Shown here in pieces: positions 1-51,233 of a stretch of 51,233 nucleotides of DNA; position 1 is the first letter of the stretch, and every line of letters starts with the position of its first letter. This DNA comes from Bacteroidales bacterium. GTDB lineage: Bacteria; Bacteroidota; Bacteroidia; Bacteroidales; UBA932. The position numbers were made by a program, and so were the translations under genes. Below the pieces are notes generated by a model. The model did no database searches. It was not told the origin of the DNA and saw only the letters and a program-made list of their open reading frames with translations. Location: NCBI GenBank assembly GCA_017544005.1, contig JAFYEZ010000003.1, positions 1 through 51,233 of the forward strand, in the 5' to 3' direction.

Positions 1-1044
1 CAACTTAGATCACGTTTAAGGGCCTTAACTGTTGGTCTGGGCTCTTTCCCTTTTGCCACCGGATATTAGCGCCCGGCGACTCACTCCCACTGATCACTTG
101 GCGGCATTCGGAGTTTGTCAGGATTTGATAGGCGATGAAGCCCTCGCATCCTATCAGTCGCTCTACCTCCATCAAGCTCTCGTGAGGCTGTCCCTAAAGA
201 CATTTCGGGGAGTACGAGCTATCTCCCAGTTTGATTAGCCTTTCACCCCTACCCTCAGCTCATCCAAGCCCTTTTCAACGGAAACTGGTTCGGACCTCCA
301 GTGCCTGTCACGGCACCTTCATCCTGGCCAAGGGTAGATCACTAGGTTTCGCGTCTGTTCCATCCGACTATACGCCCTTTTCAGACTCGCTCTCGCTTCG
401 GCTCACGTGCCTCAAGCACTTAACCTCGCCGGACAGAAACAACTCGTAGGCTCATTATCCAAAAGGCACGCCGTCGCATCGCTGCTCCGACCGCTTGTAA
501 ACGAACGGTTTCAGGGTCTATTTCACTCCCCTCCCGGGGTCCTTTTCACCTTTCCCTCACGGTACTGGTCCTCTATCGGTCTTCCACTCGTATTTAGCCT
601 TGCGGGATGGTCCCCGCTGATTCCGACAGGATTCTTCGTGTCCCGCCGTACTCAGGGTTCCGCCTGTCCATTGCAACCTTGCCTGTACGGGATTATCACC
701 CTCTGCGATGTGTCTTTCCAGGCACTTCCAGTTCAGTCGCAACATCGTGTGGCGGCCCTACAACCCCCGACGCGCCGTAACGCTCCAGGTTTAGGCTCTT
801 TCCCTTTCGATCGCCTCTACTCAGGAAATCGATGTTTCTTTCTCTTCCTGCAGGTACTAAGATGTTTCAGTTCCCTGCGTTAGCCCCTTCTTAGGTGTCA
901 GGTCTTCAACCTGACGGGTTTCCCCATTCGGACACCTGCGGATCAATTCGTGTTTGCCAATCCCCGCAGATTTTCGCAGCTTACCGCGTCCTTCTTCGCC
1001 TGTGGAAGCCAAGGCATCCTCCGTTCGCTCTTTGTTTCTTCGTC
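1..1044 (-). rRNA. 23S ribosomal RNA, 5' part (cut by window start)
   Basis: The reverse complement reads as the first third of bacterial 23S rRNA. The 5' end is recognised by the GGATGCCTTGG block (complement of about 1009-1019), and the far end by the block equivalent to about position 1050 of the E. coli molecule (GGGAAAGAGCCCAGACC, near the window start). The 5' boundary at about 1044 is set by counting back from that block as in E. coli, so it may be off by several bases. The rest of the gene lies outside the window. No 16S, tRNA-Ile or tRNA-Ala sequence lies upstream (higher coordinates) before the next protein gene. Open frames inside this stretch are not genes. Confidence 0.95.
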
Positions 1045-1244
1045 TTGAATCATGTCCCATCCAGCCTTCCGGCGGACAGGTCACTCATTAAATGAAATTG
1101 TAGTCCACAATCATTACAGGAAAAACTCTTGTAAAAATTTCAGACTATCTTTTGCTTACAGTTTTTTACCTCGTTATCTCTCTCAATAAGTCAATGAACT
1201 GTGTTTCAGGTATGAACCGAAATCGGCTCTTCCGAAACGGGCTG
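1045..1244 (-). other. 23S rRNA leader
   Basis: About 200 AT-richer bases lie between the promoter at 1245-1275 and the mature 23S 5' end. Read on the minus strand it contains GTTCATTGACTTATTG (complement of about 1184-1199). This resembles the sequence found in Bacteroidetes rRNA leaders and spacers and may act like a boxA antitermination or processing site; that role is inference. No tRNA can be folded here. Confidence 0.5.
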
Positions 1245-1275
1245 CAAAGGTAACTACTTTTTTGCAATCTCCAAA
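1245..1275 (-). promoter_or_regulatory. Promoter driving 23S rRNA
   Basis: On the minus strand there is TTTG (complement of 1272-1275), a 19-nt spacer, then TACCTTTG (complement of 1245-1252). This matches the Bacteroidetes primary sigma consensus TTTG-N19-21-TAnnTTTG. It points at the 23S gene, about 200 nt away, and lies immediately upstream of the divergent OPT transporter gene. Confidence 0.75.
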
Positions 1276-1310
1276 TTTTTTCGAGAAATTTGTGCAAATA
1301 TTTTTCAAAA

Positions 1311-3293
1311 ATGGAACCTCAGGAACCCAAAACCACCCAACTCCCGGAAAATGCCTACCGGGAACTCAAGGAGGGCGAGGAATACCGCCCGATCCTATCC
1401 CCTGAAAAAAAATATAAAGAGGTAACCGCCTGGTCGGTCACCGTGGGTCTGCTGATGACCGTGCTCTTCTCGGCGGCGGCGGCCTACCTCGGCCTCAAGG
1501 TGGGCCAGGTTTTCGAGGCGGCCATCCCCATCGCCATCCTGGCGGTCGGCCTCTCAAGTGCGGCCCGCAAGAAGGATTCTCTCAGCCAGAACGTGATCAT
1601 CCAGTCGATTGGCGCCTGCTCGGGCGCGGTGGTGGCGGGCGGCATCTTCACCCTGCCGGCCATCTACATCCTGGACCTGGAGGTCAATTTCACCCAGATG
1701 GCCCTCTCCTCGCTGCTGGGCGCCGTGCTGGGCATCCTCTTCCTGATCCCCTTCCGGAAATACTTTGTCAAAGAGATGCACGGTAAATATCCTTTCCCCG
1801 AGGCGACGGCCACCACGCAGGTGCTGGTCAGCGGGGAGAGCGGCGGCAAGAGCGCCCGGACGCTGGTCGTCAGCGGCCTGATCGGCGGTCTCTATGACTT
1901 TGTCGTGGCCACCTTCGGCGCCTGGGCCGAGACCATCAGCACCACCGTCACCCACTGGGGCGCCGTGGTCGCCGACAAAGCCAAGTTGGTGCTGAAGCTC
2001 AACACCGGCGCCGCCGTGCTGGGACTGGGCTATATCGTCGGCCTCAAATACGCCTTCATCATCTGCTGCGGCTCGTTCCTCGTCTGGCTCGTCATCATCC
2101 CGGTGATCAACCTCATCTGGGGCCCGCAGGTGATTGACCTGATGCATACGGGCATCACCGACACCGTGGCCTCGATGAGTCCCGACATGATCTTCAAGAC
2201 CTACGCGCGTCATATAGGTATCGGCGGTATCGCCACGGCCGGCATCATCGGCATCATCAAATCGTCCAAGGTAATCAAATCCGCCGTCGGAATCGCGGTG
2301 AGCGAATTCTCCCGCAAGGGCGGCGCCAAGACGAAGGTCGAGCGCACCGACGAAGACCTTTCGATGCGGACCGTCGTCTTCGGAATCGCCGTAGCGCTGC
2401 TGGCGGTCTTCGCCTTCTTCGCCTTCGGCGGCGTGGTGCACAACATCTGGCAGGCCCTGGTGGGCTTGCTGATCGTGACGGTGATCGCCTTTCTCTTCAC
2501 GACGGTGGCGGCCAACGCCATCGCCATCGTGGGCACCAACCCCGTGAGCGGCATGACCATCATGACCTTGATCATCACGGCCATCGTGCTGGTCGCCTGC
2601 GGCCTGAAGGGCAATGCGGGCATGGTGGCGGCGATGATTATCGGCGGCGTGGTCTGCACGGCCCTTTCGGTGGCCGGCGCGCTGATCACCGACCTCAAGA
2701 TCGGATACTGGATCGGCACGACGCCGAAGAATCAGGAGAAGTGGAAATTCGTGGGCGTGCTCGTGGCAGCCGTCACGGTGGCGGGCGTGATTCTGATTCT
2801 CAACAAGGCCTACGGTTTTACGGGTGAGAACGCGCTGGTGGCGCCGCAGGCCAACGCCATGGCGGCCATCGTCCAGCCCATGATGAGCGGCGGCAACGCG
2901 CCCTGGCTGCTCTACGGCATCGGCGCGGTGATCGCCATCCTGCTGACCGTGTTCAAGGTGCCGGCACTGGCCTTCTGCCTGGGCATGTTCATCCCCATCG
3001 ATCTGAACCTTCCGCTGCTCCTGGGCGGCGCCATCTCCTGGTTCGTGGGCAGCCGCAGCAAAGACGCGAAGGTCAACGCGGCACGCAAGGAAAAGGGCAC
3101 GCTGATTGCATCCGGTTTCATTGCGGGCGGTGCGCTGATGGGCGTGGTGAGCGCCATCCTGAAGTTTGCGAACGTGGACTGGTTCCTCACTTCCTGGAAT
3201 GCGACCTACGGAGAAGCCCTCGCGATCTTCCCGCTCGCCGGCATTGTCATCTACATGATCTGCGCCTCGATGAAAGTTGAAAAAACCGAATAA
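1311..3293 (+). CDS. OPT family oligopeptide transporter
   Basis: A 660-residue, very hydrophobic polytopic protein of the OPT/YSL superfamily, predicted to import oligopeptides (some members carry metal chelates) across the inner membrane by ion symport. After a short charged N-terminus (MEPQEPKTTQ), membrane segments begin near residue 40 (WSVTVGLLMTVLFSAAAAYLGLKVGQVFEAAIPIAI) and continue to the C-terminus, separated by a cytoplasmic loop rich in Lys, Arg, Glu and Asp near residues 330-350. The ATG at 1311 is preferred over an in-frame TTG 21 nt upstream. The gene ends 2 nt before pepT, so the two are almost certainly co-transcribed and coupled: a transporter followed by a cytosolic tripeptidase is a coherent peptide-uptake unit. 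Substrate is inferred from context. Confidence 0.88.
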   Translation: MEPQEPKTTQLPENAYRELKEGEEYRPILSPEKKYKEVTAWSVTVGLLMTVLFSAAAAYLGLKVGQVFEAAIPIAILAVGLSSAARKKDSLSQNVIIQSIGACSGAVVAGGIFTLPAIYILDLEVNFTQMALSSLLGAVLGILFLIPFRKYFVKEMHGKYPFPEATATTQVLVSGESGGKSARTLVVSGLIGGLYDFVVATFGAWAETISTTVTHWGAVVADKAKLVLKLNTGAAVLGLGYIVGLKYAFIICCGSFLVWLVIIPVINLIWGPQVIDLMHTGITDTVASMSPDMIFKTYARHIGIGGIATAGIIGIIKSSKVIKSAVGIAVSEFSRKGGAKTKVERTDEDLSMRTVVFGIAVALLAVFAFFAFGGVVHNIWQALVGLLIVTVIAFLFTTVAANAIAIVGTNPVSGMTIMTLIITAIVLVACGLKGNAGMVAAMIIGGVVCTALSVAGALITDLKIGYWIGTTPKNQEKWKFVGVLVAAVTVAGVILILNKAYGFTGENALVAPQANAMAAIVQPMMSGGNAPWLLYGIGAVIAILLTVFKVPALAFCLGMFIPIDLNLPLLLGGAISWFVGSRSKDAKVNAARKEKGTLIASGFIAGGALMGVVSAILKFANVDWFLTSWNATYGEALAIFPLAGIVIYMICASMKVEKTE

Positions 3294-3295
3294 GT

Positions 3296-4534
<1,239 letters not shown>

Positions 4535-4547
4535 ATATCCAACTTAT

Positions 4548-5498
4548 ATGAAGCTTCTCTCCCATTACGTACTCTCGCTGGCCGCCGTCACGCTGATGGC
4601 TGCCGCCCCGATGAGCGCCCAGAACCGGGCGACCAACACCACGGGCGCATCACGACAGACCTCTTCGCAGACCACGACCACCAAGCAGGACAACACGCAG
4701 AAGAATGTCACCACCTCTGCCAGCCGCAGCGGCGGCAGCATCTCCAGCGACCACCGCACCGTGGGTTCGCAGTCCAAGCCCTCGGGCCAGCCGGGAAGCA
4801 AACCGGACAGCAAGCCCGCCACGCCTTCCAAACCGAATACCGGAGGCAGCTCGAAACCGATTCACATCGAGCAGCCTTCGCTGGGTACCCACGCTCCGGG
4901 CAAGCCCGACAAACCTCCCGGAAAGTATGAAGGCCATTATGGCGGCCGCCCTGAGCCGGGTCACTCCTACCACGAGCACAAACCCAAGCCCGCTCCCGTA
5001 CCGAGCAAACCGGGCCACTACAATCCGAAACCCTATTATCACCACGGCGAGCACTACTACGGCCACTTCATCACCCGGCCGCCGCAAGGGCTCTATTCCC
5101 GCCGCTACAACGGTGTCCGCTACTACTACGCCAACGGTGTCTTCTATCAGCGCGTGAACAACTACTACCGGATCTGCCGCCCGCCTTACGGCTACAAGAT
5201 CGCCTGGTCCAAGTTCGGTTTCACGCCCGAACCGGTTTGGTATAGCCCCTACGCAACGGTGATCCGCACCGACATCTACTATGCCGACGGCGTCTTCTAC
5301 CGCCTCAGCGGCCGTTATTTCTATGTGGTGGAACCGCCGGTAGGCGCGATCGTTCCCTATCTCCCGGCCGACTATCACCGCGTGGAGATGTACGGCGGCA
5401 CCGGTTTCCAGGTAGACAACACAATCTACCAGCAGGTGGTGCTGGACGGCTATCTCTATTACGAGGTAATCGCCAACGTGCAGCCGCGCTACTACTAA
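4548..5498 (+). CDS. Secreted Tyr-rich protein, DUF6515-like
   Basis: A 316-residue exported protein of unknown function. A signal peptide (KLLSHYVLSLAAVTLMAAAPMSAQ) is followed by a long low-complexity linker rich in Ser, Thr, Lys, Pro and Gly (about residues 25-165). The C-terminal part contains repeated aromatic motifs (YYYANGVFYQRV, IYYADGVFYRLSGRYFYVVEPPVGA, TIYQQVVLDGYLYYEV) resembling the DUF6515 family of Bacteroidetes. The pattern suggests a small beta domain tethered through a flexible, possibly wall- or outer-membrane-associated spacer. It begins 13 nt after pepT and may be in the same transcript. Its end lies 9 nt from the convergent permease-muramidase gene, with no clear terminator between. 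The family assignment is from memory of motif shape. Confidence 0.7.
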   Translation: MKLLSHYVLSLAAVTLMAAAPMSAQNRATNTTGASRQTSSQTTTTKQDNTQKNVTTSASRSGGSISSDHRTVGSQSKPSGQPGSKPDSKPATPSKPNTGGSSKPIHIEQPSLGTHAPGKPDKPPGKYEGHYGGRPEPGHSYHEHKPKPAPVPSKPGHYNPKPYYHHGEHYYGHFITRPPQGLYSRRYNGVRYYYANGVFYQRVNNYYRICRPPYGYKIAWSKFGFTPEPVWYSPYATVIRTDIYYADGVFYRLSGRYFYVVEPPVGAIVPYLPADYHRVEMYGGTGFQVDNTIYQQVVLDGYLYYEVIANVQPRYY

Positions 5499-5507
5499 CG
5501 GACTGCC

Positions 5508-8018
5508 TTAGCGATAGAGCAGATATTTCGAGGAGGTCTTGCGAAAGGCTTCCTCGTCTTTATGCCAGAAGGCCCGGATGTCCTCGAAGCGGTGGTTCTG
5601 CGCAAATCCTTCGCGCACCTGCTTGGAACCGGTAGCGATGTCGAAGTTGCCGATCTTGCGGGACGGATCGGCGAAGGCGGCGTGGCCGGGATACATCTCT
5701 GCGGCCACCTGCATCGCATAGAAGCCGGTTTCCGAGAGGTTGGCCGCCGCATAATCCGTAAAGAAGAACTGCACGCCGCGGAGCGTCTCGCCCTGGCCGA
5801 AGGCATAGAAGGGTTTATAGACGAGGGGGCGGAACCGGACGCCGGGCAGCCCCAGGCGGTTGAGCCGGCGGCAGAACTCCTCCGGATCATCGATCCAGCT
5901 GGCGGCAAAGGCCTGGAATGGAATCGTATAGCCTACGCCCACCGAAAGGTAACCGGGCAGTTCGCCTACGAGGCCCGAGGCAGGATAATAGAACGCCGTG
6001 GCGGCCGACGGAATGTGCGGCGAGGGCAGCACCCAGGGAAGGCCTGTTTCGTCATAGACCATATCGCGGGTCCAGCCGGTCATCGGAATCACGGTGAGGC
6101 GGCAGTTGGCGGCCGTAGGGGCGTCCCCTTTCTGTCCGCGGAGCATTCCCTCCTCGTTGAGCAGCATCGCCAGTTCTCCCACCGTCAGGCCATAGACATA
6201 GGGAATCGGGAACTGGCTGATGAAGGAGAAACAACCAGGCTCCACGATACAGCCCTCCACCTTCTCCCCGCCCAGCGGGTTGGGCCTATCGAGCACCATC
6301 ACCTCGATGTCCGCCTCCGCACAGGCCTCCATCACGAGGCCCAGTGTACTGATAAAGGTATAAGACCGGCAGCCGACATCCTGGATGTCATAGACCATCA
6401 CGTCGATGTCCGCGAGCATCTCCGGCGTGGGCTTGCGGGTCTTGCCATAGACGGACCAGACCTTGACGCCGGTGGCCGGATCGTTTGAATCGGTGACGCG
6501 GGCCCCTGCATAGGCGTCGCCCCGCACGCCGTGTTCCGGGCCGAAGAGGGCCACCAGTTCCACGCCGGGGGCATTGAAGAGGATATCCACGGTGGAGACC
6601 AGGTTGCGGTCCACCCCCGTGGGATTGGTCACCAGCCCCACGCGTTTGCCCTGGAGCGGTTCAAAGTTCATGTCGCGCAGCACCTCAAGCCCCGTCTTGA
6701 CCACGACGGGCGGACGGGCTGCAAAGGCTGCGGGCGCCAGCAACAAAAACGCCAGCACCGCCAGGACCCTCCGGCGGGCTGCCAGCGTGATGCCGACCGA
6801 AGCCAGGCAGCAAGCCATCACCATCCAGAAGAAGCCGATATAACCGAGTCCCTCCTGCAGGTAGCCGGCCACCGAACCGGGCAGCAGCATCGAGAGGGCC
6901 ATGAAGCCCGTGCAGATGGCGTAGTGCGAGGTCTTGAGCGGGCCGTCCGCAAAACGCATCATATAGACCGTGTAGGCCGTAAAACCGAATCCGTAGCCGA
7001 ACTGGTCAAAGACCACCAGCGAGCCGATCAGCCAGAGCGAAGCGGGCTGCAGGAGTGCCAGAATCAGATAGACCGCGCAGGGCAGCGCGAGGCTGAGCGA
7101 CATCGGCAGCAGGCACTTGCGCAAGCCGAAGCGCGAGATGGCCAGGCCGCCGAGGATCCCGCCCGCCAGAAGGGCAATCACGCCCGCCGTGCCATAGACC
7201 AGACCAAAGGCCGTTTTGTCCAGGCCGAGTCCGCCGATGGCCGCCTCATCGCTGAAGAAGGGATAGAGCATCTTCACCGAGAAGGCCTCAGGCAGCCGGA
7301 AGAGCAGCATAAAGGCGATTGCCAGACCCACGCCCGGTTTGGTGAAGAAGGAGCCGAAGGCGCGGCCGAATTCGCGCAGCACTTCGCGGGCATTTTTCTT
7401 TTCGGCGGTCCGGTCGTCCGCCGGACGGGGCAGCAGGATGGCGTGGAACCACGAGAGCAGCGCCAGTAATCCGGCGGTCACCAGCAGCGTCACCCGCCAG
7501 GCCTGCACCGCACTGCCGGAGCGCTTCTCCAGGTAGCCGGCCAACACCACCAGCACCCCCTGTCCGAAGACCATCGCCACCCGGTAAAAGGTGTTGCGGA
7601 TGCCCACGAAGGCAGACTGGGTCCGCTCGTCGAGGGCGATCATATAGTAGCCGTCGGCCGAAATATCGTGAGTCGCCGAAGCGAAACCTGCGATCACGAA
7701 GAAGATGAGCGCGAAGGTAAAGGTGGAGCCGCGCGGCAGCGAAAGGGCCACCAGCGCCACCGAGACCGCCATCAGCAGCTGCATCACCACGATCCACCAC
7801 CGCTTGCTGCGAAAGATATCCACGAACGGGCTCCAGAGCGGCTTGAGCAGCCACGGCAGCCCGATCAGGCTGGTGAGCAGCGCCACCCGGCCGTTGTCCA
7901 TGCCCAGATCCTTGAAGATCAGGATGGAGATGGTATTCACAATGAAATACGGGAGCCCCTCGAAAAAGTAGAGCGTGGGGATCCAGATCCACGGGGAGGT
8001 ATTTTTGTGCGCGTTCAT
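5508..8018 (-). CDS. AmpG-like muropeptide permease fused to NamZ (GH171) exo-N-acetylmuramidase
   Basis: An 836-residue two-domain protein. Residues 1 to about 414 are a 12-helix MFS permease of the PAT/AmpG type (GLPYFIVNTISILIFKDLG; LIGLPWLLKPLWSPFVD), which imports cell-wall muropeptides or sugars. Residues about 415-434 (RRRVLAVLAFLLLAPAAFA) look like a signal peptide, here an extra membrane segment. Residues about 440-836 form a full-length DUF1343/NamZ domain with the conserved GPEHG (about 493-497), VYDIQDVGCRSYTF and DRPNPLGG blocks; NamZ releases MurNAc from non-reducing ends of peptidoglycan. No stop or ATG separates the parts. The Arg triplet would keep the MFS C-terminus cytoplasmic and place NamZ in the periplasm, so the topology is sensible. 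The start overlaps the SpoIID stop (ATGA). A sequencing error merging two genes is possible. Confidence 0.85.
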   Translation of the reverse strand: MNAHKNTSPWIWIPTLYFFEGLPYFIVNTISILIFKDLGMDNGRVALLTSLIGLPWLLKPLWSPFVDIFRSKRWWIVVMQLLMAVSVALVALSLPRGSTFTFALIFFVIAGFASATHDISADGYYMIALDERTQSAFVGIRNTFYRVAMVFGQGVLVVLAGYLEKRSGSAVQAWRVTLLVTAGLLALLSWFHAILLPRPADDRTAEKKNAREVLREFGRAFGSFFTKPGVGLAIAFMLLFRLPEAFSVKMLYPFFSDEAAIGGLGLDKTAFGLVYGTAGVIALLAGGILGGLAISRFGLRKCLLPMSLSLALPCAVYLILALLQPASLWLIGSLVVFDQFGYGFGFTAYTVYMMRFADGPLKTSHYAICTGFMALSMLLPGSVAGYLQEGLGYIGFFWMVMACCLASVGITLAARRRVLAVLAFLLLAPAAFAARPPVVVKTGLEVLRDMNFEPLQGKRVGLVTNPTGVDRNLVSTVDILFNAPGVELVALFGPEHGVRGDAYAGARVTDSNDPATGVKVWSVYGKTRKPTPEMLADIDVMVYDIQDVGCRSYTFISTLGLVMEACAEADIEVMVLDRPNPLGGEKVEGCIVEPGCFSFISQFPIPYVYGLTVGELAMLLNEEGMLRGQKGDAPTAANCRLTVIPMTGWTRDMVYDETGLPWVLPSPHIPSAATAFYYPASGLVGELPGYLSVGVGYTIPFQAFAASWIDDPEEFCRRLNRLGLPGVRFRPLVYKPFYAFGQGETLRGVQFFFTDYAAANLSETGFYAMQVAAEMYPGHAAFADPSRKIGNFDIATGSKQVREGFAQNHRFEDIRAFWHKDEEAFRKTSSKYLLYR

Positions 8019-9265
8019 TGGACGGATAGTTCAGAACCGGGAAAATAGTGGGCCAGGATGGCAGTGTACGGGTAGCCGCGATGGCCCATCACGGCGGCGC
8101 CGATTTGACAGAGTCCTACGCCGTGGCCCCAGCCGCGGCCGGTCAAGACCAGTCGGTCGCCTTCCTGCGACACCTCGAAGGCGCTGCTTTTGAGGTGACT
8201 CTCGGAGAGCCAGCGGCGGATGGTCAGCTCCTTGCCGACGGTCATCGTGCGCTGGCTGCCCACGATGCGGAGCAGCCAGATGCGGCCGGAAGCGCCGCGT
8301 TCGAGCGGTTCCAGGGCGCGGATTTCGTCGCCAAAGTCGATTCCGGAGCGGCGACGGATGAGTTCCGCAAGGGCGTGGCGGTCATACGCCACCCGCCAGC
8401 GGTAAAAGTCTTTGGTTTCCAGATCGTAATCGTTGAGGACCTGGGAGAGGACGGCTTCGTCGGCCGTATCGCAGAAGTCGGGGCCACCGTCGGCGGGACG
8501 GTCGGCCACGGGAGCCAGATAAGGATAGTCGCGGTTTTCCCAGCAGGTGCTGAAGCGTTCGGTCATGCCGCCGCAGCACTTGGAGAAGCGGGTGTCGCAG
8601 AGTGCGCCATCCAAAGTCAGAACCTGACCCCAGGTGGCCAGCACGGCCTCATCAGCCCGCGTAGCGCGCAGGCGGGAAAGCCCCTGGTAGCGCTGGCAGT
8701 GGTCATCCGCACAGACATCGAAATGCAGGTGATCTTCGCGGTCGGCCCAACGGATCAGCGTATCTTCTGTTTCGACGAATTCCGGGCGGCCGACGGGCAC
8801 CTTGCCGCGACGCTCGATCTGCGCCAGCAGCCAGGAGCGGGATATCACGGCGTGGGCCTTGAGAAATTCGGGCGAAGCGGTGGCCTTCATCTCGGAGGAG
8901 ATCACGCTGCGCAGGTAATCTTCAATGCCAATCAGGTTGACGGCGGTGATCCGTTCCCCCTCCACTATCAGTTTCAGGGCGCCGGCGAAACGCTGGACCT
9001 CTTTGCGCTGCCAGTGGAAATCCACGCCGATGACTACGTCGGAGAGGTCGAATACGGCCGGAGAAAACCCTTCGGTCGGGGTGGCGACGGGGGTGAATAC
9101 CCACTCGTCGCGAAGCTGTCCGTCGAAGAGAATCTTTCCCGCCTGCCACCTGGCCTCGTAGCGGCCTTCATAGCGACAGCCGGCGCACGTCACCGCCTGC
9201 AGAAAGTGCATCCGCACGGCAGGAGCGGAGAAGATGCCTACCGAAATCTGTCGCTGGGGCTTCAT
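8015..9265 (-). CDS. SpoIID/LytB domain protein
   Basis: A 416-residue protein carrying the SpoIID domain, known in sporulation SpoIID as a lytic transglycosylase acting on denuded glycan strands and in LytB as an amidase enhancer. Visible blocks are [34 protein letters not shown] (about residues 140-175; the Glu in SSEM matches the catalytic Glu of SpoIID), [10 protein letters not shown] (about 230) and the C-terminal [19 protein letters not shown]. There is no obvious signal peptide (starts [11 protein letters not shown]), so its location is unclear. Its start overlaps the upstream glycosyltransferase stop and its stop overlaps the permease-NamZ start (both ATGA). This suggests joint work in peptidoglycan turnover. 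Confidence 0.88.
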
Positions 9266-10680
9266 CGGGCAGCGGCGTTCAGCGCAATCCGGGCCTGGAG
9301 TTCCCAGGTGCGGATGCGGTCCTTGTAGAAGTTGTTGGCGTTCACGCGGTCGATATCGAGCGCCGCGTCGGAATTCCCTTCCCAGCGGCGGCAGTTGTAG
9401 ATAGGCTCCCAGATCCGGCCAATCTGGTATTCACGGCAGATGCGGAGTCCCACGGCATAGTCCTCGCCATACTTGGTGGTGGGAAAATTGAAGGTGCGCA
9501 GAAGCGGTGTCCAGAAGCCGCGCGGCGCCCCCAGGCCGTTGATGCGCAGGGCGTTGTTGCGGCCGTTTTCCGGGGTCCACTCGCGATGGTCTATAATGCC
9601 CGGCGGAAGCGGATTCAGCTGGAAATCGGTCATTTGATATGTACCGATCACCATGGCGCACTGCTGCTCATAGAAGGCATCGACGAACTTCTCCACGGTA
9701 TCGGGGCCGGAATACAGGTCGTCGGAATCGAGCTGCAGGGCGAAGCGGCCGCAGGAAGGATGGTGCAGCGCCACGTTCCAGTTGCCGCCGATGGCGTGGT
9801 AGCTCGGATCCTGGGCGATGTAGATCAGTTTCTCGTCGCTGAGGAACCGCTTGATAACATCGACCGTCCCGTCGGTAGAATTGTCGTCCACTACCATCAC
9901 ATTGTAGCGGTACTTGGTTTTCTGGTTCAACGCGGAGGTGATGGCATCGCCGATGGTCCGCACGCGGTTGCGGCAGGGAATCACGACGGAGGCGTCGAAG
10001 GCGAAGTCGTCGTGGCCGAAATCCACCTTCTTGAAGACCGGGGCCAGATAGCCGCCGATGGCCTTGAGGTGGTCGGTCACCGCCGCCTCCATCTCGATCT
10101 GGACGGCGCGGTTCTTGGGATCCACGTAGTCGAACTGCTTCTCCCCGCTCTTGCGGGTATCGGTCTCGACATCGTAGTAGAGGAACTCGTTGATATGCTC
10201 CAGCGTTCCCTTTTGGGAAACTTTCAGCCGCAGGTCATAGAGGCCGGCGTATTGATAGTCCGTAGTCATCCGGGAGACGGCCTCCTGCAGGGCGTCGGTG
10301 CGCCAGAGCGTCACCGGACCGAAGTCGAAGTCGTCGCGCAGCGAGCCCTTTTGGCAGTCGATCACCGGGGCGGGCGTATCGACGCCGTCCTTGCGGAAAA
10401 AGCGGTCGGAATAGACCATGGCGGCGCCGGTGGCGCGCTGGACCTCGATCATCCGCTCAAGGGAGAAGAGAATGAAATCCAGCGAGGTAAATTTCGTAAA
10501 GAGGAGCGTATAGGGCGTCTTGGCACGCGCGGCGATCTCGCGGATCGCGGCGGTAGAACGGATGGGGTCATCCAGCAGGAAGATGTCGCCCACGGGAGCC
10601 TGACGGCGGAGCGCCGCTACGGTATCGGCAGCTTGCGCATCGTCATGGTAGGGCACGAAACAGGTGACAGGCTTTTCCAT
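9262..10680 (-). CDS. Glycosyltransferase family 2 with degenerate N-terminal half
   Basis: A 472-residue cytoplasmic protein. The C-terminal half (from about residue 225) is a clear GT-A glycosyltransferase: [24 protein letters not shown], the nucleotide-binding [14 protein letters not shown], and the metal-binding LQLDSDDLY near residue 318. The N-terminal 200 residues ([29 protein letters not shown], later VYSDRFF) look like a second, eroded GT-A fold. No membrane helix is seen. Donor and acceptor cannot be told from sequence. It sits between tsaC (3-nt gap) and spoIID (4-nt overlap), so a role in cell-wall or surface-glycan metabolism is an inference from neighbours. Confidence 0.8.
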
Positions 10681-10683
10681 CGT

Positions 10684-11274
10684 TTATCCCCGGATGATTT
10701 TGATTTCCCCATGCAGACCCACCTGAAGAATCTGCGAAGGTTCGCCGGTAGCGCCCTCCTCCAGGCAGGGATCAGCCACCCAATCGGCCGCTTCAATGAT
10801 GTCGATGGGAATCTCTTCGTAGCAGAGCGGCGTGGCTTCGCCGGAGAAGTTGGCCGACGTGGAGACCAGCGCCTTGCCGAAGCGGCGGATCAGCTGCACG
10901 CAGAAATCGCTTCCGGAGGGGATGCGAATGGCTGCCGTGCCATCTTCCGCCACCACCCCGGCTGCCAGGTTGACGGCCCCGGGATAAACGAGGGTCATGG
11001 GGCGGTCGTTCACCTCGATCAGGTTGATGGCCACCTCGGGAATCTCCTTTACGTAGCGGCCGAGCATATCCGCATCCGCCACGAGGGTGACGAGTGATTT
11101 GCTTTCCGCGCGCCGCTTGAGTTCAAAAACCTTGGCCACCGCAGCGGGGTTTGTGGCGTCGCAGCCCAGTCCCCAGACGGTATCGGTGGGATAGAGAATC
11201 ACACCGCCGGCCTTCAGAACGGCAATCGCCTCATCGAGGTCGGCCTTGTCAAAAAGTGCGTTTTCGTTTTCCAT
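10684..11274 (-). CDS. tsaC: L-threonylcarbamoyladenylate synthase (Sua5/YciO/YrdC)
   Basis: A 196-residue cytosolic enzyme making threonylcarbamoyl-AMP from threonine, bicarbonate and ATP, the first step of tRNA t6A37 modification. The hallmark N-terminus is GGVILYPTDTVWGLGCDA (about residues 22-40), followed by VFELKRRAESKSLVTLV, PMTLVYPG, AAIRIPSG and the C-terminal STSANFSGEATP. It is the short, single-domain form without the Sua5 extension. The start codon overlaps the rhomboid gene's stop by one base (TGATG), so translation is probably coupled. Confidence 0.93.
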   Translation of the reverse strand: MENENALFDKADLDEAIAVLKAGGVILYPTDTVWGLGCDATNPAAVAKVFELKRRAESKSLVTLVADADMLGRYVKEIPEVAINLIEVNDRPMTLVYPGAVNLAAGVVAEDGTAAIRIPSGSDFCVQLIRRFGKALVSTSANFSGEATPLCYEEIPIDIIEAADWVADPCLEEGATGEPSQILQVGLHGEIKIIRG

Positions 11275-11942
11275 CAGTTATACATTTGTCCGTGTTTCTT
11301 CCAGTAAAGAATCAGAATCAGGGCGAAGAGCATGCCGCCCAGGTGTGCAAAATGGGCCACGCCGTCCTGCGTACCCATGACGCCGGTCAGAAGCTCGATA
11401 GCGGCGAAGATCAGGATCAGCCACTTGGCTTTCAGCGGGAAGAAGGGCAGGAAGAGCAGCCGCAGCTCCGCATTCGGAAAGAGCATGGCAAAGCCCAGCA
11501 GCACACCGTAGATGGCGCCCGAAGCGCCGATCGTCGGCACCCGCATCAGGCTCTGTGCCAGGGCCATGTTGCCGGCCGCCGCGGCGTGGGTAATCTGCAG
11601 GTGCATCACCAGGTTGTGGCAAAGCGCCGCACCGAGTCCCACGACAAAGTAGAAGAGCAGGAACTTCTTGCTCCCCCACTGGTTTTCCAGCACCGGACCG
11701 AAGATGGCCAGCGTGTACATGTTGAAGAAGATATGCCAGAATCCGCCGTGCATGAACATGTGGGTGACCAGCTGCCACGGGCGGAAAAGGGGCGATCCGA
11801 AGGAGAAAAGGGCGAAGGTGCCGTACATCCGGTCGCCGCCCAACCAGGTGGCGATCATCACCACGATATTGATGATGATCAGGTTGCGGACGACGGGCGG
11901 GAGATTGGGGAAAAGCCGGGGACGGCCTGTATCGAAATTCAT
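11274..11942 (-). CDS. Rhomboid family intramembrane serine protease
   Basis: A 222-residue integral membrane protease of six or seven helices. The catalytic Ser lies in GASGAIYG (about residue 140) and the catalytic His in AHFAHLGGMLF (about 199). The oxyanion region THMFMHGGFWHIFFNMYTL (about 65-85) and ENQWGSKKFLLFYF are also typical. The ATG at 11942 (MNFDTGRPRLF) is chosen over an upstream in-frame start: it overlaps the mutL stop as ATGA, and the extra 26 residues would be coded antisense-like, Arg/Pro-rich sequence. Substrates are unknown. Confidence 0.9.
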   Translation of the reverse strand: MNFDTGRPRLFPNLPPVVRNLIIINIVVMIATWLGGDRMYGTFALFSFGSPLFRPWQLVTHMFMHGGFWHIFFNMYTLAIFGPVLENQWGSKKFLLFYFVVGLGAALCHNLVMHLQITHAAAAGNMALAQSLMRVPTIGASGAIYGVLLGFAMLFPNAELRLLFLPFFPLKAKWLILIFAAIELLTGVMGTQDGVAHFAHLGGMLFALILILYWKKHGQMYN

Positions 11943-13705
11943 AACTGTTTGTCGAGTTCTTCGAGGGTGATGGTTAAGCGTATTTTGCGGCCATCGGCGG
12001 TGCGGTCGCTCTGGCGGCACTGGAAGAGCTGAGCCAGCAGATCCTGCGCCCCCTGACGCGTAATGCGGCCGCTTCCGGAAGCGGCGGCACTGCGGGCCAT
12101 CCGGCTGGCCAGAAAGGTCTTGTAATCGTCTGAGAGCGTCTCTTCACGCAGGGCGGCGATCAGTTCGTCCACCGCCTTCGCCACACCTTCCGGATCGGCA
12201 GGATAGCCTTCGGGGAGGGCATTTACCACCAGCGTTCCGCCGCCGAGCGGACGGATGTCGAATCCGAGATCGGCCAGGGTCTGGGCCTCCTCTTCAATCG
12301 TGAGGCACTCCTCCGGCGTGCGTTGCAGCGTCACCGGGAAGAGGCTCTGCTGGGCCACCGGAAGCCGTTCTGCGATCCGCTCAAGGTAGCGCTCGTAAAA
12401 AATACGTTCGCGGGCCCGGCCGATATGGACGGCCAGCAGCCCCCGTTCGTTCTTGGTCACGATATACTTGCCTCCCAGCAGGACGAATTCCTCCGCGGCA
12501 AAGGCCGGCGCATCTTCAAACAGCTGCGTCAAGCCCGTATGGTCATACGGCTTCGGGCTTTCCGCCTGCAGAAAATCCGGCTGCTGCGCGGTCTTGAAAG
12601 GATCGAACAGCGGATTGAAATCCATCTTGGGCGGAGCCACATATCCGCTGCGGGAGACGGTGGACTGCAGCGTGGGAATGTCCGGCGCCCCTTTCATGTC
12701 GAAATCGATCGAGGGCATCAGGGCGTTGCGCCCCAGCGCTTCGCGCACCACGGCGGCGAGCATCTCAAAAACCATCTGCTCCTCGGCGAACTTGACCTCG
12801 GTCTTAGCGGGGTGGATATTGACATCCACCTTGTCGGGCTCGGTCTCAAGCCAGAGGAAATACGCGGGCGTATAGCCCTCCGGGATCAGTTTTTCGTAGG
12901 GACGGCAGACGGCCTTGTGCAGATAGGCCGACCGGAAATAGCGGCCGTTGACAAAGAGGAACTGGTTGCCCTGGGTCTTGCGGGCGGCTTCCGGAGCTCC
13001 GACATAACCGCGGACGGTCACCACGGAGGTCTCCTCGCCCACCTCCACCAGGTCGGAGGTCAGTTCCCTGCCAAAAAGGTCGTGGATGCGCTGCTTGTGG
13101 CTGGCGGCCTTGCGCAGGTTGTAGAGATCCTTGCCGTTGGAGATCAGGCGCAGGTTCAGGGCGGGCCGCGTCAGGGCTACGCGCAGGAACTCCTGGATGA
13201 TGGCGCGCAGTTCGGTGTTGTCGCTCTTGAGGAATTTGCGGCGGGCCGGCACGTTGTAGAAGAGGTTGCGGACCGCGATGTTGGTGCCCGAAGGGGCGGA
13301 GACAGGTCCGGCGGAGACCTGCTTGGAGGCGGCCATCACGACCTCCGCGCCCACGGTATCTTCCGGGCGACGGGTGCGAAGCGTCACCTCGGCCACCGCC
13401 GCGACGGAAGGGAGCGCCTCGCCGCGGAAACCGAACGTGGTGATCCGCTCAAGATCTGCCGCTTCGCTGATTTTGGAGGTTGCGTGACGCTCGAAACAGA
13501 GACGGGCCTCTTCCGGTGACATGCCGCAGCCGTCGTCGATTACCTGAATCAGCGTGCGGCCGGCATCGGTCACCGTCACGGTCACGGAGCCGGAGCCCGC
13601 ATCCACAGCATTCTCCATCAGCTCTTTGACGACAGAAGCGGGACGGGTCACCACCTCTCCGGCGGCGATCAGGTTCGACAGGTTTTCTGGCAGGACTTTC
13701 AGCAT
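11939..13705 (-). CDS. mutL: DNA mismatch repair protein MutL
   Basis: A 588-residue MutL. The N-terminal GHKL ATPase motifs are intact: ELMENAVDAGSG (about 29-40), DDGCGMSPEEA (about 56), RHATSKI (about 75) and TTFGFRGEALPS (about 90), followed by the DVNIHPAKTEVKF block. The C-terminal dimerisation domain is present, but the endonuclease motif DQHAx2Ex4E is not: the aligned stretch near residue 425 reads VHIGRARERIFYE, and the late CPHGRP-type motif reads CRQSDRTADGR. Endonuclease activity is therefore unlikely; other Bacteroidetes MutL proteins, as I recall, are also degenerate here. The gene starts 3 nt after the upstream membrane protein and overlaps rhomboid by 4 nt. Confidence 0.95.
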   Translation of the reverse strand: MLKVLPENLSNLIAAGEVVTRPASVVKELMENAVDAGSGSVTVTVTDAGRTLIQVIDDGCGMSPEEARLCFERHATSKISEAADLERITTFGFRGEALPSVAAVAEVTLRTRRPEDTVGAEVVMAASKQVSAGPVSAPSGTNIAVRNLFYNVPARRKFLKSDNTELRAIIQEFLRVALTRPALNLRLISNGKDLYNLRKAASHKQRIHDLFGRELTSDLVEVGEETSVVTVRGYVGAPEAARKTQGNQFLFVNGRYFRSAYLHKAVCRPYEKLIPEGYTPAYFLWLETEPDKVDVNIHPAKTEVKFAEEQMVFEMLAAVVREALGRNALMPSIDFDMKGAPDIPTLQSTVSRSGYVAPPKMDFNPLFDPFKTAQQPDFLQAESPKPYDHTGLTQLFEDAPAFAAEEFVLLGGKYIVTKNERGLLAVHIGRARERIFYERYLERIAERLPVAQQSLFPVTLQRTPEECLTIEEEAQTLADLGFDIRPLGGGTLVVNALPEGYPADPEGVAKAVDELIAALREETLSDDYKTFLASRMARSAAASGSGRITRQGAQDLLAQLFQCRQSDRTADGRKIRLTITLEELDKQL

Positions 13706-13708
13706 AGG

Positions 13709-14071
13709 CTAACGCGTCATCTGAAGAAAACCTTTGCTCAGGAACCAGACGAGTACGATAATCAGCAGGATCGAACCCACTGTGAGAATCTTTTTCAGAC
13801 GCGAGCGGGTGCGGTTGTGCGGCTCGGCGGCATTCTGGCGTGCACGGGCATAGGCCCCGTGAATCAGGCTGCCGGGCACATAGTGCTCTTTCGGATGCGC
13901 GCCGGCGGCCTCTTCCGCTGCCAGCTGCTCTTCTGCCCGCTTCTCCCCTTCCGGGGTACGGCCGTATTTCTTATAGAGTTCTTCCAGACGCTCCTTGCGC
14001 TCGTCGTAGTAGCGCGGCGTGTAATGGTACTGCCGCGGCTCCGGGGTGCTGAAGAAAGTGATGCGTGCCAT
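13709..14071 (-). CDS. Small membrane-anchored protein upstream of mutL
   Basis: A 120-residue protein of unknown function. The first 100 residues are highly charged (YHYTPRYYDERKERLEELYKKYGRTPEGEKRAEEQ) and probably helical; a single membrane segment lies at the C-terminus (ILTVGSILLIIVLVWFLSKGFL, about 93-114). It is likely tail-anchored, with the charged part cytoplasmic. The ATG at 14071 is chosen because it follows a promoter-like TAACTTTG; a longer upstream frame runs antisense through ispF and is not credible. Similar short proteins occur next to mutL in other Bacteroidetes, as I recall. First gene of the operon running to 5508. Confidence 0.75.
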   Translation of the reverse strand: MARITFFSTPEPRQYHYTPRYYDERKERLEELYKKYGRTPEGEKRAEEQLAAEEAAGAHPKEHYVPGSLIHGAYARARQNAAEPHNRTRSRLKKILTVGSILLIIVLVWFLSKGFLQMTR

Positions 14072-14097
14072 GCTTCGGTCGGTTTTTGTACAAAGTA

Positions 14098-14105
14098 CAA
14101 AGTTA
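14098..14105 (-). promoter_or_regulatory. Promoter -7 element of the mutL operon
   Basis: The complement reads TAACTTTG, matching the Bacteroidetes -7 consensus TAnnTTTG, 27 nt upstream of the small membrane-protein gene. A second TACTTTG lies at 14091-14097. No good -33 TTTG is found at 19-21 nt, so the call rests on the -7 box and position in a divergent intergenic region. Confidence 0.5.
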
Positions 14106-14118
14106 CGAATAAATAGCG

Positions 14119-14126
14119 TACATTTG
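14119..14126 (+). promoter_or_regulatory. Promoter -7 element of ispF
   Basis: TACATTTG matches TAnnTTTG, 18 nt before the ispF start codon. It would give a very short 5' untranslated region. No convincing -33 element is visible. Confidence 0.5.
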
Positions 14127-14144
14127 CAGAAAAGACTTACGGTT

Positions 14145-14624
14145 ATGACAGATTTGCGAATCGGGAACGGATACGATATCCATGCGCTGGCCGAGGGGCT
14201 TCCGCTGGTGCTGGGCGGGGTGAAGATTCCCCACACGAAGGGCTGCGTGGCCCATTCTGACGGTGACGTACTGCTGCACGCCCTGTGCGACGCGCTTCTG
14301 GGTGCTCTCGCGCTGGGCGATATCGGACAGCATTTCCCGGACACCTCCGAGGCGTACCGCGGCATCGACAGCCGCCGGCTGCTGGAGCAGGTGGTGGCGA
14401 TGGTCCACGAGGCGGGCTGGTATGTGGTCAACGCCGATATGACGCTGCTGGCGCAGAAGCCGAAGATCGCCCCCTACGTCGTGCAGATGCGGGAAACGAT
14501 CGCACCCCTGCTGGGAGTCGGCATCGACTGCGTCTCCGTGAAGGCGACCACCACCGAGAAACTGGGCCCCATTGGCCGCGAGGAGGGAATCTCCGCCTAC
14601 GCGGTGGTGCTGCTGGGAAGATAG
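14145..14624 (+). CDS. ispF: 2-C-methyl-D-erythritol 2,4-cyclodiphosphate synthase
   Basis: A 159-residue enzyme of the MEP isoprenoid pathway, converting CDP-methylerythritol 2-phosphate to the cyclic diphosphate with release of CMP; the family is trimeric and zinc-dependent. The zinc ligands are seen in GYDIHAL (Asp and His, about residues 9-12) and in HTKGCVAHSDGD (second His). The core block HALCDALLGALALGDIGQHFPDT and the C-terminal KATTTEKLGPIGREEGI are standard. The ATG at 14145 (MTDLRIGNGYDIHAL) gives the normal family length; an upstream in-frame start would run through the promoter. Divergent from the mutL operon. Confidence 0.95.
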   Translation: MTDLRIGNGYDIHALAEGLPLVLGGVKIPHTKGCVAHSDGDVLLHALCDALLGALALGDIGQHFPDTSEAYRGIDSRRLLEQVVAMVHEAGWYVVNADMTLLAQKPKIAPYVVQMRETIAPLLGVGIDCVSVKATTTEKLGPIGREEGISAYAVVLLGR

Positions 14625-14687
14625 CCTCCGGGCCCCACCTGCACGAGAAGTTTTTTCAAAAATATATAGAAGAATAAAGATTTTTTA

Positions 14688-14695
14688 TACCTTTG
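14688..14695 (+). promoter_or_regulatory. Promoter -7 element of the tRNA pair
   Basis: TACCTTTG, in an AT-rich stretch, lies 15 nt before tRNA-Gln and matches the Bacteroidetes -7 consensus. The -33 position holds AT-rich sequence without TTTG. Confidence 0.6.
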
Positions 14696-14709
14696 CAGTC
14701 CCAAAACAC

Positions 14710-14780
14710 TGAGGTATGGTGTAATGGCAGCACAAGAGATTCTGGTCCTCTTAGTGGCGGTTCGAATCCGTCTACCTCAA
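14710..14780 (+). tRNA. tRNA-Gln (anticodon CTG)
   Basis: A cloverleaf can be drawn by hand: acceptor TGAGGTA/TACCTCA, D stem GTGT/GCAC, anticodon stem AGAGA/CCTCT with loop TTCTGGT (anticodon CTG at 14742-14744), T arm GGCGG-TTCGAAT-CCGTC. One A-C mismatch closes the anticodon stem (positions 31-39). CCA is not encoded. Reads CAG codons. The second tRNA follows 10 nt later. Confidence 0.9.
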
Positions 14781-14790
14781 CAAAAGTGAG

Positions 14791-14864
14791 GGCGGGGTAG
14801 CTCAGTCGGTTAGAGCGCATGATTCATAATCATGAGGTCGCCAGTTCAATCCTGGCCCCCGCTA
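14791..14864 (+). tRNA. tRNA-Met (anticodon CAT)
   Basis: A full cloverleaf: acceptor GGCGGGG/CCCCGCT (first pair G-U), D arm GCTC-AGTCGGTTA-GAGC, anticodon stem CATGA/TCATG with loop TTCATAA (anticodon CAT at 14825-14827), T arm GCCAG-TTCAATC-CTGGC. It lacks the three G-C pairs typical of initiator tRNA, so it is an elongator Met or an Ile tRNA read with lysidine; these cannot be separated by eye. CCA is not encoded. Confidence 0.88.
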
Positions 14865-14872
14865 CGAAGATA

Positions 14873-14898
14873 AGCCGCAAGAATTGCGGCTATTTTTG
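14873..14898 (+). terminator. Intrinsic terminator of the tRNA transcript
   Basis: A perfect 8-bp stem, AGCCGCAA/TTGCGGCT, with a GAA loop, followed by ATTTTTG. It starts 9 nt after the second tRNA. Confidence 0.8.
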
Positions 14899-15043
14899 TG
14901 CGACACGGGTCCGGACCGCAAGCTAGCTTGCATCCGAACCCGTGTTGCACAAAAAGCGCGGCCCGCTGTCAGGCGGGCCTGCTTATCTTCGGGCTGTCCC
15001 CGCGCGGGAGCGCCCAGGAATGCGCAGCTTCGCGCAGCGAAGC
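14898..15043. repeat. Cluster of three palindromes between tRNAs and the M28 gene
   Basis: A large imperfect inverted repeat spans 14898-14950: outer arms GTGCGACACGGGTCCGGA and TCCGAACCCGTGTTGCAC, and inner arms GCAAGC-TA-GCTTGC. It is followed by GGCCCGC/GCGGGCC (14960-14979) and GCTTCGC-GCA-GCGAAGC (15027-15043). Neither strand shows a U-tract directly after the large repeat on the side needed for M28 termination. In a gene-dense region this looks like a REP-like intergenic element; whether it recurs elsewhere cannot be seen here. Confidence 0.6.
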
Positions 15044-15057
15044 GAGCAAAATCCTGC

Positions 15058-16602
15058 CTAATCCTCAGCCCAGAGGCCTTCCCGGGAGAGAAGGTGATCC
15101 AGGTTGGCGACACCGTAGGCAATGACGGCCGTCACGACGGCGGAGTGTTCCATATAGACGGGAATCACTTTGTTGTAGATGTCGTTCTCCGTGTGCCAGA
15201 TGTCGTTGTAAACGAAGTTATAGCCTAGCGGATCGGTGCAGTTCAGCGAGAGAGCGGCACCACCGGCCATCTGGAACGGAGCGTGGTCGGAACCGCCGGC
15301 GCGTTTGGGCTTCGGGCGGGCGGGACCTTCCCGTTTGTTCACGGCGAAGGGAATGCCCGGCGTGTACTCCTTCACCGGTTCGGCCACCTTCACGAAATCG
15401 TCGTACATAGCCGGCGGGACGGTGATGGAGGTCGATGCCGTAGGGCCTCCGTCACGGTTGAAGTAGTTGGATATCTTGTCGATCGGAACGGTCTTGTTGT
15501 CCACGAAATAGCTGCTTCCGAGCAGGCCGTATTCCTCGCCCGTCCAGAGGCAGAAGAGCATCGTGCGCTTGGGTTTGGCCCCGGCCGCCGTCAGCAGGCG
15601 CGCCGCCTCGATGGCTACGGCCGAACCGTTTCCGCAGTCCACGGCACCCGTCGCAATGTCATACGAATCCAGGTGGCCGCCCATCATCACATACTCCTTG
15701 GGATACTTGCTCCCCTTGAGCACGCCGATTACGTTGTGGTACTTCACGGGGCCGAGGAAGAAGTGGTTGCGGATGTCGAACTCCAGAATCACCTCCTGGA
15801 ACTCGAGCAGTTTCTGCTTGATGAGGGCAAACTGGTGCTCATCCAGTTTGATGTCGCACACGCGCGGAAGCGTCTCCCAGGTCAGCTTTTTGTAATTGCG
15901 GCGGTCGGAGAGGCAGGTGATCGGGAGGTCTGAGGCCTGAATGAAACCCGCCACGCCGGCCTCCACCATCTGACGGTAGAAGAGGGCGTCGTCTTTCTTG
16001 AGCTTATGCAGTTCTTTCTTGTCCTGGTGCGTGTAGTTGTAGCGACGGATCTCCATGTTCAGCTGCTCGATGGAATCATTCGCTGCGATTTTAGCAGCCC
16101 GGGCCGAATCTGCCTCGGCCGACCAGTTGATCGGGCTTCCCGTCGAGCGGCTCTCCAGTAGCACCCAGGCTCCTTTCAGCTTACCCTTCATCCGTTCGAA
16201 CTCCCGGGTAGACTTGGGCTCCAACACGGCGATACCGCGCTGGGCGCCTTTGGTGCCCGCCGTATAGGAAGGGGTTCCGAAATGCAGCGTCATGCCATCG
16301 GCTGCGAGCATCTTGCCGCTCCAGGGACCGCGGCTGAATCCGATGGGGGCCTCCCCCACCTCCTGCACCATCACCTCCAGGCCCATCGCCTTGAAGGTCT
16401 CGATGGCCCAGCGCTCGGCATCTTCCAGGTTGTGCGAACCCACCGGCCGTCCGCCGATTACATTGGCCAGGATGTCCACGTGCTCCATCACGCGGTTGTC
16501 CGTTTTACCCAGTTCGAGCACCTTGCGGACCACTTTGTCTTCTGCGCGCACTGCCGTGAAGGCCATCGCCAAAACGAGGATGGAAAGAAAGAATCGTTTC
16601 AT
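15058..16602 (-). CDS. Secreted M28 family zinc aminopeptidase
   Basis: A 514-residue exported metallopeptidase. A signal peptide (KRFFLSILVLAMAFTAVRA, cut near residue 20) is followed by an N-terminal region with an inserted PA-like segment (about 130-260) and the M28 catalytic domain. The zinc ligands are in order: His in MGGHLDSYD (about 310), bridging Asp in VDCGNGSA (about 321), the Glu pair in WTGEEYG (about 355), Asp in FNRDGGP (about 383) and His in GGSDHAPF (about 440). It likely trims peptides in the periplasm or outside the cell. It is monocistronic: the DUF1735 terminator lies upstream and the palindrome cluster downstream. Confidence 0.92.
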   Translation of the reverse strand: MKRFFLSILVLAMAFTAVRAEDKVVRKVLELGKTDNRVMEHVDILANVIGGRPVGSHNLEDAERWAIETFKAMGLEVMVQEVGEAPIGFSRGPWSGKMLAADGMTLHFGTPSYTAGTKGAQRGIAVLEPKSTREFERMKGKLKGAWVLLESRSTGSPINWSAEADSARAAKIAANDSIEQLNMEIRRYNYTHQDKKELHKLKKDDALFYRQMVEAGVAGFIQASDLPITCLSDRRNYKKLTWETLPRVCDIKLDEHQFALIKQKLLEFQEVILEFDIRNHFFLGPVKYHNVIGVLKGSKYPKEYVMMGGHLDSYDIATGAVDCGNGSAVAIEAARLLTAAGAKPKRTMLFCLWTGEEYGLLGSSYFVDNKTVPIDKISNYFNRDGGPTASTSITVPPAMYDDFVKVAEPVKEYTPGIPFAVNKREGPARPKPKRAGGSDHAPFQMAGGAALSLNCTDPLGYNFVYNDIWHTENDIYNKVIPVYMEHSAVVTAVIAYGVANLDHLLSREGLWAED

Positions 16603-16629
16603 GGTTAGTTAGCGTTAGGTTGTTTGTAG

Positions 16630-16637
16630 CAAAGTTA
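16630..16637 (-). promoter_or_regulatory. Promoter -7 element of the M28 gene
   Basis: The complement reads TAACTTTG, 27 nt upstream of the start codon and directly after the preceding operon's terminator. No clear -33 TTTG. Confidence 0.45.
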
Positions 16638-16640
16638 AAC

Positions 16641-16672
16641 AAAAAAAAGGGAACGCCGGAGCATTCCCTTTT
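16641..16672 (-). terminator. Terminator of the SusCD/DUF1735 operon
   Basis: Read on the minus strand: AAAGGGAA, loop TGCTCCGGCG, TTCCCTTT, then a run of T. It starts 19 nt after the DUF1735 gene stop. Confidence 0.8.
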
Positions 16673-16690
16673 GAATCAAGCAGACAGCGA

Positions 16691-18049
16691 CTAGTTCGCC
16701 TGCATAATCTCGGAAACGGTGACCCATTCGCCGGTAGCTTTGTCAGGGTGACGCCAGCGATAGTTCAGGACAAACTGCTCCTTGACCCAGTCATAGTAGC
16801 TGCGATTGTCCGGATCTGCCTCGAGGGTTTCCGCAGAATTCTGCTTCTTGTTGGTCTTGTCGGTCACACGGATGTACTCGATATCGAAGATATTCGGGTC
16901 CGCGGTCGGGACAAGCTTGATACGCATGTACTTGTTGTTGTACGTAGCCGAAGTGGCCGCCGTCGCCGTCGCACCAGCCACGGTGTTGTTGGTGGCGCAC
17001 TGCATCTCGATCACGTCAGCCAGGTAGCTGGTCGGCGCTTTCTTGGCAGCATAGGCACCCGTACGGTTGGTCGTAGCCGAGTGAACGGTCAGGACGGAAG
17101 CGTAGTTCTTCTCGTAGCGGTTCTTCATCTCCACCTTGACGAATGCCGTCTTATACTCTTCATAGGGAGCATAAGCCGACGTGGAAGAGATGGAGAGCGG
17201 AAGGTAGTAGGCCTTGAGGAACTCGAGCTTGCTCGGATCGTATTCAACCTTCACCACAGCCGGCTCGGATTCGCTCTTGTAAACGATCTGGTCGGTCTTG
17301 ATGGTAACGGCGTCTTCCGGAATGATCAGGGAACTCTTCGGAATGATCGAAGTGGGCGCTGCGGCAAAAGCAGCGGCGTCATAAGCGACCTGAATGGTAT
17401 ACTCGCCCTTCGGAATGCCGTAACCGGCAATCGTGAAGGAATCGGTATAGTCGTTGGAGTCCGGAATCAGCTTGCGGGAGGCAAGAACGACGCCCGAACG
17501 GTTTGCATAGAAGTAGAAGGAGGGCTGGCGAAGGTCGATCCCGACGAGGGCCTGGCACATCTCTTTCTCATTCAGGGCATACTCCGAAACGGAAGTCAGT
17601 TCGAGAGGAACGACATAGCGCTTGGCTGCATCGAGCCCGGCTGCCTGGATGGCCGTCAGGTTGAAGACCACCGGAATCACCGTGGAAACTGCACCGGCAG
17701 GAACCTCAGCCGTGGTGCCTGCAATCGAATAGCAGGAAGCGGGAAGTTCTTCTACCAGACCGGAAAACTCCTGGGTGATATCCGCATTGTAAGTGGCGAT
17801 GATGGCCGGATTGACGGCAAAGCCCAGCGTGATGGGCGTCTTGCGGTTGTCCGGACGAAGGCCGCCGATGTTGATGCCGAAGTTGACGGTATAGGTACCG
17901 GCATCGACGTTCCAAACGGTATTCTGGGAATAACCGTATTGGGCGAAATAAGCCTTCGGCTCGGCATTGTCAATCCAGACATTCTTCGAGCAGGCACTCA
18001 GTGCCAGCACTGCCGCGAGGGCGATGAAGATGTATTTGGTTGCTTTCAT
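16691..18049 (-). CDS. DUF1735-containing surface lipoprotein of the SusCD locus
   Basis: A 452-residue lipoprotein. The signal ends in the lipobox LSAC (ATKYIFIALAAVLALSAC), followed by SKN. Two successive DUF1735 (BT_3987-like) beta-sandwich domains are recognisable: about residues 30-165 (ITLGFAVNPAIIATYN, YVVPLELTSVSEYALN) and about 165-320 (PKSSLIIPEDAV, YYLPLSISSTSAYAP). The C-terminal third (ASVLTVHSATTNRTGAY, YDWVKEQFVLNYRWRHP) resembles the carbohydrate-binding or DUF4361-type end domain of such proteins. It is last in the operon, 25 nt after SusD, in the place usually held by SusE-like accessory binding proteins, so outer-surface ligand capture is likely. The ligand is unknown. Confidence 0.8.
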   Translation of the reverse strand: MKATKYIFIALAAVLALSACSKNVWIDNAEPKAYFAQYGYSQNTVWNVDAGTYTVNFGINIGGLRPDNRKTPITLGFAVNPAIIATYNADITQEFSGLVEELPASCYSIAGTTAEVPAGAVSTVIPVVFNLTAIQAAGLDAAKRYVVPLELTSVSEYALNEKEMCQALVGIDLRQPSFYFYANRSGVVLASRKLIPDSNDYTDSFTIAGYGIPKGEYTIQVAYDAAAFAAAPTSIIPKSSLIIPEDAVTIKTDQIVYKSESEPAVVKVEYDPSKLEFLKAYYLPLSISSTSAYAPYEEYKTAFVKVEMKNRYEKNYASVLTVHSATTNRTGAYAAKKAPTSYLADVIEMQCATNNTVAGATATAATSATYNNKYMRIKLVPTADPNIFDIEYIRVTDKTNKKQNSAETLEADPDNRSYYDWVKEQFVLNYRWRHPDKATGEWVTVSEIMQAN

Positions 18050-18074
18050 AACTTTACACGTTTACAGGTTATCA

Positions 18075-20000
18075 TTACCAACCGGGGTTCTGGCTGATGT
18101 CGCCATACTTCTTGTACTTCACGATTTCCGTGTAAGGAACCGGCCACCAGTAGTATTTGTCTTCCCAATGGCGGTCCTCAACCTTGAAGACGTTGTACTC
18201 GAAACCGGTCGGACGGCCGTCCGAGCCAAAGCCTTTCGGGAAGATTTCGATACCGTGGATCGGCTGGCCGAACTTCTCACCCTCTTTCCAGCGGCGGACA
18301 TCGTAGAAACGGTGGCCTTCGAAGCAGAGCTCGATCTGGCGTTCGTGGTGAATGGCTTCTCGCATGGCTGCCTGCGAAACGACCTGAGCAGCCTTGAGCG
18401 GCGGCATGCCGACACGGGCACGGATGGCGTTGATCGCACCCTGAGCGGTGTTGATACCGCCTTCGTCCTCCTCAAAGAGGCCGCGAAGTTCACCCTTCGG
18501 ATCCGGAACGGTCGGGCCGTAAGCCTCGTTCAGCGCCTCTGCGTAGTTGAGCAGCAGTTCAGCGAAACGGAACTCGTGGCGGGCACGCTTCTGGTTGGAG
18601 TAGTTACCGGAGGTGTATGCGTAGAAGGCCTCGGAGAGGAATTTGCGGTGGTAGTAACCGGTCTTGGTGCTGTTCTTCAACTGACGCTGGCGGTGGACAC
18701 CACCCACGCAGGGGGTACCGTCTTTGAGCGTATCGCACCAGGTGTCGATGAAGTAGCCCTTGGAGGTGCTGTTGCCCCAATAGTAACCGTTGTAGAGAAT
18801 CGACGCATAGAAGCGGGGATCACGGTTGGCATAGGGGTTGGCAGCGTGGGTCGGGTTGCTCCAGTCAAACGGATCGCCGGTACGCATTTCGAAGGCGTCC
18901 ACCATCTCCTGGGTCGGGTTGGTGTAGCCGTTGAAGCCGTCCACACCGGCCGGGAGGTTGTAACGTTCCCAGAGCGAGGTGTTGGTGGTGGTGCGCTCGG
19001 TGGTCCAGATCTGTTCGTGGTTGTCGAGGTCGACGGCCATCGAAATCACGTAGTTGTAGGAACCCACCTTGGAGTTGACACCGTAGTTGGCCTTGGTAGG
19101 CGCAGCGCCGGGGACGGTCACGCGGGAGAGTTCATAAAACTCGTTGTCGTTGATAGCCTGACGGGCTGCGTCAGCAGCGTTGATCCAGCGCTGGACATCG
19201 CCCACCGTACCGGCCGGGTTGCCCCAGGTGTCGTAGTCACCCTGGTAGAGCGGGCTGGCATAGTAGAGCATCACGCGGGACTTGAGGGCCTGGGCGGCAG
19301 CGCGGTTGGCGCGGCCCCAGTTGTCATCGTCCCAGAGCGTAGGCAGCGAGTCGATAGCGGCGTCGCAGTCCTTGATAATCTGGTTGTAGCACTCCTCGAG
19401 GGTGTTGCGGTCGCGGTAGAGTTCCGGATCATCGACCTGCTCCACCTTGGTGGAAATGACATACCGGCCATAACGGCGGAAGAGTTCCAGTTCCGCCCAT
19501 GCACGGAGGAAGTAGGCCTGGCCCTTGAACCAGGTCCGCTCGTAGCGGCGGGTCGGGTCGTCCAGGTCATCGATCAGGACGGAGTTGTCCACGTTGGCCA
19601 GGAAAGTGTTTGCCTTGCGGATGACCAGGTAGGCGTTGATCCAGGGCTGACGGCCGTTGAGGCTCACCTGGGCATTGCCGTAGTAAATGGTCGGGGTGTT
19701 GAGTGAGGTCCAGTTGCCGTTGGTGAACTTCTGGACACCGGCATTCGGCAGCGAGTGCTCGGCCTCATCGGTCGCGCAGGCCAGCATGCCGTAGCTACCG
19801 TACACCTCGTTCATGTGACGGCAGAAGATGTAACGGGCATAGATATCGTCCAGTGCGCCCTTCACATACTTGTAGTAACCCCAGACATCCTCCTGGGTAC
19901 GCGCTGCATCCGGCGGCCACGGCTCGATAAACTCGCGCTCGCAGGATGTCAGGGAGAGGAATGTGACAGCTATGATAAATGCTTTGATAAACTTTTTCAT
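18075..20000 (-). CDS. SusD/RagB family nutrient-binding lipoprotein (pair 1)
   Basis: A 641-residue surface lipoprotein. The signal peptide KKFIKAFIIAVTFLSLTSC gives lipobox LTSC with acidic residues next (EREF), fitting outer-surface export in Bacteroidetes. The body is a SusD fold: helical TPR-like N-terminal half (YFLRAWAELELFRRYG), AAAQALKSRVMLYYASPLY, and the C-terminal RHEFRFAELLLNYAEALNEAYGP and HERQIELCFEGHRFYDVRRWKEGE signatures. SusD proteins cap the SusC channel and pass ligand to it. It starts 4 nt after the SusC stop, so the two are coupled. Confidence 0.95.
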   Translation of the reverse strand: MKKFIKAFIIAVTFLSLTSCEREFIEPWPPDAARTQEDVWGYYKYVKGALDDIYARYIFCRHMNEVYGSYGMLACATDEAEHSLPNAGVQKFTNGNWTSLNTPTIYYGNAQVSLNGRQPWINAYLVIRKANTFLANVDNSVLIDDLDDPTRRYERTWFKGQAYFLRAWAELELFRRYGRYVISTKVEQVDDPELYRDRNTLEECYNQIIKDCDAAIDSLPTLWDDDNWGRANRAAAQALKSRVMLYYASPLYQGDYDTWGNPAGTVGDVQRWINAADAARQAINDNEFYELSRVTVPGAAPTKANYGVNSKVGSYNYVISMAVDLDNHEQIWTTERTTTNTSLWERYNLPAGVDGFNGYTNPTQEMVDAFEMRTGDPFDWSNPTHAANPYANRDPRFYASILYNGYYWGNSTSKGYFIDTWCDTLKDGTPCVGGVHRQRQLKNSTKTGYYHRKFLSEAFYAYTSGNYSNQKRARHEFRFAELLLNYAEALNEAYGPTVPDPKGELRGLFEEDEGGINTAQGAINAIRARVGMPPLKAAQVVSQAAMREAIHHERQIELCFEGHRFYDVRRWKEGEKFGQPIHGIEIFPKGFGSDGRPTGFEYNVFKVEDRHWEDKYYWWPVPYTEIVKYKKYGDISQNPGW

Positions 20001-20004
20001 ACGC

Positions 20005-23000
20005 TTAGAAGGTTAAGTCGATACCGATGCTGTAGAGTTTGGTCTGCGGATAACGGATGGAACCGGCCAGCCAGTCCTCCGCATCGATGTGTTTCTCCCT
20101 CAGAGAAGAGTTGGTGAAAGAGAGGGGGTTGTACGCGTTGAGATAAATCTTGACGTTGTCAACCGCCACCTTCTTCAGCCAGTTCTTGGGGAAGGTGTAG
20201 CTCAGCGCGATGTTCTTGACGCGGACGAAACCGGCGTTCTCCATCCAGAAGCTGGAAATGCGGTAGTTGTTGTCAAAGTTGTTCGCGGTGGAGAAGCGGG
20301 GATACGTAGCCGTCTCTGCATTGGTAGCTACGCCGCTGTCGTCGATGACGACACGGCCGGCCATCCACTTCTGGGCTGTACCGTTGTCGTAGAAAGCACG
20401 GACGGCATCCGCATAGAGGTAGTTGGTCTGATAACCGGTGCCCTGAATCAGGACATCGAGACCGACGCCGGCATATTCAACGTTGATGTTCAAACCAGCG
20501 GAAAGACGCGGGTCGCGGCCCTCGCCGAGGGGAACGTAGTCGTTGGCGTCCACGATGTTGTCACCGTTGACATCCTTGTACTTCATATCACCCACGCCAT
20601 AGGCGCCGAATCCCTGTTCCGGGCTGTTGTCCACATCTGCCTGGTCCTTGAAGAAGCCCAGGAAGATCAGACCGTAGTCCATACGGGTGCGCTGACCGGT
20701 CTGCCAGAGGTTGTCGAACTCACGGAAAGGCTCACCCATTTCGATAATCCGGTTATCGGTATAGGAAACCTGACCCATGATGTTGTATTTGAACTTACCG
20801 CTCTGACCGTGCCAGGTGAGCATCAACTCGGCACCGGCGCTGTGCACAATACCGTCGTTGGTGATCGGCATACGGTTGTCAAGCACACCGAGGAGTTTCG
20901 GATAGCGGCCGATAGCTGCCGTGTAGGCATCGAAACGGCGCTCGAACCAACCCTCGATGTCGAAGTCGAGGTGGTGGTTGAAGAGGGTACCCTCAAGGGC
21001 CACATTGGCCATGAAGGCCTTCTCGATGCAGGCATCCGGGTTGGACATACGGCCTTCGTACACGAGGTTCAGCGCCGTAGCTGCCGTACCGAAGTGGAGG
21101 TAGCCGCTGGAAGTACCGGAGACCCACCAGCGCTCGCGGGCGGGATAACGCTCGTCGTCGCCGTTGATATCGGTGAAGGAGTACTCGTTGTTACCGGAGA
21201 GACCGGCCGAAAGACGCAACTTCAGGTAATCCACAGCCTTGGCTTCCTTCATGAAGTTTTCACCGGAGATGACCCAGGAGAAGGCACCAGCCGGGAAGAA
21301 GGAACGCGGATGTTCGGTGTGGTAGAATTTCTCACTGCCGGAGAGGCAGGCGGTGAAATCGAAGAAGTAGCGGTTCTTGTAGCCGTAACGTCCCCAGAGG
21401 GCGTAGTTCTCACGGCGGTAGTCGGACTTGTTGTTGCCCGAGAGCACCTCCTGGTAACGGTTCCAGGTAGCCATGGCATCGACCACGTGGTCACCAATTA
21501 CGCGGTTGTACTTGATCTCGGCGTCCATACCGTAGTAACGGGTCGTGCCGTAGTAACCGCTGGTGGAGAGGGAACCGTCGGTACCGAAGCTGGTGTAAAC
21601 GTCGTCGCCCAGGGCGTTCTTCGAATACTGCCAGACGCGGAAGGTGCGGTTCTTGGCCACACGGTAGGAGTTGTAGCCGTCCAGGTGACCGGCGAACTCG
21701 ACGGTCAGACCGGGTGTCACGAACTCGCTCAGGTCTGCCTTTGCACGGCCGGTGATCTGGTAGTGGCGCTGCGTCAGCTCATTGTAACCACGATAAGCCA
21801 TCAGGGCCAGCGGGTTCTTCTGATAGACGGAGTTACCACCGAGCATGAAGACCTCTTTCTGCAGGTCCGGGTCGATACCCGTGAAGGAGAGCGGATACTG
21901 ACCTGCCGGGTTCTTGAACTGGTCGAAGAGTTCACCGGCGAACGATCCGTAGGTATCGCTGTCGTAGTACGGGTACTTACGTTCGATAATACGGCCGCCG
22001 ATGGTCATCGAGAGGGTCAGCCACTTCGAGAGGCTGATGTCCAGGTTGGAACGGGCGTTGTACTTGGAGAAGTTGGTGATGGACGGGAAGTCCGGATTCG
22101 TGCGCTGATATTTGAACAGACCGTCCTGCGAAGTGTAGCCCAGGAGGACGAAGTAGCGGGCGATCTGGTTACCACCGGTCATCGTGATGGAAGCCTTGCG
22201 CTGGGAAGCGTACTTGCCCATCAGGTCCTTGTAGAAGGAAACGTTCGGGTGTGTCAGCGGGGAATCGTTGGTCCGCCAGTGGTTCATGTCGTCGTCCGTA
22301 TAGATCGGCGTGAGACCGTCGTTCTTGCGGGCTTCGTTGTACCACTGCGCATAGGTAAGTGCATCCACGTAGTCCGGATAGCAGTCGGTCGGCGTCAGGA
22401 CGCCTTCGTTGTACTTGACTTCGATGGTACGCTTGTTGGTCATACCGCGCTTGGTGGTCACGAGAATGACACCGTTCGCACCGCGGTTACCATAAATAGC
22501 CGTCGCAGCGGCGTCCTTGAGAACGCTGAAGGACTCGATCTCATTGGCGTCGAGATCGTCGAACGTGCGCTCGAAACCATCCACGATGATGAGCGGGGTA
22601 GCCACGCCGTAGCAGTCCACACCGTTCTGGTTGCCGCCGAAGAGGGTACGCACGCCGCGGATACGGTAGGTAGCCTCATCGGCACCCGGCATACCGGCAT
22701 ACTGGCGGGAGGTCATACCGAGCACGCGGCCGGAGAGGGCGTTACCGAGCGAGGTCACCTTGCTCTTGTCCAGTTCCTCCGCACCGATCGTCATGATGGA
22801 TGCGTTCAGGTCGCGTTTCTTGGTGTCACGATACGGCATGTGCACCACATCGTAGGTACCCTGCCCTGCCGGCGCTTCCTTCAGCACAATCCGGTAGAAA
22901 CCGTCGGCCGAAGTCACCGTCTGCTGCAGTTCATAGTAGTAGTCCGTATTGAAGACCAGGACGGCGCCGATGCTCGGCACGGTGATGGTGAAGTCGCCAT

Positions 23001-23196
23001 ACTCGTCGGACTCGGTGTCGATGAAGGAATCCTGGACGGTAATCCGGACACCCATCATCGGAAGGCCCTTCTCGTTGACGACGTTACCGGAGACGGTAAC
23101 CGGCTGTTCCTTGGCCTTCTTGCCCTGCGCACCTGCAACCGGTGCGATGAGGACCAGGGCAAGCAAGATTGCTATATATTTATATAAGTGTTTCAT
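20005..23196 (-). CDS. SusC/RagA family TonB-dependent transporter (pair 1)
   Basis: A 1063-residue outer-membrane transporter: signal peptide (KHLYKYIAILLALVLIAPVAGAQ), a CarboxypepD_reg-like beta-sandwich (about 30-120, VTVSGNVVNEKGLPMMGVRI), the plug with the SusC signature ESFSVLKDAAATAIYGNRGANGVILVTTKRG in shortened view (FSVLKDAAATAIYGNRGANG, about 215), then a 22-strand barrel. No STN domain, so no direct anti-sigma signalling is expected. The ATG at 23196 is preferred over one 18 nt upstream because AAAAGGAGG lies just before it. It follows the previous SusD stop by 11 nt. Confidence 0.95.
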   Translation of the reverse strand: MKHLYKYIAILLALVLIAPVAGAQGKKAKEQPVTVSGNVVNEKGLPMMGVRITVQDSFIDTESDEYGDFTITVPSIGAVLVFNTDYYYELQQTVTSADGFYRIVLKEAPAGQGTYDVVHMPYRDTKKRDLNASIMTIGAEELDKSKVTSLGNALSGRVLGMTSRQYAGMPGADEATYRIRGVRTLFGGNQNGVDCYGVATPLIIVDGFERTFDDLDANEIESFSVLKDAAATAIYGNRGANGVILVTTKRGMTNKRTIEVKYNEGVLTPTDCYPDYVDALTYAQWYNEARKNDGLTPIYTDDDMNHWRTNDSPLTHPNVSFYKDLMGKYASQRKASITMTGGNQIARYFVLLGYTSQDGLFKYQRTNPDFPSITNFSKYNARSNLDISLSKWLTLSMTIGGRIIERKYPYYDSDTYGSFAGELFDQFKNPAGQYPLSFTGIDPDLQKEVFMLGGNSVYQKNPLALMAYRGYNELTQRHYQITGRAKADLSEFVTPGLTVEFAGHLDGYNSYRVAKNRTFRVWQYSKNALGDDVYTSFGTDGSLSTSGYYGTTRYYGMDAEIKYNRVIGDHVVDAMATWNRYQEVLSGNNKSDYRRENYALWGRYGYKNRYFFDFTACLSGSEKFYHTEHPRSFFPAGAFSWVISGENFMKEAKAVDYLKLRLSAGLSGNNEYSFTDINGDDERYPARERWWVSGTSSGYLHFGTAATALNLVYEGRMSNPDACIEKAFMANVALEGTLFNHHLDFDIEGWFERRFDAYTAAIGRYPKLLGVLDNRMPITNDGIVHSAGAELMLTWHGQSGKFKYNIMGQVSYTDNRIIEMGEPFREFDNLWQTGQRTRMDYGLIFLGFFKDQADVDNSPEQGFGAYGVGDMKYKDVNGDNIVDANDYVPLGEGRDPRLSAGLNINVEYAGVGLDVLIQGTGYQTNYLYADAVRAFYDNGTAQKWMAGRVVIDDSGVATNAETATYPRFSTANNFDNNYRISSFWMENAGFVRVKNIALSYTFPKNWLKKVAVDNVKIYLNAYNPLSFTNSSLREKHIDAEDWLAGSIRYPQTKLYSIGIDLTF

Positions 23197-23207
23197 AGTG
23201 CCTCCTT

Positions 23208-25034
23208 TTACCATCCTTCGTTCTGGGAAATACCGAGGTTGTAAACTTCACTCTGAGGAATCGGATAGCGGTACATGCGTTTCGGATCGAATTCACGGTC
23301 CTCAATCCACATCTTGCTGTAGGCGAAGGATTCACCGGACTTGATGATGTCGATACCGTAGATGGTACCGCCGATGAGTTCTTCACCCCGCTTCCAGCGG
23401 AGAATGTCATAGAAATACTGATCCTCGAACGCAAACTCGATGATGCGCTCGTTCTGGATCTTGGCACGTGCCTGGTCTTTGGTCAAACCGGTGGGGAGAC
23501 CCGGAAGGCCTGCGGGAAGCACAGGGAAGTCCGGATTCTCGGCACGCTCCTCCTTGGTGTTCTTGTCTGCTGCCGCTCCGGCTGCGCAGATCAGACGGGC
23601 GCGGGTTGCATTGATGGCCTGAATAGCCGTCATGCCGCCCAGTCCGCCGTCGGAATCAGGCCCGTAGGCCTCGTTCATCGCCTCTGCGTAGTCGAAATAG
23701 AGCTCGGTGAAACGGAGGTAGAAGCCGAAGACCTTGCTGGAACCGGGGTTCTGCTTGCTCTTGCAGGTACGCTGCCAGAACTTGCGCAGGTAGTAGCCGG
23801 TCTTGGTGAAGAGGTGGTTCTTCGGATCCATATCCTTGCCGTAGGTGGCACCGTCATGCCAGGTTTCGATCTTGCGGGTGATCCACTTGCGGTCGTTGTA
23901 GAGCACGGTGTAATAGAAACGCGGGTCGCGGTTCTTGTAGATGTTCGCCACATGCTCCGTGTTGTTCCAGTCGAAATCCTCCGTGCCGATGGCATTGCCG
24001 CCGCCGTCGAAGGTGATGACCGGGAAGCGGTCCACGAAGTTCTGGGTCGGGCCGTTGCTGCCGTAGCCCCAGAAATCGTCGCCCGGGGTAGCCTGCTCGT
24101 AGTTGATCAACTTGGTGTTGAAGGTGTGCGTGTAGGTGGTGGAACGGCTGAAGATGATGAACTCCTTGTTGGTCTGCGGATCCGTGCTGAAGAAGATGCC
24201 CTGCCAGTCATTGCTGAGGCCGTGGTAGCCGTTGGTCTCGCAGTAATCGATGCAATCCTTGGCTGCCGCAGCGGCATCTTTCCACTTCTGGACGTCACCG
24301 TTCGGGTTGTTGAGCGGAGAAGCCCAGTAGAGGAGCACGCGGGTACGGAGCGCCTTGCACCATGCCTTGGTGGCACGGCCGAAGTCCTCGGTAGGCCACT
24401 CGTCCGGAAGCAGGCCTTCAGCCAAGGTCAGCTCGTCCAGGACGAACTGGGCCACCTGGTCGTAGGTCGAACGCGGAATCCGGTAGTCGTCTTCCAGGCT
24501 CAGCACCTTCTTGACGAGGGGAACACCGCCGTAGCGCTTCAGCAGTTCCGCATAGTAGTAAGCCAGGAAGAAGTGGCACTCACCCTGCATCAGGTCCTTG
24601 CGGCCTGCCGGCTCGTTGAGGAAGTTTTTGTAGTTGTCGAGGAACATCCACGCGCGGCGGATCTGCCGGTAGCAGGTGTACCAGACATTCTCGATCTCCT
24701 CGGTAGCGTAGCTGGAGCGCCAGTTACCTACGTTGAAAGACATGTTGGCGACACCGTAGGTAGCGGAATACTCGGCCATGTCCGTTGCCGACTCCATGAA
24801 GCCGTAGCGCGTCGTGGAGGAGGTGGAGAACTTGCCGTCCTTGACCCAGGTGTTGGGCATATTGTAGTAGAGCTGGTCGAGATAGCGCTGCGAACGGAGG
24901 TAGTCCTCGAAGATGTACTCCTTGGTCTGTTCACCGTTCGGCGCCTGGTTGAGGAACTTCTCGCAGGAGGAGAAGAACGTCATGCCCGTGAGGGCGACCG
25001 CTGCAATCAGGAAAATTCTAAAGGTATTTTTCAT
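23208..25034 (-). CDS. SusD/RagB family nutrient-binding lipoprotein (pair 2)
   Basis: A 608-residue SusD homologue. Signal peptide ending FFSSC (KNTFRIFLIAAVALTGMTFFSSC), then EKFLNQAPNG. Typical blocks are GECHFFLAYYYAELLKRYGGVPLV, AWCKALRTRVLLYWASPLN, LRFTELYFDYAEAMNEAYGP and IQNERIIEFAFEDQYFYDILRWKRGEE. It belongs with the SusC ending 17 nt upstream. It differs clearly from the pair-1 SusD, so the tandem pairs are not a recent duplication. Function: ligand capture on the cell surface. Confidence 0.95.
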   Translation of the reverse strand: MKNTFRIFLIAAVALTGMTFFSSCEKFLNQAPNGEQTKEYIFEDYLRSQRYLDQLYYNMPNTWVKDGKFSTSSTTRYGFMESATDMAEYSATYGVANMSFNVGNWRSSYATEEIENVWYTCYRQIRRAWMFLDNYKNFLNEPAGRKDLMQGECHFFLAYYYAELLKRYGGVPLVKKVLSLEDDYRIPRSTYDQVAQFVLDELTLAEGLLPDEWPTEDFGRATKAWCKALRTRVLLYWASPLNNPNGDVQKWKDAAAAAKDCIDYCETNGYHGLSNDWQGIFFSTDPQTNKEFIIFSRSTTYTHTFNTKLINYEQATPGDDFWGYGSNGPTQNFVDRFPVITFDGGGNAIGTEDFDWNNTEHVANIYKNRDPRFYYTVLYNDRKWITRKIETWHDGATYGKDMDPKNHLFTKTGYYLRKFWQRTCKSKQNPGSSKVFGFYLRFTELYFDYAEAMNEAYGPDSDGGLGGMTAIQAINATRARLICAAGAAADKNTKEERAENPDFPVLPAGLPGLPTGLTKDQARAKIQNERIIEFAFEDQYFYDILRWKRGEELIGGTIYGIDIIKSGESFAYSKMWIEDREFDPKRMYRYPIPQSEVYNLGISQNEGW

Positions 25035-25051
25035 AATCGGGTCCTCCTAGG

Positions 25052-28000
25052 TTAGAATGAGAGGCTTGCGCCGAAACTGAGACCCATCGTCTGCGGATAA
25101 ACGGCACCGGTCGATCCGGTCGGAGTCTCCGGGTCCACCACGCCGATCTTGTCCCAGGTTGCGAGGTTGACGCCGCTGACGTGGAACCGGACGCTCTTGA
25201 GCGCCGCCGTCTTGGCAAACTTGAGGTTATAGGAGACTTCCACGTTCTTCAGACGCAGATAAGCGTTCTCCTTGAGGAAGAAGGAATTCCGGATGTGGTT
25301 CTGGCTCGTTGCACCGACATGGAGCACCGGGTAGGTAGCCGTGTCGGCCGTCTCCGGCGTCCAGCGGCCCAGGTGAATATCCTGGACACGGCCGCGGTTG
25401 TAGAACTCATACATCAGGTAGTTGGAGATGAACACGCTGCTGTGTGCGGCACCCTGGAAATGGATGTCCACGGCAAAGTTCTTATAAGCAGCGCCCAGCG
25501 AGAAACCGTAGATGATTTCCGGAATCTTGGAGTAACCGATGGCGACCTTGTCGTATTCGTTGACAACGCCGTCGCTGTTGTAGTCGAGGTACTTGAAGTC
25601 ACCGGGGATCGGGGTGGAACCCACCTGCTGGAGCGGCGAGTTGTCGATATCCTGCTGGTCCTTGAAGTAGCCGATCACCACATAGCCGAAGTTCTGGCCG
25701 ATTCGGTTGCCCTCCTCTTTCTGCCAGGCGAGCATCGTGCCCGGTTCATCCTTATAGACGACCTCGTTGTGGACATACGTGAAGTTGCCCTTCACATAGT
25801 AGTCGAAGTTCTTGTTCACCTTCTTGGAGAAGCCGGCATCGAACTCCCAGCCGTTTTTCTTGGTCTTACCGATGTTCATGTCGGCGAAACCGATACCGAT
25901 GATACCCGGAATCGAGTTCGGGCTCATCAGAATACCGCTACGGTTCTCGAGGAAGCGGTCCACCGAGAGATTGATGACACCGCCCTTGCTGACTGCGAAG
26001 GCCATGTCGGCACCGATGTTGGTCTGACGTGCGGTCTCCCAGGTTGCCAGCGGGTTGGCGATCACCGGCTCGGAGGTGTAACCCATCGAGGTACCGTCGG
26101 TAGAACCGAAGCGGGCGTACGAGGTGGTCGTGGTGGTCCACTTGCCTTCCTTGTAGATGAATCGCGTATTGGCGTAGTCATTACCGGTCAGACCGAAGGA
26201 ACCGCGGAGCTTGAACTGCTTGATCCAGCGGGCGCCGCTCTTGACGAACTGCTCGTTGTGGAGGTTCCAGCCGGCGGAAACCGAAGGGAAGAAACCGAAA
26301 CGGTGGCCCGGAGCGAAGTTCTCGGAACCACGGAACGCGCCGTTCAACTCCAGGAAGTAGCGGTTGGAGAATGCATAGTTGAAACGGCCGATAAAGCTGA
26401 CCGACTTGTACGGAATCGAAGTACCGCTGCGATAGTCGGAAAGGTTGGCGATCAACTGGCCGCTCACGTCATGCTGCTGGAACATGCGGTGGTAGGTCAG
26501 GTTGGCCTCACCGTACACCTTGCGGGTGGAGGAGATGGAACCGGAACCCGTCGTGACGAATGCCTTCTCGATGAGTTCCTGGTAGCGGTCTTCGTGACCC
26601 GGTGCAGAAATCAGCTGATAGGTGGAAACCGTCTCCGTCCACTCGCCGTAGTTACCGAAGTTACTGTCGTGCGAAGCACGGAGGGAGAGCTTGAGGCCCT
26701 TGACCCACTGGCTGAAGTCATACGTCAGCTTGAGGGAGGAGTTGACCGTATTGTTGCGCTCGCGGCGGCGGCCCTTCGTGTTCAGCATGTACATCGGGTT
26801 GGCCGTCGGGAAGTCGGTCGTACCGGCATAGGAACCATCCGGGTTCTTGGCCGGCATCACCCACGAAGGAATACGGTTCATGTTCTCGAAGATGTCCCGG
26901 TTGTTCTTGGGCTGCTGACGGTCCGTGAAACCGCCGCTGATATCGATCGAGAAGGTGAAGGCCTTGGTCAGCAGGACGTCCACGTTCGAACGGATGGTGT
27001 AGCGGCGATAGGCGAACTTCGGGTTGTAAACCTTACCCTGCTCGGTTTTCAGCTGGCCGTCCTGGTACATGTAGGTACCGGAGACGAAGTATTTGACACT
27101 CTTCGTACCGCCGCGGACGCTGAGCGACTCGTTGGTCTGCGTGGAGAAGGGTTTCATCATCAGCTTGTACCAGTCGGTATCCGGATAGCGGTACGGATCG
27201 TCCTGAAGCAGGTAGTGCTGCAGGTCTTCCTCCGAGTATACCGGATCCTTGCCGTCATTCTGAAGGGCTTCGTTGTAGAGCTTCAAGCTTTCATACGAAT
27301 TCAGGTAATGGGGATAGCGGGTCGGGCGGTTCAGGGTAACCGAGGAATTGAAACGGATGGAAGGGCGACCCTCTTCACCACGCTTGGTGGTGACCAGGAC
27401 GACGCCGTTTGCGGCTTTCGATCCATAGACAGCGGTTGCCGCAGCGTCCTTCAGAATGGAGAACGACTCGATTTCACTCGGGTCCATACGAAGGAACTGG
27501 GCCTGGTTGCGCTCGACACCGTCGATCACATAGAGCGGCTCGGCATCATTCCAGGTGCCGGCACCGCGAATGTAAAGGGTCGATTCATCGGCGCCCGGCT
27601 GACCGCTGCCCTGCATGGAGACAAGGCCCGGGATACGGCCGGCGACCGCATTGGAAATGTTGGAAACCGGAGACTTCACGATTTCGTCGGCCTTCACCGT
27701 AGAGACGGCCGATGACATCGCGGACTTTTTCTGCTCGCCGAATGCGACCACCACGGTTTCCTCAAGGGTCGTGGCTTCCGGATTCAGGGTCACATCGATC
27801 ACGGTTTTCTTACCGATGTTGACCGTACGGGTCTGGTAGCCGAGGAAACTGAAGGTAAGGCTCTCGCCGCCGCCGAACGTCAGGGAATACTTTCCGTAGG
27901 CGTCCGTAATGGTGCCGAGCGTCGTACCCGTGACAAACACGTCGACGAACGGGAAAGGCTGCCCCGCTTCATCTTTGACAGTACCGGTAATGGTCACGCG

Positions 28001-28111
28001 GTTGTTCTGAGCCAACAGGTTGCCTGCGATGCAGAAAGCAAGCAACAGCGACAGGCCCAGGCGTCTCGCGATGCCCCCTCCGGTCGATTGTCCGTAACGA
28101 CTAGTTTTCAT
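25052..28111 (-). CDS. SusC/RagA family TonB-dependent transporter (pair 2)
   Basis: A 1019-residue outer-membrane transporter, first gene of the five-gene uptake operon. An N-terminal signal with a hydrophobic core (LGLSLLLAFCIAGNLLAQ) is followed by the CarboxypepD_reg-like domain (ITGTVKDEAGQPFPFVDVFV), a TonB-box-like ETVVVAFG near residue 115, and the SusC plug signature (FSILKDAAATAVYGSKAANG, about 225). The rest is the barrel, ending in a typical aromatic C-terminus (FGASLSF). No STN domain. An upstream -7 box sits at 28149-28156 and a terminator isolates the BspA-like unit. Confidence 0.95.
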   Translation of the reverse strand: MKTSRYGQSTGGGIARRLGLSLLLAFCIAGNLLAQNNRVTITGTVKDEAGQPFPFVDVFVTGTTLGTITDAYGKYSLTFGGGESLTFSFLGYQTRTVNIGKKTVIDVTLNPEATTLEETVVVAFGEQKKSAMSSAVSTVKADEIVKSPVSNISNAVAGRIPGLVSMQGSGQPGADESTLYIRGAGTWNDAEPLYVIDGVERNQAQFLRMDPSEIESFSILKDAAATAVYGSKAANGVVLVTTKRGEEGRPSIRFNSSVTLNRPTRYPHYLNSYESLKLYNEALQNDGKDPVYSEEDLQHYLLQDDPYRYPDTDWYKLMMKPFSTQTNESLSVRGGTKSVKYFVSGTYMYQDGQLKTEQGKVYNPKFAYRRYTIRSNVDVLLTKAFTFSIDISGGFTDRQQPKNNRDIFENMNRIPSWVMPAKNPDGSYAGTTDFPTANPMYMLNTKGRRRERNNTVNSSLKLTYDFSQWVKGLKLSLRASHDSNFGNYGEWTETVSTYQLISAPGHEDRYQELIEKAFVTTGSGSISSTRKVYGEANLTYHRMFQQHDVSGQLIANLSDYRSGTSIPYKSVSFIGRFNYAFSNRYFLELNGAFRGSENFAPGHRFGFFPSVSAGWNLHNEQFVKSGARWIKQFKLRGSFGLTGNDYANTRFIYKEGKWTTTTTSYARFGSTDGTSMGYTSEPVIANPLATWETARQTNIGADMAFAVSKGGVINLSVDRFLENRSGILMSPNSIPGIIGIGFADMNIGKTKKNGWEFDAGFSKKVNKNFDYYVKGNFTYVHNEVVYKDEPGTMLAWQKEEGNRIGQNFGYVVIGYFKDQQDIDNSPLQQVGSTPIPGDFKYLDYNSDGVVNEYDKVAIGYSKIPEIIYGFSLGAAYKNFAVDIHFQGAAHSSVFISNYLMYEFYNRGRVQDIHLGRWTPETADTATYPVLHVGATSQNHIRNSFFLKENAYLRLKNVEVSYNLKFAKTAALKSVRFHVSGVNLATWDKIGVVDPETPTGSTGAVYPQTMGLSFGASLSF

Positions 28112-28148
28112 AAAGGTTAATAGTAGGGTTGATTACTGTTTAATATCG

Positions 28149-28156
28149 CAAAAATA
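28149..28156 (-). promoter_or_regulatory. Promoter -7 element of the SusCD operon
   Basis: The complement reads TATTTTTG (TAnnTTTG), 38 nt upstream of the first SusC start. A -33 TTTG at the right spacing is not seen, which may mean an activator or alternative sigma factor is needed. Confidence 0.5.
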
Positions 28157-28200
28157 GTGATTATTCGCGAGAAATCAGCATCTTTTTGCTACGCAAAGGC

Positions 28201-28232
28201 AAAAAAAGAGGACGGCTCAGCGCCGTCCTCTT
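28201..28232 (-). terminator. Terminator of the BspA-like gene
   Basis: A perfect 11-bp stem on the minus strand, AAGAGGACGGC/GCCGTCCTCTT with a 5-nt loop, followed by a T run. It begins about 20 nt after the BspA-like stop codon. Confidence 0.9.
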
Positions 28233-28253
28233 CAGAATCTGAGTCAACACGCG

Positions 28254-30314
28254 TTATGCGGGCTGCCAGGTAACTTCGATTTCCACAGTCGGGTTATCGA
28301 TGTTGTAGAAGGTAATAGGCAGCGGTTCACCCGTGTAGGAGCCCCAGTATGCCTTACGCAGCAGCGTGTAAACCAGCCACTCTGCAATCTCCGGCGTCGT
28401 GTAGATGTTGAGCGAACCGGGGACGCTTGCAATCTGGATACCCGAGGAGGAGTCGGAGGTACCGCCCGTAAAGTTGGTCGGGGTCAGGTAACCCGTAGCA
28501 CCCGGCGTGGAAGCTGCCGGATAGAAGTCCGGACCCAGGTAGAGGTTACCCAGGAAGTTGCACTGGTAGAACATGTAGTTCATGAACTGGCAGCTTTCGC
28601 AGTTCCAGGTGGAGAGGTCGAGCGTCGAAGCGTAGCAACGATAGAATGCGTACGACATCGTCGGTGCGGTCGAGACGTCGAACTGGCTCAGGTCGAGCAG
28701 GCCGGCTTCCTCGGAAGCGTAGCTGAAGCAGTAGCCGATACCGGAAGTACCGGTAGCCAGTGCGCTCAGGTCGAGGTTTGCGATGACCTTGGTCAGGGCC
28801 GTATCGTAAGCGAAGGTGTAACGGATGGTGGTCACAGCGTCCGTATTGACGAACTTCGAGAGGTCGATCTGGGTGAAGCGGCTGTAACGGAACATCGAAG
28901 CCATGGTGGTCAGGTTCGAGCAGTCCACCTCGTCCGGCCAGATAATCTCCGGGTTGGTGGCGATGTCACCGAACATGTAAGCCATGGAGGTATCCTGCGA
29001 GAAGTCCATTGCAGAGATGTCAATGCTCTCGGAAGTAGCACCGTAGAACATGTAACGGGTGTTGATGACCTTGCTGTAATCCCAGGTGTTCGGCAGCTTG
29101 ACATCCTTGACAGCGGTATAACCGAAGAAGTATGCCATCGACTCCATATTCGAGGTGTCGAAGTCTTCGATGCCCTCGATCGTCGTCAGGGCTTTGTAGC
29201 GGTGGAAGAAGCCCCAGGAATCCACGTTCATGACGAACTTCTTGGCCGGGGTGGAGACGGTAATCGTCGTGTTGGCCTCATCCCAGAAGACATAGATCGG
29301 GGACTCGGAGGTAGCGTCGGCAATATTGACTGCGGAGAAGGCGTCGCTCTCGGTCACGAAGACCATCTTGGTGATGGTGGTATCGTCGTCGGAGTAGGAA
29401 GAGACATCCGGGTTGATGATACCCTTGATCGTGGAGTTCATGTCGCGGGCCTTCATGAAGGTAGCGGTCTCGCCCACTGCCGGTTTCTGCAGGTTGTCGT
29501 ATGCCAGGGTGAGTTCATGCACCTGGGCGCGGTCAATCGTCAGGGTCTCGCCGGACTTGAGAGAACGGGTCTGCGTACGGCCGTCGTCGGTGATCAGGGT
29601 GATGTCGAACTTCAGGTAGGTGTACGGCGGGATGCTGATCCAGAAATCAGTGGGTTCGGTTCCGATGGCAACGTTGGGGCAGTCGAGGGTCACCGGCGCA
29701 GTGAGGCTGCTCATGACGGCAGTCGGTTCTTCCACCGAATTGGAATAGGAGCCGCTGAGGCCCATATCGGCACGGATAACCACCTTCTGGACCTTGACAT
29801 CGCTCTGGGTGGTGGTGACGTTGAGTTTGAGGGCACCGGCCACGTTCTTGAAGACGAAATTCGGATCGAACGCAGCGTCAGCGGCACGCTCGTAGTAACC
29901 ACGGATCGGAGCTACGTCCAGGCCGTGCTCCTTGTACTTCTGGATTGCGGGCAGTTTACGGCCGCGCTCCGGGGGCCAGTATGCCCAGAACTTGGTGGAG
30001 TCGGGGCAGAGGGCGAATTCGCCGTTTTCCGGCATCCAGGTGAAGCCAGCGGCTGCTACGCCGTCGTCCTGGGTCTGATAGAGGACTTCCGTGTTGTCGC
30101 CGTCGTCGGTGCAACGGATAATATCACCGGCTTTCCAGAGCATGTGGAATACGTCACCGTCTTCCACGAGGTAGGTACGGGTTTCAGGCGCGATGGAAGC
30201 GCGGATGGTCATTCCCGGCTTATCGGGCTGCGGGACCGGAGCAAAATTCTCCTTGGGAGAACAGGAGGCGAGCACAAGGGCTGCCATCATCGAAAATGCA
30301 AAAATCTTTTTCAT
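28254..30314 (-). CDS. BspA-like surface lipoprotein (fimbrillin-like N-terminus, DUF285 repeats)
   Basis: A 686-residue lipoprotein. The signal KKIFAFSMMAALVLASC has lipobox LASC followed by SPKENF. Residues about 30-280 (MTIRASIAPETRTYLVEDG, MLWKAGDIIRCTDDG) look like the N-terminal domain of fimbrillin-type Bacteroidetes surface proteins. Residues about 380-640 hold DUF285/BspA leucine-rich-like repeats of about 25 residues (MESMAYFFGYTAV, INTRYMFYGATSES, TSMAYMFGDIA, LTTMASMFRYSRF, FMNYMFYQCNFLGNLYLG). Such repeats mediate binding to host or other surface ligands. The ATG at 30314 has AGGAGG upstream. A 48-residue small-protein gene precedes it by 16 nt in the same transcript. Confidence 0.85.
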   Translation of the reverse strand: MKKIFAFSMMAALVLASCSPKENFAPVPQPDKPGMTIRASIAPETRTYLVEDGDVFHMLWKAGDIIRCTDDGDNTEVLYQTQDDGVAAAGFTWMPENGEFALCPDSTKFWAYWPPERGRKLPAIQKYKEHGLDVAPIRGYYERAADAAFDPNFVFKNVAGALKLNVTTTQSDVKVQKVVIRADMGLSGSYSNSVEEPTAVMSSLTAPVTLDCPNVAIGTEPTDFWISIPPYTYLKFDITLITDDGRTQTRSLKSGETLTIDRAQVHELTLAYDNLQKPAVGETATFMKARDMNSTIKGIINPDVSSYSDDDTTITKMVFVTESDAFSAVNIADATSESPIYVFWDEANTTITVSTPAKKFVMNVDSWGFFHRYKALTTIEGIEDFDTSNMESMAYFFGYTAVKDVKLPNTWDYSKVINTRYMFYGATSESIDISAMDFSQDTSMAYMFGDIATNPEIIWPDEVDCSNLTTMASMFRYSRFTQIDLSKFVNTDAVTTIRYTFAYDTALTKVIANLDLSALATGTSGIGYCFSYASEEAGLLDLSQFDVSTAPTMSYAFYRCYASTLDLSTWNCESCQFMNYMFYQCNFLGNLYLGPDFYPAASTPGATGYLTPTNFTGGTSDSSSGIQIASVPGSLNIYTTPEIAEWLVYTLLRKAYWGSYTGEPLPITFYNIDNPTVEIEVTWQPA

Positions 30315-30330
30315 AATGGATCCTCCTGCG

Positions 30331-30477
30331 TTAAAAGGGTTTGATGGAATCAAAGATACCGCCATCGATAGGCGTTCCTTTGCCGAAGTCTTCCGTAGTG
30401 TTACCGCTACCGCAGATGACATTCTCGCTGTACATCTGGGCGACTTCTACTTGCGGATTTTCATAGAAACGTTTCAT
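30331..30477 (-). CDS. 48-residue small protein upstream of the BspA-like gene
   Basis: An ATG-to-TAA frame of 49 codons starting MKRFYENPQVEVAQMY and ending GGIFDSIKPF. The pattern (basic start, Y-x-N-P-x-x-E-V, then a C/S-G-S-G turn, here ICGSGN, and an acidic/Gly tail) resembles short proteins that recur near surface-protein and fimbrillin genes in Bacteroidetes and usually go unannotated. Function unknown. It lies inside the leader between a good promoter (30515-30546) and the BspA-like gene, so it is transcribed with that gene. No signal peptide or membrane segment is seen. Confidence 0.7.
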   Translation of the reverse strand: MKRFYENPQVEVAQMYSENVICGSGNTTEDFGKGTPIDGGIFDSIKPF

Positions 30478-30514
30478 ATGGTAGTGAATAAAGATGTTTC
30501 TTGCGCCGATTTGG

Positions 30515-30546
30515 CAAATTTAGAAAAGAATTGTCAAAAATACAAA
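30515..30546 (-). promoter_or_regulatory. Promoter of the small protein and BspA-like gene
   Basis: The minus strand reads TTTG (complement of 30543-30546), 20 nt, then TAAATTTG (complement of 30515-30522). This is a full match to the Bacteroidetes consensus. It abuts the stop of the upstream outer-membrane protein gene. Confidence 0.75.
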
Positions 30547-33441
30547 TTATCTGTTATTGCCGCGGCCGCCACCGCCGTAGCTGCCATATCCTCCACCGAA
30601 ACCACCCCGGCCACCCCGGCCGCGCTGCCGTTGGCCGAAACGCCAGGTGAGCGAAGCGATCACATAGCGTCCGAGGGTGTTGGTCACCGATTCCCGATGC
30701 TGGTTGGAGGAGTCGGAGACGCTCATTGATTTCTCCTGGCCGAGGATGTCGCGCGCGATGAGCGAGAGGGTGAACTGACGGGCGAAGGTCTTGGTAATCT
30801 CCGCGTTCCAGAGATACTCGGGATCGCGCGCCGTGGTGTAGCCCTCATACCAGCGGTAGCGGAAGGTGGTGTTCGCCCCCCACCCGCTCTCGCGGCTGCG
30901 CCAGTTGAAGGAGAGGCTCGCGCCGTTGTTCCAGGTGACAGGCCGTGATTCGGTGATGGTATACCACGATTTATTGACGCGGGTGCTCCCGGCGAGCCGG
31001 ATCTCCACTTCATCGGCCCGCCAGGTCAGGCGCAGGTTGTCCGAGAGGGAGAGGGTCTGTGTGGCATTTCGGATAAAATCGGAGGCTGCATCGATATTGC
31101 CGTAGAGTTCGTAGAACTTATCATAATCCAGCGCTGCGTTGTGATAGAACGCACTGGTATTCACATTATTGCCCACATAAGAGGCGCTCTCGCGGAAAGA
31201 GCCGGAGAAGGTGTTGTTCACGGAGAATTTCGACTTTCCGATGGGGGTATTGACCGTGGAGTTGAGCCGCACGTTCCAGGCGGGGGCGCCGTTGACCGGA
31301 ATGGAATACTGCACGCCGCCGGCGTCGTACCAGAGGGCGGAGACGATCGGATCCTGCGTGATGCCGGCCGTCAGGCGGACATTGTAGGAAGAGAAGGTCT
31401 TGCGGTTGGTCTTGCGGTATTCCGCCCGCATGCTGTGCGAGAAGTTGGGCTTCAGGTTGGGGTTACCGAAGGAGATGTTGGTCGGGTTGCTCAGGTCGGG
31501 AACCGGCAGCAGCTGCGAGGTGCTCGGCTGGTTGGAAGACCCCGAATAGAAGACACGGACGCTCTCGTTGCGTTCGCGGTTCCACGACATCGAGAGGGTC
31601 GGTGCCCAGTTTATCACATCGTTCTCATACTCGAGGTGTTTCCCGGAACGCGTAGAAACGTTTTCCGTATGGGTCGGATCGATGCTCACACCGCCCTGGA
31701 TGCGGAACTTGTTCTTTTGGTATTTGAGGTTCGCCCCAATCTGCTGGTTCGTATGCGTGTTGTAGATGTCGTTGGAATAGAGGTCGCTCCGCACGCCGTC
31801 AGCGTCGTAGGTATCCTTGGTGGAGGTATTGCGGCTCCAGGCGTAGGAGTAGTTGGCCTCCGCATAAAACCCGCCGCCCAGGGGCTCGGTATAGGTGACG
31901 CGCCCCCGCAGGCTGACGCTGTTCGCCTTGCGCACGTAGGTCTGGTCGATCACCGAATCCTGGTAGTTCTCCTCCGTTTTGTCGAGCCAGGTGCGGGTAT
32001 TCGACTGGTTGATACCGTCCGTCTGGTTGTGGCTGAAGGAGTAACGCGCGTTGAAGGTCAGGGTGCGGCCCGGAAGGCCGAGGCGCTGCTTGAAGAGGAA
32101 ACGGCCGCTGGTGGAGAGGCTGTTGTTGTCGCCCTGGCTGAGCGAAGAACCCTCGTTGGCCTTGTAGGTCCCCTCCTCATAACGGTTGTCGGAGTTGTAG
32201 GTACGGCCGTTGTTGAAGGAGGAGCGGCCGATCGAGAGCTGCGGTTCAAAGAGAATCTGCGTGGCCTCGGAAAACTTGTGTTCCAGCCGCGAAGCGAAGG
32301 TGTGGCCGAAGGAGCGGTCGTTCGAGGCGCTGGCGGAATTGTAGAGCAGGTCGTGGTCCGCGAGGTAGGAAATGCGGTTGCTCTCGCTGCGCGAGACATT
32401 GTTCACGTGGTTGGCGATATAGCTGCCGCTGAGCTCCATCTTGTTGTCCAGCAGGGTCCAGGCGCCGTTCACGCCGCCCATGTACACCGTGTTGATGCCG
32501 TTGTCGGAATTGGCGCTGCCGCCCAGGGCGCGCATCATGGAGCCGGCCTGGTCGGTGGCGCCGCGCGAGTTGGTATTGTTCACGTTGGCCACCAGGGAGA
32601 TCTGCCGTTTCTTGGTAAACTTGCCCACAAAACCGGACCCCTGCCAGCGCCAGTCGTCGTACGTACCGAGCGTGCCCTTGGTCCCGGCGGGGATATCGTG
32701 TCCGATGCCGGCATTCACATTGCCGAAGGTACCGCGCATCATGTTGTCGTGCACGGCGATATCGATAACCGTCTCCCGCTCACCGTCGTCAATGCCGGTG
32801 AATTCCGCCTGCTCGGACTTCTTCTCCACCACTTTTACCTTCTTGACATACTTGGCCAGGATGTTGCGCGTGGCCACCGTCGGATCGTTCAGGAAGAAGG
32901 TCTTGCCCTCGATGGTGATGCGCTTGACCTCCTCGCCGTTGACCGTCACCTTGCCGCTGTCGTCCACCTCCACGCCGGGGAGTTTCTTGAGCAGATCCTC
33001 GAGCAGGTCGTTCTCCCCGATCAGGTGCGAGGCGGCATTGTATTCGATGGTATCCTGTTTGAATTCCACCGCATTGCCGGCTGCCGAGATGCGCGCCGCA
33101 TCCAGCGTCTGCACGTCGGCCTGCATCGCAATCTGGCCCAGATCTTCGTTGCGCTGTTTCAGGGAGACCTCCTTCGTCCACGATTGGTAGCCCAGCAGTT
33201 CCAGCCGGGCCTCATAGACACCCTGCGCCACCTTGTCGAGCTTCGCCTGCCCGTTGTGGTCCGTGAGGCAGTATTTGTAGGGCTTGCTCTCCCCTTTCCT
33301 GGTCAGGGAGAAGGTCGCAAAGGCCACGGGTTCGCCGGAAGCGGCATCCTTGAATTGGGCGGTAAGGGTGATTTGCGCATACAGGGGGCCAAAAACCAGC
33401 AAAAGCAGCGCAGCGAGGAGCGTCGGTCGAAGGGTTCGCAT
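30547..33441 (-). CDS. TonB-receptor-like outer-membrane beta-barrel protein with Gly/Arg-rich tail
   Basis: A 964-residue protein: signal peptide (RPTLLAALLLLVFGPLYAQ), a CarboxypepD_reg-like domain (about 25-110), a plug-like domain (DLLEDLLKKLPGVEVDDSGKV, NGEEVKRITIEGKTFFLNDP, about 150-200), and a large barrel of the Bacteroidetes outer-membrane beta-barrel family (PF14905 type). It lacks the SusC signature and has no SusD partner. The C-terminus is odd: after the last strand (SLTWRFGQRQ) comes a tail of about 30 residues made almost only of Gly, Arg and aromatic residues (RGGFGGGYGSYGGGGRG). The ATG at 33441 is used rather than a TTG 9 nt upstream. A strong hairpin separates it from the M16 gene. 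Confidence 0.85.
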   Translation of the reverse strand: MRTLRPTLLAALLLLVFGPLYAQITLTAQFKDAASGEPVAFATFSLTRKGESKPYKYCLTDHNGQAKLDKVAQGVYEARLELLGYQSWTKEVSLKQRNEDLGQIAMQADVQTLDAARISAAGNAVEFKQDTIEYNAASHLIGENDLLEDLLKKLPGVEVDDSGKVTVNGEEVKRITIEGKTFFLNDPTVATRNILAKYVKKVKVVEKKSEQAEFTGIDDGERETVIDIAVHDNMMRGTFGNVNAGIGHDIPAGTKGTLGTYDDWRWQGSGFVGKFTKKRQISLVANVNNTNSRGATDQAGSMMRALGGSANSDNGINTVYMGGVNGAWTLLDNKMELSGSYIANHVNNVSRSESNRISYLADHDLLYNSASASNDRSFGHTFASRLEHKFSEATQILFEPQLSIGRSSFNNGRTYNSDNRYEEGTYKANEGSSLSQGDNNSLSTSGRFLFKQRLGLPGRTLTFNARYSFSHNQTDGINQSNTRTWLDKTEENYQDSVIDQTYVRKANSVSLRGRVTYTEPLGGGFYAEANYSYAWSRNTSTKDTYDADGVRSDLYSNDIYNTHTNQQIGANLKYQKNKFRIQGGVSIDPTHTENVSTRSGKHLEYENDVINWAPTLSMSWNRERNESVRVFYSGSSNQPSTSQLLPVPDLSNPTNISFGNPNLKPNFSHSMRAEYRKTNRKTFSSYNVRLTAGITQDPIVSALWYDAGGVQYSIPVNGAPAWNVRLNSTVNTPIGKSKFSVNNTFSGSFRESASYVGNNVNTSAFYHNAALDYDKFYELYGNIDAASDFIRNATQTLSLSDNLRLTWRADEVEIRLAGSTRVNKSWYTITESRPVTWNNGASLSFNWRSRESGWGANTTFRYRWYEGYTTARDPEYLWNAEITKTFARQFTLSLIARDILGQEKSMSVSDSSNQHRESVTNTLGRYVIASLTWRFGQRQRGRGGRGGFGGGYGSYGGGGRGNNR

Positions 33442-33450
33442 AAGAAACAA

Positions 33451-33476
33451 GGGCAGTCAAAACCTTTTGACTGCCC
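33451..33476 (-). terminator. Hairpin between the M16 and outer-membrane barrel genes
   Basis: A perfect 12-bp inverted repeat (GGGCAGTCAAAA and TTTTGACTGCCC, 2 nt between). On the minus strand it is followed by TTGTTTCTT, a weak U-tract, and lies only 10 nt before the next ATG. It is a probable terminator or attenuator after the M16 gene. Confidence 0.6.
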
Positions 33477-33504
33477 AAGTTACGAAAAGTTAAACGGACG
33501 GCGC

Positions 33505-36309
33505 CTATTTTTCCGTATAAATCGCGAACAATTTACCGTTTTCACCGATCCGGCGCGCCAGACGCTTGATATCGCGGGCCTTGACGGAGCGGACCACCTT
33601 GGCGTAATCGTAGTCATAATCGATCCCGCATCGGCTGTAGCGCTCCAGCTGGGAGAGCTGGATGCCAACCGAAGAAGCGATCCGCGGACGCATCTCCTTC
33701 TCGCGCTTGATCAGGTACTTGCGGGCCGCATCCAGCTCAGCGGCCGAGGGGCCGGAGGAGGCCATCCGCTGCAGCTCCTCTTCCACATCTTTCACCAGAA
33801 TCTCCTGCAGTTCGGGGCGCGTCTGGAAGGCGACGGTGGAGACCGGATCGCGGTCGGGCGCGTCATACAGCTCTGTATTGAAACTCACGTGGTAAGCTCC
33901 TCCCCGCTCCTCGCGAATCAGGGCGATATAGCGTTCGCTCATCAGGTAGTCCAGAATGGCGAAGGTCATGCGGGCTTTGGTATCCTTGCGGGACGGCGTG
34001 CGGAACTGGATATTGACATCGGCCAGCGGGGCGGAGACGGGCGGATAGACCTCGCTTACCTCGCTCCGGCCGGTAAAGGCTTCGCGCAGCGGATGCAGGG
34101 CGCCCTGCGGGGCGGGTTCCGTTACAGGCAGCGCGGCGATGTAGCGCTCCACCCAGGTGCGGACCTGCGCCGGGTCAAGGTCGCTGCAAAGGTAGAGTTC
34201 CGGGGTACCGCTGAGCGCGCGGTCGAATACGCTGCGCAGCAGGGACGCCGTAACCGCCTCTACGGCAGCCGAATCCGTTTTAGCCGCCCAGGGGTTTCCG
34301 GGGTAGAGCGCCTCGCGTACGCGGTCGTCGAACCCTTCGCGGTTCCGCTTGGGTTTGGCAAAGCCCTCCAGCGAATTCTTCTTGTACTTGTTCAGCTGGG
34401 CCGGCGTACCGAACCAGGGGTCGGTCACCTGCAGGCAGAGGGCCTTGAAGCCGTTCTCCGCGCGGTCTGCCGTCGTATTCAGGGAGAGTTCGGCCGCTTC
34501 CGAGGTGAAGTGGTTGGTCAGCGAAACGCCGAGCAATTCAGGATAATTGCGCTGCGAAGCCTTGTCGATCTTGCGGAAACTGAGGCTGCGGGCAAGATAA
34601 CCGGCTGCATAGCGGTCCGCCGTGACGGAAGCCTCGTCAAAGACGCCGTAGCCGGAAGGATAGCGCAGGGTAAGCGCCAGCCGCGTCGCGCTCTTGTAGG
34701 GTTCGCTCTGGCGATAGTGCACCCGTATGCCGTTGGAGAGGGTCCAGAGGGCATTTCCTTTGGCATCCTTCGCCTCAGAAACGATCCGGCCGGCGTCCAG
34801 CGCATAGCTGAGGTCCAGTTTGGGATACTGCAGGAAAGCGGGCTCGAGCGGGGTAGCGGCGGCAGAGGCGACCATCGCGCGGAAATCTGCCTCAGGAATA
34901 GGCACATCCGGGTCGTCCACATAGTTGTAACAGTTGGAATAGATGGCCTCCGCATCCGCGATCATCCGCCCGGGATAAGCGGCCACCTCCTCCGGCGTGA
35001 GGGAGAAGAGAATCCGACGTTTGAGCGCATCCTCATCCACCGGATTGAGCAGCGGATAGTTGCGCAGGAAGTTTTCGATCACGACCTTCACCAGGTCGCC
35101 CGAGCGGATCTCTTCCGGATTGCGCTCGCGGTTGAGGTGAAAGCGCTGGCAGACATTCAGCCGCGCCACCTCGAACTCTTCCGGCGAAATGCCGTGCTGC
35201 AGCAGGCGGTTCACCTCGCGCAGCGCCACCTGGGTGGCACCCTTGAGCTGGGTGCGCTCCCGCGGGGTGATGGTGCACATCAACAGGTTGAATTCCGGCG
35301 AGTTGGAAGCGGCCACGGCCACGATGGACTTGGCCGGAGAACCCTCCTGGCGGGTAGCCTCCCGAAAGCGGTCCGAGAGCACGGAAGCCACGATCTGGCG
35401 GGAGAAAAAGTCGCGGATCGACTCTTCCCGATGGCGGGCCGCCGCATCGGGAAAGCGGTTCTTGTAGATGAGTTTCACCGCCTGGTAGCGGATCTGGTTG
35501 TCGGTCTGGTCGGCGAACATCGGCTCCTCCTGAGCCGGCGGGATGCAGGGATCCTTGGGGGTCGGATTGACGGCGGCCGGAATGTCGGAGAACAAGTCTC
35601 TGACCCGCGCCTCCATCGCGTCCAGATCGATATCTCCCACAATCGCAATCGCCTGCAGATCCGGGCGATACCATTTGTGGTAGAAGTCAAGAATCTCGTG
35701 GCGTTTGAAATGGTTGATGACCTCGTAAGAGCCGATTACGGTGCGCTCGGGATGCTTGGCGCCCTTATACACGAGTTCCGTCTGGCGGCACATCATGCGG
35801 TAGCGGGGCTCGTCGCGCAGACGCCACTCCTCGCTGATCACGCCGCGCTCCGCATCGAGGTCGGCCTGCTCGCAGGAGATGTCGCACGACCAGTCGTGCA
35901 GAATCATCAGCACCGAATCCACGAAACTCGCGCGGGCGAGCGGGACCGCCGATACATTGTACACCGTCTCGTGGCGGCCTGTATAGGCGTTTACATTGTA
36001 GCCGAAACGGACGCCGTCCTTGGCCAGGAAGTTCAGCAACTCCTTGCCGGGATAGTGCTTGGTGCCGTTGAAAGCCATGTGCTCCAGGAAGTGGGCCAGG
36101 CCATTCTGGTTGTCCTCTTCCTGCAGTGCGCCCACGTTGTGGATGATGTAGAACTCCGCCACGCCGGCAGGGTTCTCGTTGTGATAGAGGTAATAGGTCA
36201 ACCCGTTGTCCAGGCGGCCGACACGGAAGGCCGGGTCATCGGGGATATACTGGGCGGAGGCGGTGGCGCAAACGGCTAGCAGCAACAGCGACTGGAAGAG
36301 TTTTTTCAT
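33505..36309 (-). CDS. M16 family (insulinase/pitrilysin) zinc peptidase
   Basis: A 934-residue double-length M16 peptidase with a signal peptide (KKLFQSLLLLAVCATASAQ), so periplasmic or exported. The inverted zinc motif HxxEH is HFLEH (about residue 73), with the distal Glu region ERGVISEEWRLRDEPRY about 75 residues later. Two halves follow, each with M16 core folds; the second half lacks the zinc motif, as usual. M16 enzymes degrade medium-sized peptides held in a clamshell chamber. It is last in a run with a DUF6850 barrel, DUF4876 lipoprotein, TonB receptor and M3 peptidase. Confidence 0.93.
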   Translation of the reverse strand: MKKLFQSLLLLAVCATASAQYIPDDPAFRVGRLDNGLTYYLYHNENPAGVAEFYIIHNVGALQEEDNQNGLAHFLEHMAFNGTKHYPGKELLNFLAKDGVRFGYNVNAYTGRHETVYNVSAVPLARASFVDSVLMILHDWSCDISCEQADLDAERGVISEEWRLRDEPRYRMMCRQTELVYKGAKHPERTVIGSYEVINHFKRHEILDFYHKWYRPDLQAIAIVGDIDLDAMEARVRDLFSDIPAAVNPTPKDPCIPPAQEEPMFADQTDNQIRYQAVKLIYKNRFPDAAARHREESIRDFFSRQIVASVLSDRFREATRQEGSPAKSIVAVAASNSPEFNLLMCTITPRERTQLKGATQVALREVNRLLQHGISPEEFEVARLNVCQRFHLNRERNPEEIRSGDLVKVVIENFLRNYPLLNPVDEDALKRRILFSLTPEEVAAYPGRMIADAEAIYSNCYNYVDDPDVPIPEADFRAMVASAAATPLEPAFLQYPKLDLSYALDAGRIVSEAKDAKGNALWTLSNGIRVHYRQSEPYKSATRLALTLRYPSGYGVFDEASVTADRYAAGYLARSLSFRKIDKASQRNYPELLGVSLTNHFTSEAAELSLNTTADRAENGFKALCLQVTDPWFGTPAQLNKYKKNSLEGFAKPKRNREGFDDRVREALYPGNPWAAKTDSAAVEAVTASLLRSVFDRALSGTPELYLCSDLDPAQVRTWVERYIAALPVTEPAPQGALHPLREAFTGRSEVSEVYPPVSAPLADVNIQFRTPSRKDTKARMTFAILDYLMSERYIALIREERGGAYHVSFNTELYDAPDRDPVSTVAFQTRPELQEILVKDVEEELQRMASSGPSAAELDAARKYLIKREKEMRPRIASSVGIQLSQLERYSRCGIDYDYDYAKVVRSVKARDIKRLARRIGENGKLFAIYTEK

Positions 36310-36352
36310 GCTTGAATAAGCGTTTTGAAACGTTTAAAACGGATAAAGACGG

Positions 36353-37945
36353 CTAGAAGGTGCAGCCCACGGTCAGGGCAGCGGCATTGCGCAGGCGGCC
36401 GTCCAGATACTGCGGCGTGCGAAGCAGGAGGCTCAGGCCGTCCTGCAGGCGGACATACGCCGAGAATTTTTCAGAAAAGATGCGGGTGTAGGTGCACCCG
36501 AGGGCGAGACCGGCGCGGGGCGCGGTCTCAAATTCAAACTGCCGGTTGAGCCGGGCGTCGAACGAGAGCGGAGCGGGCGAAGAACTCGAAGCCAGCTTTT
36601 TGTCGGAAGCCGGATTGCCGAAGCCCATCCCGAAGGAGGCTTCGCCGCGGAAGGAAAGCATATCATGCGCCCGCACGAGATTACGCTCGCAGTGGCCGGT
36701 AGCATTCAGCGCCATAATCCGTGACGTACGCTGATAAGGATAGATGGAGGTAATGCCCTGGTGGAACGCGCCATCAAAGGTCGCGCCGAAGGCGGTTTTT
36801 GCGCGATAGTCCTTTACGCCGCGCCAAGCGTCCCAGGCCAGGTGGATGGTGGCATCCATCGCCGAGAGAACATGGTTCTGACCGAAATAGGTAACCACCG
36901 TGGACTTACCCGGCTCCGTGGTCTGTTTATAGACATTCTTTTCGTTTGAGAGCGTGGCGAAGGCCGCCTCCCAGCAGAAACGGTCGGTGGCAGTAGCCCG
37001 CCGGGAGAGGGTTTCCCCGGAATAGTTGATTTCGTGGCCGCTGAATTCGCAGAAGACGATACTCGAAGAGGCTCGCTTGCCGTAGTAGCCATCACGATGC
37101 ATGTAGGAGAGCTGGTGGAAACCGCCCCGCTTCGTATAGAGCTGGAGAGATCCGCCCAACCGGGTGTTGTCCATATAGCGGGGATTGCTCAGTGCCACGA
37201 AGTTGTCGTCGCCTGAGAAAAGCTCGCGGATACCGTAGCAGGCGCCATAGTCGACGAAAATGTAGAACATCTTGTCCGTGGTGCCGTACTGCCGGGCCCG
37301 AAGCTCCTCCAGGTCGCGGTTGTAAGCCAGACTGGCACCCAACACAGTGCCGCTTCGCAGCGTCCGCTGTATCCCTGCCGTCAGGTCAAGCACCATCAGA
37401 TTGCTGCGCGAACGGGGGTCACGCAGCTTGGTCCGCATTCCGGAGCTGTAATTCACCTTGACGCCGGCCGACCAGCAGTCGTTGATGGTATAGGACATCG
37501 CGCCGGTGAGGCCGTAGCGCTCCTGCTGACGGAGGGCAGCCGTGGAATCGACCGTTTCGTAAAAATTGACAGGGGCCGATGAGGAGCCCGCCAGCAGCGA
37601 GCCCCCCATATCCTGTCCCTGAAAGTAGGAATAGTGCATCCGACCATAAAAGGCCACCTTGTCGGAGACCTTTACGTATGACTCCGTCACGCCGGCGGTG
37701 TACCAGTCGTCGGCCGAATCGTCGGGCCCTTTCAGCCCCCCGTTTTCCTTGACAAACTGGCCCTCCGCTATCGCGATGCGTCCAAGCTGGAGCCGGCCGA
37801 TACCGGCGGCGTTGTCGAGTTTCAGGAAAGGGTTGGTTGATACGATATAGTGGTAATCGCGCAGCGCGTCACGCTCCTGTCCCCCGGCCTGAAAGGCGAG
37901 GGACAAAAGCAGTGCCAGCGTAAGGAGTCGTGTTCGGAAACGCAT
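36353..37945 (-). CDS. Outer-membrane beta-barrel protein, DUF6850-like
   Basis: A 530-residue protein: signal peptide (RFRTRLLTLALLLSLAFQAGGQ), then alternating hydrophobic strands with many aromatic belts (VAFYGRMHYSYFQGQDMGG, ERYGLTGAMSYTINDCWSAG, RLGGSLQLYTKRGGFHQLSY) to a C-terminal aromatic end (AALTVGCTF), as in outer-membrane barrels of about 18 or more strands. It matches, from memory, the DUF6850 family, which is found beside DUF4876 lipoproteins and TonB receptors. Its ATG overlaps the DUF4876 stop (TAATG). Function unknown; its neighbours suggest an outer-membrane partner of the receptor. Confidence 0.75.
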   Translation of the reverse strand: MRFRTRLLTLALLLSLAFQAGGQERDALRDYHYIVSTNPFLKLDNAAGIGRLQLGRIAIAEGQFVKENGGLKGPDDSADDWYTAGVTESYVKVSDKVAFYGRMHYSYFQGQDMGGSLLAGSSSAPVNFYETVDSTAALRQQERYGLTGAMSYTINDCWSAGVKVNYSSGMRTKLRDPRSRSNLMVLDLTAGIQRTLRSGTVLGASLAYNRDLEELRARQYGTTDKMFYIFVDYGACYGIRELFSGDDNFVALSNPRYMDNTRLGGSLQLYTKRGGFHQLSYMHRDGYYGKRASSSIVFCEFSGHEINYSGETLSRRATATDRFCWEAAFATLSNEKNVYKQTTEPGKSTVVTYFGQNHVLSAMDATIHLAWDAWRGVKDYRAKTAFGATFDGAFHQGITSIYPYQRTSRIMALNATGHCERNLVRAHDMLSFRGEASFGMGFGNPASDKKLASSSSPAPLSFDARLNRQFEFETAPRAGLALGCTYTRIFSEKFSAYVRLQDGLSLLLRTPQYLDGRLRNAAALTVGCTF

Positions 37946-39258
37946 TATTTCTTGATGGAAGCGACTTTCCTCTGGTGGAAGTCGTTGGACGAGTTGTTGG
38001 TATCCAGGTAGATGATGTGGGCGCCATTGGCAATGGAAGCCTCTGCGTCGATACCGGAAGGATCGGTCGTACCGTTTTCTGCATCCACAGCCACCGTACC
38101 GCCTGCATAGTTGTAAACCAGTTTGCCGGCGTTCTCGGCGAGAGCCTCGGTAGCTTCCTTATCCACGTTACGGTAAATGGAGTAGCCCTGGCCGTTTGTG
38201 AACTTCGCGTACCCTGCGTCAACGCTCGGGATGAAACGAGTCTTGCTGTCGGCGAGCTTTGGAATGTTGAAGATCTCGGCGCCATCCACGATAGCGGCTT
38301 CACGGATGATGGCGTTCGGCATCGTTGCGCCCATCGTCTCATCCAGGTTAGCCTTGTCGTCAGCATAGGTTGCGGGATTGTCCAGACGGAAGAGGAAGAA
38401 ACCCGGCGAGAAGTTTGAGGTCACCCAACCGGTACCCAGACCGTATTTGACAGCCTTCATGTAACGAGAAGCGTCGGTGAAGGCAGGTGCGGGATAATAG
38501 GATGCCATGTTGAAACCGCTCTCCTTGTCATACATCACATAATCTGCGTTGGAGAGGTCCACGGAATTGGTATAGGTCTCGGTGTGATTTACGGCGCCCA
38601 TGATGGAGATGACAATCTGCGAGTATGCCGGAATCTTCACCGTGGTGGTAAAATACCAGTAGCCATAGCCTGCAGGCAGCCAGTCCGTATAGGTAAGCTT
38701 ACCGTCTTTATCGTAATACTTGTTGGAGGCATGTGCATTCGGCGGGTTGATGTGGCCGATGCAGATCTTGGATGCATCCACTTCGGTGCCTGCGTTGTTG
38801 TAAAGGATGATATACTTGTCGTTGGCATAAGTACCGGAGTTGTCGTTCTTCTGGCAGCCGCCGGCATACACCTCTTTGATGATGAGCTGGGAGCCCTGAG
38901 AAGCGATGACCGGGAGCTTGAAGTCGTTGACGGCGTTGGGATCGGCCTTTTTGTCGACGACTGTGATGGCGGTCTTGCCGTTGCAGTTGGTCACGACACC
39001 ATTGGCGTCGATACCACGGAAAGCGACGGAAGCGTCATAGATACCGACCGGAAGGCTGAAAGTTGCCACACCCTGGGCATTGGTAGTAGCCTCGAAAGTA
39101 GCGGGACCGGAGACGGTCACCGTGATACCCTCTTTTGCATAGTTGACGTCATTCTGCGTCAGCTGGATTGTAACATCCTGCGGTTCCTCCTTGGGTTCGC
39201 AAGAATAGGCCACCGCAAGGGCGGCAACCATTACGAGTAATGAAAGAACTTTTTTCAT
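37945..39258 (-). CDS. DUF4876 surface lipoprotein
   Basis: A 437-residue lipoprotein. The signal KKVLSLLVMVAALAVAYSC has lipobox VAYSC followed by EPKEEP. An N-terminal Ig-like/CarboxypepD-like module (about 30-115, VTVSGPATFEATTNAQGVATF) precedes a lamin-tail-like core: IIKEVYAGGC, NDKYIILYNNAGTEVDASKICIG (about 145-170). DUF4876 proteins are conserved in Bacteroidetes without an assigned function. Position between a TonB receptor and a DUF6850 barrel, with a one-base overlap, argues for a stable outer-membrane complex. Exposure at the surface is inferred from the acidic residues after the cysteine. Confidence 0.8.
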   Translation of the reverse strand: MKKVLSLLVMVAALAVAYSCEPKEEPQDVTIQLTQNDVNYAKEGITVTVSGPATFEATTNAQGVATFSLPVGIYDASVAFRGIDANGVVTNCNGKTAITVVDKKADPNAVNDFKLPVIASQGSQLIIKEVYAGGCQKNDNSGTYANDKYIILYNNAGTEVDASKICIGHINPPNAHASNKYYDKDGKLTYTDWLPAGYGYWYFTTTVKIPAYSQIVISIMGAVNHTETYTNSVDLSNADYVMYDKESGFNMASYYPAPAFTDASRYMKAVKYGLGTGWVTSNFSPGFFLFRLDNPATYADDKANLDETMGATMPNAIIREAAIVDGAEIFNIPKLADSKTRFIPSVDAGYAKFTNGQGYSIYRNVDKEATEALAENAGKLVYNYAGGTVAVDAENGTTDPSGIDAEASIANGAHIIYLDTNNSSNDFHQRKVASIKK

Positions 39259-39292
39259 GATGAACTGTTATTAATGATTGATAATAGAGTGG

Positions 39293-42289
39293 TTAGAATT
39301 TCAATCGAACGGTCAGGCCGTAGTAGAACGAGGGAATATATCCAGAAACGGATTCATAGTTCCCGGTCCGGCTGGAACGGACCTGCGAGAGGTTGTTGAA
39401 GAAGTTATTGGCATAGAACGACACCGATGCCAGATCGCCGATCTCCTTGGTCACGCTGATATTGGCCGAGAAATAAGGGGTAATGTAATCCGGCAGGAAG
39501 GTATTCGTATAGCTGGTGAGTTTGGCCAGGCCGCGCAGATCCTTGGCCTTGGCGTTGTCGCCCGCTTCAATGGCCGCCCTGTAGTCGTCCAGGAAGGGAC
39601 GGAGGGTAGTCGGGTCGGCAAAACTCACATAATAGTCTGGAAAACAGACCACGTAGTGTTCCCCTTCGTAGAGCGATTCGTTCGTAAAGGAAAGCAGATC
39701 GTTGCGGTCGGAGATCACGTAAGAACGCGGCGTTCCGTCGACGCGTTCGCTGATGGCCTGCGAAAACTTGAGCAGGCTGGTTTCCACCTTGAGCGAAAGA
39801 ATCATACGGACCTTCGGGATATGGGTCGTCAACGTCAGGTTGGTATTGACATTGGAGGTGCGGCGACCGTTGCCGTAGGAATCGTCACCGTAGAAAAACC
39901 CCAGATACTTAAAGGGGGTGCCGTCGGCGGAAGGAAGATTGGTCTGGTAAAAGGCAGTGGTATTGGCATTGAAAGCCTTGTAGTTATACCAGGTACCATC
40001 GATCCGGATTGTTGTGTTGATGGACTTAATCTTGGGGAAATCCACCACCCATTCCATGCCGTAGCGTCTCATCGGCTGAACGGCGTTGGTTACGAAGGGA
40101 CGGCTGGCGAACTCGTTTTTGACGATATAAGGCAATTCCATCGCAGGATAGGTCCCCGTCCGGTCGGAAACCGTCACGACGCCCGTCGTCCGGTCGATAC
40201 TGTAAATCCGGTCCCCTTCAGGAATGAGACAGCCGGAGACGGCGGAAGTCTGCGTATAGAGATAGGTATGCGGGCGATACTCGGACTGATAGACATAGGC
40301 ATCGAGGGTCAGGTTATAGAAACCTGCCAGCGAGATTTTCATGCCGCCCAGGTTGGCCTCGACACCCACCTCGCTCTGCCGGTTGCGCTGGAATTTCAGG
40401 TCTGCGTTGTACTCCATCGTCCTAGGCATGATTTTGTAGGCGACATAGGAGTTGCCGGCCGCATCCGTCGGCGAATCAAAAACGTTCCGGTCGTAGTAGG
40501 AAGGCGTCGGATAAAGAATTGAGTAAGAGGGTAATTTCACCGCCAGGCCCCAGCTCGCACGGAAGGCAAGCGCGCGGAAGAAATCGCGGTGATGATCCTT
40601 TTCGGAAAAGACCGTATACTTCACATTGAAGCGGGGCGAGAGACTGGAGACCGTGCCGTAGTGGGAATCCCGGATCATCGTCCGGTCCTGACGAATACCG
40701 GTAATCAGGTTCAGTCGGCCCTCACGACCCACGGGAATCATCACATTATCTTCCGCGTAGAGAGCCAGGTTGTGCATGAAGGGCTTGTCGCTGTAGAGCC
40801 AGTCACGGTAGGTCGGGGCCGTGGCAAAGTCGGAGGAATAGACGCCGCGGCCAAAGTTGCCGTCACCCGTCCAGTCCGCACCTATCTTCAACTTGTTGTT
40901 GATCTTTCCGAAGTTACGGGCCCAGTTGGCCTTGATGCCGAGTTTCCAGGAAAGCGGGCGGTTGTCTTCTACCATCTCGTTGTACCAGTAGCCGCGCGGA
41001 ATGAGAAGCACGGTACCGGTCGGATCGTCTTCGTAGGAACGGGCAATATAGTATCCCTCCTGCGAGCCATGCAGTTCGACCTTGCCCACCGCACTCGAAT
41101 AGTTCTTGTTCTCGCGGCTGAACTTGTCGCTGTAGGAGATGGAACCGTTCATCTCGACATTGGTGATCCACGGCTTGCTGAGCAGCCAATTGAGCGAGAA
41201 GTTGCCACGGATGACATTGTCGCGCACATTGGTGTAGGTATTCTTGAACTGGTCCGGGTCGGCCTTGGTGTTATAGCCGCCCACGTTGCCCGTGACGCCC
41301 ACCGAGAAACGAAGCGGCGTGGCGACAAAGGCTCCCTTGTTGAAAAGATTCGACCAGGTCATCGAGAGTTGGGCGCGGTCGTAGGCCGTGTAGGGCGACA
41401 TCGGCTCGGAGATGGAACGGGTATACTCAACGCTGCTGTTGATTACCCCGCGGGAAGCGCCGCTGCGCGCCTCTCCCAGACCGAACCCTTTGCTGGCTGA
41501 GACCTGCTTGGTGTTGGGGCTGGTGGAGAGGGTCACCATCCACGGCGTTTTTCCCTTCCGGGTATTGATCTTCACGATACCGGAGGTCATGTCGCCATAT
41601 TCCACGGAAGGCACGCCGGTAATGACCTCCACCGACTCGACATTGGTCGAAGCGATGTTGTTGGTGGCCACGCCTTTCATCTGGCTCGTGGAGGAGAACT
41701 GGCCGAAGGCGGCGTTGTTCGAGAGGCGGACGCCGTCCACCTCGACGGCCGTACCGAAGGAGGCGTTGCCCTCTTCGGCACCGGAGGCGCGGATGTTGAA
41801 CTGCTGTTCGCTGGTCAGGCTCGGATTGGCAGTCGCCCCGCCCGGCATCAGGCCGGAGATGCTCGAGACGTTCATCAGCTGGACGTGCTCGAGGGCCGTC
41901 TTGTCGATGGTGCGGGAGGTGGTGGCCGCCGAACTGCTCTCCTGGGCCGTCACGACCGCACCTTCCAGGGCGAGGTTGTCCTGCGCGAGCTGGATGCGGT
42001 AGTTGCGGATATCCTTGGAGACGGTGATTTCACGCTTGTCCTCCACATAGCCCACACAGGAAACGACCACCGTGGTCTTGCCGGCAGCCACCTTCGCGAT
42101 GGTGAAGGCGCCCTTCGCATCGCAGACCGCCCACTGGCCGGAGGAGAGCACCACCGTGGCAAACTCCACGGGAGCGCCGTCGCCCTTGTCGACCACCGTA
42201 CCGCTGAGGGTAAAGGTCTGCTGGGCCGCTGCACCGAAACCGGTAAGCAGGGCCGCCAGGGAAAGGATCAGGATGCGAAAGCGTTTCAT
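39293..42289 (-). CDS. TonB-dependent receptor (non-SusC)
   Basis: A 998-residue outer-membrane receptor: signal peptide (KRFRILILSLAALLTGFGAAAQ), CarboxypepD_reg-like domain (about 25-105, LSGTVVDKGDGAPVEFATVVL), plug (VSSISGLMPGG, FNIRASGAEEGNASFGTAVE, ESVEVITGVPSVEYGDMTSG, about 140-240) and barrel ending in YGLTVRLKF. The plug wording is that of general TonB receptors, not SusC. It precedes DUF4876 and DUF6850 genes in one transcript with M3 and M16 peptidases; peptide import is an inference. The ATG at 42289 is used rather than an upstream TTG. Confidence 0.92.
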   Translation of the reverse strand: MKRFRILILSLAALLTGFGAAAQQTFTLSGTVVDKGDGAPVEFATVVLSSGQWAVCDAKGAFTIAKVAAGKTTVVVSCVGYVEDKREITVSKDIRNYRIQLAQDNLALEGAVVTAQESSSAATTSRTIDKTALEHVQLMNVSSISGLMPGGATANPSLTSEQQFNIRASGAEEGNASFGTAVEVDGVRLSNNAAFGQFSSTSQMKGVATNNIASTNVESVEVITGVPSVEYGDMTSGIVKINTRKGKTPWMVTLSTSPNTKQVSASKGFGLGEARSGASRGVINSSVEYTRSISEPMSPYTAYDRAQLSMTWSNLFNKGAFVATPLRFSVGVTGNVGGYNTKADPDQFKNTYTNVRDNVIRGNFSLNWLLSKPWITNVEMNGSISYSDKFSRENKNYSSAVGKVELHGSQEGYYIARSYEDDPTGTVLLIPRGYWYNEMVEDNRPLSWKLGIKANWARNFGKINNKLKIGADWTGDGNFGRGVYSSDFATAPTYRDWLYSDKPFMHNLALYAEDNVMIPVGREGRLNLITGIRQDRTMIRDSHYGTVSSLSPRFNVKYTVFSEKDHHRDFFRALAFRASWGLAVKLPSYSILYPTPSYYDRNVFDSPTDAAGNSYVAYKIMPRTMEYNADLKFQRNRQSEVGVEANLGGMKISLAGFYNLTLDAYVYQSEYRPHTYLYTQTSAVSGCLIPEGDRIYSIDRTTGVVTVSDRTGTYPAMELPYIVKNEFASRPFVTNAVQPMRRYGMEWVVDFPKIKSINTTIRIDGTWYNYKAFNANTTAFYQTNLPSADGTPFKYLGFFYGDDSYGNGRRTSNVNTNLTLTTHIPKVRMILSLKVETSLLKFSQAISERVDGTPRSYVISDRNDLLSFTNESLYEGEHYVVCFPDYYVSFADPTTLRPFLDDYRAAIEAGDNAKAKDLRGLAKLTSYTNTFLPDYITPYFSANISVTKEIGDLASVSFYANNFFNNLSQVRSSRTGNYESVSGYIPSFYYGLTVRLKF

Positions 42290-42311
42290 TTTCAAATTCA
42301 AATAGGATTAC

Positions 42312-44339
42312 TTATTTCAGGCCACGGGCACGGAGCAGGGCGTCCGGATCGGGCTGCGCGCCACGGAAACGGACGTAGAGGGTCATCGGGTCCTCGCTGT
42401 CTCCTTTCTCGAGGATGTTGTGGCGGAAACTCATGGCCGTCTCCTTGTCGAATACTCCCTTCTGTCTGAAGAGTTCAAAGGCGTCCTTGTCGAGCACTTC
42501 GGCCCAGAGATAGCTGTAGTAGCCGGCGCTGTAGCCGCTGTTGAAGATGTGGTTGAAGTAGGTGGTGCGGTAACGCGGGATGATCTCGTCGATGAGACCC
42601 ATCTCCCGGCAGGCCTTCTTTTCAAAGGCTTCGATATCAATGCCTTCCACCGAGGTCAGTTCGTGCCACTTCATATCCAGGATGGAGGCCGCGCAAAGTT
42701 CGGCGGTCATGAAGCCCTGGTTGAAGTTGCCGGCCGCAATGACTTTGGCGAGCAGTTCATCGGGAATCACCTCGCCCGTCTCGTAGTGACGCGCATAAGC
42801 GGCAAGCACTTCGGGTTCGAAAGCCCAGTTCTCGTTGATCTGCGAGGGGAGCTCCACGAAGTCACGGGCCACCGCCGTACCGCTCACCGTGTGATAGGTA
42901 CACTGGCTCAGCAGGCCGTGCAGCGCGTGACCAAACTCATGGAACATGGTCTCCACGTTGTCGAGGCTCAGCAGCGAAGGCTTATCGGCCGTCGGCTTGT
43001 TGAAATTGCCCACATTGACGATGATGGGGCGGACATTCTCCCCTTCCGGCGTGATGAATTGGTCGCGGATATTGTCCATCCACGCCCCGCCGCGCTTGGT
43101 GTCACGCGGGAAATAGTCGGTCAGCAGCACGCCGATCAGCGAACCGTCGGCATCGCTGACGCGGAAGGCCTCCACATCGGGATGATACTTGGGTGCATCC
43201 GCAATGGGCTCGAACTGCAGGCCGTAGAGGCGCGATGCGGTAGAGAAGACCCCCTCGCGCACATTCTCCATCTTGAAGTACGGCATCACGGCATTCTCAT
43301 CCAGGTCATACTTCGCCTTGCGGACGCGTTCTGCATAGTAGAACCAGTCCCAGGGTTCAATCTTGCTGCCGGCGGGCAGCAGGCCGGAGGCCACATCGGC
43401 GTCCATCACCTTCTGCATGTCGAACACCTCGGCTTTGGCCTGCCGGACGGCGTATTTCATGATATTGGCCAGGAAAGCATCCACGGCCTTCGGAGTCTTG
43501 GCCATCTTGTCGCTGAGAATGAAGGCGGCGGGAGTATCGTAACCCAGCAGATTCGCCTTTTCAATCTTCAGGCGCAGGATGTCGAGCACAATCTGCTTGT
43601 TGTCGTACTCATTGCCGTTGTTGCCGCGCGAGGCATACGCGCGGAACATCGCCTCGCGGCGGGCGCGGTCCTCACAGGTGGTCATGGCAGTGGTATATTC
43701 GGAAATCGCCACACCGAAGGCAGCCTTGAAGGCATTGTTTTCCGCGAGCAGGTTGTTGCCGAAGCGCAGCGAAAGGGTGGCCAGCTCGGTGTTGATTTCG
43801 CGCATGCGGGCCTGGCCTGCCTGATCGAGACCGATGCCGTTCTTTTCAAAATCACGGTAGATTTCGTCGAGCACGCGCTCCTGTTCGGTGGTCAGTCCCA
43901 GTTCCGCCTTCTTGTCGTAGAGGGTCTTGACCTTGGCAAAGAGACCGGCGTTCATGAAGATGTCGTTTTCATGCGCGGTCACGATGGGAGTCACCTCCTC
44001 CACGACCCGCTGGATTCTCGGCGTATTGATGGATTCGGAGAGATTGAAGAGCACGCGGGAGACTTTGCTAAGCAGCGCGCCGGAGCGGTCCAGGGCACCG
44101 ATCACATTCTCGAAAGTCGGCTCTGCGTCAGAAGCCACGATGGCCTCGATCTCGGCGAGTTGCTCGTCAATGCCAGCCTGGATGGCCGGGACATAATCCG
44201 CGTCCGTGATCTGCTCGAAAGGCGGAATGCCGTAGGGCGTGTTCCACTCGGTGAAAAAGGGGTTGGTGCGGGTGCAGGAGGTCATCAGTGCCAAGGTTAC
44301 AAAAAAGAAGGCAATATGTTTCATTTTTATATGTTTCAT
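42312..44339 (-). CDS. M3 family metallopeptidase lipoprotein (peptidyl-dipeptidase type)
   Basis: A 675-residue M3A peptidase of the Dcp/oligopeptidase A type. The zinc motif HExxH with downstream Glu is MFHEFGHALHGLL (about residue 465) and later VELPSQINENWAFE. Unlike cytosolic E. coli Dcp, it has a lipoprotein signal (HIAFFFVTLALMTSC), so it acts in the periplasm or on an outer-membrane leaflet. It should cleave dipeptides or short pieces from oligopeptides. The start is ambiguous: a 13-bp direct repeat doubles the initiation region, giving ATGs at 44339 and 44324 (MKHIKMKHIA). It starts 16 nt after pheS. Confidence 0.92.
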   Translation of the reverse strand: MKHIKMKHIAFFFVTLALMTSCTRTNPFFTEWNTPYGIPPFEQITDADYVPAIQAGIDEQLAEIEAIVASDAEPTFENVIGALDRSGALLSKVSRVLFNLSESINTPRIQRVVEEVTPIVTAHENDIFMNAGLFAKVKTLYDKKAELGLTTEQERVLDEIYRDFEKNGIGLDQAGQARMREINTELATLSLRFGNNLLAENNAFKAAFGVAISEYTTAMTTCEDRARREAMFRAYASRGNNGNEYDNKQIVLDILRLKIEKANLLGYDTPAAFILSDKMAKTPKAVDAFLANIMKYAVRQAKAEVFDMQKVMDADVASGLLPAGSKIEPWDWFYYAERVRKAKYDLDENAVMPYFKMENVREGVFSTASRLYGLQFEPIADAPKYHPDVEAFRVSDADGSLIGVLLTDYFPRDTKRGGAWMDNIRDQFITPEGENVRPIIVNVGNFNKPTADKPSLLSLDNVETMFHEFGHALHGLLSQCTYHTVSGTAVARDFVELPSQINENWAFEPEVLAAYARHYETGEVIPDELLAKVIAAGNFNQGFMTAELCAASILDMKWHELTSVEGIDIEAFEKKACREMGLIDEIIPRYRTTYFNHIFNSGYSAGYYSYLWAEVLDKDAFELFRQKGVFDKETAMSFRHNILEKGDSEDPMTLYVRFRGAQPDPDALLRARGLK

Positions 44340-44355
44340 TTTCACAAATCAAAGG

Positions 44356-45390
44356 TTAAATCACCGTCTCGAATTCACGCAGGAAACGGAGGTCGTTTTC
44401 AAAATAGTGACGGAGGTCCTTGACCTGCCATTTGAGCATGGCGATACGCTCGATACCCATGCCGAAGGCGAAGCCGCTGTAAACCTCGGGATCGATGCCA
44501 TTGGCGCGGAGGACGTTCGGGTCCACCATGCCGCAGCCCAGAATCTCGAGCCAGCCGGTACCCTTGCAGATGTTGCACCCCTTGCCGTGGCAGATGTTGC
44601 AGCTCACGTCCACCTCGGCCGACGGTTCGGTGAAGGGGAAGTAGCTGGGGCGCATGCGGATCTGCGTCTCGGGGCCGAACATTTCGCGGGCGAAGAGGAG
44701 GATAGCCTGCTTGAGGTCGGCGAAGGAGACATTCTTGTCGATATAGAGGCCCTCCACCTGATGGAAGATGCAGTGCGCACGGGCGGAGATGGCCTCGTTG
44801 CGGAAGACGCGACCCGGACAGACCACGCGGATCGGAGGCTGCTGCCGCTCCATGGTGCGTACCTGCACGGAGGAGGTGTGGGTGCGGAGCAGGATGGGGT
44901 TCTCGCCGCCGGGGCTGACGAAGAAGGTGTCCTGCATATCGCGGGCCGGGTGCTCCGGCGGGAAGTTCAGGGCGGAGAAGACATGCCAGTCGTCTTCGAT
45001 TTCGGGTCCCTCGGCCACACTATAGCCGAATTTGCGGAAGATCGAGAGAATCTCCTCGCGGGTGATGGAGATGGGGTGACGGGCACCGAGGTCCATCCGG
45101 TCGCCCGGCTTGGTCAGGTCGAAAGAGGCCTTGCCGCCGCCGGCAATCTGGTCCAGCGCCTCGCGCAGCTCGTTGATGCGGTTCTGGGCCGCCGTCTTGA
45201 GCTGGTTCAGCCGTTGGCCGAATTCCCGTTTCTGCTCGGGAGAGACCGTGCGGAATTCTTCGAAGAGGCGGGTAATTTCGCCCTTCTTTCCGAGCCACTG
45301 GATGCGGAGTTCTTCGAGTTCCTGTTCGCGGGCCGCCTTGAGTTCCTGGAGGGCGGCCTGGAGTTCTTCTATCTTTTGCTGTGAAATCAT
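44356..45390 (-). CDS. pheS: Phenylalanyl-tRNA synthetase alpha subunit
   Basis: A 344-residue class II aminoacyl-tRNA synthetase catalytic subunit, partner of PheT (not in this window). An N-terminal coiled coil (about 1-85, QQKIEELQAALQELKAAREQ) binds tRNA. Motif 2 is GRVFRNEAISARAHCIFHQVEG (about 195-215 in part) and motif 3 is GFAFGMGIERIAML (about 308). A Cys-rich insert CNICHGKGCNICKGTGW (about 268) may bind zinc. It sits in a run with manC and yraN upstream and M3 downstream, all on the minus strand with short gaps. Confidence 0.96.
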   Translation of the reverse strand: MISQQKIEELQAALQELKAAREQELEELRIQWLGKKGEITRLFEEFRTVSPEQKREFGQRLNQLKTAAQNRINELREALDQIAGGGKASFDLTKPGDRMDLGARHPISITREEILSIFRKFGYSVAEGPEIEDDWHVFSALNFPPEHPARDMQDTFFVSPGGENPILLRTHTSSVQVRTMERQQPPIRVVCPGRVFRNEAISARAHCIFHQVEGLYIDKNVSFADLKQAILLFAREMFGPETQIRMRPSYFPFTEPSAEVDVSCNICHGKGCNICKGTGWLEILGCGMVDPNVLRANGIDPEVYSGFAFGMGIERIAMLKWQVKDLRHYFENDLRFLREFETVI

Positions 45391-45414
45391 GAATTCAGCT
45401 TATTATGGGTAAAA

Positions 45415-46512
45415 CTAGAGGTATCGGTTCTTTTCGCGGGCGGTCAGGTCCGTGACGAAATCTTTGACGTATTTGTCGTTGCGCGGGCAGATCATCAGCA
45501 CGTCGTCCGTGTCGATCACGAGAAAATCCTCGAGGCCGCGCACCACGACCAACTTGCCGGTCTTCTTTTCGCGGATGTAGGTGCCTTTGGATTCCAGCAC
45601 GATGGACTCGCGACACTTGATGACATTGCCCTCTTCATCCTTGCCGGGCGCCAGGTCATAGACGGTGGTCCAGGTGCCGAGATCGGACCAGCCGAAGTCG
45701 GCGGGAAGCACCCAGGCCTTGCGGGTCTTCTCCATCACGCCGTAGTCGATCGAGATGTTCACGGTGCTCTGGTAAACGCCCAGCACGAACGACTTCTCCG
45801 CAGGGGTGTACCAGGCACTCTCGCCCGCCTCGAAGAGGGCGGCCATCTCGGGCAGGCAGCGCTCATATTCGGCAATCAGCGAACGGATGTTGCTGATGAA
45901 CATGCCCGAGTTCCAGAGGAATTCCCCGGTGCTGCAGAAGAGTTTGGCGGTCTCCACGTCCGGTTTTTCCGTAAAGGTCTTCACCGCATAAATCGGATGC
46001 CCGTCCACCTTGCGGCAGGAGGTCCGGTTCATCTGGATATAGCCGTAATTGGTGTCGGGCCGGGTAGGCTCGATGCCGATGGTGAGGATATGGTCGTTGT
46101 GCGACACAAAGTTGAGGGCGCGGTCGATGGTGGCGTTGAAGGCCTGCTCGCCGGTGATGAGATGGTCTGCCGGAGCGATGACCACCGTTGCATCGGGATT
46201 CTTCTTGCGGAGCTTGTAGATGGCATAGGCGATGCAGGGCGCCGTATTGCGTTTGAGCGGCTCGAGCAGGATATTCTCCTCGGGAATCTGCGGCAGTTGC
46301 TCGCGAATCAGGTCGTGATACTGCTCGGAGGCGACAATCAGCACATTCTCCTGCGGAATGGTCTGCGTGAAGCGGTTATAGGTCATTCGCAGGAAGGTTT
46401 TCCCGGAATCGATGATATCCAGGAACTGCTTCGGCTTGGCCACGCGGCTCATCGGCCAGAATCGGGTGCCGGATCCGCCGGCCATGATAATGCAATATCG
46501 GTTTTTGTCCAT
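45415..46512 (-). CDS. manC: Mannose-1-phosphate guanylyltransferase
   Basis: A 365-residue nucleotidyltransferase making GDP-mannose from Man-1-P and GTP, the donor for mannose and fucose in surface glycans. The signature is IIMAGGSGTRFWPMSRVAKPKQFL (about 8-31, quoted in parts: GGSGTRFWP, KPKQFL). Further blocks are LLEPLKRNTAPCIAYAIY, VIAPADHLI, TFTEKPD, FLWNSGMFI and FGWSDLGTW. It lacks the C-terminal mannose-6-phosphate isomerase domain of bifunctional forms. It lies between yraN (19-nt gap) and pheS (24-nt gap). Confidence 0.95.
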   Translation of the reverse strand: MDKNRYCIIMAGGSGTRFWPMSRVAKPKQFLDIIDSGKTFLRMTYNRFTQTIPQENVLIVASEQYHDLIREQLPQIPEENILLEPLKRNTAPCIAYAIYKLRKKNPDATVVIAPADHLITGEQAFNATIDRALNFVSHNDHILTIGIEPTRPDTNYGYIQMNRTSCRKVDGHPIYAVKTFTEKPDVETAKLFCSTGEFLWNSGMFISNIRSLIAEYERCLPEMAALFEAGESAWYTPAEKSFVLGVYQSTVNISIDYGVMEKTRKAWVLPADFGWSDLGTWTTVYDLAPGKDEEGNVIKCRESIVLESKGTYIREKKTGKLVVVRGLEDFLVIDTDDVLMICPRNDKYVKDFVTDLTAREKNRYL

Positions 46513-46531
46513 ATTTTGTCTTTCTCAGTTT

Positions 46532-46897
46532 TCAACCCATCGGGATGAAGGCCTCCGGAATGTATTCGATGCGCATCGCGCCTCCCACCTCCTCCCCGAT
46601 CGATACAATATCGAAATGGACCTCCTTTTCAATCCGGTTCATCCGCACGTAGTGGTCCGCCGCAATGGCCAGGTTGCGCTGTTTCTGCGCCCCCACCTGC
46701 TCCCAGGGTTCGATAGCCGAAGGCATCCGAAGCAGTTTGACCTCCACGATATGCAGCCACTGCGGGCTCTCCATAATCAGGTCGATCTCCCGGTGTTCCC
46801 ACCGCCAGTTCCGCTCCCGCAGCCACATGCCCTGCGCCTCGAGCCATTCCAGCGCCGCATCTTCCCCGCGCCGTCCCCGCTGTACCTTGTTTTCCAT
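46532..46897 (-). CDS. yraN: UPF0102 (YraN) family protein
   Basis: A 121-residue protein of the YraN/UPF0102 family, with a predicted endonuclease-like (restriction-like) fold. Conserved pieces are RGRRGEDAALEWLEAQG (about 7-23), RWEHREIDLIME (the Asp and Glu of the nuclease-like core, about 33-44) and HIVEVKLLR (E-x-K). Cellular role is poorly defined, perhaps in DNA processing. First gene of the run yraN-manC-pheS, 43 nt after a -7 box. Confidence 0.9.
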   Translation of the reverse strand: MENKVQRGRRGEDAALEWLEAQGMWLRERNWRWEHREIDLIMESPQWLHIVEVKLLRMPSAIEPWEQVGAQKQRNLAIAADHYVRMNRIEKEVHFDIVSIGEEVGGAMRIEYIPEAFIPMG

Positions 46898-46939
46898 CTT
46901 CTTCTACCGCCCCCTGCGGCCACTATTACGCTTAATCTA

Positions 46940-46947
46940 CAAAGGTA
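46940..46947 (-). promoter_or_regulatory. Promoter -7 element of yraN-manC-pheS
   Basis: The complement reads TACCTTTG, the preferred Bacteroidetes -7 box, in AT-rich sequence 43 nt upstream of yraN. The -33 TTTG is not obvious. Confidence 0.6.
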
Positions 46948-46992
46948 TAAAAATGTTTTCCATTTGCACTTGTTTGGGGGCAAAATACCAAC

Positions 46993-47022
46993 AAAAAGGG
47001 AGGCCATGGGGCCTCCCTTTTC
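46993..47022 (-). terminator. Terminator of the Oar-like receptor gene
   Basis: A perfect 12-bp stem, AAAAGGGAGGCC/GGCCTCCCTTTT with a 4-nt loop, followed on the minus strand by a short T run. It begins about 24 nt after the receptor's stop codon. Confidence 0.9.
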
Positions 47023-47045
47023 AGGAAAATCTGTCTAACCAATGA

Positions 47046-50000
47046 TTAGTTGAACAGGTAACGCAGACCGATCTGGAAGTTCCAGCACTGGGTGTAAGCC
47101 GTCTTGCCGGGATACTCGTAGGTCGTGGTCAGGTAGTTGCCGTCCTTCTTGTTCATCGAGAACTGCGGAACGCCGGAAGCGTCCTTGCCGTCATACTTCA
47201 GGATACGGCAGTTGTTGGAAGCAGAGTTGGATTTCCAGATGCCCCACTTGCTGTTGAAGAGGTTGCCGACATTCATCAGGTCGAACAGAATCTGGAAGGT
47301 GTGCTTCTGGCCTGCTGCCTTGAAGGAGATGTCCTGTGCGAGGCGGAAGTCGAAGCGGTTGCTCCAGGGAGCGCGTGCTGCGTAAGCCTCAGCATACTGG
47401 CCCTTGTGGCTCTTGAGGTACTTGTCCTGATCGACAAATGCCCAGAAAGCAGCGGCGTCAGCGGGGTTGGTGAAGGAAATCTCGGTGTCATCCTTCGGGA
47501 TGTACATCAGGTCGTTGTTGATGCCGTCACCGTTCATATCGTTGGAGTAGCAGAAGCTGTTGCTGTAGGGAGCGTAGCCCGTGTAGAACACGTTCAGGTG
47601 GGTTCCGGTGTAAGGAATCGTGTAGCTGATGCTTGCGATAGCCTTGTGAGGAATCACATACTGCGAACGCTGTGCGGTACCGAAGTTCGGGCCGTCGACG
47701 GTGATCATACCCTGCCAGGTGGAGAGAGGGTCGGAACCCGGAAGACCGGAAACCTCTTTGGACTCGGTGATGGTGTAAGCCGCCATGATGTCGAGGTTCT
47801 TGACCGGCGTGGTGTTGATGGTGATGTTGCCCGTGTAACCGTAGCCCTTGTTGGTGTTGACCAGATACGGAGCGTTCTTGCCCGCATTGATGGCACCCTT
47901 GTTAGCCGGGTAGATGAGACGGTTGTCAGCACCGGAGAAGTGGCCCCAGGTGGAGGTATCCGGATCGATGTTCACGTTGTAAACGTTGACGCCGTTAATG
48001 GTCTTGTGGTACATAGCCTCGAGGGTGACGGTGAAGGGGAAGTCAACCGGGAGCTGGTAGTCCACCGCGAGGGAAGTCTTCCAATCCTGCGGCATCTTGA
48101 ACTTCGGATCCACACCCGACATCGTGTTGCCGGCAACGTGCTTGTCGTCGGTCAGAGAGGTCTGGAGGCCGAGTTTCTCGATAGCTTCCTGCGCGGAGGT
48201 AATCATACCGCCGAAGGTGCCGGTCTTGGAGAACTGGTCGAGCTGTGCGTGGTTGATGGCGGTCAGTTCACCGGAGGTCCAGGTACTCTTGTACTGGACG
48301 GAGTTCTGCACCATACCTGCGTTGGTCGGCATGTTGGTGAAGTACACGAGCGGGAGACGGCCCTGGAAGATACCGGTACCACCGCGAACCTTCAGGCTCT
48401 TGTCGCCGAAGACATCATAGACGAAACCGAGGCGCGGGTTGACCTGAATCTTGGTGGTCGGCCACTTGCCGGTGTCGATCTTGACGGCCGTTCCGTCGGG
48501 AGCCTTGAAGTCGTATGCGTAGATGGCCTTGTTGGTAGCGATGTCGGACTCATCGAAGAGGATGGTGTCCAGACGCACGCCGCCGGTCAGTTTGAGGTTG
48601 TCGTTCACAGCCCATTCGTCCTGCAGGTAAGCACCGATCTGGTGGAAGGTAACCTGTGCGTTCGGGTTGAGGTTGCCGTCCCAGCCATAGGTGATGGCGA
48701 AGGATTCCGGCGTGCCGTCGAGCACCTGCTCGATGGTCGACTCGGTGGTCCATGCATAACGATAATAGAGCGCGCCGTTACGCATGTAAGCGTTGTTGGC
48801 GAACTGATACTCGTAGTTGACACCTGCGGTGATCTTGTGTGCACCGAGGGTGTAGATCAGGTCGTCCTTAATGGTGAGGACATTGTTGTGCACACCGTTG
48901 TTCCAGGTGAAGAGCTCATAACCGAGCGACATGTAAGGCTGCCATTCTGCGCCGTCCTTCTTGATGATATCAACATGAGGGAACGGGGAAGACTTGGAAC
49001 CGCGGACGTCATCGATCTTGGTGTAGGTGACGAGCAGCTGCTCGGAGAGGTTGTCCGAGAGGCGGCTGTTGTAGTCGAGGGAGAGGGTCTGCACCTTGTT
49101 GTCCTGCGAGTACATGTTGTTGGCGAAAGCCATGGACTCGTCACCGACACGGTAGGTACCGTTCAGACGGTAACCGGTATCGGAAGAGTTGCCGTTCGGG
49201 CCGTTCCAAGCGGTATTCTTGGTGTAGTTGTAACGGAGGCTGATGCGGTGGTCACGGTTGACGTTCCAGTCGAGGCGGGCAAGGATCTTCATATTGGACT
49301 CGTCGCCGGGGAAGTCGGTATAGGAACCCGTGTCATAATTGTACTTGCTCTTCATGTAGGCCTGAACTGCGGCGAGGTCATCTGCCGTACAACGGGAAAC
49401 GCCGGTATTGTTGTAAGCCTCACCGCCTTTGTTTGCGCGGTACTTGATCACCTGGCCAGGATTGCTCTCATGCTCGAAGTTTGCGAAGAAGAAGAGCTTG
49501 TCCTTGATGATCGGGCCGCCGATGGTAGCACCGAGTACGCGGTGCGATTCAGCCTTGCGGTCGCCGCAGTCGACACCGGCCACGGTGTTGCCACGGAAAG
49601 CCTGGTTGCGGTAGTAGCCGTACACGGAACCCTTGAAGGTGTTGGTACCGGACTTGGTGATGGCGTTGATGCCACCGCCGATGAAGTTGGTCTGGCGAAC
49701 ATCGTAGGGAGCGATCACGACCTGGATTTCCTCGAGTGCATCCACGGAGATCGGGGAACCGCCGCCGGGGAGTTTGTCGGAAAGACCGAAGTTGTTGTTG
49801 AAGTTGGAACCGTCCACGGTGAAGTTGGTGGAACGGCCGTCACCGCCGGCGAAGCTCATGCCGTTTGCATACGGGGAGACGCGGGCCAGGTCGGAGATGC
49901 TTCGGTTGACCGTAGGCATCTTCTGCATGTCGGCGCTGTTGATGCTGGTGGAAGCACCCGTCTTCTCCGTAGCGAACTTGGAAGCCGAAGCAACAACGAC

Positions 50001-50357
50001 CACCTCATCCAGTGCCGTTGCGGCAGCCTTCAGGGTGGCGTTCTGGACATACACCTCACCGAGGTTCAGCGTAACGCCCTGATAGACGACGGTTTCGCAA
50101 CCCATCATCTGAATCTTGACATCATACGGTCCGCCCGGGCGCATACCCTGGATCGCATAACGGCCCTCGCTGTTGGACACAGCATAATACTGCGTGCCGG
50201 AGGGGGTGTGGGTCGCGATGATGGCGGCTCCGACGACGGAACCCTGCTCATCCACGATTTTACCGCTCATCGAAGAGGTGGTCACCTGTGCGGACATCGC
50301 AAAGGAGACGAACAGTCCGAGAGCAGCCAAAGCAAAAAGCTTAAAGGTTTTTTTCAT
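47046..50357 (-). CDS. Oar-like TonB-dependent receptor
   Basis: An 1103-residue outer-membrane receptor of the Oar-like group: signal peptide (KKTFKLFALAALGLFVSFAMSAQ), CarboxypepD_reg-like domain (about 25-110), TonB-box-like DEVVVVAS (about 118), a plug with NFTVDGSNFNNNFGLSDKLP and SVDALEEIQVVIAPYDVRQT (about 185-235), INAITKSGTNTFKGSVYGYY, and a barrel ending in NFQIGLRYLFN. No SusD neighbour. Oar proteins in other Bacteroidetes and myxobacteria are linked to import or export of larger substrates; substrate unknown here. The ATG at 50357 is supported by the signal peptide. Monocistronic, between a -7 box and a strong terminator. Confidence 0.92.
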   Translation of the reverse strand: MKKTFKLFALAALGLFVSFAMSAQVTTSSMSGKIVDEQGSVVGAAIIATHTPSGTQYYAVSNSEGRYAIQGMRPGGPYDVKIQMMGCETVVYQGVTLNLGEVYVQNATLKAAATALDEVVVVASASKFATEKTGASTSINSADMQKMPTVNRSISDLARVSPYANGMSFAGGDGRSTNFTVDGSNFNNNFGLSDKLPGGGSPISVDALEEIQVVIAPYDVRQTNFIGGGINAITKSGTNTFKGSVYGYYRNQAFRGNTVAGVDCGDRKAESHRVLGATIGGPIIKDKLFFFANFEHESNPGQVIKYRANKGGEAYNNTGVSRCTADDLAAVQAYMKSKYNYDTGSYTDFPGDESNMKILARLDWNVNRDHRISLRYNYTKNTAWNGPNGNSSDTGYRLNGTYRVGDESMAFANNMYSQDNKVQTLSLDYNSRLSDNLSEQLLVTYTKIDDVRGSKSSPFPHVDIIKKDGAEWQPYMSLGYELFTWNNGVHNNVLTIKDDLIYTLGAHKITAGVNYEYQFANNAYMRNGALYYRYAWTTESTIEQVLDGTPESFAITYGWDGNLNPNAQVTFHQIGAYLQDEWAVNDNLKLTGGVRLDTILFDESDIATNKAIYAYDFKAPDGTAVKIDTGKWPTTKIQVNPRLGFVYDVFGDKSLKVRGGTGIFQGRLPLVYFTNMPTNAGMVQNSVQYKSTWTSGELTAINHAQLDQFSKTGTFGGMITSAQEAIEKLGLQTSLTDDKHVAGNTMSGVDPKFKMPQDWKTSLAVDYQLPVDFPFTVTLEAMYHKTINGVNVYNVNIDPDTSTWGHFSGADNRLIYPANKGAINAGKNAPYLVNTNKGYGYTGNITINTTPVKNLDIMAAYTITESKEVSGLPGSDPLSTWQGMITVDGPNFGTAQRSQYVIPHKAIASISYTIPYTGTHLNVFYTGYAPYSNSFCYSNDMNGDGINNDLMYIPKDDTEISFTNPADAAAFWAFVDQDKYLKSHKGQYAEAYAARAPWSNRFDFRLAQDISFKAAGQKHTFQILFDLMNVGNLFNSKWGIWKSNSASNNCRILKYDGKDASGVPQFSMNKKDGNYLTTTYEYPGKTAYTQCWNFQIGLRYLFN

Positions 50358-50407
50358 AAAAAAGTTATTGTTAAAAAGGTTGGTTTGGATTCTTCCTTTA
50401 CAAACTG

Positions 50408-50415
50408 CAAATATA
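50408..50415 (-). promoter_or_regulatory. Promoter -7 element of the Oar-like receptor
   Basis: The complement reads TATATTTG (TAnnTTTG), 50 nt upstream of the start codon. A partial -33 TTG lies 22 nt further upstream (complement of 50438-50440). Confidence 0.55.
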
Positions 50416-50475
50416 ATCATTCCAATGGATTCCCATGCAAGAAAAAAACGAAGTTTTTAGTACCCCAAAAAACTT

Positions 50476-50506
50476 TTTGCGAATCCGGAAAAAGGCCGTA
50501 CCTTTG
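50476..50506 (+). promoter_or_regulatory. metK promoter
   Basis: TTTG (50476-50479), 19 nt, TACCTTTG (50499-50506): a perfect Bacteroidetes consensus. Transcription would begin about 5-8 nt later, directly at the 5' side of the SAM-II aptamer. Confidence 0.85.
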
Positions 50507-50510
50507 CCGG

Positions 50511-50560
50511 ACACAGTGGATGGATTTGACTGCTTGCAACCACTCTAAAAAAGGCTAAAA
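50511..50560 (+). promoter_or_regulatory. SAM-II riboswitch aptamer
   Basis: The sequence follows the SAM-II consensus: P1 AGTGG/CCACT (50515-50519 with 50540-50544), conserved loop ATTTGAC and CTTGCAACCAC, an A-rich linker CTAAAAAA, and the 3' AGGCTAAAA. The pseudoknot helix P2 can form between GCTT (50532-50535) and AGGC (50552-50555). SAM-II senses S-adenosylmethionine; placement ahead of metK, whose product makes SAM, is functionally coherent. Known for alphaproteobacteria and Bacteroidetes. Confidence 0.85.
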
Positions 50561-50596
50561 TGAACCTCTTTTCGGCTACGGCCGGCTGTCAAATCC
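50522..50596 (+). other. Antiterminator pairing between SAM-II core and terminator arm
   Basis: GGATTTGAC (50522-50530, inside the aptamer loop) is the exact reverse complement of GTCAAATCC (50588-50596), which includes seven bases of the terminator's 8-base 5' arm. Past one U-U mismatch, GC at 50532-50533 can pair with GC at 50585-50586. This helix excludes both the folded aptamer and the terminator, so it can serve as the SAM-free state. The complementarity is seen directly; the switch is inferred. Confidence 0.7.
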
Positions 50597-50622
50597 TCGC
50601 ACTGCGCAGGATTTGTTTTTTT
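50590..50622 (+). terminator. Intrinsic terminator in the metK leader
   Basis: Stem CAAATCCT/AGGATTTG, extended by CGC/GCG inside (one bulged C, 3-nt loop), followed by seven T residues (50616-50622). It ends only 8 nt before the metK ATG, so termination would fully block metK. Confidence 0.88.
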
Positions 50623-50630
50623 ATATAGCT

Positions 50631-51233
50631 ATGTACCTATTTACTTCTGAATCCGTTTCCGAAGGCCATCCCGACAAGGTGGCCGACCAGATTTCCGACG
50701 CCGTGCTGGACGCCTGCCTGCGCAAGGACGAGAACGCTCATGTCGCCTGCGAAACCTTTGTGACCACCGGTCTGGTGGTCGTCGGCGGCGAGGTCACCAC
50801 CCGCACCTTTGCAGATATCCAGACGATTGCCCGCGAAACCATCCGCCGCATCGGCTATACCCGCAGTGAATACCGTTTCGACGCAGACTCCTGCGCCGTC
50901 ATCTCCGCCATCCAGTCGCAGAGCGGCGACATCGCGATGGGAGTCAACCGCGACGAGGCGGCCGAACAGGGCGCCGGTGACCAGGGAATCATTTTCGGCT
51001 ACGCGACAAACGAGACCGACAATTACATGCCGCTTCCGCTGACCCTCTCGCACCATATTCTGCACGAACTGGCGGCCATCCGCCGGGAGAACCCCTCCCC
51101 GATGCCCTACCTGCGGCCGGATGCCAAGAGCCAGTTCACGATCGAGTACGCCGACGACGGCACGCCGCTGCGCATCCACACCATCGTCCTCTCCACGCAG
51201 CACGACGAGGGCGTCTCCCGCGAGCAGATCGAA
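50631..51233 (+). CDS. metK: S-adenosylmethionine synthetase (cut by window end)
   Basis: The first 201 codons of methionine adenosyltransferase, which makes SAM from methionine and ATP. The N-terminal signature is [25 protein letters not shown] (His and Asp of the active site, about residues 4-28; read as [10 protein letters not shown]). Later blocks are [18 protein letters not shown] and the ATP-binding [16 protein letters not shown] (about 120-135). The family is usually about 400-430 residues, so about half is missing beyond the window edge. Regulated by the SAM-II leader upstream. Confidence 0.97.

Follow-up and report, generated by a model that had tools for sequence, protein, structure and literature searches.

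The metK leader at the right-hand end of a 51,233-nt stretch of Bacteroidales DNA (hereafter the window, meaning the whole stretch that was analysed) raises the question of how a SAM-II aptamer could pass on its ligand state to the gene that follows. Judged from sequence comparison and predicted folds, this leader is probably a SAM-II riboswitch that turns metK off at the level of transcription through an exchange of strands. The underlying reading, an aptamer and a terminator with the antiterminator strand lying within the aptamer, is supported by the sequence features described below.

A long open frame of the TonB-dependent receptor type (our own reading; 47046-50420, minus strand) is divergent from metK, and the metK promoter therefore lies in the intergenic stretch that the two share. 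At its other end the window opens inside a 23S rRNA gene, of which 1-1044 is left, and tRNA genes are found at 14710-14780 and 14791-14864. An earlier sequence-only reading had described a consensus promoter, an aptamer and a terminator ending 8 nt before metK, all of which were located where it had placed them (Table 1). The promoter-like elements are separated by 19 nt, and the resulting TTTG-N19-TACCTTTG arrangement presumably matches the Bacteroidota promoter consensus. By sequence and fold, a hairpin and a T7 tract form an intrinsic terminator between the aptamer and the metK ATG at 50631; its 3' arm GGATTTG (50609-50615) is a direct repeat of the aptamer core. The metK frame is cut short by the contig end after 201 codons, and its TIGR01034 score of 277.5 bits therefore stays under the cut-off of 309.4 set for the whole protein.

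Table 1. Features of the metK leader in the window
Feature	Position	Strand	Basis
Promoter-like -33 element TTTG	50476..50479	+	sequence
-7 promoter element TACCTTTG	50499..50506	+	sequence; TAnCTTTG visible in many genus leaders
SAM-II (long loop) aptamer	50510..50568	+	RF01726, 57.8 bits (cut-off 44)
P1 5' strand AGTGG, partner CCACT 50540-50544; AGTGG also used by the putative antiterminator	50515..50519	+	
Aptamer core GGATTTGAC, 5' strand of the putative antiterminator	50522..50530	+	
P1 3' strand CCACT	50540..50544	+	model match and folding
Arm GTCAAATCCTCGCACTG against the aptamer 5' half; antiterminator partners 50514-50520 and 50522-50530	50588..50604	+	
Intrinsic terminator hairpin, -11.8 kcal/mol	50590..50615	+	predicted fold
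Terminator T7 tract	50616..50622	+	sequence
metK (SAM synthetase), cut by contig end	50631..51233	+	TIGR01034, E 1.6e-82

The Rfam covariance check proposed for SAM-II returned the long-loop model RF01726 above its cut-off, and this is the only match to that model in the window's genome (85.8% complete). The P1 stem is present, and the pseudoknot P2 bases UUGC/GCUAA are retained on reading the sequence. P2b, whose base assignment is our own reading, shows two wobbles plus a mismatch in the window. Three Watson-Crick P2b pairs were found in 0/110 leaders of the window's family (0/33 in its genus, 0/77 in other genera) and in 44/106 leaders from the rest of the order. The family, which is without the SAM-II P2b (CUG with CAG), mostly shows CTGC within the loop and A[CT]GA or ATTAT after GCTAAA. 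The gene context is that of SAM-II, a SAM/methionine gene leader right after promoter-like elements. Model score and gene together make SAM the likely ligand of the window aptamer; given the eroded P2b, its affinity or its ligand may differ.

Aptamer and terminator are connected by complementarity. The core GGATTTGAC (50522-50530) is the exact complement of GTCAAATCC (50588-50596) within the 5' arm of the terminator, so that both strands of the 9-nt match reported earlier are confirmed. The proposed 9-bp antiterminator is present, but the predicted pairing is longer, since terminator-loop CACTG (50600-50604) continues it with CAGTG (50514-50518), and in genus g3 it reaches the 5' tail. In the window, 50514-50520 and 50522-50530 pair with 50588-50598 and 50600-50604, which makes 16 pairs with one single-base bulge per side. 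As the loop bases extend the pairing, the P1 5' strand would also be consumed, together with the aptamer 5' half. Predicted energies and comparative support both point to an antiterminator that takes in aptamer sequence and is mutually exclusive with the state of P1 plus terminator.

Folding of the transcript by length in 3-nt steps, with energies that hold no SAM or pseudoknot term, predicted P1 as formed and the antiterminator at a probability of at most 0.01 up to 50594, and a core-arm pairing probability of 1.00 at transcript end 50597. The check with two states, which had been suggested from the sequence, put the antiterminator at -31.7 kcal/mol and the state that combines P1 with the terminator at -27.9 kcal/mol, again with neither SAM nor pseudoknot counted; ligand binding could tip this balance. 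The unconstrained fold of 50507-50640 was unexceptional (z -1.79; 12/200 shuffles equally good).

From these elements we infer an order of folding that would depend on SAM binding and end in termination in the cell. P1 would fold first in the nascent aptamer. With SAM present, L1 (the GAUUUGA strand) would be locked in the pseudoknot and the GUCAAAUCC arm left free; the terminator hairpin would then close between this arm and the 3' one, ending transcription 8 nt before metK. With SAM absent, the exposed L1 would serve as a toehold on which the arm pairs with the core, terminator-loop CACTG would displace the P1 3' strand, and the aptamer 5' half would end up in an antiterminator of about 16 bp, so that metK is read.

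Further analysis of the window's genus revealed the aptamer in 34/40 genomes, always with metK downstream (34/34); all 34 matches were taken and all are unique. A terminator is present in 18/34, each with a core complement (18/18). The remaining 16 have no terminator and no complement, and no more than 15 nt separate the aptamer from their metK ATG. By dinucleotide shuffling, 0.62 of the 34 leaders would be expected to have a complement of at least 8 nt, compared to the 18 observed. In L047, L048, L050-L058, L060 and L289-L292 the aptamer end abuts the metK start, as in GGCTAAAATTATG. In the metK tree of the genus, calculated without L044 and L289-L292, which are too short, all 12 ATG-type rows fall into a single clade (100/98), and a further branch (starred, 99/96) unites this clade with three terminator-type rows among 17. 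From this topology, the terminator module was most simply lost once: one clade of the window's genus would have shed the whole module, and its metK start now stands beside the aptamer.

The core is held by ligand binding, and little sequence change is therefore expected in it. Where the core does change, the arm frequently changes with it, as in GATTTGAA matched by TTCAAATC (L049), GATTTGAAC by GTTCAAATC (L273) and GATTTGG by CCAAATC (L339). Uncompensated changes occur in L253, L254 and L275, where the core is GATTTGCC and the arm unchanged, and in L059 at position 8; pair -1 is A.C in L034-L036, L038 and L039. A permutation test was restricted to leaders in which a GATTTG core goes together with a single CAAATC. 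The 37 from the Bacteroidales samples gave p values of.0056,.0024 and.0004 for pairs -1, 7 and 8, with position 11, outside the helix, also at.0008; pairs -4 to -2, 9 and 10 were not significant in this set. After de-replication (n=24), pairs 7 and 8 were still significant and pair -1 was not (p.058). Pairs -1 and 8 were significant in a second set of 106 leaders, which was pattern-selected and has positions 1-7 fixed by the pattern. On a relatedness-corrected tree of 103 rows with long, distinct metK (from 205), pair -1 showed 4 same-branch changes against 1.19 expected (p.017) and pair 8 showed 2 against 0.55 (p.085), and there was no same-branch change at pair 7 among the 103 rows; pairs -1, 8 and 7 are broken on 14, 8 and 3 branches. 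The covariation of the 9-bp pairing, named as a check in the sequence-only reading, is thus significant by permutation at pairs 7 and 8, but it becomes modest once relatedness is corrected for and is limited by aptamer conservation.

The strongest comparative sign in these sequences is covariation outside the core, between the terminator loop and the RNA 5' end. Eleven leaders of genus g3, in the same family, are near-identical except mainly at these two places, which vary together (ACAGATT with AATCTGT, ACGAGTT with AACTCGT, ACGAATT with AATTCGT). Each g3 loop on average fits its own 5' end better than those of the others (p.0009, n=11); this set is without the divergent L244 and includes L109 and L112, which come from a pattern scan and were assigned to g3 by likeness. 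A pair-counting alignment of g3 was set aside, as its 5' ends are of unequal length. The same comparison of own and cross pairing gave p.00025 for genus g1 (extension alone p.019) and p.00005 for 35 terminator leaders, and was not significant in the six-leader subgroup L033-L039 (p.16). Against shuffled loops, the arm and terminator loop paired with their own 5' half better than the mean in 26/27 loci (mean z -1.7) and ranked in the best tenth of shuffles in 17/27; the 27-locus and 35-leader sets were hand-picked, and in all of these tests, that of g3 included, the correction for relatedness is incomplete. Loop pairing of the g3 type has one mismatch each in L254, L085 and L275 and is less full in L079 and L080.

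Beyond the genus, the picture is patchier. The upper part of the score-ranked list supplied the leaders from the family's other genera (82 fetched, 81 parsed, 78 unique). Under the same criterion 19/78 have a terminator, and 8/19 of these a core complement; six of the 11 terminators without complement belong to genus g2, which has different terminators. A complement of at least 8 nt occurs in 14/78 (2.4 expected); in 22/78 the ATG begins no more than 15 nt past the aptamer, and 0/22 of these have the complement. Among leaders from other families of the order, again the better-scoring part of the list (110 fetched, 109 parsed, 106 unique), the complement is not enriched (7/106 against 4.6 expected). 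Given this figure and the 8/19 inside the family but outside the genus, an anti-core strand general to Bacteroidales was rejected. L234, L270, L351 and L419 were left unparsed. By eye, the terminator arm CAAGCGGTC or CAAGCGGCC of genus g197 (L255, L256, L262) can pair with another strand of the aptamer, GACTGCTTG or GGCTGCTTG, and one A-U pair is replaced by G-C. In L339 and L321, from other families, a T-run soon follows the core complement, and no separate terminator hairpin was seen.

When named genomes were scanned for the pattern, the anti-core turned up in many Flavobacteriaceae, at no fewer than 119 loci. A first phylum sample (2/28 against 2.7 expected) was dropped, as its matches came mostly from one family and from 26 genera and its long-loop aptamers were partly misparsed (L233); in its stead a single Flavobacteriaceae-type family was sampled with one genome per genus. 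SAM-II is present in 187/199 of these genomes, and 89 leaders from the better-scoring part of the 187 were taken, of which 88 were parsed. A complement of at least 8 nt occurs in 42/88 compared to 1.3 expected, and a terminator-like hairpin in 1/88. The strand GTCAAATC was found in 34/88 leaders, in 29 of them 25-32 nt past the aptamer, and in 0/15 of the sampled leaders with an AATTTG core. The own versus cross test of the extension in this family was not significant (p.23), although 29/33 leaders fell below their shuffle mean. In L206 and several of the L375-L463 leaders with an AATTTG core, the anti-core is replaced by an immediately following sequence complementary to the P2 3' strand, L206 forming the nearly perfect hairpin GCTAAAACAGTAATTCATTACTCTTTTAGC. 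Such complements of at least 7 nt were found in 5/15 AATTTG-core leaders and in 8/88 overall (3.5 expected). In the Flavobacteria-type contigs L093, L094, L096, L128, L175 and L186, SAM-II and anti-core precede an O-acetylhomoserine sulfhydrylase-like gene and not metK.

Those P2 3'-strand complements would suit a switch at the 3' end of the aptamer, in which the P2 3' strand (GGCUAAAA) would change partners, being hidden without SAM in a hairpin of AAAAAGG with CCUCUUUU (50547-50572); the core complement would then be a by-product of terminator origin. The hairpin is indeed predicted, and the terminator arm of a Sinorhizobium metZ-type leader takes GGCCGG, just past the aptamer, as its partner in the folds of 72, 76 and 80 nt. 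We nevertheless consider this unlikely for the window, where the hairpin appears in both predicted end states and therefore cannot alone switch the terminator; the loop/5'-end covariation of g3 and the complement in every terminator of the genus would also stay unexplained. A terminator that acts independently of SAM, giving a low metK level or a short RNA, with a complement that arose when the hairpin copied the core, would suit the direct repeat GGATTTG, and the metA SAM-II of S. meliloti is followed by a terminator for which no SAM response is predicted in the corresponding passages of PMC9373788. Copying, however, explains neither the pairing of the loop with the P1 5' strand and the 5' tail nor the terminator-free complements of the Flavobacteriaceae-type leaders, and we regard this account as quite improbable. 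Marginally less credible still is a SAM-II-like aptamer with a changed ligand, a thought that arises because P2b is eroded throughout the window's family; the Rfam cut-off is still passed, metK follows in every genus leader, and the core and GCTAA are kept.

Strand exchange at the core, as preferred here for the window, may have a wider counterpart. With less assurance than for the window itself, we lean towards regarding the strand against the SAM-II core as a recurrent expression-platform element of Bacteroidota, which would use L1 as toehold and unzip P1. Terminators would incorporate it in the window's genus and in some other genera of its family; in many Flavobacteriaceae-type bacteria it would act without a terminator, at 16-38 nt upstream of metK, and one clade of the genus would have lost it with the module. 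The leader is a small candidate: its sequence is enough to name the toehold, the strand that invades and the end point, and relatives supply natural compensatory variants. Since one clade of the genus has the start-codon-adjacent form, two outputs of one aptamer could be compared.

SAM-II had been taken at the outset as mostly ribosome-blocking. Coupling to a terminator is not exceptional: papers of 2005 and 2007 put it forward, chiefly for proteobacteria and with predictions in alphaproteobacteria, and it was proposed again in 2022. For the S. meliloti metZ leader (SAM_alpha, RF00521), passages of the 2022 paper (PMC9373788) predict that SAM causes termination and report more short RNA and less mRNA at high SAM. 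Sinorhizobium sp. C101 likewise has a terminator after the aptamer and before a gene that we read as metZ-like. At five alphaproteobacterial metY-like loci there was no Rfam match; searched in full, the five records yielded three SAM_alpha copies, all within two records. The proposal that the core itself is the antiterminator strand stands for the window, but its unusualness may not fully hold: an 84-nt fold of the Sinorhizobium metZ-type leader also uses core TTGGCCGG, and core use is therefore not claimed as unique to Bacteroidota. A SAM-II antiterminator of Bacteroidota was not found described in the open literature, as covered by titles, abstract starts and passages, with few subscription papers and no supplements.

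The closest relative by aptamer model is the SAM-II long-loop RNA (RF01726), reported from Bacteroidetes in passages of Weinberg 2010 (PMC2864571), whose model the window matches above cut-off. The literature passages on RF01726 describe it without an expression platform, whereas in the window the antiterminator of a putative terminator switch can be specified, and P2b is eroded in its family. The compact metX SAM-II from the Sargasso Sea belongs to the same aptamer class; according to passages of PMC10907184, L1 and P2 lie open in it as long as SAM is absent, and P1 is stable and formed either way. It acts by direct occlusion of the ribosome site, and in this the 16 ATG-adjacent leaders of the genus look closer to it. 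Like the window, the strand-exchange riboswitches (group 3 in the same passages of PMC10907184) let aptamer sequence alternate with an expression-platform helix; their switching sequence most commonly lies in the first helix, whereas that of the window would comprise the L1 strand together with the P1 5' strand.
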